DNA of 64,000 nucleotides from Gammaproteobacteria bacterium (GTDB lineage: Bacteria; Pseudomonadota; Gammaproteobacteria; Ga0077536), in contig JACQWY010000016.1 in NCBI GenBank assembly GCA_016209015.1, positions 62,001 to 126,000 of the forward strand. Direction: 5' to 3'. Below the pieces are notes generated by a model. It had not been told where the DNA came from, made no database searches, and saw only the letters and a program-made list of their open reading frames with translations. This document shows, piece by piece, positions 1 to 64,000 of this stretch. A program made the position numbers and the translations under genes. The stretch's first letter is position 1. Every line of letters starts with the position of its first letter.

Positions 1-644
1 GCGATGTGGCCGAGGCTCGAGGCCGCGGTGTCGTCCTCGCCCGGCGATGCGAGCAGCGCGCGCAGCGGGCGGCCGACGACCTCCTCGGTGCGGTAGTTGA
101 AGATGCGCTCGGCGGCCGGGTTCCAGAACGAGATCCGTCCCCCGCCGTCGATCATGACGATGGCATCCTGGGCGGCGGAGGCGATCGTGTTCAACACGCT
201 CTCACGCTGTGCGACGCGACCGGCGAGCCGGAGATTCTGATTGCGGAGCTGGTCCTGCGCGGCTTTCATGTTGAGCTGGGTGCGGATGCGCGCGAGGACG
301 ACGGCCTGACGGATCGGCTTGGTCAGGAAATCGACCGCGCCGGAGTTCAGTCCGCGCTCTTCGTCCATGGGATCGGAGGCCGTGACGAGGACGACGGGGA
401 TGTCGCGTGCCGCCGGGATCGCCCGCAGGCGATCGAGGACTTCGTAGCCGTCCATGTCGGGCATCATGACATCGAGCACGATCAGATCCGGGCACAGCCC
501 GTCGGCGAGCAGCGCGAGTGCGGCGGGCCCCGAGCCCGCAGTCACGACACGATAGCTGTCCTCCAGCATCGCCTGCAGCAGGGCGAGATCGACCGCCGTG
601 TCGTCGACGACGAGCAGGGTCGGTGTGGCGATCGGATCGGTCAT
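1..644 (-). CDS. Response regulator with PAS domain, C-terminus outside window
   Basis: Reading leftward from the ATG at 642-644, the first ~125 residues form a CheY-like receiver: the acidic pair VVDD (13-16), the phospho-acceptor in LIVLDVMMPDMDGYEVL (Asp near residue 57), a switch Thr in VLVTAS and a Lys in FLTKP. A coiled linker follows (~125-150), then the start of a PAS fold (IASAAQDAIVMIDGGGRI, FWNPAAERIFNY). The gene runs off the left edge, so the output domain (kinase, GGDEF or other) is unknown. It lies 147 bp downstream of a hybrid histidine kinase on the same strand, so the two may be one phosphorelay; that is inference. The domain calls are clear. Confidence 0.85.
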   Translation of the reverse strand, partial: MTDPIATPTLLVVDDTAVDLALLQAMLEDSYRVVTAGSGPAALALLADGLCPDLIVLDVMMPDMDGYEVLDRLRAIPAARDIPVVLVTASDPMDEERGLNSGAVDFLTKPIRQAVVLARIRTQLNMKAAQDQLRNQNLRLAGRVAQRESVLNTIASAAQDAIVMIDGGGRISFWNPAAERIFNYRTEEVVGRPLRALLASPGEDDTAASSLGHI

Positions 645-791
645 GCAGGCGCGTGCTCCGGAGCCGGAACTAGCGCAGGGACGACATTCGCATAGTGAGA
701 GCCTCGCGAGCGGATTCGAACTTCGCGTTCCTGTTGTCGGCCCGACCGGCGGGATCTGAACACGCCGCGCCGGCCGTGCGCAGCCGCTGTC

Positions 792-2738
792 TCACCCGCC
801 CGCGGGTGCGCGGCAGAGCGCTTCGAGGTGCTCGAAACGGAAACTGTCGACGAGCCAGACGATGAGCGTCGCTTCCGCCGGATGCTCGTGGCGCAGGCGC
901 TCCGCGATGTCGCGTGCCGCCTCCCCGTCGAGCGCCTCGGCCGCCATTGCGAGCGCATCACGCACGGTGTGCGGCAGTCCGGCGAGATCGCCGCCCGGTT
1001 CGCGTGCGACCGGGCTCCGTGCCAGCGGGACGCGCTCGTAGCGCAGGCCGAGCCGCGCGCCGATGACCGTCAGGAGGTGCTCGTAATCGACGGGCTTGCT
1101 CACGAGATCGTCGCAGCCCGCAGCCAGGATCTCGCGGCGGTCCTCCTCGAAGGCCGAAGCGGTCAGCGCGACGATGGGCAGCGTGCGGCCTTCGGGCAGC
1201 GCGCGGATGAGCCGGGTCGCCTGGAAGCCGTCCATTTCCGGCATGCGGATGTCCATCAGGATCAGATCGGGCCGCCACGCGCGGAAGCGGGCGAGCGCTT
1301 CATGCCCGTTGGGGGCGATCTCGACCTCGCAGCCGATGCCCTGCAGGAGCTGACGCACGACCTCCTGATTGTCCTCGAGATCCTCCGCGACGAGGATGCG
1401 CGGCGCGGCCTGGCCGGCGGCGAGCCGCGCGATGCGCGTACCGGCGCGCATCTCGGGCACGGTCGCCGCGAGCGGCAGCGGGATTGAGAACGCGAACACG
1501 CTGCCGGCACCCGGCGCACTCGTGAGCTCCAGCCCGCCGCCCATGAGGTGGACTATTTCGCGGCTGATGGCGAGCCCGAGGCCCGTCCCCTCGCCCTTCG
1601 CGACGCCGGCTTCCGTCTGATAAAAACCCTGGAAGATGTTCTCCTGTTCCTCTTGCGCGATACCGGGCCCGGTGTCGCAGACCTCGAAGCGCAGACGTTC
1701 GCCGCCCTCGTCGGCGACGCGCAACACGATGCCGCCCTGCTCCGTGAACTTCACGGCGTTGCCGAGCAGGTTCAGGAGGACCTGGCGCAGATACGTCGCA
1801 TCACCGACCACGAAGGACGGCAGACCGGACGGGCGTTCGACGACGAAGGACAAGGCCTTCGCCTCCGTCCTGATGCGGATGATCTCCTCGGCCGCGTCGA
1901 GCACCATGCCGAGATCGAAGGCGTCGTGGTGGAGCTCCATGCGCCCGGCCTCGATGCGCGAAATCTCGAGCACGTTGTTGATGAGCGCGAGCAGATGGCC
2001 GCCCGAACGGTTGATCGCGGCGATCTGCCGGCGCTTGTCGTCGGGCAGGGCTTCGTCGCGCTCCAGGATCTGCGCGAAACCGATCACGGCGTTCAGCGGC
2101 GTGCGCAGCTCGTGGCTCATGTTCGCGAGGAAGATGCTCTTCGCGCGGTTCGCGGATTCTGCCGCGTCCTTCGCCGCGGACAGCGCCGCGTTGCTCGCTT
2201 CGAGCTGCGCGGTCCGCTCCGCGACCCCACGCTCGAGCTGGGCCTTGAGCTCGAGCACTTCGCGTTGCGCGCGCTTGCGATCCGTGATGTCCAGGATCAC
2301 GCCGACGATGCCGGTCACTGCACCGTGCGTTCCGCGCACCGTGCCCTTGTGCATCTCGACGTCCCGACGCACGCCATCCGCGGATTCGACCTGGACCTCG
2401 TAGCGCTGGACGCCCGCCGCGGCGACGAGCGCGGCATCGGCGGCCGCATAACGCTCGGCGAGCTCCCGGGGCGCGACCTCGAACACCGAGCGGCCGACGA
2501 TGCGGTCGCGCGGGCGGCCGAGAAATTCCGCGAACGCGGCGTTGCAGCCGACGTAGTGCCCGTCGGCGTCCTTGTAGAAGACCGGACAAGGCAGCGCTTC
2601 GAGGAGCTCGAGATCGAAGGACTGACGCGGCGCCGCCGGCTCGCCGCGACCGGACGCACGGTGCGCCCTGCAACACCAGGCGGCGGGGACGAGCGCGAGG
2701 AGCGCCCCGGTGAGCGCGACGAGCGAGAGGAGCGACAT
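792..2738 (-). CDS. Hybrid sensor histidine kinase (TM-PAS-HisKA-HATPase-REC)
   Basis: This 648-residue protein has one N-terminal hydrophobic helix (3-22), a PAS domain (~42-155, ending in the PAC-like GVILDITDRKRAQ), a coiled linker (~158-195) and a HisKA dimerisation domain with the phospho-His at 209 (MSHELRTPLNAVIGFA). The HATPase_c follows (~312-422: N-box LLGNAVKF, G1 DTGPGI, G2 GTGLGLAI). A receiver domain (~447-565) carries Asp496 in LILMDIRMPEMDG and a Lys in LVSKPVD. About 75 C-terminal residues could be a degenerate phosphotransfer region, although no clear HPt histidine motif was seen. The single N-terminal helix suggests membrane anchoring without a periplasmic sensor, so the signal probably enters through PAS. 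The ligand is unknown. Confidence 0.93.
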   Translation of the reverse strand: MSLLSLVALTGALLALVPAAWCCRAHRASGRGEPAAPRQSFDLELLEALPCPVFYKDADGHYVGCNAAFAEFLGRPRDRIVGRSVFEVAPRELAERYAAADAALVAAAGVQRYEVQVESADGVRRDVEMHKGTVRGTHGAVTGIVGVILDITDRKRAQREVLELKAQLERGVAERTAQLEASNAALSAAKDAAESANRAKSIFLANMSHELRTPLNAVIGFAQILERDEALPDDKRRQIAAINRSGGHLLALINNVLEISRIEAGRMELHHDAFDLGMVLDAAEEIIRIRTEAKALSFVVERPSGLPSFVVGDATYLRQVLLNLLGNAVKFTEQGGIVLRVADEGGERLRFEVCDTGPGIAQEEQENIFQGFYQTEAGVAKGEGTGLGLAISREIVHLMGGGLELTSAPGAGSVFAFSIPLPLAATVPEMRAGTRIARLAAGQAAPRILVAEDLEDNQEVVRQLLQGIGCEVEIAPNGHEALARFRAWRPDLILMDIRMPEMDGFQATRLIRALPEGRTLPIVALTASAFEEDRREILAAGCDDLVSKPVDYEHLLTVIGARLGLRYERVPLARSPVAREPGGDLAGLPHTVRDALAMAAEALDGEAARDIAERLRHEHPAEATLIVWLVDSFRFEHLEALCRAPAGG

Positions 2739-2815
2739 GATATCCGGATCCTAAGGACACCGTGTCCCGATTTCCTGACGTGCCTCAGTTGCCGGTTCGA
2801 TTACCGGCCGCCACC

Positions 2816-3178
2816 TCAACCGCCCGGTTCGTAGACGACGAAGCGCTTCGTCGTCGTGGCGACGACTTCCCAGCTCCCCTCGAAGCCGCGCGGCACGATG
2901 AAGCGATCCCCCGCGCCCACCGTCACGCTGCGGCCCTCGGCATCGGTGAGGACGCTCGTGCCGGAGATCATTTCGCAGTATTCCTCTTCGGTGTAGGCGA
3001 TGCGCCATTTGCCCGGCTCGCAGCGCCACACTCCCGCGAAGAAGCGCCCGCCCGGATCCTGGTACTGCACCCACACCGTCTGGCGCGGCTCGCCCGCGAT
3101 GATCTTCTCCGCCGCCGGCAGGGAGTCCGCGCCGGGGCCGTCGGGGATATCGAGGTTCAGGAGACGGGTGATCGACAT
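2816..3178 (-). CDS. Small cupin-domain protein
   Basis: This 120-residue protein is essentially one Cupin_3 (DUF861-type) beta barrel. It shows RFFAGVWRCEPGKWRIAYTE, an EEEYCEMISGT strand and the second motif GDRFIVPRGFEGSWEV. The family includes EutQ-like and (S)-ureidoglycine-associated cupins, but this member is usually left as hypothetical. A good ribosome-binding site (GAGGAAG) lies upstream of the ATG. It sits downstream of a SnoaL-like gene on the same strand (78-bp gap), and the pair may be co-transcribed. Some usual metal-ligand histidines of classical cupins are absent, so catalysis is doubtful. The substrate is unknown. Confidence 0.8.
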   Translation of the reverse strand: MSITRLLNLDIPDGPGADSLPAAEKIIAGEPRQTVWVQYQDPGGRFFAGVWRCEPGKWRIAYTEEEYCEMISGTSVLTDAEGRSVTVGAGDRFIVPRGFEGSWEVVATTTKRFVVYEPGG

Positions 3179-3256
3179 GCTGGCTTCCTCGCCTTCGGCG
3201 CGGCGGCTGACGGGTGCCCTGGGCCGCAGCGCCCGAACCTCGCGCGATGCGCGCGT

Positions 3257-3673
3257 CTATCCGGGCAGCGCGCCGAGCTGCTGCAGGAGGCCCAGCATGT
3301 CGGCGCTCACCCAGTCCTCTTCGATGCGGCCGTTCGCGAGGCGATAGATCGCGAGCCCCGTGAAGCTGACGTGCCGGTGCGTGGGCGGAATGCCGTTCAG
3401 CTCGCCGCGGTGCGTGCCCGCGGCGGACCAGCGCAGCGCAACGCGATCGCCCGCCGCGAACAGATCGTGGATCTCGACCTTCGCATCCGGGAATGCGGCG
3501 ATGAAGGCGCCGATGTAGAGCTTCGCGGCATCCGGTCCGGTCGGCAACAGCGGCGCGGACGGATCGTGGATGACGAAGGTCTCCGAGCACAGCTCGTCGA
3601 TCGCGTCGAACTTGCGCTCGTTCCAGACTTCCGTCATGAGACGGCGGACGAGCTCCTCGTTTTCCCGTGACAT
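3257..3673 (-). CDS. SnoaL-like ester cyclase/NTF2-fold protein
   Basis: This 138-residue protein matches the SnoaL-like polyketide cyclase (NTF2 cone) fold: an N-terminal helix (ENEELVRRLMTEVWNER), an LCSETFVIHDPS segment, a strand with VALRWSAAGTHRGEL and the GRIEEDWVSADMLGLLQQLG C-terminus. Such single-domain proteins occur widely in bacteria as cyclases, isomerases or orphans. I chose the ATG at 3671-3673, preceded by GGGGGTGGAGC, over the in-frame codon 16 positions upstream, because the longer version adds an Arg-rich, non-conserved stretch. Its neighbour is a cupin gene. No specific substrate can be inferred. Confidence 0.78.
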   Translation of the reverse strand: MSRENEELVRRLMTEVWNERKFDAIDELCSETFVIHDPSAPLLPTGPDAAKLYIGAFIAAFPDAKVEIHDLFAAGDRVALRWSAAGTHRGELNGIPPTHRHVSFTGLAIYRLANGRIEEDWVSADMLGLLQQLGALPG

Positions 3674-3770
3674 GCTCCACCCCCACTCGCTGGGCCGCGC
3701 GCCGCGGCCGGCGGATCGCACCGTGCCCGGTTCTCGTCGCCGTGTCCAGGGATCCCGGCCGCTTTGCGCA

Positions 3771-3947
3771 TTATCCGCGGGACTCGCCGTGCTGCCGCGC
3801 CTCGACCCGTTCGTTCTTGCGTTCGCCCCGCACGTTCACGGCGGCGAGCGCGAGCTGCAGCACGACGAGCGCCTGCGCGCCGGCGTGCAGTCCCCAGGCG
3901 ACCCACAGCACGTTGCTCGCGAGATAGGGAACAGTGGTGTAAGCCAT
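3771..3947 (-). pseudogene. Short membrane-protein-like ORF whose start lies in a repeat
   Basis: A 58-codon frame (ATG at 3945-3947, TAA at 3771-3773) reads MAYTTVPYLASN, a hydrophobic stretch (VLWVAWGLHAGAQALVVLQ) and an NVRGERKNERVEARQHGESRG tail. This looks like the last transmembrane helix and cytoplasmic tail of a small inner-membrane protein. The first six or so codons belong to the hairpin repeat at 3929-4026, so the original 5' end seems to have been lost or replaced by the repeat. It may be a decayed remnant, or a tiny gene that recruited its start from the repeat. It was not matched to a named family. Confidence 0.35.
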
Positions 3948-4026
3948 TGTTCACGTGCGGCCGGTAAGAACCACGCTTCTTGCCGGCCGTTCTCTGAAAA
4001 GTCCAGGAGGGACTTATTCAGAGCTT
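3929..4026 (-). repeat. Hairpin repeat element, family P copy 1
   Basis: On the minus strand this ~98-bp stretch begins AAGCTCTGAATAAGTCC and folds into a hairpin (arms AAGTCC/GGACTT nested in CTCTGAA/TTCAGAG). A second hairpin follows (CCGGCAAGAA / TTCTTACCGG) and half of a third (CGTGAACA). A second copy in the opposite orientation lies at 36659-36810, with about eight differences over the shared ~97 bp by my hand alignment. The element ends abruptly inside the third hairpin, where the short ORF continues. Confidence 0.8.
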
Positions 4027-4201
4027 GCATAGGCCCGGAAGCCGAGCTTGCGGCGCGTCGCGGCTTCGCTGCCGACGAGCCACGAAGCGCCGATCGTGAT
4101 CAGCATGGCGAGCGTGACGCGGCTGTCGGCGCCGCGCGCAGCGGCTGGCCGGCCGTCGCGATTCCCGGGATACTGGCCGCATCCGAAAACGAACCGGCCC
4201 C
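4027..4201. other. Short intergenic region upstream of the 4Fe-4S protein gene
   Basis: With the repeat and remnant ORF, this completes the 3722-4201 interval that has no confident gene. Overlapping frames on both strands are arginine-rich and look like GC-driven shadows. No convincing promoter was seen apart from the general GGATACT-like sequence near 4168-4174. Confidence 0.4.
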
Positions 4202-4882
4202 ATGTCACCCGATATCCTCGACCGACTCGCGCGCGGCCTCGCGCCGCACGGCCTCTTGTTCCGCGGCGGCTTTCATCCGCAGCCCGGGGACGACGTGCCG
4301 GCGCGCGCCGACGGCGCACGCGTCGCGACGGTCGTGATGATCGGCAATGCGGGGCCGGCACTGTGGCCCGCGTTCACGGGCTCGCCGGAATACCGGACGC
4401 GTCAGGCCCACGCGCTCGATGCGTGGACGCGTCGCGTCGTCGACGGAATCGCGCCCGGGTTCGGTGCCGAGGCGTGCTATCCGTTCGGGGGCCCCCCGCA
4501 CCTGCCGTTCCAGCGCTGGGCGATGCGCGCGGACACGGTGTGGGTATCACCGCTGCAAATCCTCGTGCATCCCGAGTTCGGGCTCTGGCACGCGTATCGC
4601 GCAGCACTGCTGTTCGTCGATCGCCTCGCTCTGCCGGAGCGCGCGGCGGGTGCGCGGCCCTGCGATGCCTGCGCCGATCGACCTTGTCTCGCGGCCTGCC
4701 CGGTGGACGCTTTCACCGCGACGGCGTACGACTCCGCACGCTGCCGCGAGCACGTGCGCAGCGACGCGGGCCGCGCCTGTCTCACGACCGGCTGCCTAGC
4801 CCGGCAGGCCTGTCCGATCGGCCGCGCCGCGCGTCATGCGCCGTCACAGGCGGAATGGCACATGCGCGCTTTCATCGGCTGA
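4202..4882 (+). CDS. 4Fe-4S ferredoxin-type protein, QueG-like C-terminal region
   Basis: This 226-residue protein has an N-terminal region with a GNAGPALWPAF segment and a YPFGGPPHLPFQRW motif. A cysteine-rich C-terminus follows, with CDACADRPCLAACP (~157-170) and CLTTGCLARQACPIG (~200-214), consistent with two Fe-S clusters. The cysteine spacing resembles the cluster domain of epoxyqueuosine reductase (QueG). At 226 residues it is much shorter than QueG (~350) and lacks the recognisable cobalamin-binding part, so I call it QueG-like rather than QueG. Soluble and cytoplasmic, with no signal peptide. It is followed 71 bp later by a DUF815 ATPase on the same strand. The electron-transfer partner is unknown. 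Confidence 0.7.
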   Translation: MSPDILDRLARGLAPHGLLFRGGFHPQPGDDVPARADGARVATVVMIGNAGPALWPAFTGSPEYRTRQAHALDAWTRRVVDGIAPGFGAEACYPFGGPPHLPFQRWAMRADTVWVSPLQILVHPEFGLWHAYRAALLFVDRLALPERAAGARPCDACADRPCLAACPVDAFTATAYDSARCREHVRSDAGRACLTTGCLARQACPIGRAARHAPSQAEWHMRAFIG

Positions 4883-4911
4883 GCGCGACGCGCCGCGGCG
4901 GGTCTTTCCCG

Positions 4912-4917
4912 TACAAT
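4912..4917 (+). promoter_or_regulatory. Candidate -10 element (TACAAT) upstream of the DUF815 gene
   Basis: TACAAT lies in CCCGTACAATACGG, 36 bp before the ATG at 4954. No good -35 hexamer is visible in the GC-rich sequence upstream. This is inferred from the consensus only. Confidence 0.35.
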
Positions 4918-4953
4918 ACGGCCCCTGGCCCAACCCCGGATTCCCCTCATTCC

Positions 4954-5823
4954 ATGAGCGACGCAGAGCAGTTCTTCCGCCGCGCCGAAGCGCTGGTGAC
5001 CCGTCTCGAAAAATTGTTTGCCGACCGCACCGCGCCGGCGATCGACGACGGCATCGCGTGGCGCTGGCGCAAGTCCGACGGCCGCCCCGGCCGTCTGCAG
5101 GCGATCACGCGCTTCAATCCCATCGCGCTCGACGATCTCCGGCACATCGACGAGCCGAAAGCGGAGATGGAGCGCAACACGCGCCAGTTCCTCGCCGGCC
5201 TGCCGGCGAACAACGCGCTCCTGTGGGGACCGCGCGGCACGGGCAAGTCCTCGCTCGTCAAAGCGCTGTTCAATGCCTATGCGAAAGACGGCCTGCGGCT
5301 CATCGAGGTCGAACGCCAGCATCTCGTCGACCTCCCCGAGATCATCGAGCTCATCGACGGCCGGCCCGGGCGCTACGTCGTGTTCTGCGACGATCTCTCC
5401 TTCGACGAGCAGGACTCGACGTATCGCGCGCTGAAAGTCGTGCTCGACGGCTCCGTGCTGAGCACGCCCGACAACGTGATCATCTACGCGACCTCGAACC
5501 GCCGGCATCTCGTGCCCGAGCGCCTGCGCGACAATCTCGACGCGAAACCCGTCGACGGCGAAATCCACCAGGGCGAAGCCGTCGAGGAGAAGATCTCGCT
5601 CTCCGAGCGCTTCGGCCTGTGGCTGTCGTTCCATCCCTTCCGTCAGGACGACTATCTCGACATCGTCCGCCACTGGCTCGCAGCACTCGGTGTCGCGAGC
5701 GAAGGCGAGGAAGTCACGCGCGCCGCGCTGCAATGGGCGCTGCTCCACGGCTCGCGCAGCGGCCGCGCCGCGCAGCAGTTCGCGCGCGACTGGGCCGGAC
5801 GGATCGCGCTCGCGGGGAAATGA
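4954..5823 (+). CDS. DUF815-family AAA ATPase
   Basis: This 289-residue protein has a helical N-terminus (~1-85) and a P-loop ATPase core. Walker A is GPRGTGKSS (~90-98), Walker B VVFCDDLSF (~145-153), a sensor region follows in IIYATSNRRHLVPERL (~182-197), and LSFHPFRQDDYL (~233-244) is present. DUF815 proteins are single-domain AAA-type ATPases conserved in many proteobacteria and of unknown role. The start is the first Met of the conserved MSDAEQFF; longer in-frame alternatives run back through the previous gene. It ends one base before the hpt start, so the ATPase, hpt and mtiP are probably one operon. Confidence 0.88.
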   Translation: MSDAEQFFRRAEALVTRLEKLFADRTAPAIDDGIAWRWRKSDGRPGRLQAITRFNPIALDDLRHIDEPKAEMERNTRQFLAGLPANNALLWGPRGTGKSSLVKALFNAYAKDGLRLIEVERQHLVDLPEIIELIDGRPGRYVVFCDDLSFDEQDSTYRALKVVLDGSVLSTPDNVIIYATSNRRHLVPERLRDNLDAKPVDGEIHQGEAVEEKISLSERFGLWLSFHPFRQDDYLDIVRHWLAALGVASEGEEVTRAALQWALLHGSRSGRAAQQFARDWAGRIALAGK

Positions 5824-5824
5824 G

Positions 5825-6382
5825 ATGAACGCCGTGTCGATGGACGAGCTCGCCCGCGTGCGTGCCGAGGCCGACTGCCTCTACACGGCGGCCGAGGTCG
5901 AAGCGGCGGTCGATCGCATGGCGCTCGACATCACAGCGAAGCTCGCGGACCGCAATCCGCTCATGCTCGCGACGATGACGGGCGGCATGGTGATGGCCTC
6001 GCTGCTCCTGCCCCGGCTCGAGTTCCCGCTCGAGCTCGATTACCTCCATCTCACGCGCTACGGCGGAAACACTTCAGGCGGCGGGATCCGCTGGATCAAG
6101 GAGCCGCCGCCGGGCGTCGCGGGGCGCTGCGTGCTGCTCGTCGACGATCTGCTGGACTACGGGCTCACACTCGAAGCCGCGGTCGCCGGCTGCCGCGCGT
6201 GCGGCGCGGAGCAGGTGCTGACGGCAGTGCTCGTCATGAAGGAGATCGCGGATCGCCCGGGCCTCGCGCGCACCGATTTCCACGCGCTCGTCACGCCCGA
6301 TCGCTATCTCTTCGGCTATGGCATGGACTACAAGCACTATTGGCGGAACGGCGGCGGCATCTTCGCCGTGAAGGGCCGATGA
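5825..6382 (+). CDS. hpt: Hypoxanthine-guanine phosphoribosyltransferase
   Basis: This 185-residue type I phosphoribosyltransferase carries the PRPP loop VLLVDDLLDYGLTL (~103-116), corresponding to the canonical VLIVEDIIDTGLTL, and the base-recognition end FGYGMDYKHYWRN. It converts hypoxanthine or guanine plus PRPP to IMP or GMP. The ATG at 5825 follows the preceding stop by one base, and its own stop overlaps the next start in ATGA. Pairing with S-methyl-5'-thioinosine phosphorylase makes sense, because that enzyme releases hypoxanthine, which Hpt recaptures. The family call is firm; relative use of guanine is not predictable. Confidence 0.92.
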   Translation: MNAVSMDELARVRAEADCLYTAAEVEAAVDRMALDITAKLADRNPLMLATMTGGMVMASLLLPRLEFPLELDYLHLTRYGGNTSGGGIRWIKEPPPGVAGRCVLLVDDLLDYGLTLEAAVAGCRACGAEQVLTAVLVMKEIADRPGLARTDFHALVTPDRYLFGYGMDYKHYWRNGGGIFAVKGR

Positions 6383-7161
6383 GGAAGTTCGCGCTGATCG
6401 GCGGCAGCGGCCTCGATCGACTCGCGGAGCTCGACGTGCGCCGCACCTCGCGCCCCGCGACAGCCTACGGTGCGCCCTCGGCGCCGATCGTCGAAGGCCT
6501 GCTCGACGGCCAAGCCGTGTGCTTCCTGCCGCGGCACGGCAGCGATCACGGGCTCCCGCCCCACCGCATCAACTACCGCGCGAACGTGAGGGCGCTGCGT
6601 GCGCTCGGCGTCACGGACGTCATCGCCGTGGCCGCCGTCGGCGGCATCGCGACGGACGCGGGACCCGGCACGATCGTCATCCCCGATCAGCTCGTCGACT
6701 ACACCTGGGGCCGCGAGCACACGTTCTACGACGGCGCGAACGGTGAGCTCGATCACGTCGACTTCACCGCTCCCTACGCGGCCGATCTGCGCGCGGCGCT
6801 CGTCGCCGCCGCGCGCACGCTCGGCATCGCGATCGTGCCGCAGGGTACCTACGCCGCGACGCAGGGCCCCCGCCTCGAGACTGCCGCGGAGATCCGCCGC
6901 CTCGCCCGCGACGGCTGCACGATCGTCGGCATGACCGGCATGCCGGAAGCCGCGCTCGCGCGGGAAGCCGGGATGGCTTACGCGAACTGCTCCCTCGTCG
7001 TGAACCGTGCGGCCGGCCTCGGCGTCGGCCCGATCACGGCCGAGGAGATGCGGCGCAATCTCGAGCGCGGGATGGGCGATGTGCTGCGGATCGTCGGGAC
7101 GACATTGCGGCAGGTGCGGGCGGTGCATCGAGGACACCGTTCCCGCCCGTCGCTTCAGTAG
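6379..7161 (+). CDS. mtiP: S-methyl-5'-thioinosine phosphorylase (MTAP/PNP family)
   Basis: This 260-residue nucleoside phosphorylase shows the phosphate and ribose motifs GGSG (8-11), RHG, HRINYRAN, the TQGPRLET segment, GMTGMPEA and NCSLVVNRAAG near the C-terminus. MTAP enzymes that use 6-aminopurines have Asp residues in the base pocket, whereas this protein has the VVN sequence typical of 6-oxopurine users. That favours methylthioinosine over methylthioadenosine. The reaction gives hypoxanthine plus 5-methylthioribose-1-phosphate. It overlaps hpt (ATGA) and a plausible MTA deaminase gene (35329) is in the window, as known for Pseudomonas aeruginosa. Its 3' end overlaps the convergent regulator gene by 7 bp. 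Confidence 0.85.
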   Translation: MRKFALIGGSGLDRLAELDVRRTSRPATAYGAPSAPIVEGLLDGQAVCFLPRHGSDHGLPPHRINYRANVRALRALGVTDVIAVAAVGGIATDAGPGTIVIPDQLVDYTWGREHTFYDGANGELDHVDFTAPYAADLRAALVAAARTLGIAIVPQGTYAATQGPRLETAAEIRRLARDGCTIVGMTGMPEAALAREAGMAYANCSLVVNRAAGLGVGPITAEEMRRNLERGMGDVLRIVGTTLRQVRAVHRGHRSRPSLQ

Positions 7162-7787
7162 GAAGGCGGCGTGAGCGCGGCAACCAGTATCGTCTCGCCA
7201 TCGTAGGCGTTGCGGTAGCGGTGCGGTTCGGTACTCGAAAACCGGAAGCTGTCGCCTTCCTCGAGGACGAACGTGCGATCGCCGACGGTGATCTCGAGGC
7301 GGCCCTTCAACACGAGGCCGCTCTCCTCGCCGCGATGCGTATAGGGCTCGCCCGTGCTCGCGCCGACGCTGAAGTGCGTCAGGAGCATCTCGATTTCCCC
7401 TTCGAGATCGGGCGAGAGCAGATAATCGACGAAGCCGTCGCGAAAGCCGATGCGACGGCGGTGCTGCTTGCGCAACACGATCCCCTTCTCGTCACCCGGT
7501 CCGGCGCTGCCGGCGCTGAAGAACCAACCGATGGTGACGCCGAGCGCACGCGCGATCGCACCGAGCGCCTTTACCGACGGCGTCGAGCAATTGCGTTCGA
7601 TCTGGCTGATGTAGCCGATTGAAAGATCGGCGCGACGCGCGAGTTCGACGAGAGACATCGAGCGGGCCTTGCGCAGCGCGCGGATTTCGGCGCCGTCGAG
7701 CTCCCCGGTCTCACCGCTCCGGGTCGGCGCATGCGCCGGGGTGTCGGGATCCTGGCCCGGAGTTGCCTTCGAATCGGATTTACTCAT
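7155..7787 (-). CDS. XRE-family regulator with C-terminal cupin domain
   Basis: This 210-residue protein starts with a charged, disordered ~30 residues. A helix-turn-helix of the XRE type follows (~34-88: IRALRKARSMSLVELARRAD, ISQIERN, PSVKALGAIARALGV), then a cupin sensor domain (~130-208: THRGEESGLVLKGRLEI, EEGDSFRFSSTEPHRYRN). This architecture is typical of regulators of catabolic genes that sense a small organic ligand, as in PuuR-like proteins. It lies immediately downstream of hyuB, 81 bp from its stop, so it likely controls the adjacent hydantoinase cluster; that is inference. Its 3' end overlaps mtiP by 7 bp. Confidence 0.9.
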   Translation of the reverse strand: MSKSDSKATPGQDPDTPAHAPTRSGETGELDGAEIRALRKARSMSLVELARRADLSIGYISQIERNCSTPSVKALGAIARALGVTIGWFFSAGSAGPGDEKGIVLRKQHRRRIGFRDGFVDYLLSPDLEGEIEMLLTHFSVGASTGEPYTHRGEESGLVLKGRLEITVGDRTFVLEEGDSFRFSSTEPHRYRNAYDGETILVAALTPPSY

Positions 7788-7868
7788 ACAGGACCGTGAA
7801 TCGCCGCGCCGCCGTGCCGCAGCGCGGCCCGCTGCGTCGTCACCGCGACCGGCCGTGCTGTTTGCGGG

Positions 7869-9785
7869 CTACGGTAACGGATCGAGCAAGTACCTGTCAC
7901 CTTCCCGCATGTTGTCGCGCAGCCAGGTCGCCGCGCCGGGCACCGTGGGTTGAATGATGGGGAGCTCGCGCGTCCCGGCGGCGAGCGTCGCACGCAGGGC
8001 CTGCGTCGCCTTCTCGTCCAGCGCAAACGTATGCGGCTCCATAACCACGCCGTACACGTCACGCGCGGTCTCGAGACGGATGATTCCATCGCGCACGTGC
8101 TCGCACACCTTCCGCGCGGGACGCTCCAGCGGATCGCCGAAACCGCCACCGCCGCTCGACACGCCGACCCACGCCTCGCCGGGCTCGATCTTCATGTAAC
8201 CCTTGCTCGAGCAATAGTCCCGATGACCCGTTGTGAGGTTCTCGCGATAATTGCCGCCGCCGATCCCGGGCGTGCCGCCGAACACGCCGAAGGGGGGATT
8301 CGCCGCGCCGTCGCCCGTGACGTGGCAGTCCATCGGCGTGCCATAGGGCCGTACCCGAATCCGGATCCCGGCGCCGCCCATCGTCCTGCCGTGGCCCATG
8401 GAATCGGGTTCGATCTCCTGGTAGTCGAGCATGAACGGATAGAGCAGCTCGCACATCTCGGTGCTCAGGATTTTCAGGCCCCCGAGTCCGGAGGAAAGCA
8501 TGATCAGCGGCCAGCCGTCGGCGTTCATCGATGCGCCGCCGCCCGAGCCGCCATTGAAGAACATCGCGGCCCAGCCGGCCGGTTCCTCGCCGCGCTCGTC
8601 GACGCCGGAAATCGAGGGCACGCAATGGAAGCCGGCGTAACCGGCCGAAGTGCGTTCCGGTGCCGCGATTGCGAGCGCTTTCCACACGGCCTCCTGTTCC
8701 TGGGCCGCGGGACAGAGCGTGGCCATCGCCGTCGCCGCAGGATACTTCGCCTTCACGATCGATCCCTCCGGCGCCTCGCAACTGATGTGCCGCAGGCAGC
8801 CGTCGTTGTGCGGAATGTCGGGGTCGATCGCACAGAGAATGGGAATGCCGGCCGACGCCTCCATCACGCCCTGCGTCCCGTTCGTGCCGCCTTTGCCCTG
8901 CGGCGAGCTACCCGTGAAATCCACGTGCACGTGATCATCCTTCACGTTCACGGTGGCCTTTACTGTCAGGTTCGTGTTGCCCATGCCGTCGCTGTCGATC
9001 CACGCCTCGCCGACGTAGCTGCCGTCCGGGATGCTGCGCAACTGCTCGCTCGTGCGCCGGTCGGCATAGTCGAGGATCGCCTCCACGTAACGCATCAACT
9101 CGTCGGGACCGTACTCCGCGACGAGCTCGAGCATGCGGCGTCGCCCGTTCCAGATCGAGCCGAGCTGGGCCATGAGGTCGCCATAGAGCATGTCGCGATA
9201 GCGGACGTTCGCGAGGTACAGGTTGATGACGTCCTGGCGCGGCTCACCCTTCTCGTAGAACTTGATCGGCGGGATCTGCAATGCCTCCTGCCAGACGTCT
9301 TTCGCGCTCGGCGCGACGCTCGTCGCCTCGTAGGCGCCGCAGTCGAGCTGGTGCCCCTTGGTGACGGCCCAGAACAAATGCTCGCCGCGATAGAACACCG
9401 GGCAGGCGGTCACGAAGTCTCCGACGTGGGTGTTCCCGCTGTAGGGATGATTGCTGACGATGACATCGCCGTCGTAGACCTTGCCCTCGAACGCCCGCAC
9501 CATCGAATTGAGGATCACATGCAGCGAGTTCGTGTGGATCGGCAGCGCGTCCATCATGCAGACCTGCCTGGCTCCCGCGTCGTAGATCGCGCAGGAGAAG
9601 TCGCGTGCGAGCGCGAGGATCGACGTCCACGACGTGTGTTCCAGCGTCAGCGTCATCTCTCTGGCGATGGTGTTGAAGCGGTTGAGGATGACGGAGAACG
9701 TGATCGGGTCGACGTTGTCTTCGGGCCGCAACAGCAGCGAGCCTTCACCCGCCTCGAGACCGCGCGCCGTCTGAATCGTGCTCAT
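7869..9785 (-). CDS. hyuB: Hydantoinase/oxoprolinase B-type subunit (HyuB-like)
   Basis: This 638-residue protein belongs to the Hydantoinase_B family (PF02538): the N-terminal core has NRFNTIAREM and SILALARDFSCAIYD, then SNHPYSGNTHVGDF, and a glycine-rich C-terminal half with NGGSGGGASMN and SSGGGGFGDPLERP. It forms a complex with the HyuA-type subunit to hydrolyse cyclic amides with ATP (N-methylhydantoin, 5-oxoproline) or, in relatives, to carboxylate acetone or acetophenone. The exact substrate cannot be read from sequence. A strong ribosome site (GGAGGAAG) precedes the ATG, and hyuA ends 32 bp upstream, so they form one operon. Length is normal for the family. Confidence 0.88.
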   Translation of the reverse strand: MSTIQTARGLEAGEGSLLLRPEDNVDPITFSVILNRFNTIAREMTLTLEHTSWTSILALARDFSCAIYDAGARQVCMMDALPIHTNSLHVILNSMVRAFEGKVYDGDVIVSNHPYSGNTHVGDFVTACPVFYRGEHLFWAVTKGHQLDCGAYEATSVAPSAKDVWQEALQIPPIKFYEKGEPRQDVINLYLANVRYRDMLYGDLMAQLGSIWNGRRRMLELVAEYGPDELMRYVEAILDYADRRTSEQLRSIPDGSYVGEAWIDSDGMGNTNLTVKATVNVKDDHVHVDFTGSSPQGKGGTNGTQGVMEASAGIPILCAIDPDIPHNDGCLRHISCEAPEGSIVKAKYPAATAMATLCPAAQEQEAVWKALAIAAPERTSAGYAGFHCVPSISGVDERGEEPAGWAAMFFNGGSGGGASMNADGWPLIMLSSGLGGLKILSTEMCELLYPFMLDYQEIEPDSMGHGRTMGGAGIRIRVRPYGTPMDCHVTGDGAANPPFGVFGGTPGIGGGNYRENLTTGHRDYCSSKGYMKIEPGEAWVGVSSGGGGFGDPLERPARKVCEHVRDGIIRLETARDVYGVVMEPHTFALDEKATQALRATLAAGTRELPIIQPTVPGAATWLRDNMREGDRYLLDPLP

Positions 9786-9817
9786 GGGCTTCCTCCTTCT
9801 CCCGGGTGTCCGGTCGT

Positions 9818-11881
9818 TCAGAGTTTCAGGATGAAATCACCGAATTCGTTGACGTCGAGCTTCTGGCCGGCGAACACCACGATCGTGGTGTTCGTCTGTT
9901 CGACCACCGCCGGCCCGGTGACGATCATGCCGCGCTCGAGCTTCTCTCCATCATAGATGCTGGTATCCCGATAATCGTTGATGTCGCCGAAATACACCCG
10001 ACGGCTGCCCTTGAGCGCGATCGAGACGGGGTTGACCGCCGGCGGGAACGCCGTCGCCTCGGGAGAGCGCACGCGTCGGTGCGCGATGACGCGCCAATGG
10101 AACAGATCGACAGAACTCTCGCGGACGCAGTACGTGAACATCCGCTCGTGGAGATCGTGGAATGCCGCCGCCATCTCCGCACCGTCCGCGGCGGTGAGCG
10201 GCCTGCCGGCGGGCACCGGAATCGTGAGCTCGTGGATCTGCGCCGGGTACTTCGCGTCGGCGTAACGCGCCAGCGTCACTTCGCCTTCGGGAAAGCCTTC
10301 CTCGATCATGTCGTCGATCGCCCGTCGCTCCAGATCGGCGATGACCTGGTTCGCCCGGGTCGGATCGAAGCGCCCGGTATTCGTCGCAAACGCCTGCATG
10401 TAATCGTGCCTGACGTCGCTCACGATCATGCCGAAGGAACAGAACACTCCGCTGTAGCGCGGAATGATCGCCGTCTTCATGCCGAGCGTGCGGCCGAGCA
10501 TGCCGGCATGGATCGCCCCCGCGCCGCCGCCGACGACGAGCGCGTAGTCCCGCGGGTCGATGCCGCGCTCGATGGACACCACGCGGATGGCATCGACCAT
10601 GTTGTGATTGATGATCCGGAAGATGCCGTGCGCGGCTTCCGGAACGCTGAGCCCGAGCGGCTTGGCGACGTGTTCGTCCACGGCCCTGGCAGAGAGCTCG
10701 GGCAGGATCTCGCGCCGCCCGCCGAGGAAGTAATCCGGATTGATGTAGCCGAGAACGACGTTCGCGTCGGTGCAGGTCGGTGCAGTGCCGCCTTGTCCGT
10801 AGCAGGCCGGGCCGGGCTCGGCGCCGGCGCTGTGCGGTCCGACCTGCAACGCCCCGCCTTTGTCCATCCACGCGATGCTGCCGCCGCTGGCGCCGATGGA
10901 GTGCACGTTGACGGCGGCGACGCCGACCGGCATCTCGTGGACGCGGAGATCGCGGGTGAGCGTCGGCGTGCCGTCGGTGACCATGGAGACGTCGAAGCTG
11001 GTGCCGCCCATGTCGATGGTGATCACGTTGTTCATGCCGACGCGCTTCGTGCAATGCAGGCCGGCCACCGGCGCGGCCGCGGGCCCGGAAGCGAGCGAGT
11101 AGATCGGGCGCTGCATCACTTTGTTGACGGTCGAGGTGCCGCCGTTCAACTGCATGATCAGCAGCGGATGACGGAATCCGTTCTCGCGCAGGAAATTTTC
11201 CAGTTCGACCATGTAGCGCGAAATGCCCGGCAGGACGTAAGCGCTGAGGACGGTACACGTCGTGCGTTCCCATTCGCGAATCATGGGCAGCACGTCGGAG
11301 CTCAGCACGACCGGTACGCCGGGCAGTTCCTGTTCGAGAATTTCCTTTACCCGTCGTTCGTGCGCGGCGTTCATGATCGACCACAGAAACGCGACGGCGA
11401 TCGACTGCACGCCCGCTTCGCGCATGCGCTGAGCCGCGGCGCGCACCGAGCCCTCCTCCAGCGGCACCATCACGTCGCCGGCGTAATTGATGCGCTCCGT
11501 GATCGGCAGGCGCAGGTAGCGCGGGATGAAGTCGTCGGGTGGCTGGAGCTGAATGTTGTAGCGCTCGGGTTTGTAGCCGTCGCGGAAGTGGATGATGTCG
11601 CGAAAGCCCTGGGTGGCGAGGAGCGCGGCCTTCGGACCGTTGCGCTGAATGACGGTGTTCGTGGCTATGGTCTGGCCGTGCACGAACAAATCGAGGCCGG
11701 CGAGGAATTCGGCGAGCCCCATGCCCTGCTGCTCCGCGAGTGCGAGCAGCCCGCGTTGAACCGCCAGCGCCGGACTCTGCGGAGTCGTGGCCTCCTTCCA
11801 CAGCGTGATGTGGCCGGAGCCGTCCACGAGCGAGAAATCCGTGAAGGTGCCGCCGATGTCTACGCCCAGTACGTACTGCAT
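9818..11881 (-). CDS. hyuA: Hydantoinase/oxoprolinase A-type subunit (HyuA-like)
   Basis: This 687-residue protein starts MQYVLGVDIGGTFTDFSLVD, the ASKHA-type ATP-binding phosphate loop of the Hydt_A_N family. A second nucleotide motif is TIDMGGTSFDVSMV (~290-303), and RDYALVVGGGAGAIHAGMLG (~430-450) marks the C-terminal ATPase lobe. A C-terminal beta-rich segment runs to residue 687. I chose the ATG at 11879-11881, which has a GGGGG ribosome site, over an in-frame start 53 codons upstream, because the family begins at this motif. It is the ATP-hydrolysing partner of HyuB and first gene of the minus-strand operon. A promoter candidate lies at 12039-12068. The substrate is inferred only from context (see findings). 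Confidence 0.88.
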   Translation of the reverse strand: MQYVLGVDIGGTFTDFSLVDGSGHITLWKEATTPQSPALAVQRGLLALAEQQGMGLAEFLAGLDLFVHGQTIATNTVIQRNGPKAALLATQGFRDIIHFRDGYKPERYNIQLQPPDDFIPRYLRLPITERINYAGDVMVPLEEGSVRAAAQRMREAGVQSIAVAFLWSIMNAAHERRVKEILEQELPGVPVVLSSDVLPMIREWERTTCTVLSAYVLPGISRYMVELENFLRENGFRHPLLIMQLNGGTSTVNKVMQRPIYSLASGPAAAPVAGLHCTKRVGMNNVITIDMGGTSFDVSMVTDGTPTLTRDLRVHEMPVGVAAVNVHSIGASGGSIAWMDKGGALQVGPHSAGAEPGPACYGQGGTAPTCTDANVVLGYINPDYFLGGRREILPELSARAVDEHVAKPLGLSVPEAAHGIFRIINHNMVDAIRVVSIERGIDPRDYALVVGGGAGAIHAGMLGRTLGMKTAIIPRYSGVFCSFGMIVSDVRHDYMQAFATNTGRFDPTRANQVIADLERRAIDDMIEEGFPEGEVTLARYADAKYPAQIHELTIPVPAGRPLTAADGAEMAAAFHDLHERMFTYCVRESSVDLFHWRVIAHRRVRSPEATAFPPAVNPVSIALKGSRRVYFGDINDYRDTSIYDGEKLERGMIVTGPAVVEQTNTTIVVFAGQKLDVNEFGDFILKL

Positions 11882-12305
11882 GAGATCCCCCCGTGAGGGC
11901 TCCACCGCTCCCAGCGTCGGACGCTGCGCGAAACGGCGAAGCAGAGCGCGTGAAATCCAGCCGCCTGCCTGTGGACCGGGCATGGCCCCCTCGGCCATCG
12001 CCGTCAGGCCGCTCCGGAGGTCCCCGTCACCAGTCACCAAATTACAGAAAATGAAAATACAAAGTCAATCTTTCACTATTTTTAAAACGACTGCTACGCT
12101 TCAGAGAGAATTTGAACAAATTGCGAAATACCCGGGCTGCCCGCACGGTGCGCGACCCGAGCCTCTCGACGGCCCGGCCGCCGCGCGCTGACGGCCCTCT
12201 GCGCTCGCGCGCCGCCCGGGACCGGCACCTCGGCGTCCGCGCCGGGCGCGGCCTGCGAGTGGCCGGGCGATCGTTCGTCAAGTCTGTCACGAGGAGGGAA
12301 AGAGC
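11882..12305. other. Divergent intergenic control region, locally AT-rich
   Basis: This 424-bp gap separates the divergent hyuA operon and the LLM oxidoreductase gene. Positions ~12038-12128 are unusually AT-rich for this genome and hold the hyuA promoter candidate. The stretch nearer 12306 is GC-rich and ends in the ribosome site GAGGAGGGA. No long palindrome for the XRE regulator was identified by eye. Confidence 0.6.
12039..12068 (-). promoter_or_regulatory. Candidate sigma70 promoter of the hyuA-hyuB operon
   Basis: On the minus strand, TTGACT (12063-12068) and TAATTT (12039-12044) are separated by 18 bp inside the AT-rich patch. Transcription would begin near 12032, giving a leader of about 150 nt before the hyuA ATG. 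Confidence 0.4.
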
Positions 12306-13355
12306 ATGAGTCTCAACTTTGGTTTGCTGCTCGCGTTTCGCAATCCGCCGAGATGGCGCCGCCCCTGGGCCGACATCTACGAGGAGCATCTGCTCCAGGC
12401 AAAACTCGCCGAAGACCTCGGTTACGACGAGGTCTGGCTCACCGAGCATCATTTCTGGGAGGACGGCTGGTGTCCCGCTCTCCTGCCGACCGCCGCCGCC
12501 ATCGCCGCGCGGACCCGCACGATCCGCATCGGGACGTTCGTCATCCTCCTGCCGCTCGGCAAGCACGCCGTCAGCCTCGTCGAGGAAGCCACCGTCGTCG
12601 ACATCATCTCGAAAGGCCGCCTCGATCTCGGCCTCGGCCTCGGCTATCGCGTGCCTGAATTCCAGGGCTACGGCATCTCGCGCGAGGAACGCGCGTCATT
12701 GATGGACGAAGGCCTCGAGATCATCCGCCGCGCGTGGACCGAGGAGACGTTCTCGTTCAAAGGCAGACACTACGACCTCCGCAACGTGCATCTCGAGCCG
12801 CAGCCCGTGCAGAAGCCTCATCCACCGATCTGGACGGCCGTCATGAGCCGGAAGGCTGCGGAGCGCGCCGCGCGTTTCGGCTTCCACGTCGCGGGAACCG
12901 GCGGCGAGAAGCTGCAACGGATGTACGACGAGGAACTGGAGAAACACGGGCGCAATCCCGCCGATTTCAGCATTTCGCAGTTGCGGCTCGTGTATGTCGC
13001 GCCGACCCGCGAAGAAGCGTGGGACGATGCCCAGCATCACGCCCACTACATGATGCAGACCTATGACACCTGGCTGAAGGAAGCGGGCGACGCGAAGTGG
13101 TTCCAGGAAACGATGTCGGTGTCCTCGATGCCGCCGCCGGAGAAGCTGCGCGACACGCCCGGCCTGTCCTTCTTCGAGGCACCGCTGATGGTGGGGATGC
13201 CCGACGACATCATCGCCGAGATCGAGCGCTACCGCAGCTCGAGCCGCGTCACGCATCTCGTGATGTGGATGCAGCTCGCCGGCATGGATCCGAAGAAGAC
13301 CGAGCGCTGCATGAAACTCTTCGCCGAGGAAGTGCTGCCGCACGTCCGGAGATAG
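12306..13355 (+). CDS. LLM-class flavin-dependent oxidoreductase (luciferase-like)
   Basis: This 349-residue protein has the bacterial luciferase-like TIM barrel: an N-terminal strand (NFGLLLAFRNPP), YDEVWLTEHHFWEDG (~39-53), a TIRIGTFVILLPLGKHAVSLVEEATVVD segment that binds flavin, and RLDLGLGLGYR (~107-117). Members use reduced FMN or F420 to oxidise alkanes, sulfonates, nitriloacetate or other small substrates. It has a strong ribosome site (GAGGAGGG) and is followed 90 bp later by a sarcosine dehydrogenase-like gene. It is transcribed divergently from hyuA, so it may be regulated with it. The substrate is unknown. Confidence 0.88.
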   Translation: MSLNFGLLLAFRNPPRWRRPWADIYEEHLLQAKLAEDLGYDEVWLTEHHFWEDGWCPALLPTAAAIAARTRTIRIGTFVILLPLGKHAVSLVEEATVVDIISKGRLDLGLGLGYRVPEFQGYGISREERASLMDEGLEIIRRAWTEETFSFKGRHYDLRNVHLEPQPVQKPHPPIWTAVMSRKAAERAARFGFHVAGTGGEKLQRMYDEELEKHGRNPADFSISQLRLVYVAPTREEAWDDAQHHAHYMMQTYDTWLKEAGDAKWFQETMSVSSMPPPEKLRDTPGLSFFEAPLMVGMPDDIIAEIERYRSSSRVTHLVMWMQLAGMDPKKTERCMKLFAEEVLPHVRR

Positions 13356-13445
13356 CGCACACCGCGCGGGGCCGGATCTCCGCGCTCGCGGTGCGTACGG
13401 CTCCCGTGCTCCATTCAGGGTTCGACACTCGGCGAAGTACACGAC

Positions 13446-15899
13446 ATGAACACAGGCATTCTGCCGGGCCATGCCCGCGCGGTCGTCGTCGGCGGCGGCA
13501 TCGTCGGCTGTTCGATCGCCTACCATCTCGCGAAGCTCGGCTGGACCGACGTCGTCCTGCTCGAGCGCAAGCGCCTCGGCTGCGGCACGACCTGGCATGC
13601 CGCAGGGCTCGTCACAACGCTTCGCGACAGCGAATCGCAGACGCGGCTCGCGCAGTATTCGCTCGAGCTCTACGGCGAGCTGGAGCGCGAAACCGGGCAG
13701 GCGACGGGCCTCGTCACCTGTGGCTCCATCCAGCTCGCCATGACTCCGGAAAAAGCCGAGGAAATGCGGCGGGGATGCGCGATGGCGCGGCTCCTCGGCG
13801 TGGAGAACCACGAAATTTCACCGGCCGAGGTCAAGGCGCTGTTTCCCCTGGCCTACGTCGACGATCTCGTCGCCGGCTTCCACTTTCCGAACGATGCGCG
13901 GGTCAATCCCGCCGACGTCACGCAGGCGCTGGCGAAAGGCGCGCGCCAGCGCGGCGTCCGGATCGTCGAGGACGTCCTGGTCAGCGACGTCTTGCGCGAA
14001 CGGGACCGGGCAGCGGGCGTGCGCACCGCGCACGGCGATGTCCGGGCCGACGTCGTGGTGCTGTGCCCCGGCATGTGGGGCCGCTCGCTCGGTCTGCAAC
14101 TGGGCATCGATCTGCCGCTGCAGGCCGCCGAGCACTACTACCTGATTTCGGAGCCGATCGCGGGTCTGCACAATAAATTGCCGATCCTGCGCGACCCCGG
14201 ACGTTGCGCTTACGCGCGCGAAGACGCCGGCAGGATTCTGCTCGGCATCTTCGAACCACACGCCGCGCCGTGGGCCGTGGACGGCATCCCGCGAGAATTC
14301 TGCTTCGACGAAATCCAACCGGACTGGGCGCGGCTCGAACCGCACGTCGCCCACGCCATGCTGCGACTGCCGATTTTGTTCGACACGGGGATCCGGACGT
14401 TCTTCTGCGGCCCGGAGTCGTTCACGCCCGACCACAACTATCTCATGGGCAAAGTCCCGTTCGTCGACGGCCTGTTCGTCGCCTGCGGCTTCAATTCGCT
14501 CGGCATCCTCTCGGCCGGCGGAGTCGGCCACGTGATGGCCCGGTGGATCGACGAAGGGACCCAGCCGATCGATCTGTGGGACGTGGACGTCCGTCGCATC
14601 CTGCCCTGTCAGAACAACAAGAACTTCGTCGTCGACCGGACCGTCGAATCGCTCGGCATCGCCTTCCAGATGCACTGGCCGAACCGGCAATGGGAAACCG
14701 CACGCGACGTCCGCAAGTCCGTGCTCCACGAGCGCCTCGCCGCAGCCGGCGCATGCTTCGCTCAGTCGGCCGGATGGGAGCGCGCGAACTGGTTTGCGCG
14801 TCCGGGCCAGGAACCGGCCTATCGCTACGATTTCGGGCGCCAGAACTGGTTCGAGAACAATGCCGCCGAGCACCGCGCGGTGCGGGAAGCGGTCGGCGTC
14901 TTCGATCAGTCATCCTTCGCCAAGCTCCTCGTCCAGGGCCGTGATGCCGAGCGCGTGCTGAACCGCCTCGCGACGGCCGACGTGGCCATGCCCGCGGGCC
15001 GCGTGCGTTATGCGCAGTTTCTCAATGCGCGAGGCGGCGTCGAAGCGGACCTCACGATCACCCGTCTTGCCGAAGAGCGCTTCCTGGTGGTCACGGCGGC
15101 GTTCACCGCGACACAGGTGCACGCCTGGATCGCGCAGCACGTGCCACGCGACGCCTGCTGCGTCGTCACCGATGTCACGGGCGCGTACGCGATGTTGAAC
15201 GTTCAGGGACCGGCATCCCGCGCCCTGCTCTCGTCGATTTCGACGACCGACTTCTCGAATACGGCGTTTCCGTTCGGCACGATGCAAATGATCGAAATCG
15301 GCTATCAATCGGCCATGGCCATGCGCGTTTCGTATACGGGCGAGCTCGGCTGGGAGCTCTATGTTCCGACCGAGATGGCGACATCAGTCTACGACCGCCT
15401 GATCGCAGCGGGTCCCGCGCACGGTCTCGCTCGCTGCGGTTATCACACGCTCAATACGCTGCGTATCGAGAAGGCCTTCCGCGAGTGGTCACACGACATG
15501 GGACCGCTGGATACGCCGCTCGAGTGTGGTCTCGCATTCACCTGCGCCTGGCACAAGCCGGGAGGCTTCATCGGCCGCGAAGCGCTGCTCAGCCAGCGCG
15601 CCAAGGGGACACCGCAGCGTCGTCTGGTGCAGTTTCTCCTCGAGGATCCCGAGCCGATGCTGACGCACAACGAGCCGATCCTGTGCGACGGCGTACGCAT
15701 CGGAAACACCGTGTCGTCAGGCTATGCGCACACGCTCGGCGCCTGCGCGGCACTCGGTTACCTCCGCAACGACGGCGGCGTCACGACGGAGTTCATCGCC
15801 GCCGGACGATTCCAGATCGAGCAGGCGAACCGTGTCTACGAAGCGCGTGCTTCACTGCAGCCGCTGTACGATCCGCAGGGCAGCCGCACGAGATCCTGA
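13446..15899 (+). CDS. FAD-dependent sarcosine/dimethylglycine dehydrogenase-like protein with GcvT domain
   Basis: This 817-residue protein has four parts. A DAO-type FAD domain comes first (~10-380; dinucleotide motif VVVGGGIVG at ~13-21, TTWHAAG with His51 in the position that binds FAD covalently in relatives). An FAO_M linker (~370-425), a GCV_T folate-binding domain (~430-705; VSYTGELGWELYVP) and a GCV_T_C domain (~715-800) follow. The order matches dimethylglycine and sarcosine dehydrogenases, which oxidatively demethylate N-methylglycines and pass the C1 unit to tetrahydrofolate. No signal peptide is present, so it is probably cytoplasmic. It likely forms a transcription unit with the LLM oxidoreductase. 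Substrate assignment beyond N-methyl amino acids is inference. Confidence 0.87.
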   Translation: MNTGILPGHARAVVVGGGIVGCSIAYHLAKLGWTDVVLLERKRLGCGTTWHAAGLVTTLRDSESQTRLAQYSLELYGELERETGQATGLVTCGSIQLAMTPEKAEEMRRGCAMARLLGVENHEISPAEVKALFPLAYVDDLVAGFHFPNDARVNPADVTQALAKGARQRGVRIVEDVLVSDVLRERDRAAGVRTAHGDVRADVVVLCPGMWGRSLGLQLGIDLPLQAAEHYYLISEPIAGLHNKLPILRDPGRCAYAREDAGRILLGIFEPHAAPWAVDGIPREFCFDEIQPDWARLEPHVAHAMLRLPILFDTGIRTFFCGPESFTPDHNYLMGKVPFVDGLFVACGFNSLGILSAGGVGHVMARWIDEGTQPIDLWDVDVRRILPCQNNKNFVVDRTVESLGIAFQMHWPNRQWETARDVRKSVLHERLAAAGACFAQSAGWERANWFARPGQEPAYRYDFGRQNWFENNAAEHRAVREAVGVFDQSSFAKLLVQGRDAERVLNRLATADVAMPAGRVRYAQFLNARGGVEADLTITRLAEERFLVVTAAFTATQVHAWIAQHVPRDACCVVTDVTGAYAMLNVQGPASRALLSSISTTDFSNTAFPFGTMQMIEIGYQSAMAMRVSYTGELGWELYVPTEMATSVYDRLIAAGPAHGLARCGYHTLNTLRIEKAFREWSHDMGPLDTPLECGLAFTCAWHKPGGFIGREALLSQRAKGTPQRRLVQFLLEDPEPMLTHNEPILCDGVRIGNTVSSGYAHTLGACAALGYLRNDGGVTTEFIAAGRFQIEQANRVYEARASLQPLYDPQGSRTRS

Positions 15900-16053
15900 G
15901 GGCAAGCCTCCCGATTGGGGCAGCTCGCTCGATCCCGAGTCGCGTCCGATCCCGAGCACCCGGCGCCGCGTTCGAACTCGCGCCGGGCAAGGTCAAGCTC
16001 TCGCGTGCCGAGACCGAGGCCGGGTCGGTCGAATTCCCAGGCCGCGAGGCGCT

Positions 16054-16062
16054 TGCTAGAAT
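16054..16062 (+). promoter_or_regulatory. Extended -10 promoter element (TGCTAGAAT)
   Basis: The 9-mer lies 35 bp upstream of the lipoprotein ATG at 16098. The same 9-mer occurs upstream of fhs (54077) and of rnt (37680, minus strand). No -35 consensus is needed with an extended -10, and none is clear. Confidence 0.45.
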
Positions 16063-16097
16063 CACCTGCGCCTCTCGAATATCCAGGAAGGATGCTC

Positions 16098-16508
16098 ATG
16101 CGTTGCGCCAGCTTGCTGCTCGCCGGGTTCGTACTGAGTACGGCGTTCCTCCAGGGCTGTGTCTCGATGATGAGCGGCAGGACCCAGGCGCTCACGGTAC
16201 GCGCGACGTGCGGCGACCAGCCGCTGACGGGCGCGCATTGCAAGCTCATGAACAGCCACGGCGACTGGTACGTGGACACGCCCGGATCGGTCGAAATCCA
16301 CAAATCGACGGTAGAACTCGACATCGAGTGTTCGAAACCCGGGCTCGCTCCCGCGAGCGGCTCGCTCGAAGCCTCCTCGAACGTCACGAAGAGCTTCCTG
16401 CTCGGTGGCGCGATCGGTTATGCGATCGATGCCCGCAACGGAGTGACCGCCGAGTATCCCTCCGAAGTGACCGTGGTCTTCCAGCCGCCGTGTGCGGCGG
16501 CGAAATAG
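16098..16508 (+). CDS. Small lipoprotein of unknown function
   Basis: This 136-residue protein has a type II signal peptide: MRC, a hydrophobic core (ASLLLAGFVLSTAF) and lipobox LQGC with the lipid-modified Cys near 21. The mature part contains MSGRTQALTVRATCGDQP, a paired-Cys region and a short hydrophobic stretch (FLLGGAIGYAIDA) near residues 100-115. This pattern is common in gammaproteobacterial lipoproteins annotated as hypothetical. The downstream ATG at 16098 is preferred over 16092 because GGAAGG lies six bases upstream of it. The next gene is also a lipoprotein. No function can be assigned. Confidence 0.8.
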   Translation: MRCASLLLAGFVLSTAFLQGCVSMMSGRTQALTVRATCGDQPLTGAHCKLMNSHGDWYVDTPGSVEIHKSTVELDIECSKPGLAPASGSLEASSNVTKSFLLGGAIGYAIDARNGVTAEYPSEVTVVFQPPCAAAK

Positions 16509-16558
16509 AATTCCCGGAACGTATCTACGCCGCCGGGCCCCGTGGAAGGATCCCTCTC

Positions 16559-17233
16559 ATGCACAATCCGGTCGTCCGCATGCTGATGATCACCGCCGCG
16601 CTCGGCGGCGCGCTGACGGGCTGCGTCGAAACAGCGCCGATGGTGAAGCCGACGACAGTCGTCGCTCAGTCGGACGGGCTGTTCGTCGCATCCGTCACGA
16701 ACAAAGACCGCGATTCCGGCTGGCTGTCGAGCAGCAAGACGACCGCATCGTTCTTCTATTGCAAAGCCGGAGAACGCGAGAGCATCCGCATCGACTCGCA
16801 TGCCTTCTCGCTCTTCCCGCAACAGAACGACTTCGACGGTCATGGCAAGCAGAGCGGGCGACTCGTCGTCGTCGCGCTCGCGCCGGGTGAGTACTTCCTG
16901 ACCGGATGGGTGCTGCATGTCCCTTCGGGCAACGTCTACACGGACATCTACCCGGAGCACCCGACGCCGATAGCCTTCGAGATCCGCCCGCACGAAGTTC
17001 TGTACGCGGGGAATCTCAATCTCGATGTGCTCTACTCGGACGCGAACTTCGGCATCTCCTTCGTGTCCGGCGCCCGGGCGAGCGGCAAGAATCGCAGCGA
17101 CCGCGATCTGCCGCTGCTCTACGCGAAAGAGCAGCGATTCCGGGACTGGCCGGTGCGCACCGAGGTACCGGACATCTCGGTACTGTCCGGCCCGGGGACC
17201 ACGACCGAAACCCTGCTCATCCTCCGCTACTGA
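16559..17233 (+). CDS. Lipoprotein of unknown function
   Basis: This 224-residue protein starts with a lipoprotein signal (MITAALGGALTGC, lipobox LTGC, Cys near 22). The mature protein has FYCKAGERESIRIDSHAFSL, a VVVALAPGEYFLTGWVLHV strand-rich block and a C-terminal region without recognised domain. GPLGEYF-like repeats were not seen. A ribosome site (GGAAGGA) precedes the ATG by eight bases. It follows another small lipoprotein gene by 50 bp on the same strand, and the two are probably co-transcribed from the extended -10 at 16054. It was not matched to a named family. Confidence 0.8.
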   Translation: MHNPVVRMLMITAALGGALTGCVETAPMVKPTTVVAQSDGLFVASVTNKDRDSGWLSSSKTTASFFYCKAGERESIRIDSHAFSLFPQQNDFDGHGKQSGRLVVVALAPGEYFLTGWVLHVPSGNVYTDIYPEHPTPIAFEIRPHEVLYAGNLNLDVLYSDANFGISFVSGARASGKNRSDRDLPLLYAKEQRFRDWPVRTEVPDISVLSGPGTTTETLLILRY

Positions 17234-17269
17234 GCAGCGCCGGCACCGAGTTGTCCTGTTCCCGGACCC

Positions 17270-19354
17270 TCACCGGCTCTGCAATATCTGGAACAGGTTG
17301 TGCGCGCGGTCCGTCCACAGGGCGACGTCCGGCACGTCGCGCGCATAATCCGGGATTACCGCAGGATGGCGCCGGATGAACTCCACGTCGCGGCTCAGCA
17401 GCACGTAGTCCGGATGATAGTGGCCGACGCGGTCGGTCTGCTGCAGGCAGATGCGCGTGCTCGCGAAGCCGAACTCGCGCGCGAGCCGCTCGACCACCGG
17501 CGCGAGATTGAGATAGCGGTTCGTGATGTGGACGGCGATGACGCCGTCCGGCGCGAGGTGGCGGCGGTAGATCGCGAAGGCTTCGCGCGTCAGCAGGTGC
17601 ACGGGCACGGAATCGCCGCTGAAGGCATCGAGCACGAGCGCGTCGAAGCGCTGGTCGGGCTCCTGCTCGAGCATGAGCCGGGCGTCGCCGAGCGCGAGCT
17701 CGTAGCGCGCGCCGCGCGCGATCATGTCGTCGATGAAGGTGAAATAGGCGCGTGCGCCGTGCACCACGTCCGGGTTGATCTCGTAGAAGCGGAACACCTG
17801 ACCCGCGACGCCGTAGCTCGCGAGCGTGCCCGTCCCCATGCCGACGACGCCGACTCGCGCCTGCGGCTTCGTCTGCAGCCCCGTCAGCAACTGTCCGACC
17901 GCGGTTTCCTCGCCGTAATAGGACAGGGGTTCGCGGCGCAGATCCGCGCGCAGGAACTGGCGGCCGTGCTCGGTGCCGTTGCAGTAGAGCGAACGGAACT
18001 GCAGCGCCCCGGCAGCGACGCGCTTCGTGTTGCGATCCTGGATCTTCAGCGTCCCGTAGAAGTTGCGGGTCCTGGCGAGCGCCGCGTCGAAGGAGAATTC
18101 CCAGGCCTGGACGAGGTACAGCATGCCGAGCGTCACGACCGCGAAGCCCACGCCTCGTGCCCGCGACCACGCCGGCGCGAGACGGGCTTCGAATCCGCGA
18201 TACGTCACCCCGGCCGCGATGGCGATGCCGAGCAGGAGACCGAGCGACCACTCGAGATAGATCGTGAAGAGGAGCGGCGCGAGCAGGCTCACGATGAGCC
18301 CGCCGAGCGCGCCGCCTGCCGACATGCAGAGGTAATATTCGGTGAGATGCGCGACGCCGGGTTTGCGCCGCACGAGCTCGCCGTGACAGATCACGCACAC
18401 CGCGAACATCGCCGCGAAGTTCACGACGATCTGGACGACGATGCCATAGCGTCCGAAATCCGGCCACGGCAGCTCCGACCAGCCCGCACTCGCGAACACC
18501 GCGAGCATCGCGAGCGCGCCCCACCACGGCCGCACGTACCAGCGCGGATGGTCGAAGGTGATGATGAACGACACGAGATAGAGCGCGAGCGGCACGACCC
18601 ACAGGAAGGGAATGACCGCCACGTCCTGGCAGACGTGATTCGTGGTCGACAGCAGCAGCATCGAAGCGAGCGCAGGCAGAGCAACCCACGAAGCGAGGCG
18701 TGCGAAGCCGGGCCGAGCGGTGTGCGCTTCGCCTGCGCCGGGCAATGCGGTGACGCTCCAGACGCGCGCCCGGCTGTGGCGCCACGCGAGTATCGCGCAG
18801 GCCAGCATCAGCGCGGCGAAGCCGGCATAGGACCAGGACCACATGCGGGCCTGCACGATCACGTCCCAGCGCGTTTCGATGAACACGGGATAACTCAGCA
18901 GCGCGGCGAGCGAGCCGACGTTGGAGAGTGCGTAGAGTCGATACGGCATTCGTTTCGGATAGACGCGCGCATACCAGACCTGCGCGAGCGGACTCGTCGC
19001 CGACAACACGAAATACGGCAGCCCGACGGTCGTCAGCAGCAGGAGCAGGATGCGCCCCGTCGGATCGCCGCCGCCGAGCGGCTTGAAGGCCTCGCTCGGA
19101 ATGACCGGCAACTGCGCGGCGGCGGCGAGCAGCAGCGCGCCGTGCAGCAGGGCCTGCGTGCGCGGCGCGCGGCCCGCGAGGAAATGCGCGTACGCATAAC
19201 CGCCGAACAGCACGACCTGGAAGAACAACATGCACAGCGTCCACACGCCCGGGCTGCCGCCGAACCAGGGCAGGATGAATTTGCTGATCATCGGCTGGAT
19301 CTGGAAGAGCAGAAACGCGCCGAGCAGACTGACGAGAGAGAACAGCAGGGCCAT
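17270..19354 (-). CDS. Polytopic membrane protein fused to spermidine synthase-like domain
   Basis: This 694-residue protein has about 10-12 transmembrane helices in its first ~410 residues (first helix LVSLLGAFLLFQIQPMISKF). A cytoplasmic domain with the spermidine synthase/Rossmann methyltransferase fold follows (~440-690). It shows VGVVGMGTGTLASYG, EINPDVVHGARAYF, LALGDARLMLEQ and LDAFSGDSVPVHLLT. Fused proteins of this type are widespread and usually annotated as hypothetical or as fused MFS/spermidine synthase; their substrate is not established. The gene ends close to the lipoprotein genes on the opposite strand. Length and domain order are normal for the family. Confidence 0.85.
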   Translation of the reverse strand: MALLFSLVSLLGAFLLFQIQPMISKFILPWFGGSPGVWTLCMLFFQVVLFGGYAYAHFLAGRAPRTQALLHGALLLAAAAQLPVIPSEAFKPLGGGDPTGRILLLLLTTVGLPYFVLSATSPLAQVWYARVYPKRMPYRLYALSNVGSLAALLSYPVFIETRWDVIVQARMWSWSYAGFAALMLACAILAWRHSRARVWSVTALPGAGEAHTARPGFARLASWVALPALASMLLLSTTNHVCQDVAVIPFLWVVPLALYLVSFIITFDHPRWYVRPWWGALAMLAVFASAGWSELPWPDFGRYGIVVQIVVNFAAMFAVCVICHGELVRRKPGVAHLTEYYLCMSAGGALGGLIVSLLAPLLFTIYLEWSLGLLLGIAIAAGVTYRGFEARLAPAWSRARGVGFAVVTLGMLYLVQAWEFSFDAALARTRNFYGTLKIQDRNTKRVAAGALQFRSLYCNGTEHGRQFLRADLRREPLSYYGEETAVGQLLTGLQTKPQARVGVVGMGTGTLASYGVAGQVFRFYEINPDVVHGARAYFTFIDDMIARGARYELALGDARLMLEQEPDQRFDALVLDAFSGDSVPVHLLTREAFAIYRRHLAPDGVIAVHITNRYLNLAPVVERLAREFGFASTRICLQQTDRVGHYHPDYVLLSRDVEFIRRHPAVIPDYARDVPDVALWTDRAHNLFQILQSR

Positions 19355-19387
19355 GAATCTTCCTTGATGAGCCCGGACTGCCGTGAT

Positions 19388-20209
19388 TCAGTCCGAAGGC
19401 CCGGGTCCGAAATCCTCGGTGCCCCCGGACGGCGCCGAGGGCGGCGGCGAGGGCGCAGTCGCCGGCGGCTTCGCGGGCGTGATGACGAGTGCCGGCACTT
19501 TCGTCCTGCCGGGCTTCGCGGGTTTGCCGGGCGACGGCGCGGCGACGGGCGCAGCCGGCGGATTCAAGGGCGGCGCCGCCGCTTCGACCGGTGCGGCGCC
19601 GGCGCTCGGATCGTAGGGCGTGATCTGCACGAGCATGCCGAGATCCGGATGGTCGAAATAGTGGAGCTCGTTCAGGCGCACCGGCCGCGTCTCCTTCAAG
19701 CGGCTGGGCCTGCCGTCGTCGTAGCCCGCGACATCGAGCTCGACGCGCGGCGCGTCACCGAGCCGCACGAGTATCTTTCCCTCCATGCCGTCGAAGCGCG
19801 CGCCGTTCGTCGCGGGCGGCGGCGCACCCGGCGCGGGCGCCGGTTCGCTCGTGAGGAACACGTTGCGCTGCTGATCCGCGGTCTGGCGCCAGGCGACGTG
19901 GATGAGCGGCTCGTAGCCCCCGCTCCGCGCGAGCTGCTTGTAGACGCCTTCGAGGCTCTTCTCGTTGCGCGCGAGCTGCTGAAACGCGACGGGCGACGCG
20001 GTCGCGGGCGGCGGCGCCTTCGGATCGCGGATCGCGAGCGGCTCGGCACTGCCGTAATCCGGCATCTCGGCCGGCGCGTCGGCGTCCGCGCCCGCGGCGT
20101 GCGCATAGCGGAAACCGATCACTTCGATCTGATACCAGCGCTCGTCGGCGCACACGAACCCGCTGCACCAGAGCAGTACACCCGCGATCACGAGGCGCGC
20201 GCTAAGCAC
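19388..20209 (-). CDS. csiV: CsiV-family periplasmic protein (peptidoglycan-associated)
   Basis: This 273-residue protein has a signal peptide (MLSARLVIAGVLLWCSGFVCADE, shown only in part; Ala-type cleavage near 23). It continues WYQIEVIGFRYA, an EPLIHVAWRQ segment and ELHYFDHPDLGMLVQITPY, all typical of CsiV (PF10972). A C-terminal proline/alanine-rich tail (PPLNPPAAPVAAPSPGKPAK) looks disordered and extends beyond the family core. The start is a GTG at 20207-20209, overlapping the mfd stop by 8 bp; the longer reading has an Arg/Cys-rich non-conserved N-terminus. Downstream-of-mfd is the usual location for this family. In Vibrio, CsiV helps activate a cell wall stress or D-amino acid response; that role here is inference. 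Confidence 0.78.
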   Translation of the reverse strand: MLSARLVIAGVLLWCSGFVCADERWYQIEVIGFRYAHAAGADADAPAEMPDYGSAEPLAIRDPKAPPPATASPVAFQQLARNEKSLEGVYKQLARSGGYEPLIHVAWRQTADQQRNVFLTSEPAPAPGAPPPATNGARFDGMEGKILVRLGDAPRVELDVAGYDDGRPSRLKETRPVRLNELHYFDHPDLGMLVQITPYDPSAGAAPVEAAAPPLNPPAAPVAAPSPGKPAKPGRTKVPALVITPAKPPATAPSPPPSAPSGGTEDFGPGPSD

Positions 20210-23200
20210 GCCCGGCTTCCAGCGTCTCGAGCAGGAATTCCACCTCGCGACAACGCGCTTCCGCATCCGGCAGCTCCTTGCGCACGCGCAGCTTCTCCGC
20301 ACCGTCGAGGCGGTAATGCGTGTTGCGCTGGATGAGTTTGATGACGGTCATCGGCTCGATGTTCGGTTCCGGCCTGAATTCCACGGCGCCGCCGAGGCGG
20401 CCGAAGTCGATGCGCTTGATGCCGAGCGGCTCGGCACGTTGCTTCAGCGATGTTACACGAAAAAGATTGCGCACCGGCTGGGCGAACTCGCCGTAGCGAT
20501 CGATCACCTCTTCCTTCAACAGTTCGATCTCCGCGGCATCGGCCGCGCTCGCGATGCGCTTGTAGAGCATGAGCCGGGCATGCACGTCCGGGAGGTAATC
20601 CTCCGGGAGCAGCGCCGGAATGTGCAGATCGACCTCGGTCGCACGCTCGGCGGCCGCTTCGAGATCCGGCGTACGCCCGGCCTTCAGCGCACGCACGGCG
20701 CGGTTCAGCAGCTCGCTGTAGAGCCCGAAGCCGATCTCCTGGATGTGACCGCTCTGCTCCTCGCCGAGGATTTCGCCCGCGCCGCGGATTTCGAGATCGT
20801 GTGTCGCGAGCGTGAAGCCGACACCGAGATCCTCGAGCGCCTCGATCGCTTCCAGGCGCTTCACGGCGTCCGCCGTCATCGCCTTCCTGCCGGGCACGAC
20901 GAGATAGGCGTAGGCGCGATGATGCGAGCGGCCGACGCGCCCGCGGAGCTGATAGAGCTGGGCGAGGCCGAACTTGTCGGCGCGGTTGATGATGATCGTG
21001 TTCGCGCTCGGCACGTCGATGCCGGTCTCGATGATCGTCGTGCAGACGAGCACGTTGCAGCGGCGGTGGTAGAAGTCGAGCATCACCTGCTCGAGATCCT
21101 TCTCGCGCATCTGGCCGTGCGCGTGCCGGACGCGGGCCTCGGGCACGATGCGCGCGACCGTCTCTTCCATCCTGTCGATGTTCTCGACCTCGTTGTGCAC
21201 GAAGTAGACCTGGCCGCCGCGGCCGAGCTCGCGGAGCAGGGCCTCGCGGAGCAGTGCCTCGTCCCATTCGCGCACGAAGGTCTTGATGGCGAGGCGCTTC
21301 GAGGGCGGTGTCGCGATGACCGAGAGCTCGCGCGTGCCGGTGAGCGCGAGGTTCAGCGTGCGCGGGATGGGCGTCGCAGTGAGCGTCAGGATGTCGACCT
21401 CGCTCCTGAGCGCCTTGAACTGCTCCTTCTGACGCACGCCGAAGCGGTGCTCCTCGTCGATGATGACGAGACCGAGGTTCTTGAACTTCACCTCGCGCGA
21501 CAGCAGCTTGTGGGTGCCGACGACGATGTCGACCGTGCCCTCGCGCAACCCGTTCAAGGCCGCTTTCGTCTCCCCCGAATCGCGGAAGCGCGAGAGCTGC
21601 TCGATGCGCACGGGCCAGTCCGCGAAGCGATCGCGGAACGTCTGGTAGTGCTGCTGGGCGAGCAGCGTCGTCGGCACGAGCACCGCAACCTGGCGCCCGT
21701 CGTTCACCGCGACGAAGGCGGCGCGCATCGCGACCTCCGTCTTGCCGAAGCCGACGTCGCCGCAGATGAGGCGGTCCATGGGCTGGGCGCGTTCCATGTC
21801 CTCGCACACCGCGGCGATCGCGGTTTCCTGGTCGGGCGTCTCCTCGAACGGGAAAGCCTGCTCGAACGCGCGATAGGCGTCCTTGTCGATGTGGAAGCGG
21901 TGCCCCTGCTTCGCCGCGCGTTTGGCGTGTATTTCCAGGAGCTCGACGGCGACGTCGCGGATCCGCTCGGCCGCCTTGCGCTTCGCCTTGTCCCACTGCC
22001 CGCTGCCGAGCTTGTGCAGCGGCGCGTGCTCGGGGTCGACGCCCGAGTAGCGGCTGATGAGATGCAGCGCCGCGACCGGCACGTAGAGCTTGTCGCCGTC
22101 CGCGTATTCGAGCTTGATGAATTCGTTCGTGATCTCGCCGACGGTCAGCACTTCGAGGCCGAGGTAGCGGCCGACGCCGTGATCCTCGTGCACGACCGGC
22201 GCGCCGATCTGAAGCTCGGCGAGGTTGCGCACGACGGCTTCCTGATCGACCTGGGTCTTGCGTCGGCGCCGCCGCTGCGCCGCGCGCTCGCCGAAGAGCT
22301 GCGACTCCGTGACGATCGCGATCGACGGATCCTCGAGCTCGACCCCGTCCGCGAGTGGTGCGACGGCGAGCCCGAGACGTGCATCGTCGGCGAGGAATTC
22401 CGCCCAGCCCGCACAGGTTTTGAGCTTCAACCCGTGGCCCGTGAAGAGCTCCTGCATCGTCTCGCGGCGGCCGCTCGACTCCGCGACGAACAGCACGCGT
22501 CCCGTGTAGCGCGCGAGATAAGCCGTCACCGCGCCGAGCGGCTCCTTCGCACGGACGTCGATCGGGATGCGCAGCCCGGCACGCGTGCCGAACACTTTCA
22601 CGTGCTTGTATTCCCGGAGCTGGAGGCCGGCGATTTCGATCCGCTCGTATCTTGCGAGGCGCTCCTCCACCTCGGGCCAGGCGAGGAACAGACGTTCCGG
22701 CGGCAGGATCGGCCGCTCGATGTCGTGGCGGAGCTGCTCGTAGCGCTCCGCCACGCCATGCGCGAACTGCTCCGCCGCTTGCGCGCATTCCGCGTCGAGG
22801 AAGACGAGGCTCTGTGCCGGCAGATAGTCGAACAGCGTGTCGACGGCATCGAAGAACAGCGGCAGGTAATACTCGATTCCCGCCGGCGCGAGCGCGTTGC
22901 CGACATCCTGGAAGATCGGGCTCGAGGTCGGCCGGCCTTCGAACGAGAGCCGCCAGTTGCGCTTGAAGCGCGCGATGGCATCCGGGGCGAGCGGAACTTC
23001 GCGCGCGGGCAGGAGCTCGATCGACTGGACCTCGTCCGTCGAGCGCTGGGTCTCCTCGTCGAACAGGCGCAGCGTCTCGATCTCGTCGCCGAACAGATCG
23101 ATGCGGAACGGCTGCTCGGCGCCCATCGGGAAGACGTCGACGATCGAGCCGCGCACCGCGTAGTCGCCGTGATCCATGACCTGCGAGACGCAGCGGTAGC

Positions 23201-23663
23201 CCGCTTCCTGCAGGCGCGTGCGGAAGGCGTCGCGATCGAGCGTGTCGCCGCGTTTGAGACTGAAGCTCTGGCCTTCTATCCATGCCCGCGGCGGCAGCCG
23301 GTGCATGAGGCCGGCGACGGAGATGATGAGCAATCCGCGGCCGAGGCTGCGCAGACGGCTCAGCGTCGCGATGCGCTCGGAGATGATGTCCTGGTAGGGA
23401 CTGAAGCGATCGTAGGGCAGCGTCTCCCAGTCGGGCAGGTGATGGCGCGGCAGGTCCGGCGCGAAGAACGGGATCTCCGCTTCGAGATCGAGCGCGCGCG
23501 CAGAATCCGTCACGACGACGACGGTCAGCGCTTTGCGCGCGGCGGCCGTGGCGGCGAGCGTCATCGCGCGCGCGGCGCCGTGCACGGAGCTCCAGCGCTC
23601 GATGCGATCGCTGCCCGCCGGCAACGGCGGCGCCAGCGGACTCAGCCGGTTGTCGATCTCCAT
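20202..23663 (-). CDS. mfd: Transcription-repair coupling factor Mfd
   Basis: This 1153-residue protein has the UvrB-homology N-terminal module (~25-330), a CarD-like RNA polymerase interaction domain (~470-560; VVHEDHGVGRYLGLEVL), and two RecA-like motor lobes. Motor motifs are Walker A GDVGFGKTEV (~630), VVGTHKLLS, DEEHRFGV (~735), and GRVGRSHHRAYAYL near 925. A C-terminal TRCF domain follows (~1000-1145). Mfd displaces RNA polymerase stalled at DNA lesions and recruits UvrA. The Met at 23661-23663 (MEIDNRL) avoids overlap with pyrF and gives the usual length; an upstream Met would add 19 residues. It continues into csiV with an 8-bp overlap. Confidence 0.96.
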   Translation of the reverse strand: MEIDNRLSPLAPPLPAGSDRIERWSSVHGAARAMTLAATAAARKALTVVVVTDSARALDLEAEIPFFAPDLPRHHLPDWETLPYDRFSPYQDIISERIATLSRLRSLGRGLLIISVAGLMHRLPPRAWIEGQSFSLKRGDTLDRDAFRTRLQEAGYRCVSQVMDHGDYAVRGSIVDVFPMGAEQPFRIDLFGDEIETLRLFDEETQRSTDEVQSIELLPAREVPLAPDAIARFKRNWRLSFEGRPTSSPIFQDVGNALAPAGIEYYLPLFFDAVDTLFDYLPAQSLVFLDAECAQAAEQFAHGVAERYEQLRHDIERPILPPERLFLAWPEVEERLARYERIEIAGLQLREYKHVKVFGTRAGLRIPIDVRAKEPLGAVTAYLARYTGRVLFVAESSGRRETMQELFTGHGLKLKTCAGWAEFLADDARLGLAVAPLADGVELEDPSIAIVTESQLFGERAAQRRRRRKTQVDQEAVVRNLAELQIGAPVVHEDHGVGRYLGLEVLTVGEITNEFIKLEYADGDKLYVPVAALHLISRYSGVDPEHAPLHKLGSGQWDKAKRKAAERIRDVAVELLEIHAKRAAKQGHRFHIDKDAYRAFEQAFPFEETPDQETAIAAVCEDMERAQPMDRLICGDVGFGKTEVAMRAAFVAVNDGRQVAVLVPTTLLAQQHYQTFRDRFADWPVRIEQLSRFRDSGETKAALNGLREGTVDIVVGTHKLLSREVKFKNLGLVIIDEEHRFGVRQKEQFKALRSEVDILTLTATPIPRTLNLALTGTRELSVIATPPSKRLAIKTFVREWDEALLREALLRELGRGGQVYFVHNEVENIDRMEETVARIVPEARVRHAHGQMREKDLEQVMLDFYHRRCNVLVCTTIIETGIDVPSANTIIINRADKFGLAQLYQLRGRVGRSHHRAYAYLVVPGRKAMTADAVKRLEAIEALEDLGVGFTLATHDLEIRGAGEILGEEQSGHIQEIGFGLYSELLNRAVRALKAGRTPDLEAAAERATEVDLHIPALLPEDYLPDVHARLMLYKRIASAADAAEIELLKEEVIDRYGEFAQPVRNLFRVTSLKQRAEPLGIKRIDFGRLGGAVEFRPEPNIEPMTVIKLIQRNTHYRLDGAEKLRVRKELPDAEARCREVEFLLETLEAGRA

Positions 23664-23694
23664 GGGCAGATCCGGAAGCGCACCCGAGCCGCGC

Positions 23695-24417
23695 TCAGGC
23701 GCGGATCCCGAGCCCGGCATTGATCGCCACCAGCGCCGCGGCCGGGTCCGGCGCCTGCGTGATCGGCCGGCCGATGACGAGATAATCCGTACCGGCGGCG
23801 ACCGCGGCGGCGGGTGTCGCGATGCGGCTCTGATCGTCCGCGCTCGTGCCCGCCGGCCGGATGCCGGGCGTGACGGTGAGGAACGCCCTGCCGCAGGCTT
23901 CTTTCACGATCGCGATTTCCTGCGGCGAGCACACGACGCCGTCGACACCGGCCGCGTACGCGAGGCGCGCGAGCTTCTCGACCTGCGCGGCGGGCGGCGC
24001 GGCGTAACCGATCTCGGCGAGCGCCGCGGCATCGAGGCTCGTCAGCACGGTGACGGCCGTCAGCAGCGGGCGGTTCGCGGACTTCGCGAGCGCCTCGCGC
24101 GCGGCTTCCAGCATGGCGCGGCCGCCGCTCGCGTGCACGTTCACCATCCACACGCCGAGCGCGGCCGCGGCGCGACAGGCCCCGGCGACGGTGTTCGGGA
24201 TGTCGTGGAATTTGAGATCGAGGAACACTTCGAAGCCGCGCTGCACGAGCGGCTCGAGGATCGCCGGGCCGCGCTGCGTGAACAATTCCTTGCCCACCTT
24301 GAGACGGCAGTGTTCAGGATCGAGCCGCGCGGCGAGCGCGAGCGCGGCGCCGGGCGTGGGAAAATCCAGCGCGACGATGACGGGGGAGATGCACTTCGAC
24401 ATGGAGTTCAATTTCAT
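23695..24417 (-). CDS. pyrF: Orotidine 5'-phosphate decarboxylase
   Basis: This 240-residue enzyme has the PyrF signature: [20 protein letters not shown] (start ~10), [13 protein letters not shown], and the catalytic cluster [13 protein letters not shown] (Asp-x-Lys-x-x-Asp at ~72-78). The C-terminal phosphate motif is VTPGIRPAG near 190. It converts OMP to UMP in pyrimidine biosynthesis. The start at 24415-24417 overlaps the lapB stop in ATGA and has AAGGCG upstream; an internal Met five codons later (MSKCIS) is also possible. lapA-lapB-pyrF order is common in gammaproteobacteria, so it is likely in the lap operon. Confidence 0.94.
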
Positions 24418-25601
24418 TCGCCTTCGATGCCGTGGATGGGCTTCACGGTGTTCCAGGATTTGCAGCTCGGACATTGCCAGTGCATGGCGCGGCCGGCAAA
24501 ACCGCAGTTGCCGCATTTGTAGCTCGCCTTGCCCGCGATGAGACGCAGCGCCGTTTCCTTGAGCAGCAGGAGATCCTCCCGCGACTCGCCGCCGGCGTTC
24601 GTGAGCGCATAGTCGATGAGCCGGTCGATGCCGCGGATGGTCGGGCGGATTTTCAGCTCGTTGATGATGTAGCGCTTCGCCACCTCCTCGCCGACGCGCT
24701 CCGCGGTGAGCTCGGCGAGCGCGAGCACGGGCGAGATGCCGGCGCGCAGTGCCGCGAGGCTCGCGAGATAATCACAGAGGTCGTCGATTCGCTCGACGGC
24801 CCGATAGGCCTTGATGAGGCGCGGCACGACCTCGGGCAGGAAATCGAGATCCTGGTGCTCCACTTTCTTCAGCGCCTGGATCGTGCGCTCGTACTCGCCT
24901 TTCGCGAACGAGAGATCCGCGACCATGAGGCTCGCGCGCACGCACTTGCGATCCGTCGAGAGCGCCTGGTCTAGGAGCTCCTGCACATCGGCGCGCGGAT
25001 TATGATCGAGCTCGGCCTGCGCCTTCTCGCAGAGGAAATGCGCGCGCACGCTGTTCAGGTTCTCGCCGGTCGCGGCCTCGAGACGGCGGCTGAACTCGAT
25101 TGCCTTGTCCCAGTCCTGCTCCTGCTGATAGATGTCGACGAGGTGGCGCAGCGCCTGCTGCTCGTACATGCCGATGTCGAGCAGCTCGGCGAAGAGACTC
25201 TCGGCGCGATCGAAGAGTCCCGAGCGCATGTAATCGAGCCCGAGCTCGAGCAGCGCGAGCGCGCGCTGGCTCGCTTCGAGCGTCGGACGCGCGACGAGGT
25301 TCTGGTGGATGCGGATCGCGCGATCGACCTCGCCGCGACGCCGGAAGAGACTGCCGAGCGCGAGATGCGTCTCGACGGTGTCCGCCTCGACTTCCAGCAC
25401 CTTGAGGAAGACTTCGATCGCCTTGTCGGGCCGATCGTGCAGGAGGTAATTGAGCCCGCGGAAATAGTCCGGCGACATCGTCGAGCCGCCGGCACGTTCG
25501 AGACCACCGCGCATCGCCTCGCGCCGGCCGAAATACCAGCCGGACGCGGCGGCGACGGGCAGCAGCGCGACGACGACGAGGAAGAGTTCCTCAGGTCCCA
25601 T
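24414..25601 (-). CDS. lapB: Lipopolysaccharide assembly protein LapB
   Basis: This 395-residue protein has one N-terminal membrane helix ([20 protein letters not shown], ~4-23) and a GRREAMRGG turn. A cytoplasmic array of tetratricopeptide repeats occupies ~45-340 (for example [20 protein letters not shown]). The C-terminal rubredoxin-like metal knuckle is [20 protein letters not shown] (~360-380), with four cysteines. LapB adjusts LPS synthesis by presenting LpxC to the protease FtsH. The MGPEEL start overlaps the lapA stop region by 11 bp. The stop overlaps pyrF in ATGA. Length is close to E. coli LapB (389). Confidence 0.94.
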
Positions 25602-25884
25602 GGCGTACCGGAACGACGGCAGCGGAAGACGCGGCCGGTTCGGCGAGCGCAGCGCGACGGCGCAGCCGGCCGAGCTCACGCTTCACGACGAAGAGGCGCC
25701 AGGACATCGCGAGCGCGCCGAGCAGGGCGCCGAGGATCATCGCGGCGACGACGACCAGGGAAAGCGGGAGCTCGAGGCGGGAGACGTAGAAATCGAGCGC
25801 GACCGGGCCGCCGTTCCTGACGTGGAATGCGACGCCGACGAGGAGCGCCACCCCTGCCACCACCCATTGAATCAGCCGCGCCAT
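25591..25884 (-). CDS. lapA: Lipopolysaccharide assembly protein LapA
   Basis: This 97-residue protein matches LapA/YciS (DUF1049). It has two membrane helices (IQWVVAGVALLVGVAFHV, ~5-22, and LPLSLVVVAAMILGALLGAL, ~39-58) separated by a short periplasmic loop (RNGGPVALDFYVSRLE). A basic cytoplasmic tail ([15 protein letters not shown]) follows. LapA works with LapB in LPS assembly. It overlaps lapB by 11 bp. The region between it and ihfB (192 bp) holds no gene. Confidence 0.92.
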   Translation of the reverse strand: MARLIQWVVAGVALLVGVAFHVRNGGPVALDFYVSRLELPLSLVVVAAMILGALLGALAMSWRLFVVKRELGRLRRRAALAEPAASSAAVVPVRHGT

Positions 25885-26076
25885 TGCCCGAAGCTCCTTC
25901 CCGCTACACCACGGCGCCGCGGGCGCGCGGAAGCGCGCCGGCCTGCGCCGATGGCGTGCATCTTACTGCGGTTTCGTGCTTGCGATCCCGGACCTGAGCC
26001 GGTCCGCGGAAGGCTGCCCCGGACGGGGCCTGGAATGCCGCGGCCGGGGACCGGCAGCGGCCGGACGGCATCGCGT

Positions 26077-26445
26077 TCAGTCGTCGTCCTGATCGAACGC
26101 GGTGTAGGTCGAATTCGCGAGCGAGGCCTCGCGCTCGCGGCGCACGCGCTCGATGGTCGCTTCGTCGAGCGCATTGACGCGTTCGCGGAGCTCCTTGCCG
26201 GGCTTGAAATGCGGGACGTATTTCGCCGGCAGGGACACGGGGTCGCCGGACTTGGGATTGCGGCCGATGCGCGGCGGCCGGTAATGCAGCGAGAAGCTGC
26301 CGAACCCGCGGATTTCGATACGCTCGCCGGACGACAACGTCTGGGCCATCTGCTCGAGCATCGCCTTGACGGCGAGCTCCACGTCGCGATAACCGAGTTG
26401 TGCCTGCTTGCGGACGAGTAGTTCGATCAACTCTGACTTGGTCAT
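26077..26445 (-). CDS. ihfB: Integration host factor subunit beta
   Basis: This 122-residue HU/IHF-fold protein begins [18 protein letters not shown]. It has the dimer core ([20 protein letters not shown]), [20 protein letters not shown] (the DNA-intercalating beta arm) and [19 protein letters not shown]. It is longer than the usual ~94-100 residues because of an acidic tail after residue ~95 ending in FDQDDD. It pairs with IHF alpha (not in the window) to bend DNA. Location after rpsA is the standard gammaproteobacterial arrangement. The 192 bp downstream of it, before lapA, contain no gene I can support. Confidence 0.93.
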
Positions 26446-26488
26446 TCTTGTTCTCGCGCTGTCAGGGGCATTGCTCAGGGCCGGTCAT

Positions 26489-26518
26489 GCCGCGTGCCCG
26501 CCGGAGCGGACACGCGGC
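26489..26518. terminator. Hairpin between rpsA and ihfB (possible attenuator or processing site)
   Basis: GCCGCGTG and CACGCGGC form an 8-bp stem around a CCGC/GCGG inner stem and CGGA loop. It sits 8 bp after the rpsA stop on the minus strand. No T-run follows, so simple rho-independent termination is doubtful; RNA processing or 3'-end protection is as likely. Confidence 0.45.
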
Positions 26519-26525
26519 TCCATGC

Positions 26526-28187
26526 TTACTTGTCCAGCTGCTCCTTCAGGAGGTCGCCGAGCTTCGTCACGCCAGCGTCGTTGTCAGCGCTGTACTCCTG
26601 CAGCACGGCCGCTTCGTCGACGCTCTCCTTGGCCTTGATCGAGAGGTTGATCACGCGGCGCTTGCGGTCGACGCCGACGATGATCGCTTCGATCTCGTCG
26701 CCTTCCTTCAGCACCTTGCGCGCGTCGTCGACCTGGTCGCGGGAGATTTCGCTGGCGCGGATCACGCCGTCGATGTTCTCGCCGAGGCTGACCGTCGCCG
26801 ACTTCGCGTCGACCGCCACGATCGTGCCGGACACCGCGCTGCCCTTGCCGTGATCGGCGAGGTAGGAGGAGAACGGATCCTGCGCGAGCTGCTTCACGCC
26901 GAGCGAAATGCGCTCGCGCTCCGCATCGACCGCGAGCACCACGGTCTCGAGCTCGTCGCCCTTCTTGAAGTTGCGCACGGCTTCTTCGCCGGGCACGTCC
27001 CAGGACAGATCCGAGAGGTGCACGAGGCCGTCGATGCCGCCCTCGAGACCGATGAAGATGCCGAAGTCAGTGATCGACTTGATCGTGCCGACGACGCGCT
27101 CGCCCTTGTTGTGGGTCGCCGCGAACTCTTCCCACGGATTCGCGCGGCACTGCTTCATGCCGAGCGAGATGCGGCGGCGCTCCTCGTCGATGTCGAGGAC
27201 AATGACCTCGACTTCCTGACCGAGGTGCACGACTTTCGAGGGATGGACGTTCTTGTTCGTCCAGTCCATCTCGGAGACGTGGACGAGGCCTTCGACGCCC
27301 GCCTCGATCTCCACGAAGCAGCCGTAGTCGGCGATGTTCGTGACCGTGCCGAACAGACGGGTGTGCTCCGGATAGCGGCGCGCGATGTCGACCCACGGAT
27401 CCTCGCCGAGCTGCTTCAGGCCCAGCGACACGCGGGTGCGCTCGCGATCGAACTTGAGGACCTTGACCTCGATCTCCTGGCCGATCTGCACGACTTCGGA
27501 GGGATGCTTGACGCGGCGCCAGGCCATGTCGGTGATGTGCAGCAGGCCGTCGATGCCGCCGAGATCGATGAACGCGCCGTAGTCGGTCAGGTTCTTCACC
27601 AGACCCTTCGTGACGGCGCCTTCCTTCAGGCTCTCGAACAGCGCTTCGCGCTCGGCCGAGTTCTCGCTCTCCACGACCGCGCGGCGGGAGACGACGACGT
27701 TGTTGCGCTTGCGATCGACTTTGACGACCTTGAACTCGAGCGGCTTGCCCTCGAGGTAGCTCGTGTCGCGCACCGGGCGGACGTCGACGAGCGAACCGGG
27801 CAGGAACGCGCGGATCGAGGCGATGTCGACGGTGAAACCGCCCTTGACCTTGTCGCTGATGACGCCGGTGACGTTCTGACTGGCCTCGCAGGCTTTCTCG
27901 AGCTCGTCCCAGGCCTTCGCACGTTTGGCCTTCTCGCGGGACAGTCGGGTCTCGCCGAATCCGTCCTCGACGGTGTCGAGGGCGACGTCGACGGAATCGC
28001 CGACTTTCACTTCCAGTTCGCCGGCGGCGTTCTTGAACTGCTCGGCGGGAATCACGCCCTCCGATTTCAAGCCGGCGTTCACGATCACGAAGTCGGGGCG
28101 GACTTCCACCACGATTCCGGTCACGATACTGCCCGGGCGCATCCGGGCTTCGATCTGGCTGCTCTCGAAAAGCTCTTTGAAGCTCAT
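26526..28187 (-). CDS. rpsA: 30S ribosomal protein S1
   Basis: This 553-residue protein has six S1 RNA-binding repeats across the whole length. Repeated cores include [20 protein letters not shown] (repeat 1), [60 protein letters not shown] and further ones towards the C-terminus. S1 binds mRNA at the ribosome platform to aid initiation. I chose the MSFKELFE start with GGAGA upstream; the eight extra N-terminal residues of the longer frame lie between the -10 candidate (TATACT at 28213-28218) and the start. Length is near E. coli S1 (557). It sits between cmk and ihfB. Confidence 0.97.
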
Positions 28188-28401
28188 TGTCTCCGCTGTC
28201 GTCGTCATCACGAGTATATGAATCCTGTATGGCGAATGGCCGGCGCGGGCTCATCGCGTTACCGGCAACCCGCTGGGTTGAGGTTGATAGCTCGCAGACG
28301 GAGTACGCCGCACGTGCCGCGAGGCGCCACGGAGGCGCCGCGGCCGCGCGCTGCGCGACCCGTCTGCAGGTTCTTCGCTTTGGAGGACGGCGGGCCCGCC
28401 G

Positions 28402-29082
28402 TCAGTTCAGATGGCGATCCCGGATCAGCTGCCGGACGCGTTGTTCGACTTCGACGATTCCGAGTTCCGTGGTATCGAGGATGACGGCGTCAACAGCGGG
28501 CTTGAGCGGCGACACCGCGCGTTGTTCGTCGCGCTCGTCGCGGCGGCGGATGTCCTCCAGAAGCTCGGGGAGGTTAACATCGTTTCCTTTGTCCTTCAAC
28601 TGCTTATAGCGCCTCTCGGCCCGGACTTCGGCGCTTGCCGTCAAAAATATCTTGAGCGGCGCATCCGGGAACACCACAGTGCCCATGTCGCGCCCGTCGG
28701 CGACGAGGCCGGGCGGACGGCGGAACCCGTGCTGGCGATCGAGCAGCGCCGCCCGCACCGCCGGCAGGACCGCGACGATCGAGGCGCCCGTGCCCGCAAT
28801 CTCGGAGCGTACGGCGTCCGTGACCTCCCGGCCGTCGAGGAAGATGTGCAGCAGTTCGCCCGCGGCCCGGAACTCCGCCGGCAGGCTCGCGGCGAGCGCC
28901 GCGACGGCCGGCTCGTCCTCCAGCGCGACGCCGCGGGCCGTCGCATGGAGCCCGACGAGCCGGTAGAGCGCGCCGGAATCGAGCAGGTGCCAGCCGAGCT
29001 CGAGCGCGACGCGCGCGGCGAGCGTGCCCTTGCCGGTGCCGCTCGGGCCGTCGATGGCGATGACCGGCGGGAGCCCCCTCAC
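28402..29082 (-). CDS. cmk: Cytidylate kinase
   Basis: This 226-residue enzyme has the P-loop GPSGTGKGT (~12-20), the CMP-binding [14 protein letters not shown], and [15 protein letters not shown] (~128-142). The lid and C-terminal region follow with [11 protein letters not shown] and [16 protein letters not shown]. It phosphorylates CMP and dCMP with ATP. The start codon is GTG at 29080-29082, overlapping the aroA stop (GTGA). cmk-rpsA is a conserved pair; 214 bp between the two genes hold the rpsA promoter region. Confidence 0.95.
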
Positions 29083-30389
29083 GGCGCGATTCCGAGCCCC
29101 GCCCCCCGCGCGAGCGGGACGAAGTCGGGGAAAGACGTCGCGATGTTCGCGCAGTCCGCGATGTCGATGGCGGCGCCGGCGCGGAGCGCGGCGATCGCGA
29201 AGGACATCGCGATGCGATGGTCGCCGTGGCTGTCGATGCGCCCGCCGCCGTAGGGGCCGCCGGTAATGCGGATCCCGTCGGGACGAGTCTCGACCGGGAC
29301 GCCGAGCGTCTCGAGGCCGGCGGCCATGGTCGCGATACGGTCGGATTCCTTGTGCCGGAGCTCCTCCGCCTCGCGCACCGTCGTCACGCCCTCGGCCGCG
29401 GCCGCCGCGATGAAGAGCGCCGGGAATTCGTCGATCGCGAGCGGGACGAGTGCCGGCGGGACGTCGATGCCGCGCAGCTTCGCGTATTTCACGCGCAGAT
29501 CCGCGACCGGCTCGCCGCCGACTTCGCGCGCGTTCTCCGCCGTGATGTCGGCGCCCATGAGTCCGAGAATGTCGATGACGCCCGTGCGCGTCGGATTCAC
29601 GCCGACGCCTTCGAGCACGAGCTCGCTGCCGGGCGCGATGCTCGCGCCGACGAGGAAGAACGCGGCCGAGGAGATGTCCGCGGGCACCGTGATCTTCGTC
29701 GCCTTCAAGGACTGGCCGCCCGCGACGCCCGCACGCGCGCCGTCGCGCACCACCGTCACGCCGAAGCCCGCGAGCATGCGCTCGGTGTGGTCGCGGGTCG
29801 GTGCGGGCTCGGTCACCGCGGTCGTGCCGTTCGCGAAGAGTCCGGCGAGCAGGATCGCGGACTTCACCTGCGCGGATGCGACCGGCAGCACGTAATCGAT
29901 GCCGTGCAGCGCATGTCCGGCCTCGACCTCGAGCGGCGGCGTGCCGTTCGCGGCGGTGCGGATGACCGCGCCCATCGCGCCGAGCGGTTCGGTGACGCGG
30001 CGCATCGGCCGGCGGCGGAGCGAGCTGTCGCCCGTCAGGGTCGCGGCGAGACTGCTGCCGGCGATGATGCCGCTCATGAGGCGGATCGAGGTGCCGGAGT
30101 TGCCGAGGTCGAGCACCTGTCGCGGCGTCTGCAATCCGCGCAAGCCGCGGCCGTGGACGAGAATGAGGCGTCCGCCCTCGCGTTCCTCGATTTCCACGCC
30201 GAGCGCGCGGAACGCCGCCATGGTCGCGCGCACGTCCTCGCCCATCAGGCAGTCGCGCACTTCCGTCGTCCCCTCGGCGAGCGCGCCGAGCATCACGGAG
30301 CGGTGGGAGATGGACTTGTCGCCGGGCACGCGCACGCGGCCGGTGAGCGCGCCGCCCGGGGCGACGTGCAGCGTATCGAAGGCGGTCAT
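29079..30389 (-). CDS. aroA: 3-phosphoshikimate 1-carboxyvinyltransferase (EPSP synthase)
   Basis: This 436-residue protein has the substrate-loop [18 protein letters not shown] near residue 22, the conserved [19 protein letters not shown] (~88-106), and [12 protein letters not shown]. The C-terminal PEP-binding ERESDRI-like motif is present as [20 protein letters not shown] (~345-365). It transfers enolpyruvyl from PEP to shikimate-3-phosphate. The ATG at 30387-30389 overlaps the tyrA stop in ATGA, so translation is probably coupled. In Pseudomonas these two genes are fused; here they are separate. Confidence 0.96.
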
Positions 30390-31261
30390 CGTGAAGGTCC
30401 TCTCAGGGGCAGACGCTCGCGCGCCGCCTTGGCGCGGGCGAAGATCGTGCGCAGCGCTTCGCCGTCGCCGGCCGCGATCGCGGCACGCACGGCGCCGAAC
30501 GTCGCTTCGAAGCGATCGCACATCGCGAGCACGGCCGGAGCGTTCGCGAGCGCGATGTCGCGCCACATCTCGGGGCTGCTCGCGGCGATGCGCGTGGTGT
30601 CGCGGAAACCGCCCGCGGCGTAGTCGAATATCTCTCCCGACGTGCTCATGCCGACGAGCGCGTCGACGAGCGCGTAGGCGAGCATGTGCGGCAGATGGCT
30701 CGTCGCGGCGAGCACTTCGTCGTGATGTGCGACGTCCATTTCCGTGACGATCGCCCCGCACGACTCCCACATCGCGCGTACCTTCGCGACCGCCTGCAGG
30801 TCGTTCTCCGGCAGCGGCGTCAGGATCACGCGGTGATTCACGTAGAGATCCGCGAACGAGGCCTCGACGCCCGTACGCTCGCTGCCGGCGATCGGGTGGC
30901 CGCCGACGAAGCGCGCGATCGCAGGACCGAGCACGCGGCGCGCGGCCGCGACGACCGAGCCCTTCGTGCTGCCGACGTCGGTCACGACGGCGTCAGGCTC
31001 GAGCGCGGGCGCGGCCTTCGCGAGGATCTGTTCCGTCGCGCCGAGCGTCACCGCGACCATGACCACGTCCGCGCCGGCCACGGCTTCAGCGGGGTCCGTC
31101 GTCCAGCGATCGATGACGCCGAGCTCGACGGCTGTGCCGAGATCGGCGGTATTGCGCGCGCAGCCGACGATTTCCCCCACCGCGCCGGCGCGGCGCAGCG
31201 CGCGGGCGAGCGAGCCGCCCATCAGTCCGATGCCGAGTAGCGCGAGACGCTCGATGCGCAC
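30386..31261 (-). CDS. tyrA: Prephenate dehydrogenase
   Basis: This 291-residue enzyme starts [20 protein letters not shown], an NAD(P)-binding Rossmann motif. [13 protein letters not shown] and [13 protein letters not shown] (~120-132) are the prephenate-binding signatures, and [16 protein letters not shown] (~186-201) and [18 protein letters not shown] mark the C-terminal dimer domain. It forms 4-hydroxyphenylpyruvate for tyrosine synthesis. There is no chorismate mutase or ACT domain, so it is a monofunctional type. It follows pheA with a 30-bp gap and overlaps aroA in ATGA. Confidence 0.94.
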
Positions 31262-31291
31262 GAATGAGCCTCTATGGTGAGCGCCGGCCGC

Positions 31292-32377
31292 TCAGGCGAC
31301 GGCGCGCGGATACGACCCGAGCACCCGGAGCCAGGCCGCCCGATCCGCGACGCGTTCGAGCGCGCTCGCGACGACCGGGTCGTCGGCGTGCCCCTCGATG
31401 TCGACGAAGAAGAGATATTCCCAGGTGCCCTTGCGCATCGGCCGCGACTCGATGCGCGTCATGCTGATGCCCGCGTCCGCGAAGCCCTGCAGGATTTCGT
31501 AGAGCGCGCCGGGCCGGTTCGGCATGCTGAAGACGATCGAGGTCAGATCCTCGCCGCTCGGGCCGGGTGGCCGCTGGCCGAGCACGAGGAAGCGCGTCGT
31601 GTTGTCCGGGCGATCCTCGATGTTCGATTTCAACGCGGGCAGGCCATAGAGCACGGCGGCGTTCACGCCGGCGATCGCGGCCGCATCGGTCTCCGTCGTG
31701 ACACGCCGCGCGGCTTCGGCGTTGCTGCTGAGTGCCACGCGCTCGACGCCGGGCAGGTTCGCGTCCAGCCAGTGACGGCATTGCGCGAGCGCCTGGGCAT
31801 GCGCATACACGCGCTTGATCGCCGTCAGCGTCGGGCAGTGCGTCAAGAGCTGGTGATGGACGTTCAGCACGATCTCGCCGCAGACCTTGAGCGCGGTGTC
31901 GGAGAGACAGTCGAGCGTCTGGTTGATCGGGCCCTCGAGCGAGTTCTCGACCGGCACGACGCCGTAGGTGCAGACGCCGGAAGCGACCGCGCGCACGACT
32001 TCCTCGATCGTCGGCGCCGGGTCGAGCGCGACGGAGCCGCCGAAGTGCTTCAGCGCGGCGCTGTGCGTGAACGTGCCGGCGGGCCCCAGGTACGCGGCCT
32101 TCAGCGGATGCTCGAGCGCGAGGCAGGCGGACATCACCTCGCGCACGAGGCGCATCGCCTCGGCTTCGGGCAGCGGACCGGGATTCGTGTCGCGCACCCG
32201 GCGCAGGACCTGCGCCTCGCGTTCGGGACGGTAGAGATCGGGATCGGGATTGCCTTCGCGCTTGATGCGCCCGACTTCGATGGCGAGCGCCGCGCGCTCG
32301 TTGAACAGGCGCAGCAACTCGCCGTCGATGGCGTCGATCCTGCCGCGAACGACGGCCAGTCGTTCCTCTTCGGTCAT
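31292..32377 (-). CDS. pheA: Bifunctional chorismate mutase/prephenate dehydratase (P-protein)
   Basis: This 361-residue protein has an AroQ-type chorismate mutase (~1-88; VRGRIDAIDGELLRLFNERA). Next comes a prephenate dehydratase domain (~92-270; AYLGPAGTFTHSAALKHFG, VCTYGVVPVENSLEG) and a C-terminal ACT domain (~280-350; NRPGALYEIL, MTRIESRPMRKGTWEY) with the GALV-like/ESRP motif for phenylalanine feedback. The Met at 32375-32377 begins the mutase helix; an upstream Met adds 11 low-complexity residues. Its gene lies 45 bp after gyrA. The usual serC before it and hisC after it are absent. Confidence 0.95.
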   Translation of the reverse strand: MTEEERLAVVRGRIDAIDGELLRLFNERAALAIEVGRIKREGNPDPDLYRPEREAQVLRRVRDTNPGPLPEAEAMRLVREVMSACLALEHPLKAAYLGPAGTFTHSAALKHFGGSVALDPAPTIEEVVRAVASGVCTYGVVPVENSLEGPINQTLDCLSDTALKVCGEIVLNVHHQLLTHCPTLTAIKRVYAHAQALAQCRHWLDANLPGVERVALSSNAEAARRVTTETDAAAIAGVNAAVLYGLPALKSNIEDRPDNTTRFLVLGQRPPGPSGEDLTSIVFSMPNRPGALYEILQGFADAGISMTRIESRPMRKGTWEYLFFVDIEGHADDPVVASALERVADRAAWLRVLGSYPRAVA

Positions 32378-32422
32378 CGCCGGGCACCCGCGCGCCGCGG
32401 CCGGCGCCACCAGCCGTCGGGA

Positions 32423-35074
<2,652 letters not shown>

Positions 35075-35133
35075 CAGGCGGCTTTATAAGTTCTTAAAAT
35101 TTATGGAAAACGGTGGGTTTTGAGCGATGGCGG

Positions 35134-35142
35134 AGTATAGCA
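35134..35142 (-). promoter_or_regulatory. Candidate extended -10 promoter of gyrA (TGCTATACT)
   Basis: On the minus strand TGC precedes TATACT, placing the start of transcription near 35127 and a ~50-nt leader before the gyrA ATG. The -35 region is GC-rich without clear consensus. Confidence 0.4.
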
Positions 35143-35291
35143 CGTGGAAAAGCCCCGACGCACCCCCGGGAATGGCCTTCTTCGAGGCCGCGCAACGCCG
35201 GCGGATCGGGCCTGCGCCCACCGCGGCGGAAGCCCCGTTCAGAAGCCTGCGATCGCGTCCGGCACGCGGGTGTTTCCGCGAAAGTCGCGTG

Positions 35292-35300
35292 TGCTACCTT
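35292..35300 (+). promoter_or_regulatory. Candidate extended -10 promoter of mtaD (TGCTACCTT)
   Basis: TGC plus TACCTT lies 28 bp upstream of the GTG start of mtaD, giving a very short leader. The TGC lead-in matches the other promoter candidates in this window; the -10 hexamer is a weaker match. Confidence 0.3.
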
Positions 35301-35328
35301 AGGTCCATCCCATGAACGGAACCGAACC

Positions 35329-36657
35329 GTGCCGGAAAACGTGCAAGTCCTCCACGCGCGCTGGATCATCCCTGTCGAACCGGCCGGCGCGGTTCTCGAC
35401 GATCACGCCGTCGTCATCGCCGGCACCCGCATCACCGCCCTCCTGCCGGGCGCGAAGGCACGACACGAGCATCCCGACGCCGATCACGTCGAGCTGCCGC
35501 AGCACGCGCTGATCCCCGGCCTCGTCAACGCCCACACGCATGCGGCGATGTCGCTCTTCCGCGGTCTCGCCGACGATGTGCCGCTCGAGCGCTGGCTCGA
35601 GGATCACGTGTGGCCCGCGGAGCGCCGCTTCGTCGATCGCGAGTTCGTGCGCGAGGGGACGCGGCTCGCCGCCGCGGAATTCCTGCGCGGCGGCACGACC
35701 TGCTTCAACGACATGTACTTCTTCCCCGACGAAGCCGCCGCAGCGGCCGCCGCGGCCGGCATCCGCGCCGTCGTCGGCATGCTCGTGATCGGCTTCCCGA
35801 GCGCCTGGGCCGCGACGCCGCAGGAGTACCTCGCGAACGGCCAGCGCGTCCACGATGCCTTTCGCGATCATCCGCTGATCCGCACGGCGTTCGCGCCGCA
35901 CTCGGCTTATGCCGTCGAGGAGTCGACGCTCACCCGCATCGCGATGCTCGCCGAGGAGCTCGACGTGCCGATCCAGATGCACGTCCACGAGACCGCGGCC
36001 GAGGTCGCGGAGAGTCTCGCGCGCCACGGCCTGCGTCCGCTCGCGCGGCTGCAGCGCCTCGGGCTCGTCAACGAGCGCCTCCTCGCCGTGCACATGACGC
36101 AGCTCGACGACGGGGAGATCGAGCTCGTCGCGCGTGCCGGCGTGAGCGTGGTGCATTGTCCGGAATCGAACATGAAGCTCGCCGCCGGCTTCTGCCCGGT
36201 CGCGAAGCTCGCGACCGCCGGCGCGAACATCGCGCTCGGCACGGACGGTGCGGCGAGCAACAACGATCTCGACATGCTCGCCGAGCTGCGCACGACCGCG
36301 CTGCTCGCGAAGGCCGTCGCGGGCGATCCGTGTGCCGCGCCCGCGGCGGACGTGTTGCGCATGGCGACGCTGAACGGTGCGAAGGCACTCCGTCTCGAGC
36401 ACGAGATCGGCTCGCTCGAACCCGGCAAGCAGGCCGACGTCGTCGCCGTCGATCTCGGCGACGTCCGCTCCCAGCCCGTCTACACACCACTCGCACAGCT
36501 CGTGTACACGGGTCATCGCGATCAGATCACGGACGTCTGGGTCGCCGGCCGACGCGTCGTCGAGAACCGCCGGCTGACGAGTCTCGACGAAGCGGAGCTC
36601 GTGAAGAGCGCGCAGCGGTGGCGGGCAAGAATTCAGGGCGGCGGCAGGTCCGATTAG
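35329..36657 (+). CDS. mtaD: 5'-methylthioadenosine/S-adenosylhomocysteine deaminase
   Basis: This 442-residue amidohydrolase has metal ligands in GLVNAHTHAAMSLFRGLADD (~60-79), the HVHETAAEV motif (~213-221), a His in AVHMTQLDD and GTDGAASNNDLDM (~303-315). These are typical of the MtaD/TrzF-like deaminases. It would convert MTA to methylthioinosine, the substrate of the phosphorylase encoded at 6379. The GTG at 35329 is chosen because PENVQVLHARWI is the family N-terminus and the longer frame runs through the promoter region. Divergent placement beside gyrA matches Pseudomonas aeruginosa. Related SAH deaminases cannot be excluded. Confidence 0.85.
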   Translation: MPENVQVLHARWIIPVEPAGAVLDDHAVVIAGTRITALLPGAKARHEHPDADHVELPQHALIPGLVNAHTHAAMSLFRGLADDVPLERWLEDHVWPAERRFVDREFVREGTRLAAAEFLRGGTTCFNDMYFFPDEAAAAAAAAGIRAVVGMLVIGFPSAWAATPQEYLANGQRVHDAFRDHPLIRTAFAPHSAYAVEESTLTRIAMLAEELDVPIQMHVHETAAEVAESLARHGLRPLARLQRLGLVNERLLAVHMTQLDDGEIELVARAGVSVVHCPESNMKLAAGFCPVAKLATAGANIALGTDGAASNNDLDMLAELRTTALLAKAVAGDPCAAPAADVLRMATLNGAKALRLEHEIGSLEPGKQADVVAVDLGDVRSQPVYTPLAQLVYTGHRDQITDVWVAGRRVVENRRLTSLDEAELVKSAQRWRARIQGGGRSD

Positions 36658-36658
36658 G

Positions 36659-36810
36659 GAAGCTCTGAATAAGTCCATCCTGGACTTTTCAGAGCGCGAC
36701 CGGCAAGAAGCGTGGTTCTTGCCGGCCTCCCGTGAACAATGGCTTACGCCACTGTTCACGGCGGCACATCCCTGTGCCGCAGGAAGCTCTGAACTAATTC
36801 AGAGCTTCCT
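36659..36810. repeat. Cluster of five hairpins, family P copy 2
   Basis: Five consecutive inverted repeats occupy ~150 bp: 36662-36695 (CTCTGAA/TTCAGAG with nested AAGTCCA/TGGACTT), 36700-36725 (CCGGCAAGAA/TTCTTGCCGG), 36731-36760 (CGTGAACA/TGTTCACG), 36761-36780 (GCGGCACA/TGTGCCGC) and 36781-36810 (AGGAAGCTCTGAA/TTCAGAGCTTCCT). The outermost arms of hairpins 1 and 5 share AAGCTCTGAA. The first ~97 bp recur inverted at 3929-4026. It begins two bases after the mtaD stop. Confidence 0.9.
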
Positions 36811-37002
36811 TAGCCGCAGGCGTAATCGGACGTTCATGTCCGCGACCCCGTCGGCAAAGCCCTTTCCAACAACCCGGAAGACGCGATCGATGCGCGTCCT
36901 GCGTCGGCGGCTTCCTACGAAGAAGCGAGGTGCCGGCGGAGGTTCTGTGGCGCGTCCGCTTGCGCTGCGCCAGTCGGACCTGCACGGCCTACACGACCGG
37001 CC
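36811..37002. other. Intergenic tail between hairpin cluster and rnt 3' end
   Basis: No gene supported. It holds a small inverted repeat CGGAC/GTCCG near 36829-36845, and one copy of the 32-bp family R repeat. The ORFs crossing it on both strands are arginine-rich and not conserved-looking. Confidence 0.5.
36877..36908 (+). repeat. Short interspersed repeat, family R copy 1
   Basis: GAAGACGCGATCGATGCG followed by CGTCCTGCGTCGGC. Other copies are at 44551-44585 and 46130-46167 (inverted) and 47041-47078 (same orientation). GACGC and GCGTC can pair around a GATCGATG centre. This copy has G where others have C (CGCGTCC for CGCCTCC). Confidence 0.75.
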
Positions 37003-37647
37003 TCAGCTCAGCTCCGACTCCGAGCCTCCGAGCGCCAGGATCCCCCGCGCCTCGTCCCAGCGATTGACTATCGTGCAGAAGAGATCGGCCGTGCGCTCGG
37101 CGTCGTAGACGGCGGAGTGCGCGTCCTCGCTGTTCCAGTCGATGCCCGCGGCGATCACGGCGCGCGACAGCACCGTCTGGCCGAGCGCGACGCCGGCGAG
37201 CGAGGCGGTGTCGAACGTGCTGAAGGCGTGGAAGGGATTCGTCTTGAGCTTCGTGCGCTCGACCGCTGCCTTCACGAACGAGAGGTCGAAGGCCGGGTTG
37301 TGGCCGACGAGGATCGCACGCGTGCAGTTGTGGCGCTGCACTTCCTCGCGCACGACCATGAAGATGTCGTGCAGCGCCTCCTTCTCGGTGATGGCGAGGC
37401 GGAACGGATGATGCGGGTCGATCTTGTTGAAACGCAGCGCGGCCTCGTCGAGGTTCGCGCCCGGGAACGGCTGGACGTGGTGGGCTATCGTCTTCTTGCG
37501 ATGCCAGCCGTCGTCGCGACTCCACTCGACGAGCACGGCCGCGATCTCGAGCAGCGCGTCCTTCTGCGAGTCGAAACCACCGGTTTCGACGTCGACGACG
37601 ACGGGCAGGAAACCGCGGAAGCGGGAGGAAATGGCGTCGGAGCTCAC
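37003..37647 (-). CDS. rnt: Ribonuclease T
   Basis: This 214-residue DEDDh exonuclease has exo I VVVDVETGGFDSQKDALLEI (Asp19, Glu21), exo II GHNPAFDLSFVKAAVER and exo III HSAVYDAERTADLF (His and Asp). RNase T matures the 3' ends of tRNA and other stable RNAs and removes the terminal AMP of tRNA-CCA. Length and motifs match E. coli RNase T (215). It is transcribed toward the hairpin cluster; an extended -10 (TGCTAGAAT) lies 33 bp upstream. Divergent from purB. Confidence 0.94.
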   Translation of the reverse strand: MSSDAISSRFRGFLPVVVDVETGGFDSQKDALLEIAAVLVEWSRDDGWHRKKTIAHHVQPFPGANLDEAALRFNKIDPHHPFRLAITEKEALHDIFMVVREEVQRHNCTRAILVGHNPAFDLSFVKAAVERTKLKTNPFHAFSTFDTASLAGVALGQTVLSRAVIAAGIDWNSEDAHSAVYDAERTADLFCTIVNRWDEARGILALGGSESELS

Positions 37648-37679
37648 GGCCGGCGGTCGTCACGGATTCGCATGGCGCC

Positions 37680-37688
37680 ATTCTAGCA
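37680..37688 (-). promoter_or_regulatory. Extended -10 promoter element of rnt (TGCTAGAAT)
   Basis: The exact 9-mer found at 16054 and 54077 lies here on the minus strand. Transcription would start near 37673, giving a ~26-nt leader to the rnt ATG. Confidence 0.45.
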
Positions 37689-37746
37689 GCCTCGCCGCGC
37701 CCTACGCTGTCTGCGCGGCGTTGCAAGGCGGGGCGCCCGCCCGTAA

Positions 37747-39237
<1,491 letters not shown>

Positions 39238-39241
39238 ACCC

Positions 39242-39754
39242 GTGGCCGGGCTGCCGACACCCGTTCTGGGTCGCGACGACGACGAATTCGAGATCGCCGA
39301 TCGCGAGACGCTCGCCGCGATGTCGCTCGCGCTCGCGAGCCAGGCCCGGCGCAGCATCGATCTCATCAGCCGGCAGCTCGATCCGACGATCTACGACGAC
39401 GAGGATTTTGCCGGGGCGGTGAAGAATCTCGCGCTGTCGAGTCCGCAGGCGCGCGTCCGCATCCTCGTCCTCGACCCGGGCGCGCTCGTCACGAAAGGGC
39501 ACCGCCTGCTCGAGCTCGCACAGCGGCTGTCGAGCTTCATCTCGATCCGCCGCCCGGCGCCGGAGGATCGCGAGTTCAACGAGGCTTGGCTCGTCGTCGA
39601 TGGCACGGGCTACATCCATCGCCGCTTCTCCGATCGTCACGAGGCGCAGGCGAACTTCAACGACAAGCGTCACGCCCAGCTCTTGAGCAACCGCCTGGAG
39701 GATCTGTGGTATCGCGCGAGTCCCGATCCGAATTTCCGCCGCCTGCATCTGTGA
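39242..39754 (+). CDS. Hypothetical protein, remotely phospholipase D-like
   Basis: This 170-residue protein contains ETLAAMSLALASQARRSID, LISRQLDPTIYDDEDFAGAV, SSPQARVRILVLDP and a C-terminal FNDKRHAQLLSNRLEDLWYR. It resembles small proteobacterial proteins with a PLD-like fold or N-acetyltransferase-adjacent domain (DUF7931-like), judged from memory. The catalytic HxK(x)4D motif of true phospholipase D enzymes is absent, so no reaction can be assigned. The start is a GTG 4 bp after purB, and its stop overlaps the next start in GTGA, so it belongs to a purB-linked operon. Confidence 0.6.
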   Translation: MAGLPTPVLGRDDDEFEIADRETLAAMSLALASQARRSIDLISRQLDPTIYDDEDFAGAVKNLALSSPQARVRILVLDPGALVTKGHRLLELAQRLSSFISIRRPAPEDREFNEAWLVVDGTGYIHRRFSDRHEAQANFNDKRHAQLLSNRLEDLWYRASPDPNFRRLHL

Positions 39755-40602
39755 AGCGCTGGCTCGCGGCGCTCGCGCTCCTGTGGGGCTCGGCGCTGGC
39801 CGCTCCGATGGAACTCGAAGTCATCAAGCTCCGGCACCGCCTCGTCGGCGACGTCATCCCGGTGCTCCAGCCGTTCGTCGCGCCCGGCGGCACGCTGTCC
39901 GGCATGGGCGAGCAGTTGATCGTCAAGACCACGCCCGGGAATCTCGAAGAGCTGAAGCGCGTGCTCGACCGCATCGACACGCGGCAGCGCCGCCTCAAGA
40001 TCACCGTCCGTCAGGATGCGCTCGACCACGCCCAGGCGGGCGGCAATGCATTCCAGGCCGAAGTCGGGGGCCCGCTCTCGGCGCGGACCCGCGCGCCGCG
40101 GCTGCCGGGCGGCGCCAGCATCGGCATCGACACGCCCGACGGCGGCGTCCGCTACCAGACCTACGGCACGGAATCCGCGGACAGCACGCGCGACACGCAT
40201 TTCGTTCGCACCATCGAGGGCGAGCCCGCGTTCATCCAGACCGGCCAGAGCGTGCCGCTGCCGACCTACGGCGCGGTGCCGACACCTTACGGCCCGGTCG
40301 TCCAGCCCGGGATGGAATACCGCGACGTGAGCTCCGGCGTCTATGTCACGCCCCGCGTCCAGGGGGATAATGTCGTCCTCGAAGTGAACCCCCAGCTCGA
40401 GCGGCTCGATCCCGGCCGCCCCGATGTGGTACACAGCCGGCGCGCCGCCGCCATGGTGAGGGGCCGCCTCGGCGAGTGGATCCCGCTCGGCGGCGCGAGC
40501 GAGGCGCGGGCAGGCAGCGATGATACGACCATCGCGAGCACGCGCCGCCGGGGCGATTCCCAGTACAACGTGTGGGTGAAGGTCGAGGCCGAAGAACCCT
40601 GA
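39751..40602 (+). CDS. Secretin-like N-domain protein (short)
   Basis: This 283-residue protein starts with a signal peptide (VKRWLAALALLWGSALAAPM, cleavage near 19). ELEVIKLRHRLVGDVIPVLQ, GTLSGMGEQLIVKTTPGNL and ELKRVLDRIDTRQRRLKITV form a NolW/secretin_N subdomain (~20-95). Further on, QTGQSVPLPTYG, SSGVYVTPRVQGDNVVLEVN resembles the start of the secretin gate, but the long amphipathic strands that would complete an outer-membrane pore are missing. True secretins exceed ~500 residues. It may be a stand-alone periplasmic protein. GTG start overlaps the preceding stop. Confidence 0.6.
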   Translation: MKRWLAALALLWGSALAAPMELEVIKLRHRLVGDVIPVLQPFVAPGGTLSGMGEQLIVKTTPGNLEELKRVLDRIDTRQRRLKITVRQDALDHAQAGGNAFQAEVGGPLSARTRAPRLPGGASIGIDTPDGGVRYQTYGTESADSTRDTHFVRTIEGEPAFIQTGQSVPLPTYGAVPTPYGPVVQPGMEYRDVSSGVYVTPRVQGDNVVLEVNPQLERLDPGRPDVVHSRRAAAMVRGRLGEWIPLGGASEARAGSDDTTIASTRRRGDSQYNVWVKVEAEEP

Positions 40603-40651
40603 ACCCGAGCGCACCGGCCCGGCCGCGTGCCCTCTCCTGAAGGACTAGATC

Positions 40652-43600
40652 GTGTCAGAGCCCGTAGCCCAGACCGCCACGCTGACGGTATTCCATGGCG
40701 GCCCCGCGCTGTCGCCGTTCCGCCTCACGCGCCTGCAGACGAAGCTCGCCGCCGCGGCGCCCGGCCTCGGCGCGTTCCACACGCGTTACGTCTACCTCGT
40801 GTCCTCGGCAGGCGCGCTCGCGCCGGCGGCCGTCAGGCGCCTCGATGCCCTGCTCGGCATCGAGCCCGGCCACGAAGCGGACGCCGTCGCCGGTCTGAAG
40901 CTCGTCGTCACGCCGCGCACCGGCACGCTCTCGCCCTGGGCGAGCAAGGCGACGGACATCGCGCAGAACTGCGGTCTCCCCGAAGTCACGCGCATCGAGC
41001 GTGCGGTCGAATGGGCGTTCGAAGGCGTGGCCGAAGCCGCGCTCGCCGCGCTCGCACCGCATATCCACGATCGCATGACGGAATCGGTCGTGCGCGATCT
41101 GGACGCGGCCGCCGTGCCGCCCGCGGCCGCGGGCCCGCTCGGCCACCTGCCGCTCGCCGCGCGCGGCCGCGCGGCACTCGTCGCGGCGAACACGACGCTC
41201 GGTCTCGCGCTCGCCGAGGACGAGATCGACTATCTCTGCGAACGTTACGCCGCGCTCGGACGCGATCCGACGGACGTCGAGCTCATGATGTTCGCGCAGG
41301 CGAACTCCGAACACTGCCGTCACAAGATCTTCAACGCGAGCTGGGTCGTCGACGGCGAGCCGCAGGAGCTCGGGCTCTTCCCGATGATCCGCACGACGCA
41401 TGCGAAGCACCCGCAAGGCGTGCTCTCGGCCTACAAGGACAACGCCGCCGTCGCGCGCGGCTATCCGGGCACCCGGTGGACGGTCGATGCCGCGAGCGGC
41501 GAATACGGTTACGTCGACGAGGACATCCACTACCTCGTCAAGGTCGAGACGCACAATCATCCGACCGCGATCTCGCCGCATCCCGGCGCGTCGACCGGCT
41601 CGGGCGGCGAGATCCGCGACGAGGGTGCGACGGGCCGCGGCGCGAAGCCGAAAGCCGGCCTCACCGGCTTCGCGGTCTCGCATCTGCGCATTCCCGATTA
41701 CGCCCAGCCCTGGGAAGCGGAGCGCGCGCTGAATCCGCGTCTCGCGTCCGCACTGTCGATCATGCTCGAGGCGCCGCTCGGCGCGGCAGCGTTCAACAAC
41801 GAATTCGGCAGACCGGCGCTCGCCGGCTATTTCCGCAGCTTCGAGCTCGCGGTCGACGGCGAGCGCCGCGGCTACGACAAGCCGATCATGCTCGCGGGCG
41901 GACTCGGCAACATCCGCCCGGGCCACGTGAAGAAGCATCACCTGCCGGTCGGCGCGAACCTGATCGTCCTCGGCGGACCCGGCATGCTGATCGGCCTCGG
42001 CGGCGGCGCGGCGTCCTCGCAGCGCTCCGGCGCGAGCAGCACCGAGCTCGACTTCGCCTCCGTCCAGCGCGACAACCCCGAAATGCAGCGCCGCTGTCAG
42101 GAAGTCATCGACCAGTGCTGGGCGCTCGGCGAGAAGAACCCGATCATCTCCATCCACGACGTCGGCGCGGGCGGTCTGTCGAACGCCGTACCCGAGGTGC
42201 TGGAAGACAGCGGCCGCGGCGGGCGCATCGAGCTGCGCGCCGTGCCGAGCGCGGATCCCGCGCTCTCGCCGCTCGAGCTCTGGTGCAACGAGGCGCAGGA
42301 GCGCTACGTGCTCGGACTCGCGCCGGAGAACGTCGAGGCCTTCCTCGCGATCTGCGCCCGCGAGCGCTGCCCGGCGGCGGAGATCGGCGTGGCGACGGAG
42401 GAGCGTCACCTGCGCGTGTACGACGCCTGGCGCGACGAGGCGGTGATCGATCTGCCGATGGACGTGATCTTCGGCAAGGCGCCGCGCCTCGCGAAGGACG
42501 TGACGCGCCGTGCGCCTGCGCCGCAGCCGTTCGCGACGACGGAGCTCGCGTTCGCGGAAATCGCGACGCGCGTGCTCCGGCATCCGACCGTCGCCGACAA
42601 GCGCTTCCTCATCACGATCGGCGATCGCAGCGTCGGCGGCCTCTCGGTGCGGGATCAGATGGTCGGGCCGTGGCAGGTGCCGGTCGCGGACTGCGCCGTG
42701 ACCTCGGCCTCGTTCACGGGCGTGACGGGCGAGGCCTTCGCGCTCGGCGAGCGCACGCCGCTCGCGCTGCTCGACGCGCCGGCTTCGGGCCGCATGGCGG
42801 TGGGCGAAGCGCTCACGAATCTCGCCGCGGCGCGCGTCATGCGCATCGAAGACGTCGTGCTGTCCGCGAACTGGATGGCGGCGTGCGGACATCCGGGCGA
42901 AGACGCGAAGCTCTACGACACCGTGCGCACGGTCGCGCTCGAGCTCTGCCCCGCGCTCGGTATCCCAATCCCGGTCGGCAAGGATTCGCTGTCGATGAAG
43001 ACGACCTGGCAGGACGGAGGCGCGCCGCACGCGGTCACCTCGCCGATGTCGCTCATCGTCTCGGCGTTCGCACCGGTCGTCGACGTACAGCAGTCCCTCA
43101 CGCCGCAACTGCAGGCGCTGGGCGAGGACAGCGTGCTCGTCTTCGTCGACCTCGCGCGCGGCCGGCATCGCCTCGGTGCGTCGATCGCCGCGCAGGTCTG
43201 CGGCGTGCTCGGCAGCGAAGCGCCCGATCTCGAACGTGCGGAGGATCTCCGCGACTTCTTCTCCACGGTGCAGATACTCAACGAGGCGGGCTATCTGCTC
43301 GCCTATCACGATCGATCCGACGGCGGCCTCTTCGCGACGCTCGCGGAGATGGCGTTCGCGGGCCGCTGCGGCTTCGAGGTCGATCTCGGCGCGCTGTGCG
43401 ACGATGCCGTCGCGTGCGCGTTCGCCGAGGAGCTCGGCGCGGTGCTGCAGGTTCGCGCCGACGATGCGCCGACCGTGCTCGCGCAGTTCGCGAAGGGCTC
43501 GGCGCTCGGCGCGCACGTGCACGTCGTCGGCAAGCCGACGAAGGCGCCGACGCTGCGCCTCATGCACGCCGGCAAGCCGGTCTACGAGGAAGCGCTGTGG

Positions 43601-44515
43601 ACCGCGCTCGCTGCCTGGAGCGAGACGAGCCATCGCCTGCAGCGGCTGCGCGACGATCCGGACTGCGCTGCGGAAGAGCTCGCGACGATCCTCGATCGCG
43701 AAGATCCCGGCCTCTCCTTCCCGCTGCCCGTGCACGCGCGCCACAAGGTCCGCAGCGGTGCGAAACCGCGCGTCGCCGTGCTGCGCGAGCAGGGCGTGAA
43801 CGGCCAGCGCGAAATGGCCGCGGCTTTCGATCGCGCGGGCTTCGCGGCATTCGACGTGCACATGTCGGATCTCATGAGCGGCCGCGTCGCGCTCGGCGCA
43901 TTCCAGGCGCTCGTCGCCTGCGGCGGCTTCTCCTACGGCGACGTGCTCGGGGCGGGCAGCGGCTGGGCGAAATCGGTCCTCTTCAACGATCGCGTGCGCG
44001 CCGAGTTCGAGGCCTTCTTCCTGCGCCCGGAGACGCTCACGCTCGGCGTGTGCAACGGCTGCCAGATGCTCTCGCAGTTGAAAGACCTGATCCCCGGCGC
44101 CGCGCACTGGCCGCGCTTCCTGCGCAACCGCTCCGAACAGTTCGAAGCCCGGCTCGTGATGGCCGAAGTCCTCGATTCGCCGTCCGCGTTCTTCAAGGGC
44201 CTCGCCGGACTGAAAGCGCCGATCGTCGTCTCGCACGGCGAGGGCCGCGCGAGCTTCGCGGGCGAGCCTTCGAAAGTGTGCCTGCGCTATGTCGACAACC
44301 GCGGCGAAGTCGCCACCCGCTACCCGCACAACCCGAACGGCTCGCCGGACGGCATCACCGGTCTCACGAGCGACGACGGCCGGGCGACGATCCTCATGCC
44401 GCATCCGGAGCGCGTCTACTTGAGCAAGCAGTTCTCGTGGCGCGATCCGAACTGGCGCGGCGAAGCGGGCCCGTGGGCGCGGATGTTCGACGCGGCCCGT
44501 GAGCGGTTCGAGTAA
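40652..44515 (+). CDS. purL: Phosphoribosylformylglycinamidine synthase (large single-chain type)
   Basis: This 1287-residue protein has an N-terminal subdomain (~1-150), linker and FGAM synthetase core. It shows [18 protein letters not shown] (~212-229), [14 protein letters not shown] (ATP-binding, ~295-308), [11 protein letters not shown] and a second AIR-synthase-like half. The C-terminal class I glutaminase (~1030-1285) has [27 protein letters not shown] with the nucleophilic Cys near 1137, and PHPERVYL with the His/Glu dyad. It makes FGAM from FGAR, glutamine and ATP. The start is GTG at 40652 preceded by GAAGGA. Usual E. coli-type length (1295). Confidence 0.97.
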
Positions 44516-44550
44516 GGGGGGTGCGGGTCTGACCCCGTGTATGGTTCATA

Positions 44551-44585
44551 GGATGTGCCGACGCAGGAGGCGCATCGATCGCGAC
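44551..44585 (-). repeat. Short interspersed repeat, family R copy 2
   Basis: GGATGTGCCGACGCAGGAGG followed by CGCATCGATCGCGA, i.e. the reverse complement of the family R unit, lies 35 bp downstream of purL. A neighbouring GGGTCTGACCCC palindrome (44525-44536) resembles half of the longer GGGGTCAGG elements at 45841 and 46225. Confidence 0.75.
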
Positions 44586-44682
44586 AGTCGCGGGGCGCGA
44601 GCACCCTCCCGATTTGCGCTCGCCGGTCCGCGCCCGTATCTTTGGTGACGACGCGCCGCCCTTCACGAGATCGGAGACCGCA

Positions 44683-45228
44683 ATGACCCAGGCCCTCGTG
44701 CTCATCGACCTCCAGAACGACTACTTCCCGGGCGGCGCGATGACGCTCGTCGGCATGGAGGCGGCGGCGGAGCGCGCGGCACGCGTGCTCGACGCGTTCC
44801 GCTCGCGCGGCGCGCCGATCGTCCACCTCCAGCACGTCTCGACCCGCCCCGGTGCGACGTTCTTCCTGCCGGACACGCCGGGCGTCGGGCAGCACGCGTC
44901 CGTCGCGCCGCGCGCGGGCGAGGCGATCGTCCGCAAGCACTTCCCGAATTCCTTCCGCGACAGCGAGCTCGGCACCGTGCTGGCGAACGCCGGCGCGGAC
45001 GCGCTCGTCATCGTCGGCGCGATGAGCCACATGTGCGTGGACGCGACGACGCGCCAGGCTTTCGACCTCGGCTTCGAATGCACGGTGATCGCCGATGCCT
45101 GCGCGACGCGCGATCTGCAGTTCGGCGACGAGGCCGTGCCGGCCGCGAAAGTGCATGCGGCCTTCATGGCGGCGCTGTCCGCGCCTTATGCGCGCGTCAT
45201 CGCAGCCGGGGAGTTCACGCCCGCCTGA
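44683..45228 (+). CDS. Cysteine hydrolase of the isochorismatase family
   Basis: This 181-residue protein has the family catalytic triad: Asp9 in ALVLIDLQNDYFPGGAM, a Lys in IVRKHFPNSFRDSEL (~88) and the nucleophilic Cys in MSHMCVDATTRQAFDLGF (~113). The cis-peptide region precedes it (VIVGAMSHM). Members hydrolyse nicotinamide, N-carbamoylsarcosine, isochorismate or ureidoacrylate; none can be singled out. The 44683 ATG follows the family start. It forms a pair with the Smr gene 31 bp downstream. A possible link to the hydantoin island, as N-carbamoylsarcosine amidase, is only speculation (29 kb apart). Confidence 0.85.
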   Translation: MTQALVLIDLQNDYFPGGAMTLVGMEAAAERAARVLDAFRSRGAPIVHLQHVSTRPGATFFLPDTPGVGQHASVAPRAGEAIVRKHFPNSFRDSELGTVLANAGADALVIVGAMSHMCVDATTRQAFDLGFECTVIADACATRDLQFGDEAVPAAKVHAAFMAALSAPYARVIAAGEFTPA

Positions 45229-45259
45229 AGCGGGTGTGAGTGCGAGGAGAACCGATGTC

Positions 45260-45802
45260 ATGGATCCGAGCGACGAGGACCGTGCCGCCTTTCACGCAGC
45301 GATCCGCGACGTCCGGCCGCTGCGCCACGATCGCAACACGGTGCCGCTGCGCAAGCATCCGCCACGCCCCGAGCCCGTCCAGGCCCGCCGCGACGAGCTC
45401 GCGGTGCTCGCCGAAATGGCGCTCGCCGATCCCTCCGCCGTCGAAGAGCTCGAATACGGCGAAGAACTGCTCTTCGCCCGCCCCGGCGTCCAGCGCACGA
45501 CGCTGAGACGCCTGCGCCGCGGCGAATTCGCGCAACAGGCCGCGCTCGATCTCCACGGTCTGACCGTCCCCGCTGCGAAAGCGGAGCTCGTCGCCTTCCT
45601 CAATCAATGCCGCGCCCGCGACTACGCCTGCGTGCGCATCGTCCACGGCAAGGGCCACGGCTCGCCCGGGCGCTTGCCGATCCTGAAACCGAAAGTGGCG
45701 CACTGGCTCGCGCAGCGGCAGGAAGTGATCGCGTATGCCTCGGCGCGGCCGGTGGATGGGGGGACAGGGGCGGTGTATGTGCTGTTGAGGCGGGGGCGGT
45801 AG
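45260..45802 (+). CDS. Smr-domain DNA endonuclease-like protein
   Basis: This 180-residue protein has a charged N-terminal region (~1-85) and a C-terminal Smr domain (~92-178). Its motifs are ALDLHGLTVPAAKAELVAFL, VRIVHGKGHGSPG (~127-139) and GGTGAVYVLLRR at the end. This small MutS-related type (SmrA/YdaL-like) nicks DNA in E. coli and other bacteria. The start at 45260 has GAGGAGA upstream, with longer spacing than usual. It closes a two-gene unit with the cysteine hydrolase. The repeat-rich gap follows immediately. Confidence 0.85.
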   Translation: MDPSDEDRAAFHAAIRDVRPLRHDRNTVPLRKHPPRPEPVQARRDELAVLAEMALADPSAVEELEYGEELLFARPGVQRTTLRRLRRGEFAQQAALDLHGLTVPAAKAELVAFLNQCRARDYACVRIVHGKGHGSPGRLPILKPKVAHWLAQRQEVIAYASARPVDGGTGAVYVLLRRGR

Positions 45803-45840
45803 CAGGCACGTTTCGCAGGTCGGGCTGACGCAGGAAGTCG

Positions 45841-45932
45841 GGAAATGGGGTCAGGTTCGAATTTGCGGGCTATCGCCCGGCCATGGCTCACTCGCGCCGG
45901 CCGCGAAATCGAACCTGACCCCAATTCCCTCT
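45841..45932. repeat. 92-bp palindromic element, family G copy 1
   Basis: Arms of ~28 nt read GGAAATGGGGTCAGGTTCGA... and, at the far end, the reverse complement of GGGAATTGGGGTCAGGTTCG. The middle has CGCCCGGCCATGGCTC. A second copy at 46225-46316 differs by one base in my reading (AATTTGCGGG versus AATTCGCGGG). Elements with GGGGTCAGG ends are often spread by REP-associated tyrosine transposases in gammaproteobacteria; none is encoded nearby. Confidence 0.85.
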
Positions 45933-45955
45933 GAGGCCATGACCCCCGCTCGCGC

Positions 45956-46120
45956 ATGAGCATCGCCGCGCCGAAGCGCGGCTCCGGAACGTCGGAAGAA
46001 GATGAAGCCGTGGTCTCTCAGTCTCCCGCGGACGAGCCATGCGGCTTGAAGACGGCTCGCGAAATGCTGGACGTGTTGTCCGACTGCGAACGGCGCTGGG
46101 AAGCGAGAAGCGAAAACTAG
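45956..46120 (+). CDS. Small ORF between two palindromic repeats (doubtful gene)
   Basis: A 54-codon frame starts at ATG 45956 and ends at TAG 46118-46120. The C-terminal half (GLKTAREMLDVLSDCERRWE) could form a charged amphipathic helix, and its base composition is less extreme than shadows in this genome. No good ribosome-binding site is visible. It lies between the two 92-bp family G copies. It was not matched to a family; it may be a relic. Confidence 0.22.
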   Translation: MSIAAPKRGSGTSEEDEAVVSQSPADEPCGLKTAREMLDVLSDCERRWEARSEN

Positions 46121-46129
46121 CGCCGTATG

Positions 46130-46167
46130 GGATGTGCCGACGCAGGAGGCGCATCGATCGCGTCTTC
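46130..46167 (-). repeat. Short interspersed repeat, family R copy 3
   Basis: GGATGTGCCGACGCAGGAGG then CGCATCGATCGCGTCTTC: the same unit as at 44551 in the same orientation, carried on to the TCTTC end that matches the start of copies 1 and 4. Confidence 0.78.
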
Positions 46168-46224
46168 AACGCGGCACGAGAATTCCAGCGCGTAACTTGC
46201 GGTGAAACGGGCGCGGCGCCGGCG

Positions 46225-46316
46225 GGAAATGGGGTCAGGTTCGAATTCGCGGGCTATCGCCCGGCCATGGCTCACTCGCGCCGGCCGCGAAATCGAACCT
46301 GACCCCAATTCCCTCT
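46225..46316. repeat. 92-bp palindromic element, family G copy 2
   Basis: Nearly identical to 45841-45932 (one substitution seen), same orientation, 292 bp apart. Arms of ~28 nt with GGGGTCAGGTTCGA at each end in inverted orientation, CGCCCGGCCATGGCTC in the middle. With the copy upstream it brackets the doubtful small ORF and family R copy 3. Confidence 0.85.
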
Positions 46317-46376
46317 ACGCGTTCTTCATCTTTGCGCCCACTATTGGGCTTCCTTGCTCAGCCCAACGAGTCTCTC

Positions 46377-47003
46377 TCACGGCGGCAGCATCGCCTTTGC
46401 CATGTCGTACTCGCCGCGCTCTTCGAGCGCAGCCGATGCGCCGCGGCGATCGCGATCTTCGCGGTTCTGGCTCAGCTTCGACTTGCCGACCACGTGCGCG
46501 ATTTCCACTTCGATGCCGACGATGGCCTTCACCAGCGTGTCGATGTAATCGCGCGGCGCATCCGTCATGCGCCAGGCGTTCTCCGGGTCGGTGCGGTGCT
46601 CGTGCGTGCGGGTGAGCTTCGCGACGATGGCGCGTACGTATTGCTCGTCGTCGCGGATGCGGAGCCGGCCGTGGACGTGCACGACCATGTAGTTCCAGGT
46701 CGGCACCTGACGGTGCTGTTCGTGTTTGCTCGGATACCAGTTCGGCGAGATGTAGGCATCGGCCGCCCGGAAGATCACGAGCACGTCGCTGCCGTCCGTG
46801 AGCTCCTGCCAGACGGGATTCGCGCGCGCGACGTGGCCCTGCAGCGTGCCGCCTTCGCCCGCGATGCCGTGCAATTCGAACGGCAGGTGATTCGCGTCGA
46901 GGCCGTTCGGGCCGTGCGTGACGAGCGCGCCGAGCGCGTTGTGCGAGATGAGGCGGGCGAGCTCTTCGGGACGTTGCTCGGAGAAATGCGTGGGGACGTA
47001 CAT
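46377..47003 (-). CDS. PaiB-like FMN-binding regulator/flavin-binding split-barrel protein
   Basis: This 208-residue protein matches the FMN_bind_2/PaiB family: MYVPTHFSEQRPEELARLIS at the start, GALVTHGPNGLDANHLPF, YISPNWYPSKHEQHRQVPTW (~95-114), and NYMVVHVHGRL. A C-terminal KLSQNREDRDR segment is present. PaiB in Bacillus represses sporulation and protease genes; for proteobacterial homologues the role is unclear, and they may simply bind flavin or heme. The ATG at 47001-47003 has GAGGAGA upstream. It stands alone between two repeat regions and opposite in strand to the cysteine hydrolase/Smr pair. Confidence 0.85.
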   Translation of the reverse strand: MYVPTHFSEQRPEELARLISHNALGALVTHGPNGLDANHLPFELHGIAGEGGTLQGHVARANPVWQELTDGSDVLVIFRAADAYISPNWYPSKHEQHRQVPTWNYMVVHVHGRLRIRDDEQYVRAIVAKLTRTHEHRTDPENAWRMTDAPRDYIDTLVKAIVGIEVEIAHVVGKSKLSQNREDRDRRGASAALEERGEYDMAKAMLPP

Positions 47004-47040
47004 GGCGGTTCTCCTCGGCTCGACAGACTGGCGGTTCAGG

Positions 47041-47078
47041 GGAAGACGCGATCGATGCGCCTCCTGCGTCGGCATCCT
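47041..47078 (+). repeat. Short interspersed repeat, family R copy 4
   Basis: GGAAGACGCGATCGATGCGC followed by CTCCTGCGTCGGCATCC, upstream of the PaiB-like gene. Same orientation as copy 1, with the CGCCTCC form. Confidence 0.78.
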
Positions 47079-47152
47079 ATAAAGTCCGGGGCTCGTGTCA
47101 AAGCACCGGTTGACGGTGAGGGCCGCGTGCGGCGGCGCAGTCCGCGCCTGTT

Positions 47153-48055
47153 CTACAGCCACCCGCCCTCGTAGAACCAGTGCAGGGCCTGCTCGTCGGG
47201 ACAGATTTCGCGACCGAGCGCGCGCACTTCGGCGGCGATTTCGTCCGTCATGCCGTCCTCGCGCGCGGCGCCCGTACTGCCCCTGCGCACCATCGCGCCG
47301 GGTTTCAAGGGCGGGATCGGTGCGGTGGTGAGCGCATCGAACTTCGTGCCATGGCGCTTCATCCAGGCGAACGAGGTGTACTCGAGGATCGCCGCCCATC
47401 GCCCCGCTTCAGGCCGTATGCCGAGGAAATCGGCGATGCGGTGGACCGCCCGCTCGTGGTCGCGGGTCATGTCGCGGTAATGCAGGAGCAGGACGTCCGG
47501 ACGCTCGCGCAGCGGCCACCAGTCGCGCAGGAACTCGAAGAGGGCCCCGTCCATACCCCTGGGCGCCACCGCTTCGCGGTAGAACGAGCTGAAGTCGGCA
47601 TGCGTGATCGCGGCGCGCGGCATGCCCCACAACGCAATCCATTCGTCGCTGTGCTGCTCGATGAAGGGCTTCATCGAGACGAGCGCCTCCTCGGGATTGC
47701 GCATGACCACGAGATAGCGGACGTTCGTGCCGCTCGCCGCAGCGAACAGCGTGGGCAGGGAATGACTCTTGAACGCGCGCCGGCGATCCTTTGGCATGCG
47801 TTCGAGGCGTTCCAGCAATGCCTCCACCGCCATGCCGGGATGGGTCACGAATTCGATCCACGGCACGACGCCGTAGATGTCGACGAAATCCGGATCGCCG
47901 CCGGAGAGGAGCTGATGGACGATGTTCATCGTCCAGGTCGTGCCGCTCTTCGGCGGCACGGCGATCACGATGTCGCCATCGCGCCAGGCGATGCGGCGCT
48001 GCATGTCGGGCTGGATCCACGGCGGCAGGCCGCGGGCAGGAACCGGATCGTTCAT
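47153..48055 (-). CDS. PAPS-dependent sulfotransferase-like protein
   Basis: This 300-residue protein has the 5'-phosphosulfate loop VIAVPPKSGTTWTMNIVHQL (~30-49) and the 3'-phosphate motif YLVVMRNPEEALVSMKPFIE (~107-126), the two PAPS-binding signatures of cytosolic sulfotransferases. Conserved FLGIRPEAG and YRDMTRDHERAVHRIADFL sections follow. It transfers sulfate from PAPS to an unknown acceptor (alcohol, lipid or steroid). The ATG at 48055 has GGAGAG upstream; the tracked frame goes 39 codons further back without support. Isolated next to repeats, it may be an acquired accessory gene. Confidence 0.82.
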   Translation of the reverse strand: MNDPVPARGLPPWIQPDMQRRIAWRDGDIVIAVPPKSGTTWTMNIVHQLLSGGDPDFVDIYGVVPWIEFVTHPGMAVEALLERLERMPKDRRRAFKSHSLPTLFAAASGTNVRYLVVMRNPEEALVSMKPFIEQHSDEWIALWGMPRAAITHADFSSFYREAVAPRGMDGALFEFLRDWWPLRERPDVLLLHYRDMTRDHERAVHRIADFLGIRPEAGRWAAILEYTSFAWMKRHGTKFDALTTAPIPPLKPGAMVRRGSTGAAREDGMTDEIAAEVRALGREICPDEQALHWFYEGGWL

Positions 48056-48168
48056 CGAGGCTCTCCTGTCGATCGAGTGTCGAGTCATGGGCGACCGTCC
48101 CTCGTCTCGCACGTTCCCTCGTGCACGCTCCGTTGCGGCGGCCCGGCCGGGCCGCCGCGAGTCCCGGA

Positions 48169-48636
48169 TCATTCGATCAGCGCGACCGCGCTCGCCGCGA
48201 TACCTTCCTCGCGGCCCGTGAAGCCCATCTTCTCCATCGTCGTGCCCTTCACGCTCACGGCGCCGATGGGGATTTCGAGATCGGCGGCGATGTTCTCGCG
48301 CATGGCCTGATTGTGCGGCGCGATCTTCGGGCGCTCGGCCATGAGCGTCGCATCGACGTTGACGATGCGAAAGCCCGCGGTCACCACGAGCTCGCGGGTC
48401 TTGCGCAGGAGTATCCGGCTGTCGATGCCCTCGAACGTCGCGCTCGTATCCGGAAAGTGCCGGCCGATGTCGCCGAGTGCGGCGGCGCCGAGCAGCGCAT
48501 CGCAGATCGCGTGCAGCAGCACGTCGCCGTCGGAGTGCGCGGCGAGGCTGCGCTCGAAGGGAATGGTCACGCCGCCGAGCACGACGTGATCGCCGTCGCG
48601 GAAACGATGGGCGTCGATGCCCTGGCCTATGCGCAT
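48169..48636 (-). CDS. ispF: 2-C-methyl-D-erythritol 2,4-cyclodiphosphate synthase
   Basis: This 155-residue enzyme starts [12 protein letters not shown] (metal-binding Asp8, His10), contains [20 protein letters not shown] (~32-51) and [10 protein letters not shown], plus [20 protein letters not shown] (~125-144). It forms the cyclodiphosphate of the MEP isoprenoid pathway. It follows ispD with only two bases between the ispD stop and its ATG, so they are coupled. Length is normal. Confidence 0.96.
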
Positions 48637-48638
48637 GG

Positions 48639-49346
48639 TCAAGCCCTCTCCTGTGCGGCGAGGATGAGCTCCGCCATCGGCAGATCGTCCGGCCGCGTGA
48701 TCTTGATGTTGTCGGAATGTCCTTCGACGACGCGCGGCGTGCCGCCGACGAACTCGATGGCCTGCGCTTCGTCGGTGACGATGCGGCCCGCCGCGAGCGA
48801 GCTCTGCAGCGCCTGCGCGAGTTGCCCCAGGCGGAACATCTGCGGCGTGAGCGCGTGCCAGAGCGAGGAGCGGTCCACCGTGGTTTCGATCGCCCCGTCG
48901 GCGGCGCAGCGCTTGAGCGTATCGCGCACGGGCATCGCGAGGATGCCGCCCCAGGTCGTCGGCGTCAGCTCGTCGATCAATTTCTGCAGATCGGCGGCGC
49001 GCAGACAGGGTCGCGCCGCGTCGTGCACGAGCACCCAGTCTTCAGCGCCGGCACGGGACGCGAGCGCGCCGAGCCCCGCGAGCACGGAGTGCACGCGCTC
49101 CGCACCGCCGTCGGTCGAGAACACGCGCTCGTCGAAACGTTGCGAGATCTCGGCCCAGGTCTCGTCGCCGGGCGAGACCGCGACGACGATGCCCGCGATC
49201 GCCTCGTTTGCCAGCAGGCGCTCGAGCGTGCATTCGAGCACGGTGTGCGCGCCGAGCGGCAGATACTGTTTCGGGATGTCCGAGCGCATGCGCGAGCCCT
49301 TGCCGGCGGCCGGCACGACCGCCCAATAACGCGGACGAACGTTCAT
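48639..49346 (-). CDS. ispD: 2-C-methyl-D-erythritol 4-phosphate cytidylyltransferase
   Basis: This 235-residue nucleotidyltransferase has the signature [20 protein letters not shown] (~10-29), [20 protein letters not shown] (~103-122), and [19 protein letters not shown]. It produces CDP-ME in the MEP pathway. The start overlaps the ftsB stop in ATGA. ispD-ispF in tandem is typical of gammaproteobacteria. Confidence 0.95.
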
Positions 49347-49669
49347 GGGGATTTACCCGGAGTCTGCGCCGGCGGTGTCGCATTCGCGAGGCCCGGCGCC
49401 TGATCCATGATCTGAAAAAAGACCTCGCCTTCCTTCACCATGCCCATCTCGCTGCGTGCGAGCTCCTCGATTGCATCGAGGCCCTGCTTGAGATCCATCA
49501 CCTCGGCTTCGAGACCCTGGTTGCGCGCCTTCAAGGCTTCGTTCTCCGCGATCTGCGCCGCGACGGCCTCCTCGAGACGGGCCACGTCGCGCGCGCCGCC
49601 CTTGCCGAGCCACAACGTGTACTGCACGCCGAGGAACAAGAGCGCCAGTGCCCAGGTGAGGAGGCGCAT
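49343..49669 (-). CDS. ftsB: Cell division protein FtsB
   Basis: This 108-residue protein has a transmembrane helix (LLTWALALLFLGVQYTLW, ~3-20) and a periplasmic coiled coil (RLEEAVAAQIAENEALKARN and following, ~31-70), then the conserved EELARSEMGMVKEGEVFFQI. FtsB joins FtsL and FtsQ in the divisome. It overlaps ispD by four bases. The 82 bp between it and eno have no gene. Length is close to the family norm. Confidence 0.93.
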   Translation of the reverse strand: MRLLTWALALLFLGVQYTLWLGKGGARDVARLEEAVAAQIAENEALKARNQGLEAEVMDLKQGLDAIEELARSEMGMVKEGEVFFQIMDQAPGLANATPPAQTPGKSP

Positions 49670-49751
49670 GCGTCAGCAGGAAAGCCGGGCGCGGAGACGG
49701 GCGGTCACGCCGTCCGTCTCCGCGCCGCGTGGTGGTGGCGGGCCGCCTGCC

Positions 49752-53548
<3,797 letters not shown>

Positions 53549-53619
53549 CTATCGATTGGTTTGAGGCGCGCGTCTGCTCACGGGTGGCCGCTCCGCGCCG
53601 CTGCCGCCGCGCGACCAGA

Positions 53620-53648
53620 AAACTACCAGAACGGCCCCTTTTTCTCAA
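53620..53648 (-). promoter_or_regulatory. Candidate sigma70 promoter of pyrG
   Basis: On the minus strand TTGAGA (53643-53648), a 17-bp spacer and TAGTTT (53620-53625). Transcription would begin near 53613, with a ~74-nt leader before the pyrG ATG. Confidence 0.42.
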
Positions 53649-54023
53649 TGGGAAACTGGCCGAGAGCGGGCGCCCCGCACCGCTTCCTGACACCGCCGAC
53701 GGCCGCTGTGGACGGCCACCGTCGGGACTTGACGAACGCGCGATCCGGCTCTCGCGCAGGGGCCCGCTCGTCCGCGTCGGGATGCTGCCTGGCGTGCCAC
53801 CGGGTGCGCGAAGAACGCCGGTGCGCTTCCCTCGCCGCGCGACGCCACGGCCGGCTCCGTTCGCGCTCCCGCGATGCGCGCCCACGCCTTCGAGCGATCG
53901 ATGCGCAATCCCTTGCGGTGCGACAGCCATACGCGTCCGCATGCGAGTACGGCTGCGCATTCTAGCGGTGCGACGATACGCGATCGTATGTGAACGCTGC
54001 GTGCGCGAACCTTCGATTCGTAC

Positions 54024-54041
54024 GTTTTTCGGCCGAAAAAC
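54024..54041. promoter_or_regulatory. 18-bp perfect palindrome GTTTTTCGGCCGAAAAAC
   Basis: A perfect, loop-free palindrome with T and A runs around CGGCCG lies 36 bp upstream of the fhs -10 candidate. Shape and position suit a dimeric regulator site more than a terminator, but no regulator can be named. Confidence 0.4.
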
Positions 54042-54076
54042 CCGCATTCCGCGCGTGCAATGGATCACTTGCTTGA

Positions 54077-54085
54077 TGCTAGAAT
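54077..54085 (+). promoter_or_regulatory. Extended -10 promoter element of fhs (TGCTAGAAT)
   Basis: The exact 9-mer is shared with 16054 and 37680. Transcription near 54092 would leave a ~130-nt leader before the fhs ATG, long enough to carry a regulatory structure. Confidence 0.45.
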
Positions 54086-54224
54086 GCGCCACCACATGGC
54101 GCACGAGCGCCACTCTCGAAGCGCAGCGCGCGAAGAACACATCGGCCCGCGAGATGTACGCAGCGCAAGGCATCGGCGCTGTATGCCCGATTTTTCAGTT
54201 CTTACCTGTCAGGGAGCAATGCCA

Positions 54225-55895
54225 ATGTCCGACATCGAGATCGCCCAGAAGGCGAACAAGAAGCGCATCCTCGAACTCGCGTCCGCACGTTACGGCATCG
54301 ACGCCGAACATCTCGAGCCCTACGGCCACTACAAGGCGAAGCTGTCGCTGGAATACATCGACAGTCTGCAGAGCCGTTCCGACGGTCAGCTCGTGCTCGT
54401 CACCGCGATCAGCCCCACGCCGGCCGGCGAAGGCAAAACGACGACGACGGTCGGACTCGGCGATGCGCTGAACCGCATCGGCAAGCGCGCGATCATCTGC
54501 CTGCGCGAGCCTTCGCTCGGACCCTGCTTCGGTGTGAAGGGCGGCGCGGCCGGCGGCGGTTATGCGCAGGTCGTGCCGATGGAAGACATCAACCTGCATT
54601 TCACCGGCGACTTCCACGCGATCGGCGCTGCGCACAACCTGCTCTCGGCGATGATCGACAACCACATCAACCATGGCAACGCGCTCGGCATCGATCCGCG
54701 GCTCATCGCCTGGAAGCGCGTCGTCGACATGAACGATCGCGCGCTGCGCAAGATCGTGCTGGGCCTCGGCGGTACGGCGAACGGCTACGTCCGCGAGGAG
54801 GGCTACGACATCACAGTCGCCTCCGAGGTGATGGCAATCTTCTGCCTGGCGACCTCGCTCCACGATCTGCGCGATCGCCTCGGCAACATCGTCGTCGCCT
54901 ACACGACCGATCGCAAACCCGTGCGGGCGCGCGATCTCAAGGCGCACGGCGCGATGGCCGCGCTGCTCAAGGATGCGATCAAACCGAACGTCGTCCAGAC
55001 CCTGGAGAACAATCTCGCGTTCGTCCACGGCGGCCCGTTCGCGAACATTGCGCACGGCTGCAACAGCGTCACGGCGACGAAGACCGCGCTCAAGCTCGCC
55101 GACTACGTCATCACCGAAGCGGGCTTCGGCGCGGATCTCGGAGCGGAGAAGTTCGTCGACATCAAATGCCGCATGGCCGGGCTCGCGCCGAAGGCCGCGG
55201 TGCTCGTCGCGACGATCCGCGCGCTCAAGTACCACGGCGGCGTGAAGAAGGACCAGTTGAACAAGGAGAACCTGGAAGCGCTGACGCGCGGCCTCACGAA
55301 CCTCGATCGCCATGTCCACAACATCACGGAGAACTACGGGCTGCCCTGCGTGGTATGCGTCAACCATTTCACGCACGATACCGACTCGGAGATTGCGCTC
55401 CTGAAAGAGCACGTGACTCGCATTGGCGGCACGGCCGTCGTCGCCCGCCACTGGGCCGAAGGCGGGGCGGGTGCCGAGGAGCTCGCGCGCGCGGTGGTCG
55501 CGGCGATCGAACACAACAGCGGCACCCATCGCTACGTCTACTCGGACGAGGACAGTCTGTGGGACAAGCTCAATCGCATCGCGACCCGCATCTACGGCGC
55601 GAACGAGATTACGGCAAGTGCCAGAGTCCGCGCCCAGCTCGCGGAGTGGGATCAGGACTACCGACACTTCCCCGTGTGCATGGCGAAGACCCAGATGTCG
55701 TTCTCGACGGATCCGAACGCGCTTGGCGCGCCGAGCGGACACAGCGTCGAAATCCGCGAGGTGCGCCTCGCTGCGGGAGCGGGCTTCGTGGTCGCGATCG
55801 CGGGTGACATGATGACGATGCCCGGTCTCCCCAAGGTGCCCGCCGCCGAGAACATCGACGTCGACGCCGCAGGCAACATCACGGGTCTGTTCTGA
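54225..55895 (+). CDS. fhs: Formate-tetrahydrofolate ligase
   Basis: This 556-residue enzyme has the P-loop region [20 protein letters not shown] (~58-77), conserved [20 protein letters not shown] (~92-111), [19 protein letters not shown], and [20 protein letters not shown] (~301-320). It joins formate to tetrahydrofolate using ATP, the entry of formate into the folate pool (ftfL of methylotrophs). The ATG at 54225 has GGGAG eight bases upstream; the ATG at 54219 is in phase but too close to it. It stands alone on the plus strand, 6-10 kb from the malate-CoA ligase/malyl-CoA lyase/hydroxypyruvate reductase set. Length is normal. Confidence 0.96.
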
Positions 55896-55941
55896 GATCG
55901 GCCGACCGGTCGCGGCGACGCCGGGGCCGGCGTTTCGATTC

Positions 55942-56742
55942 CTAACGGCGGCTGGCGCGCGTCCCGCACTCCAGCTCGTCGACGGGCAGCCCCCCCCGCA
56001 TCGCGTAGGACAGCATGCGGATCTGGTGCGGCTCGACCGTCTGGTCGAGCTCGGCGATGCACAGGAAGTGCGAGGCGTACCAGATGGCATCGATCTCGCA
56101 GGCGATGTCGGCATCGTCGCCGTAATAGTCGGGATCCGGCGTGACGTTGTGGAAGCCGAGCTTCAGACGCGCGGCCTCGGCGCGCAGCAGCGGCGCGGCG
56201 CGGGAGATTCCGACCGCCACGATCTCGACCTGCGAGGCATTCCAGAGCGGCGCATTCAGCGCCAGGTATCGATCGAAATTCGCCTGGATTTCCGGCCGGC
56301 AGAGTTTCAGCGCAGGATCATGAATCAGGAGCCGCACCGGCGCCTGCGGATCGAGCGTCCGCCGCCACACCCCGGATAGTTCCACGTTCTTCGGCGCGCG
56401 CTTGAACAGCGGCGCAATTTCCGCGTCCGTGTAAGCCGTGGATTCGCAGGCGAAGCGCGCGACGCGATAGCGCCGGTCGGGATGCTTGTCGGCCTGCTGC
56501 ATGAACGTTGCGACGTAATTGCGGATGACCTGCAGCGGCAGAGTCTGCAGGTGGCTGTCACGATACGGGATCGCGTAGGCGTTGCCGTTGTAGGCGTTCC
56601 ACTTGCCTTCCGCCGCGCCATGGAAGCGCACCGCGAGCGACGCGCTGGCATCATCGTGCCGACCGCTCAGATTGGAGCCGTAGACGAAGCACGGCTCGTG
56701 CGTCGTGCCGAAATCGGGTCTTACGTGGACTCGAGCAACCAT
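55942..56742 (-). CDS. Unknown protein, paralog A of a tandem pair
   Basis: This 266-residue protein is homologous over its whole length to the gene immediately upstream (56787-57560). N-terminal block: CFVYGSNLSGRHDDASASLA, RFHGAAEGKWNAYNGNAYAI, PYRDSHLQTLPLQVIRNYV. Middle: RYRVARFACESTAYTDAEIA and PLFKRAPKNVELSGVW. C-terminal block: YYGDDADIACEIDAIWYASH. The first half recalls, from memory, a phage- and mobile-element-associated family with the pattern FVFGSN..G.HG.GAA...YAIPTKD...EIAPLF..., sometimes called A1S_2505-like. In that family a glycine-rich IGCG element occupies the position of FACESTAYT here, so the active centre, if any, differs. No signal peptide. The function is unknown. Confidence 0.65.
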   Translation of the reverse strand: MVARVHVRPDFGTTHEPCFVYGSNLSGRHDDASASLAVRFHGAAEGKWNAYNGNAYAIPYRDSHLQTLPLQVIRNYVATFMQQADKHPDRRYRVARFACESTAYTDAEIAPLFKRAPKNVELSGVWRRTLDPQAPVRLLIHDPALKLCRPEIQANFDRYLALNAPLWNASQVEIVAVGISRAAPLLRAEAARLKLGFHNVTPDPDYYGDDADIACEIDAIWYASHFLCIAELDQTVEPHQIRMLSYAMRGGLPVDELECGTRASRR

Positions 56743-56786
56743 GGGCTTCTACTCCAATCGAGGGCGTCGGCGATCACTGACGCCGT

Positions 56787-57560
56787 TCAACCAATGAGCT
56801 CGTCGACGACGAGACCGCCGCGCCGCGCACTGCCCAGCACCCGCATGTGCTCCGGCCTGCCGGTGTTCTCGACTTCGAAGAGGTCGACGAGATGTGTCGC
56901 ATACCAGACGGCCTTGCGTTCACATGTCAGCGCCGCGTCGTCGCCGTAGAACGACGTGTTCTGTCCGATGACGCGATGCCGACGGTTCAGCCGGCGCGCG
57001 AACTGCGCGGTCGCGCCGATGCCGGGCAGCGATCCGATACTCACGAATTCGACTTGGGCGGATCCACACTGCGCCGCCTTCCCGGCGAGGAAACGCTCCA
57101 TGAGCGTCTGGCGCGACGGCTCGGTGAGCGCTTCACCCGGATCGAAGACCAGCAGACGCACTGCACGGCGCGGATCGAGCGTGCGCAGCCATACACCGGG
57201 GAGCTGGCAGTTCTCGGGCGCATGCCGCCACAAATCGGACATCTGCACGTCCGTGTATTCTCCGGGCTCACAGGCGAAGCGCGTGATCTGGAACTGCAGG
57301 GCGGGCTTCTTGGCGATGTACTCGCAACATATGCTCACGTAATTGCCGATCACGTCGAGGGGCAGGAGGCGCATCTTGCTGTCGAGATAGGGCACCGCAT
57401 AGCAATTGCCGGCGGGCCCGTTCCACTTGCCGGCTGCGCCACCGTGGAAACGCGCTGCGACAGCGGCAGGCCCCTCGTTGTGATCACCGGCGATATTCGC
57501 GCCGAAGACGAAAACGGGCTCTTGCCCGGCGGCAAGGCGGGAAGGCGTCGAGACACTCAT
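56787..57560 (-). CDS. Unknown protein, paralog B of a tandem pair
   Basis: This 257-residue protein precedes and resembles paralog A. Its motifs correspond: VFVFGANIAGDHNEGPAAVA, RFHGGAAGKWNGPAGNCYAV, PYLDSKMRLLPLDVIGNYV, QITRFACEPGEYTDVQMSDL, LRTLDPRRAVRLLVFDPGEA and SFYGDDAALTCERKAVWYAT, SARRGGLVVDEL. Differences are spread across the protein, so the duplication is not recent. I chose the ATG at 57558-57560; the tracked frame extends 47 codons upstream through proline- and arginine-rich sequence. A 44-bp gap leads to paralog A, so they are probably co-transcribed. No catalytic residue set is evident. Confidence 0.62.
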   Translation of the reverse strand: MSVSTPSRLAAGQEPVFVFGANIAGDHNEGPAAVAARFHGGAAGKWNGPAGNCYAVPYLDSKMRLLPLDVIGNYVSICCEYIAKKPALQFQITRFACEPGEYTDVQMSDLWRHAPENCQLPGVWLRTLDPRRAVRLLVFDPGEALTEPSRQTLMERFLAGKAAQCGSAQVEFVSIGSLPGIGATAQFARRLNRRHRVIGQNTSFYGDDAALTCERKAVWYATHLVDLFEVENTGRPEHMRVLGSARRGGLVVDELIG

Positions 57561-57747
57561 CGGATCCGGGGTCCTCCAGCGGCTGCACGGGCCTCGCGCG
57601 CAGGCGGGCCGGTGCCGGTTTTTTCCTTGTGCTGGACATATCGGCGGCGGGCTGTGGGGCTTTCGGCGGGGCGGAAGGCGAGGTCTGCGCCTGGGGCGCA
57701 AAACATGACTTCGGTCACAGAACGACGGGCGACGAGCCCGCGTCGCG

Positions 57748-58449
57748 TCACTGTCCGGGGTCGAGCTCGATGCTTCCCGAGACCGTGACGGAGAGGGTTT
57801 GCGTGCCGGCCTCGATCGGCGGTGGGGCCGCCGCGATCCGGTCGGCGGCCATCGCCGCCCGCGCGGCGAACATCAGCGGCGGCTGGGCTCCGCCGGCCGT
57901 CGAGACCGAGATGCGGCCGAGACGGTAACCGTGCCGTCCGAACGCGCCGGCGACCTGCGCCGCACGCGCCTGGAAACGGGCGATGGCTTCCGTCGTGAGC
58001 GCCTCCTCGGCCGCGTTGCGGGCCGTCGTGGAAATGGCGAAGCTCAAGGATTCGACGGCGGTCCGCTCCTGGAGCACGCCGAGCAACTCGCTGATCGCCT
58101 TCGCGTCGTGCCCTTCGAGACGCAGCGACTGACGCGCGCGCCAGGCGGTGATGCGCCGATCGTCGTAGACCGGGTTCGTATAGTACTGCTGGGTCCGCGC
58201 CGTCACGCCGACGGACTGCTTCATCTGCTCCAGCGCCCAGGCGATCGCGGCGTTGACTTTCGCGGCGACATCGGCCTGCTTCGGACCGTCGGCCTCGGCG
58301 TAGACGCTCGCAACGAGCGTGTCGTTCGGCAGCTCGCGCTCGGCACTCGCGGAGATTTCGATTTCGTCGTGAGGACGGGCCTCCCCGGCACCGGCGCCCA
58401 GCGCGACGAGCGCCAGGCCCGCGATGGCCCCCGTCATGGCATTCGTCAT
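57748..58449 (-). CDS. SIMPL-domain (DUF541) periplasmic protein
   Basis: This 233-residue protein has a signal peptide (MTNAMTGAIAGLALVALGAG, cleavage near 25) and a SIMPL/DUF541 domain (BP26/OMP28 type): EIEISASAERELPNDTLVAS, ALEQMKQSVGVTARTQQYYT, RQSLRLEGHDAKAISELLGV and TAVESLSFAISTTARNAAEE, ending in SVTVSGSIELDPGQ. Members are periplasmic or outer-membrane-associated and form channel-like oligomers in Brucella; their role is not known. The ATG overlaps the preceding decarboxylase stop in ATGA, an unexpected coupling. Confidence 0.83.
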   Translation of the reverse strand: MTNAMTGAIAGLALVALGAGAGEARPHDEIEISASAERELPNDTLVASVYAEADGPKQADVAAKVNAAIAWALEQMKQSVGVTARTQQYYTNPVYDDRRITAWRARQSLRLEGHDAKAISELLGVLQERTAVESLSFAISTTARNAAEEALTTEAIARFQARAAQVAGAFGRHGYRLGRISVSTAGGAQPPLMFAARAAMAADRIAAAPPPIEAGTQTLSVTVSGSIELDPGQ

Positions 58450-59909
58450 GGCGATACTCCCTGATTCAGCGCGGCGGCCGCGGCCGCGATTTCCTGCCAC
58501 GCGGTCTCGACGTGGCCCGCCGCGACGTGGGTCTGACCGATGCAGAGCCGCAACGTATGGCGCTCCTCCACGACGGTATGCGAGAGATACATGCGGCCGC
58601 CTGCATTGAGCCGGGCCAGCAGTGCCCGGCTCGCTTCGTCGCCCCGGCGGTGACGGAAGCAGACGAGATTCAGGCTCACCGGGACGGCGAGCTCGAGATG
58701 CGGATCCGCCGCGATGCGCGCGCCGAGCTCCGCCGCGAGCGCGATGTGACGGCGCAGATGATGACGCAGCCCTGCCGCGCCGTAGTGGCGGATCACGAAC
58801 CAGAGCTTCAAGGCCCGGAAGCGCCTGCCGAGCGGAATCTGCCAGTCGCGGTAGTCGATGATGCCGCCGCTCTCGGATGCCGCATTGCGCAGGTATTCGG
58901 GCGTGATGCTCAGCGCGTCCGTCAGCGCCTTGCGATCGGCGACGAAGAACGCGCTGCAGTCGAAATTCGTGAACAGCCACTTATGCGGATTGAAGCAATA
59001 GCTGTCCGCGAGCTCCAGCCCGTCGAAAAGCACACGGTGCTCGGGACAAACCGCCGCGGAGCCGGCCATCGCGGCATCGACGTGCAGCCACAGCCCTTCG
59101 CGCGCGCAGATCTCGCCGATCGCCCGCAGCGGATCCGCGGCGAGCGTCGACGTCGTGCCGACGGTCGCGCAGACGAAGAAGGGCTTGCGGCCCGCGGCGC
59201 GATCGGCGGCGATCGCAGCCGCCAGCGCCTGCGGATCCATGGCGAAGCGTTCGTCGACGGAAATCTTGCGCAGGTTCGCGCGGCCGATGCCCGCGACGGC
59301 GATGCCCTTGTCGAGCGAGGAATGGGTCTGCGTCGAGCCGTAGGCGACGAGCCCGCCGCGGCCGCCGTGCGTGTTCGATTCGAAGCGGGTGGCTCGTTCG
59401 CGCGCCGCGAGCAGCGCGCAGAGCACCGCACTCGACGCGGAGTCCTGCAGCACGCCGCCGCCCGCCCCGCGGGAGCGGAATTTCTCCGGCAACGCCATGA
59501 GATCGACGAGCCAGTCGAGCATGTGGGTCTCGAGCTCGGTACAGGCGGGGCTCGTCGCCCACAACATGCCCTGCACGCCGAGGCCGGCCGAGAGCAGCTC
59601 GCCGAGTATCGAGGGCCCCGAGGTGTTCGCCGGGAAATAGGCGAAGAAAGCCGGCGCTTGCCAGTGCGTGATGCCGGGCAGCACGAGCTCGTCGACGTCG
59701 CGCAACCACGCATCGAAGCCTTCGTCGCCGTGCTCGGGTGGCGAGGCCGGCAGCGCCGCACGCAGCGCTCCCGGTTCGACCTGCGACTGCACCGGGAGCG
59801 TCGCGACGCGCTCGCGGTAGTCCGCGATCCAGTCGACGAGCGTGTGACCGGCGCGCCGGAATTCGTCGGGACTCATATGGAAATCATCGTCGTGCTTCAT
59901 CGGCGCCAT
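58446..59909 (-). CDS. Pyridoxal-phosphate aromatic-amino-acid decarboxylase-like enzyme
   Basis: This 487-residue group II decarboxylase has HWQAPAFFAYFPANTSGPSI (~85-104), the ATSPACTELETHMLDWLVDL (~120-139), and DSASSAVLCALLAARERA. WLHVDAAMAGSAAVCPEHRV carries the Asp that pairs with the PLP nitrogen, and the lysine for the Schiff base is in SYCFNPHKWLFTNFDCSAFF (~302-321). C-terminal RFRALKLWFVIRHYGAAGLR. Members decarboxylate tyrosine, phenylalanine, tryptophan or DOPA; substrate is not determined here. A start nine bases downstream (MKHDDD) is also possible. Coupled to the SIMPL gene by ATGA. Length is normal for the family (~470-490). Confidence 0.88.
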   Translation of the reverse strand: MAPMKHDDDFHMSPDEFRRAGHTLVDWIADYRERVATLPVQSQVEPGALRAALPASPPEHGDEGFDAWLRDVDELVLPGITHWQAPAFFAYFPANTSGPSILGELLSAGLGVQGMLWATSPACTELETHMLDWLVDLMALPEKFRSRGAGGGVLQDSASSAVLCALLAARERATRFESNTHGGRGGLVAYGSTQTHSSLDKGIAVAGIGRANLRKISVDERFAMDPQALAAAIAADRAAGRKPFFVCATVGTTSTLAADPLRAIGEICAREGLWLHVDAAMAGSAAVCPEHRVLFDGLELADSYCFNPHKWLFTNFDCSAFFVADRKALTDALSITPEYLRNAASESGGIIDYRDWQIPLGRRFRALKLWFVIRHYGAAGLRHHLRRHIALAAELGARIAADPHLELAVPVSLNLVCFRHRRGDEASRALLARLNAGGRMYLSHTVVEERHTLRLCIGQTHVAAGHVETAWQEIAAAAAALNQGVSP

Positions 59910-59955
59910 CCGGGGCTGGGAAGGCGCCGCCGGGTCGGCCGGCGGCGCGGCAGGA

Positions 59956-60435
59956 TCAGAGATTAGCGAGCACGTTCTGCGCGGCGCTCACCTTGAACTC
60001 GCCCGGCGCCTCGATGAACAAGTTCTTCACGACGCCGTGGTCGACGACCAGCGCGAAGCGCTGGCCGCGCGTGCCCATGCCATAGCCCGTCGCATCGAGC
60101 TCGAGGCCGAGCGCCTTCGTGTACGTGCAATTGCCGTCCGCGAGCATCAGCACCTTGCCGTCCGCGCCCGCGTGCTTGGCCCAGGCGCCCATCACGAACG
60201 CATCGTTGACCGCGAGGCAGGCGATTGCGTCCACGCCCTTCGCCTTGATCTGATCCGCGAGCTCGATGAAGCCCGGGAGATGCTTCGCGGAGCACGTCGG
60301 CGTGAACGCGCCGGGCACGGAGAACAACACCACTTTCTTGCCGCCGAAGAGCTCGTCCGCCTCGAGCTTGCCCGGGCCCTGCTCCGTCATGATGCCGAAG
60401 CTGCCCGCGGGCATCTTGTCGCCGATTTTGATCAT
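59956..60435 (-). CDS. Peroxiredoxin (Prx5-like)
   Basis: This 159-residue redoxin starts MIKIGDKMPAGSFGIMTEQG and has the peroxidatic Cys48 in VLFSVPGAFTPTCSAKHLPG (~36-55), which matches atypical Prx5 enzymes. Further cysteines occur in IACLAVNDAFVMGAWAKHAG (~73-92) and GNCTYTKALGLELDATGYGM (~103-122). It reduces peroxides with thioredoxin or glutathione as partner. The ATG at 60435 follows the family start; the tracked frame adds 17 uncharacteristic residues. Between the decarboxylase (46 bp) and hydroxypyruvate reductase-like gene (112 bp). Confidence 0.9.
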   Translation of the reverse strand: MIKIGDKMPAGSFGIMTEQGPGKLEADELFGGKKVVLFSVPGAFTPTCSAKHLPGFIELADQIKAKGVDAIACLAVNDAFVMGAWAKHAGADGKVLMLADGNCTYTKALGLELDATGYGMGTRGQRFALVVDHGVVKNLFIEAPGEFKVSAAQNVLANL

Positions 60436-60547
60436 GTCCGCTGTCCTCCGAGTCTGGGTGGGGTGAAGCTGGGAGCATTCTGCCATCGGGGCGGGTGCGG
60501 CGGTAGCGCGCCGCCAAACCCCGCCCGCCGCGCGGAAATGTGCGCGC

Positions 60548-61519
60548 TCAGGCCACCCGGTCGCGCGGTGGACGGCCTGCGAAATACGCCTCGAGGTTGT
60601 CGATCACGCGCATGCCCATCGCGACGCGCGTCTCGAGCGAGGCGCTGCCGAGATGCGGCAGCAGCACGACGTTCTCGAGCGTCTTCAAGGATTCGGGCAC
60701 GGCCGGCTCACCGTCGTAGACGTCGAGTCCCGCGCCGCCGAGCCGGCCGCTCTTCAGCGCCGCGACGAGCGCGTCCTGGTCGACGACGTCACCGCGCGCC
60801 GTATTGACGAGGAATGCGCCCGGCTTCATCGAGGCGAGTCGCTCTGCGTTCATGAGGTGCCGCGTCGCCGCACCGCCCGGGCAGTGCAGCGAGACGAAAT
60901 CCGCGCTCGCGATCACTTCCTCGGGTGTCGCGCACGCCGTCGCACCGAGTGCGTTCACGACTTCCGCGGACGGCGGGAAGGGATCGTTGAACAGGATGCG
61001 CATGCCGAAGCCGAAGTGCGCCTTGTGCGCCATGGCACGCGCGATGCGCCCGAAGCCGATGAGGCCGAGCGTCTTGCCGGTGACCTTGGCGCCCATCATG
61101 TGAGTCGGCCGCCAGCCGGTCCAGGCGTTCGTCCGCACGTGACGTTCGCCTTCGCCCGCGCGACGCGCGACCATGAGCATGAGCGTCATCGCGAGATCCG
61201 CCGTGCAGTCGGTGAGCACTTCCGGCGTGTTCGTGACGACGAGGCCGCGCTTCTTTGCGGCCTCGAGGTCGACGTGATTGAAGCCGACGCCGAAGTTGCC
61301 GAGTATTTTCGCGCTGAGGCCGTCGTGATCGAGTACCTCCGCATTGAACGTGTCGGACACCGTCGGACACACCGCATCCGCCGATTTCAGCGCGCGCGTC
61401 AGCTCCGCCGCGCTCATCGGCGTGTCCGTCGCGTTAAGGCTCACGTCGAACAGCTCCTTCATGCGCGCCTCGGCGGCCTCGGGCCAGCGGCGGGTGACGA
61501 CGACTTTCGGTTTGCTCAT
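60548..61519 (-). CDS. D-2-hydroxyacid dehydrogenase, likely hydroxypyruvate/glyoxylate reductase
   Basis: This 323-residue enzyme is of the 2-hydroxyacid dehydrogenase family. NFGVGFNHVDLEAAKKRGL (~75-93), NTPEVLTDCTADLAMTLMLM (~97-116), TLGLIGFGRIARAMAHKAHF (NAD-binding), LVNTARGDVVDQDALVAAL and VVLLPHLGSASLETRVAMGM (catalytic His near 288) are present. The pattern is closest to GyaR/GRHPR-type glycerate dehydrogenases. Its position 27 bp downstream of mtkB in the same orientation supports the serine-cycle role of reducing hydroxypyruvate to glycerate. It may also reduce glyoxylate. Confidence 0.85.
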   Translation of the reverse strand: MSKPKVVVTRRWPEAAEARMKELFDVSLNATDTPMSAAELTRALKSADAVCPTVSDTFNAEVLDHDGLSAKILGNFGVGFNHVDLEAAKKRGLVVTNTPEVLTDCTADLAMTLMLMVARRAGEGERHVRTNAWTGWRPTHMMGAKVTGKTLGLIGFGRIARAMAHKAHFGFGMRILFNDPFPPSAEVVNALGATACATPEEVIASADFVSLHCPGGAATRHLMNAERLASMKPGAFLVNTARGDVVDQDALVAALKSGRLGGAGLDVYDGEPAVPESLKTLENVVLLPHLGSASLETRVAMGMRVIDNLEAYFAGRPPRDRVA

Positions 61520-61546
61520 GCTTCTCCCCTCTCGTTGATCACGGCG

Positions 61547-62437
61547 TCAGCGCAAGCCCGCCAGCACGCCCGCTACGGTAGCACCGAACTCCGACGGATT
61601 GGGCACGACGGTGACGCCGCATTCCTGCAGGATCTCCACCTTCTCCGCGGCGCTCTCGCCGAACGCCGAGATGATGGCGCCGGCATGTCCCATGCGCCGG
61701 CCCTTCGGCGCGGTCAGGCCCGCGATGTAGCCGATGAGCGGTTTCTTCATGTGCGCCTTGAAGTAGCGTGCGGCCTCCGCCTCCTGCGGCCCGCCGATCT
61801 CGCCGATCATCACGACCGCCTGCGTCTCCGGATCCTGCTCGAAGAGCTCGAGGATGTCGCGGAACGAGCTGCCGTTGATCGGATCGCCGCCGATGCCGAC
61901 GCTCGTCGAGACGCCGATGCCGACGGCTTTCATCTGCGAGGCGGCCTCGTAGCCGAGCGTACCCGAGCGGCCCACGATACCGACGCTGCCCGGTTTGTAG
62001 ATGTGACCGGGCATGATGCCCAGCATCGCGCGACCCGGGCTGATCGTGCCGGCGCAGTTCGGGCCGGTGAGCCGCATGCGATGCTCCGCGCGATAACGGC
62101 GCATGTAGCGCTTCACGCGGATCATGTCGTGGGCGGGAATGCCGTCCGTGATCGCCACGCAGTACTGGATGCCGCCGTCGGCGGCTTCCATCAGCGAGTC
62201 GGCCGCAAACGGCGGCGGCACGAAGACGATGCTCGCATTCGCCCCCGTCGCGCTCACGGCTTCCTTCACGGTGTTGAACACCGGCCGGCCGAGGTGCGTC
62301 GTACCACCCTTGCCGGGCGTCACGCCGCCGACCACGTTCGTGCCGTACTTGATCATCTCGTCGGCGTGGAACGTGCCGATCTGCCCGGTGAAGCCCTGGA
62401 CGATGACCTTGGATTCTTCGTCGATGAGTATGGCCAT
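61547..62437 (-). CDS. mtkB: Malate-CoA ligase (malate thiokinase) alpha subunit
   Basis: This 296-residue protein has the CoA-binding domain ([40 protein letters not shown]) and a ligase domain with [40 protein letters not shown] and the phosphohistidine region [20 protein letters not shown] (~240-259). It belongs to the succinyl-CoA synthetase alpha family but resembles Mtk[11 protein letters not shown] and [20 protein letters not shown] are as in the methylotroph enzyme, from memory. It would form malyl-CoA from malate. It is preceded by mtkA (13 bp) with GGAGGA upstream of the ATG. True SucD cannot be fully excluded. Confidence 0.85.
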
Positions 62438-62450
62438 GTGCGTGTCCTCC

Positions 62451-63629
62451 TCAGTGCGCCGCACGGGCGCGGCGCCAAGCAGCGACGACGCGTTCCGCCG
62501 CTTCGGCGAGCGTGTCCGCCATGATGATGGGCAAACCGCTGTCGCGCAGGATCGCGCGGCCGGCCTCGACGTTCGTGCCGGCGAGCCGCACGACGAGCGG
62601 CATGCCGAGCTCGATCTTCTCGAGCGCCTGCACGATGCCCTCGGCGACCCAGTCACAGCGATTGATGCCGGCAAATATGTTGACGAGGATGGCCTCCACG
62701 TTCTTGTCGTTGCAGACGAGGCGGAACGCCTTGGCGACGCGTTCGGGCGAAGCACCGCCGCCGATGTCCATGAAGTTCGCGGGCTCGCCGCCGGCGTGCT
62801 CGATCATGTCCATCGTCGCCATCGCGAGGCCCGCGCCGTTGATGATGCAGCCGATGTTGCCTTCGAGGCCGACGTAGGAAAGCCCGCGATCCGCGGCCTG
62901 CATTTCGCGCGGATCCTCCTGCGACTTGTCGCGGAACTCCGCGATCGACGCGCGCCGGAACAGCGCGTTGTCGTCGAAGCCCATCTTCGCATCGAGCGCG
63001 AGCAGTCTGCCGTCGCGCGTGACGACGAGCGGATTGATCTCGACCATCACGGCATCGAGATCGCGGAACGCGCGATAAGCGCCCATCAATGCGCGCACGG
63101 CCTGGGTGATCAGCGCGGGTGGAATCTTCAAGGCGAAGGCGATTTCGCGCGCCTGGAAATCCTGCATGCCGACCGCGGGCTCGATCGCGCAGCGGATGAT
63201 GGACTCCGGCGAGTCCGCTGCGATCTCCTCGATCTCCATGCCGCCGCTCGCCGAGGCGACGACGACGATGCGCTCCTGCGAGCGATCGAGCACGATGCCG
63301 AGATAGAGCTCGCGCTCGACATCCGTCGCGGCCTCGACGTAGAGACGATTGACGATCCTGCCGCGCGCGCCGGTCTGCTTCGTGACGAGGCGCTTGCCGA
63401 GCAGATCCTCGGCCGCCGCGCCGACTTCGGCATCGCTCGTGCACATCTTGATGCCGCCGGCCTTGCCGCGGCCGCCGGAATGGATCTGGGCTTTGACGAC
63501 CCAGCGCTCGCCGCCGATCTCGGCGGCCCGGTACTGGGCCTGTTCGGGACTGTAGGCGAGCCCGCCGCGCGGCACGTCGATGCCGAAATTGCGGAGCAGC
63601 TCTTTCGCCTGATACTCGTGGATGTCCAT
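62451..63629 (-). CDS. mtkA: Malate-CoA ligase (malate thiokinase) beta subunit
   Basis: This 392-residue protein starts [20 protein letters not shown] and has an ATP-grasp domain ([20 protein letters not shown], ~40-59), [20 protein letters not shown] (~198-217), and a C-terminal ligase domain with [40 protein letters not shown] and [20 protein letters not shown]. The family is succinyl-CoA synthetase beta; the adjacent alpha subunit, hydroxypyruvate reductase-like gene and malyl-CoA lyase C-terminus favour the malate enzyme of the serine cycle. The ATG at 63629 has GGAGGAG upstream. Confidence 0.85.
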
Positions 63630-63805
63630 GACACTCCTCCCTGCGGCCGCGCGCGCGGCGCACGTTTCGTATAGGAACAAGGGTCAGGACCCGGTCCGCG
63701 CCGGCATCCTCGGTTCTGATGTGCGGTGCCGTGCGGGCGCAAGCCACCGCCGGACGGCCGGGCGGCATCCGCCGCCGCGGTCGCCCAGTCCCGCACAGCG
63801 CGGGA

Positions 63806-64000
63806 TCAGTGTTTCGCCGCGATCGCGTCCGCCTGGCGCACGACGTTCTCCGCCATGCGTGCGGAAGCCGCGTCGATCATGCGGCCGTCGAGCTGCGCCG
63901 CGCCGCGACCTGCCGCCGCCGCCTCTTCGAGCGCGACGAGGATGCGTCGCGCGCGATCCACTTCGGCCGGCGCGGGCGACATCACTTCGTTCGCGAGCAC
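63806..64000 (-). CDS. Malyl-CoA lyase-like CitE-family aldolase, C-terminal 64 codons only
   Basis: The window edge cuts this gene so only its last 64 residues are seen: FL-like start NEVMSPAPAEVDRARRILVA, LEEAAAAGRGAAQLDGRMID and AASARMAENVVRQADAIAAK. The LDGRMIDAA element followed by an Ala-rich helix is the end of HpcH/HpaI-type lyases such as malyl-CoA lyase (Mcl) and citrate lyase beta. With mtkA and mtkB 176 bp downstream, malyl-CoA cleavage to glyoxylate and acetyl-CoA fits. The full gene is needed to decide. Confidence 0.6.
   Translation of the reverse strand: MLANEVMSPAPAEVDRARRILVALEEAAAAGRGAAQLDGRMIDAASARMAENVVRQADAIAAKH

Follow-up and report, generated by a model that had tools for sequence, protein, structure and literature searches.

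Macro and SLOG domains in phages and plasmids

Fusions among SLOG, Macro, NADAR, and DUF4326 domains have been reported in phages (Iyer et al. 2022, PMC9503650; jumbo-phage survey, PMC7824862), where their predicted role is the processing or sensing of ADP-ribose derivatives (PMC9503650, PMC7824862). Here we compare these proteins with the products of 2 adjacent genes, P1 and P2, in a 64,000-nucleotide stretch of a Gammaproteobacteria bacterium genome (NCBI GenBank assembly GCA_016209015.1, contig JACQWY010000016.1, positions 62,001 to 126,000), referred to below as the window. The macro-SLOG(-DUF4326) proteins of phages and plasmids that are predicted to process ADP-ribose derivatives (PMC9503650) appear to contain the same 2 domains as P1 and P2, and the plasmid forms have an equal domain order and a similar length. 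The forms compared keep their SLOG motifs and are carried on plasmids or phage contigs, whereas the window family is chromosomal, seems to be largely vertically inherited, and looks re-tooled.

Among IMG/VR phages, the macro and SLOG domains are mostly encoded by separate genes, and in some phage contigs these genes lie within a few kilobases of each other (L105/L106/L155/L156, L170-172, and L132/L199). Phage fusions with the SLOG domain first and the macro domain second also occur (L141:4001-4717, L144, L140, and L124), and these reverse-order proteins support a functional link between the 2 domains. The adjacent genes and the 2 arrangements that follow point to the same link. One phage protein (L096:3971-4858) joins the A1S_2505 domain to a YpsA-type, not a YAcAr-type, SLOG, and a triple fusion of DUF4326, A1S_2505 macro, and YAcAr SLOG domains with intact SLOG motifs (L095:9250-10341, plus strand) comes from a genome in another family of the class and has HNH-like genes close by.

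Two tandem paralogs of a conserved protein family

The 2 genes of the window are:

55942..56742, minus strand: P1, putative macro-SLOG fusion protein, 266 aa (ORF, BLASTP, NF049995, alignment, AF2 model)
56787..57560, minus strand: P2, paralogous putative macro-SLOG fusion protein, 257 aa (ORF, BLASTP, NF049995)

P2 sits 44 bp upstream of P1 in tandem on the same strand; its 257 aa are counted from an ATG, and an alternative frame that begins at a TTG is longer, at 304 aa. An earlier note, made from the letters of the window, had described 2 adjacent minus-strand proteins of 266 and 257 residues that share co-linear motifs from end to end, and this description holds: both ORFs exist at the coordinates above, every motif quoted occurs in order in both proteins, and the 2 are 43% identical across 243 aa without gaps (BLASTP E 7e-75). 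Their resemblance is far beyond chance, and they are full-length paralogs.

P1 had no match in Pfam or among PDB sequences, and scans of genome contigs and viral contigs with a single protein yielded no relatives, only a single weak match. Same-length relatives nevertheless occur in another 17 genomes of the order; counting the window genome, full-length relatives are present in 18/36 genomes of the order and in 16/23 of the good-quality ones. The open frames are near-constant in length across genera, and dN/dS in 5 close pairs of relatives is 0.10-0.25 overall (N-terminal half ≤0.31, C-terminal half ≤0.20). Because of the same-length relatives in 17 other genomes and these dN/dS values, the macro-SLOG proteins are a genuine protein family.

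Tandem pairing is not a general feature of this family. A single copy is found in 12/18 carrying genomes, 2 dispersed copies in 2/18, and a tandem pair in 4/18 (the window genome G000, G016, G009, and G025). The tree neither joins P1 and P2 as sisters nor rejects their grouping, and with it a recent duplication (p-AU 0.139). The same-strand arrangement with its 44 bp gap, together with the tandems in G016, G009, and G025, could be read as an obligate heteromeric system of 2 proteins, as the earlier note had entertained should the pairing recur in other genomes. We regard this as improbable and find it unsupported because only 4/18 carrying genomes have the pair; the single or dispersed copies of the other 14 and a tree that does not separate P1 and P2 into 2 ortholog classes both count against it. 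The tandem copy of G025 (L030:1507-2289) has a long branch, is missing much of the first loop of the macro domain, and is possibly decaying.

The N-terminal half resembles a TARG1-like macro domain

The N-terminal halves are as follows:

56353..56700, minus strand: P1 N-terminal A1S_2505/macro-type domain, residues 15-130 (NF049995, phrog_2072, AF2, TARG1 match)
57177..57524, minus strand: P2 N-terminal A1S_2505/macro-type domain, residues 13-128 (NF049995 E 7.3e-25)

Both proteins belong to NCBIfam NF049995 (A1S_2505_Nterm), with 98.5 bits for P1 (E 2.4e-28) and 87.4 bits for P2 (E 7.3e-25) against a curated cut-off of 45 bits, and the N-terminal half of P1 matches phrog_2072 with an E of 3.9e-28. 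This is the phage family with FVFGSN and YAIPTKD motifs of which the earlier note had been reminded, and 348 phage records match it. The likeness to this phage non-structural protein (NF049995/phrog_2072) covers the N-terminal 110 residues with their FV[FY]G[SA]N..G.H and YA[IV]P motifs. The phage members examined are mostly stand-alone proteins of about 115-140 aa, whereas the window proteins are chromosomal, apparently fused to a SLOG domain, and different at the T-K and GCGLAG motifs.

The AF2 model of P1 has a mean pLDDT of 74, with values mostly >80 in the N-terminal half. Human TARG1 with ADP-ribose leads its structural matches (Z 10.3 over 112 residues, and Z 10.0), followed by the TTHA0132 macro domain (Z 8.6) and DarTG-ADPR (Z 8.0), and the predicted structure of the N-terminal half has the alpha/beta fold of macro domains, as had been suspected from the sequence. 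The likeness to TARG1 (C6orf130/OARD1) and to DarG-type macro domains is one of predicted fold (Z 10.3 and 8.0), with an identity of only about 8-11%; in the window proteins, the lysine is replaced by R or L and GCG by ACE. A profile built from the phage forms alone found TARG1 constructs as its top PDB sequences at a marginal E of 0.036, in an alignment that spans the ITK and IGCGLD segments. Lys84 and Asp125 of TARG1, which we take to be the catalytic residues of this type, fall in these segments. From the structural match to TARG1 and the marginal match of the phage profile, we propose that the A1S_2505 domain, widespread in phages, is a TARG1-like macro domain.

Neither the TARG1-type lysine nor the aspartate is present in the window family. 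The lysine is found in 92% of intact forms versus 0/28 members of the clade to which the window proteins belong (described below), with R in 22/28; it is R61 in P1 and L in P2. Where the aspartate would be, the phage forms, too, have Ala. The GCGLAG loop has become ACESTA in P1 and ACEPGE in P2, and thus both the second glycine loop and the macro lysine have changed in the lineage of the window. The suggestion that the binding site was changed or lost is borne out as to change, since glycine loops and lysine are altered; as to loss, the K to R substitution is conservative, and binding may persist.

The C-terminal half as a probable divergent SLOG domain

An extension of ~120 residues had been noted behind the first half, and it is indeed present; what we add is its probable identity as a second known domain:

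55966..56352, minus strand: P1 C-terminal, predicted divergent SLOG domain, residues 131-259 (hhalign to plasmid/phage YAcAr SLOG; AF2; YpsA match)
56790..57176, minus strand: P2 C-terminal, predicted divergent SLOG domain, residues 129-257 (aligns with P1 and with plasmid SLOG fusions)

In plasmid proteins that share the N-terminal domain, a Pfam PF10686 YAcAr SLOG lies at the matching position, and P1 and P2 align from end to end with PF10686 fusions of equal layout from plasmids. A profile of the C-terminal half of the family matched the plasmid SLOGs with an hhalign E of 9.6e-9 and 56 phage SLOGs with a probability of 74% (E 2.8e-5), compared with a probability of 0.1-0.2% in a control against macro profiles. 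P1 and P2 themselves fall short of the PF10686 gathering score and have no Pfam match, and PF10686 has no match anywhere in the genome. Neither the A4 SLOG profile nor the A1 profile had a relevant match among PDB sequences.

Structure prediction agrees with the profile comparison. A joint alignment of 62 sequences from separate macro and SLOG proteins placed the SLOGs wrongly onto the macro half, and the domains were therefore modelled separately. Modelled alone with AF2, the C-terminal domain reached a pLDDT of 86.6 and matched YpsA with a Z of 11.1 (rmsd 2.9, 122 residues; next chain Z 9.5), a match that is not wholly independent because SLOG sequences were in the alignment behind the model. 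The full-length model of P1, whose C-terminal half was informed by P1 and P2 only, gave weak Foldseek matches that include viral DUF2493/YspA-SLOG proteins; the Foldseek E-values (best 0.02 for the full-length model and 0.0025 for the C-terminal model) are not convincing by themselves. Together, hhalign and the YpsA match point to a Rossmannoid SLOG fold in the predicted model. Compared with the YAcAr/YpsA SLOGs (PF10686, PF06908; B. subtilis YpsA 2nx2), the C-terminal domain aligns co-linearly in profile comparison and has a similar predicted fold (Z 11.1), whereas the GSR, GxAxGxD, AGxxRNxxM, and WDGxSxGT motifs have been lost in the window family, which Pfam does not detect. P1 and P2 are very probably fusions of a macro and a SLOG domain, which gives a domain identity to both halves of an uncharacterised chromosomal family.

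Pocket motifs are replaced under purifying selection

The clade that contains the window proteins has 28 members, drawn from the order of the window and 3 other families of the class, and separates from the intact plasmid forms with a support of 100/100. Most of the SLOG signature residues (AG, G.D, W, N, M, and G.S.G) are retained in 0-4% of this clade versus 90-100% of the intact forms, and the R of RN and the T of GT in 14%; the GSR, GxAxGxD, RN, and WDGxSxGT signatures are thus nearly all gone from the clade. Other residues have become near-invariant in their stead, with D142 after strand 1 kept in 26/27 clade members and E216, at the N position of RN, in 25/27. P1 and P2 do not have some of the residues common elsewhere in the clade (the ND pair). 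An intermediate-looking protein (G105) retains AGG after strand 1.

The loss of canonical motifs, the patchy presence in 18/36 genomes, and one long-branch copy (G025b) would be expected if these were decayed pseudoproteins of phage origin, functionless remnants. We consider this very improbable, as the dN/dS of 0.10-0.25 in 5 close pairs already disfavours remnants, the frames remain open at near-constant length across genera, and the family has both new conserved residues and synteny. Purifying selection, combined with uniform replacement at the former pocket positions, speaks for a pocket that was re-tooled, not decayed.

On balance, we favour a domesticated, re-tooled phage-type macro-SLOG protein that acts as a non-catalytic or re-specified sensor of a nucleotide ligand. 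Each gene would combine a TARG1/DarG-type macro domain (A1S_2505_Nterm) with a YAcAr/YpsA-type SLOG domain, an architecture that forms part of the phage and plasmid repertoire with a predicted role in processing or sensing ADP-ribose derivatives. A copy would have moved from there into the chromosome of a gammaproteobacterial-type ancestor and then been inherited largely vertically, while the phosphate/nucleotide-binding motifs of the SLOG, the macro lysine, and the second loop were presumably swapped for other conserved residues. The present product could be a binder, sensor, or regulator for a nucleotide or ADP-ribose-like ligand, of which the window genome would have 2 diverged tandem copies. 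A repurposed sensor or binding protein is probable because the active-site residues have been replaced while selection still keeps the protein. Replacement of motifs under purifying selection predicts that the folds are retained and that the ligand is different or catalysis absent, and it points to bacterial domestication of a virus-type nucleotide-signal module. A more specific version, in which the nucleotide pocket of a captured phage-type ADP-ribose module was rebuilt to yield a host receptor or enzyme with a new ligand or reaction, is possible and more tentative; if true, the rebuilt module would make up a new class of receptors or enzymes built from macro and SLOG domains.

Genomic neighbourhood and alternative functions

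The gene pair is flanked by:

54225..55892, plus strand: formate--tetrahydrofolate ligase, fhs (PF01268 E 2e-266; syntenic in other genera of the order)
57751..58449, minus strand: SIMPL-domain protein (PF04402 E 8e-35; syntenic on the opposite flank)

The genes run in the order enolase, KDO8P synthase, CTP synthase, formate-THF ligase, P1, P2, SIMPL, PLP decarboxylase, peroxiredoxin, 2-hydroxyacid dehydrogenase, and succinate/malate-CoA ligase, and Pfam matches on both flanks agree with the metabolic surroundings noted earlier. In view of these housekeeping, syntenic neighbours we reject a phage or prophage nature of the locus, which shows no mark of a phage or defence island. A promoter scan at the locus found nothing, and terminator-like hits there carry no evidential weight. 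Gene contexts elsewhere were taken from fetched stretches with a home-made gene caller, which missed genes in the g10 genomes. Formate-THF ligase was located near the macro-SLOG gene at 6 more loci from the order (L071, L072, L075, L079, L087, and L088); the remaining family members adjoin unrelated genes.

This synteny with fhs in several genera is one reason to consider a neofunctionalised enzyme, in which D142 after strand 1 and E216, on the helix that formerly bore RN, would form a new acidic set that catalyses some other reaction, with a host metabolite as substrate and possibly linked to one-carbon or serine metabolism. The old motif positions carry one new residue each (D in 26/27, E in 25/27), unlike in decay, and dN/dS of the C-terminal half is similar to or below that of the N-terminal half. 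Such an enzyme seems unlikely to us all the same: other members adjoin unrelated genes, and the metabolic link is therefore weak, and no known enzyme motif was recognised.

The domain architecture equals that of the phage and plasmid fusions, for which there is a published prediction (PMC9503650), and the window proteins could accordingly be imagined as active hydrolases of ADP-ribose signals in anti-phage or anti-defence conflict. However, the canonical SLOG residues are gone, P1 and P2 match none of the PADLOC-DB models of known anti-phage defence, the surroundings are housekeeping, and none of the neighbours observed is related to defence or NAD; we hold hydrolysis of this kind to be quite improbable. 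The re-tooled, non-catalytic or re-specified sensor remains our preferred reading.

Two observations concern the neighbours themselves. From 54225 to 63629, the window holds formate-THF ligase, 2-hydroxyacid dehydrogenase, and CoA ligase subunits, of which beta matches a malate-CoA ligase model, which suggests a serine-cycle-like gene cluster. A conserved protein of ~205-221 aa without a Pfam match (cluster c5; L075:9079-9693 and L072:12380-13042), missing from the window, is encoded between the macro-SLOG gene and the SIMPL gene in several genomes.
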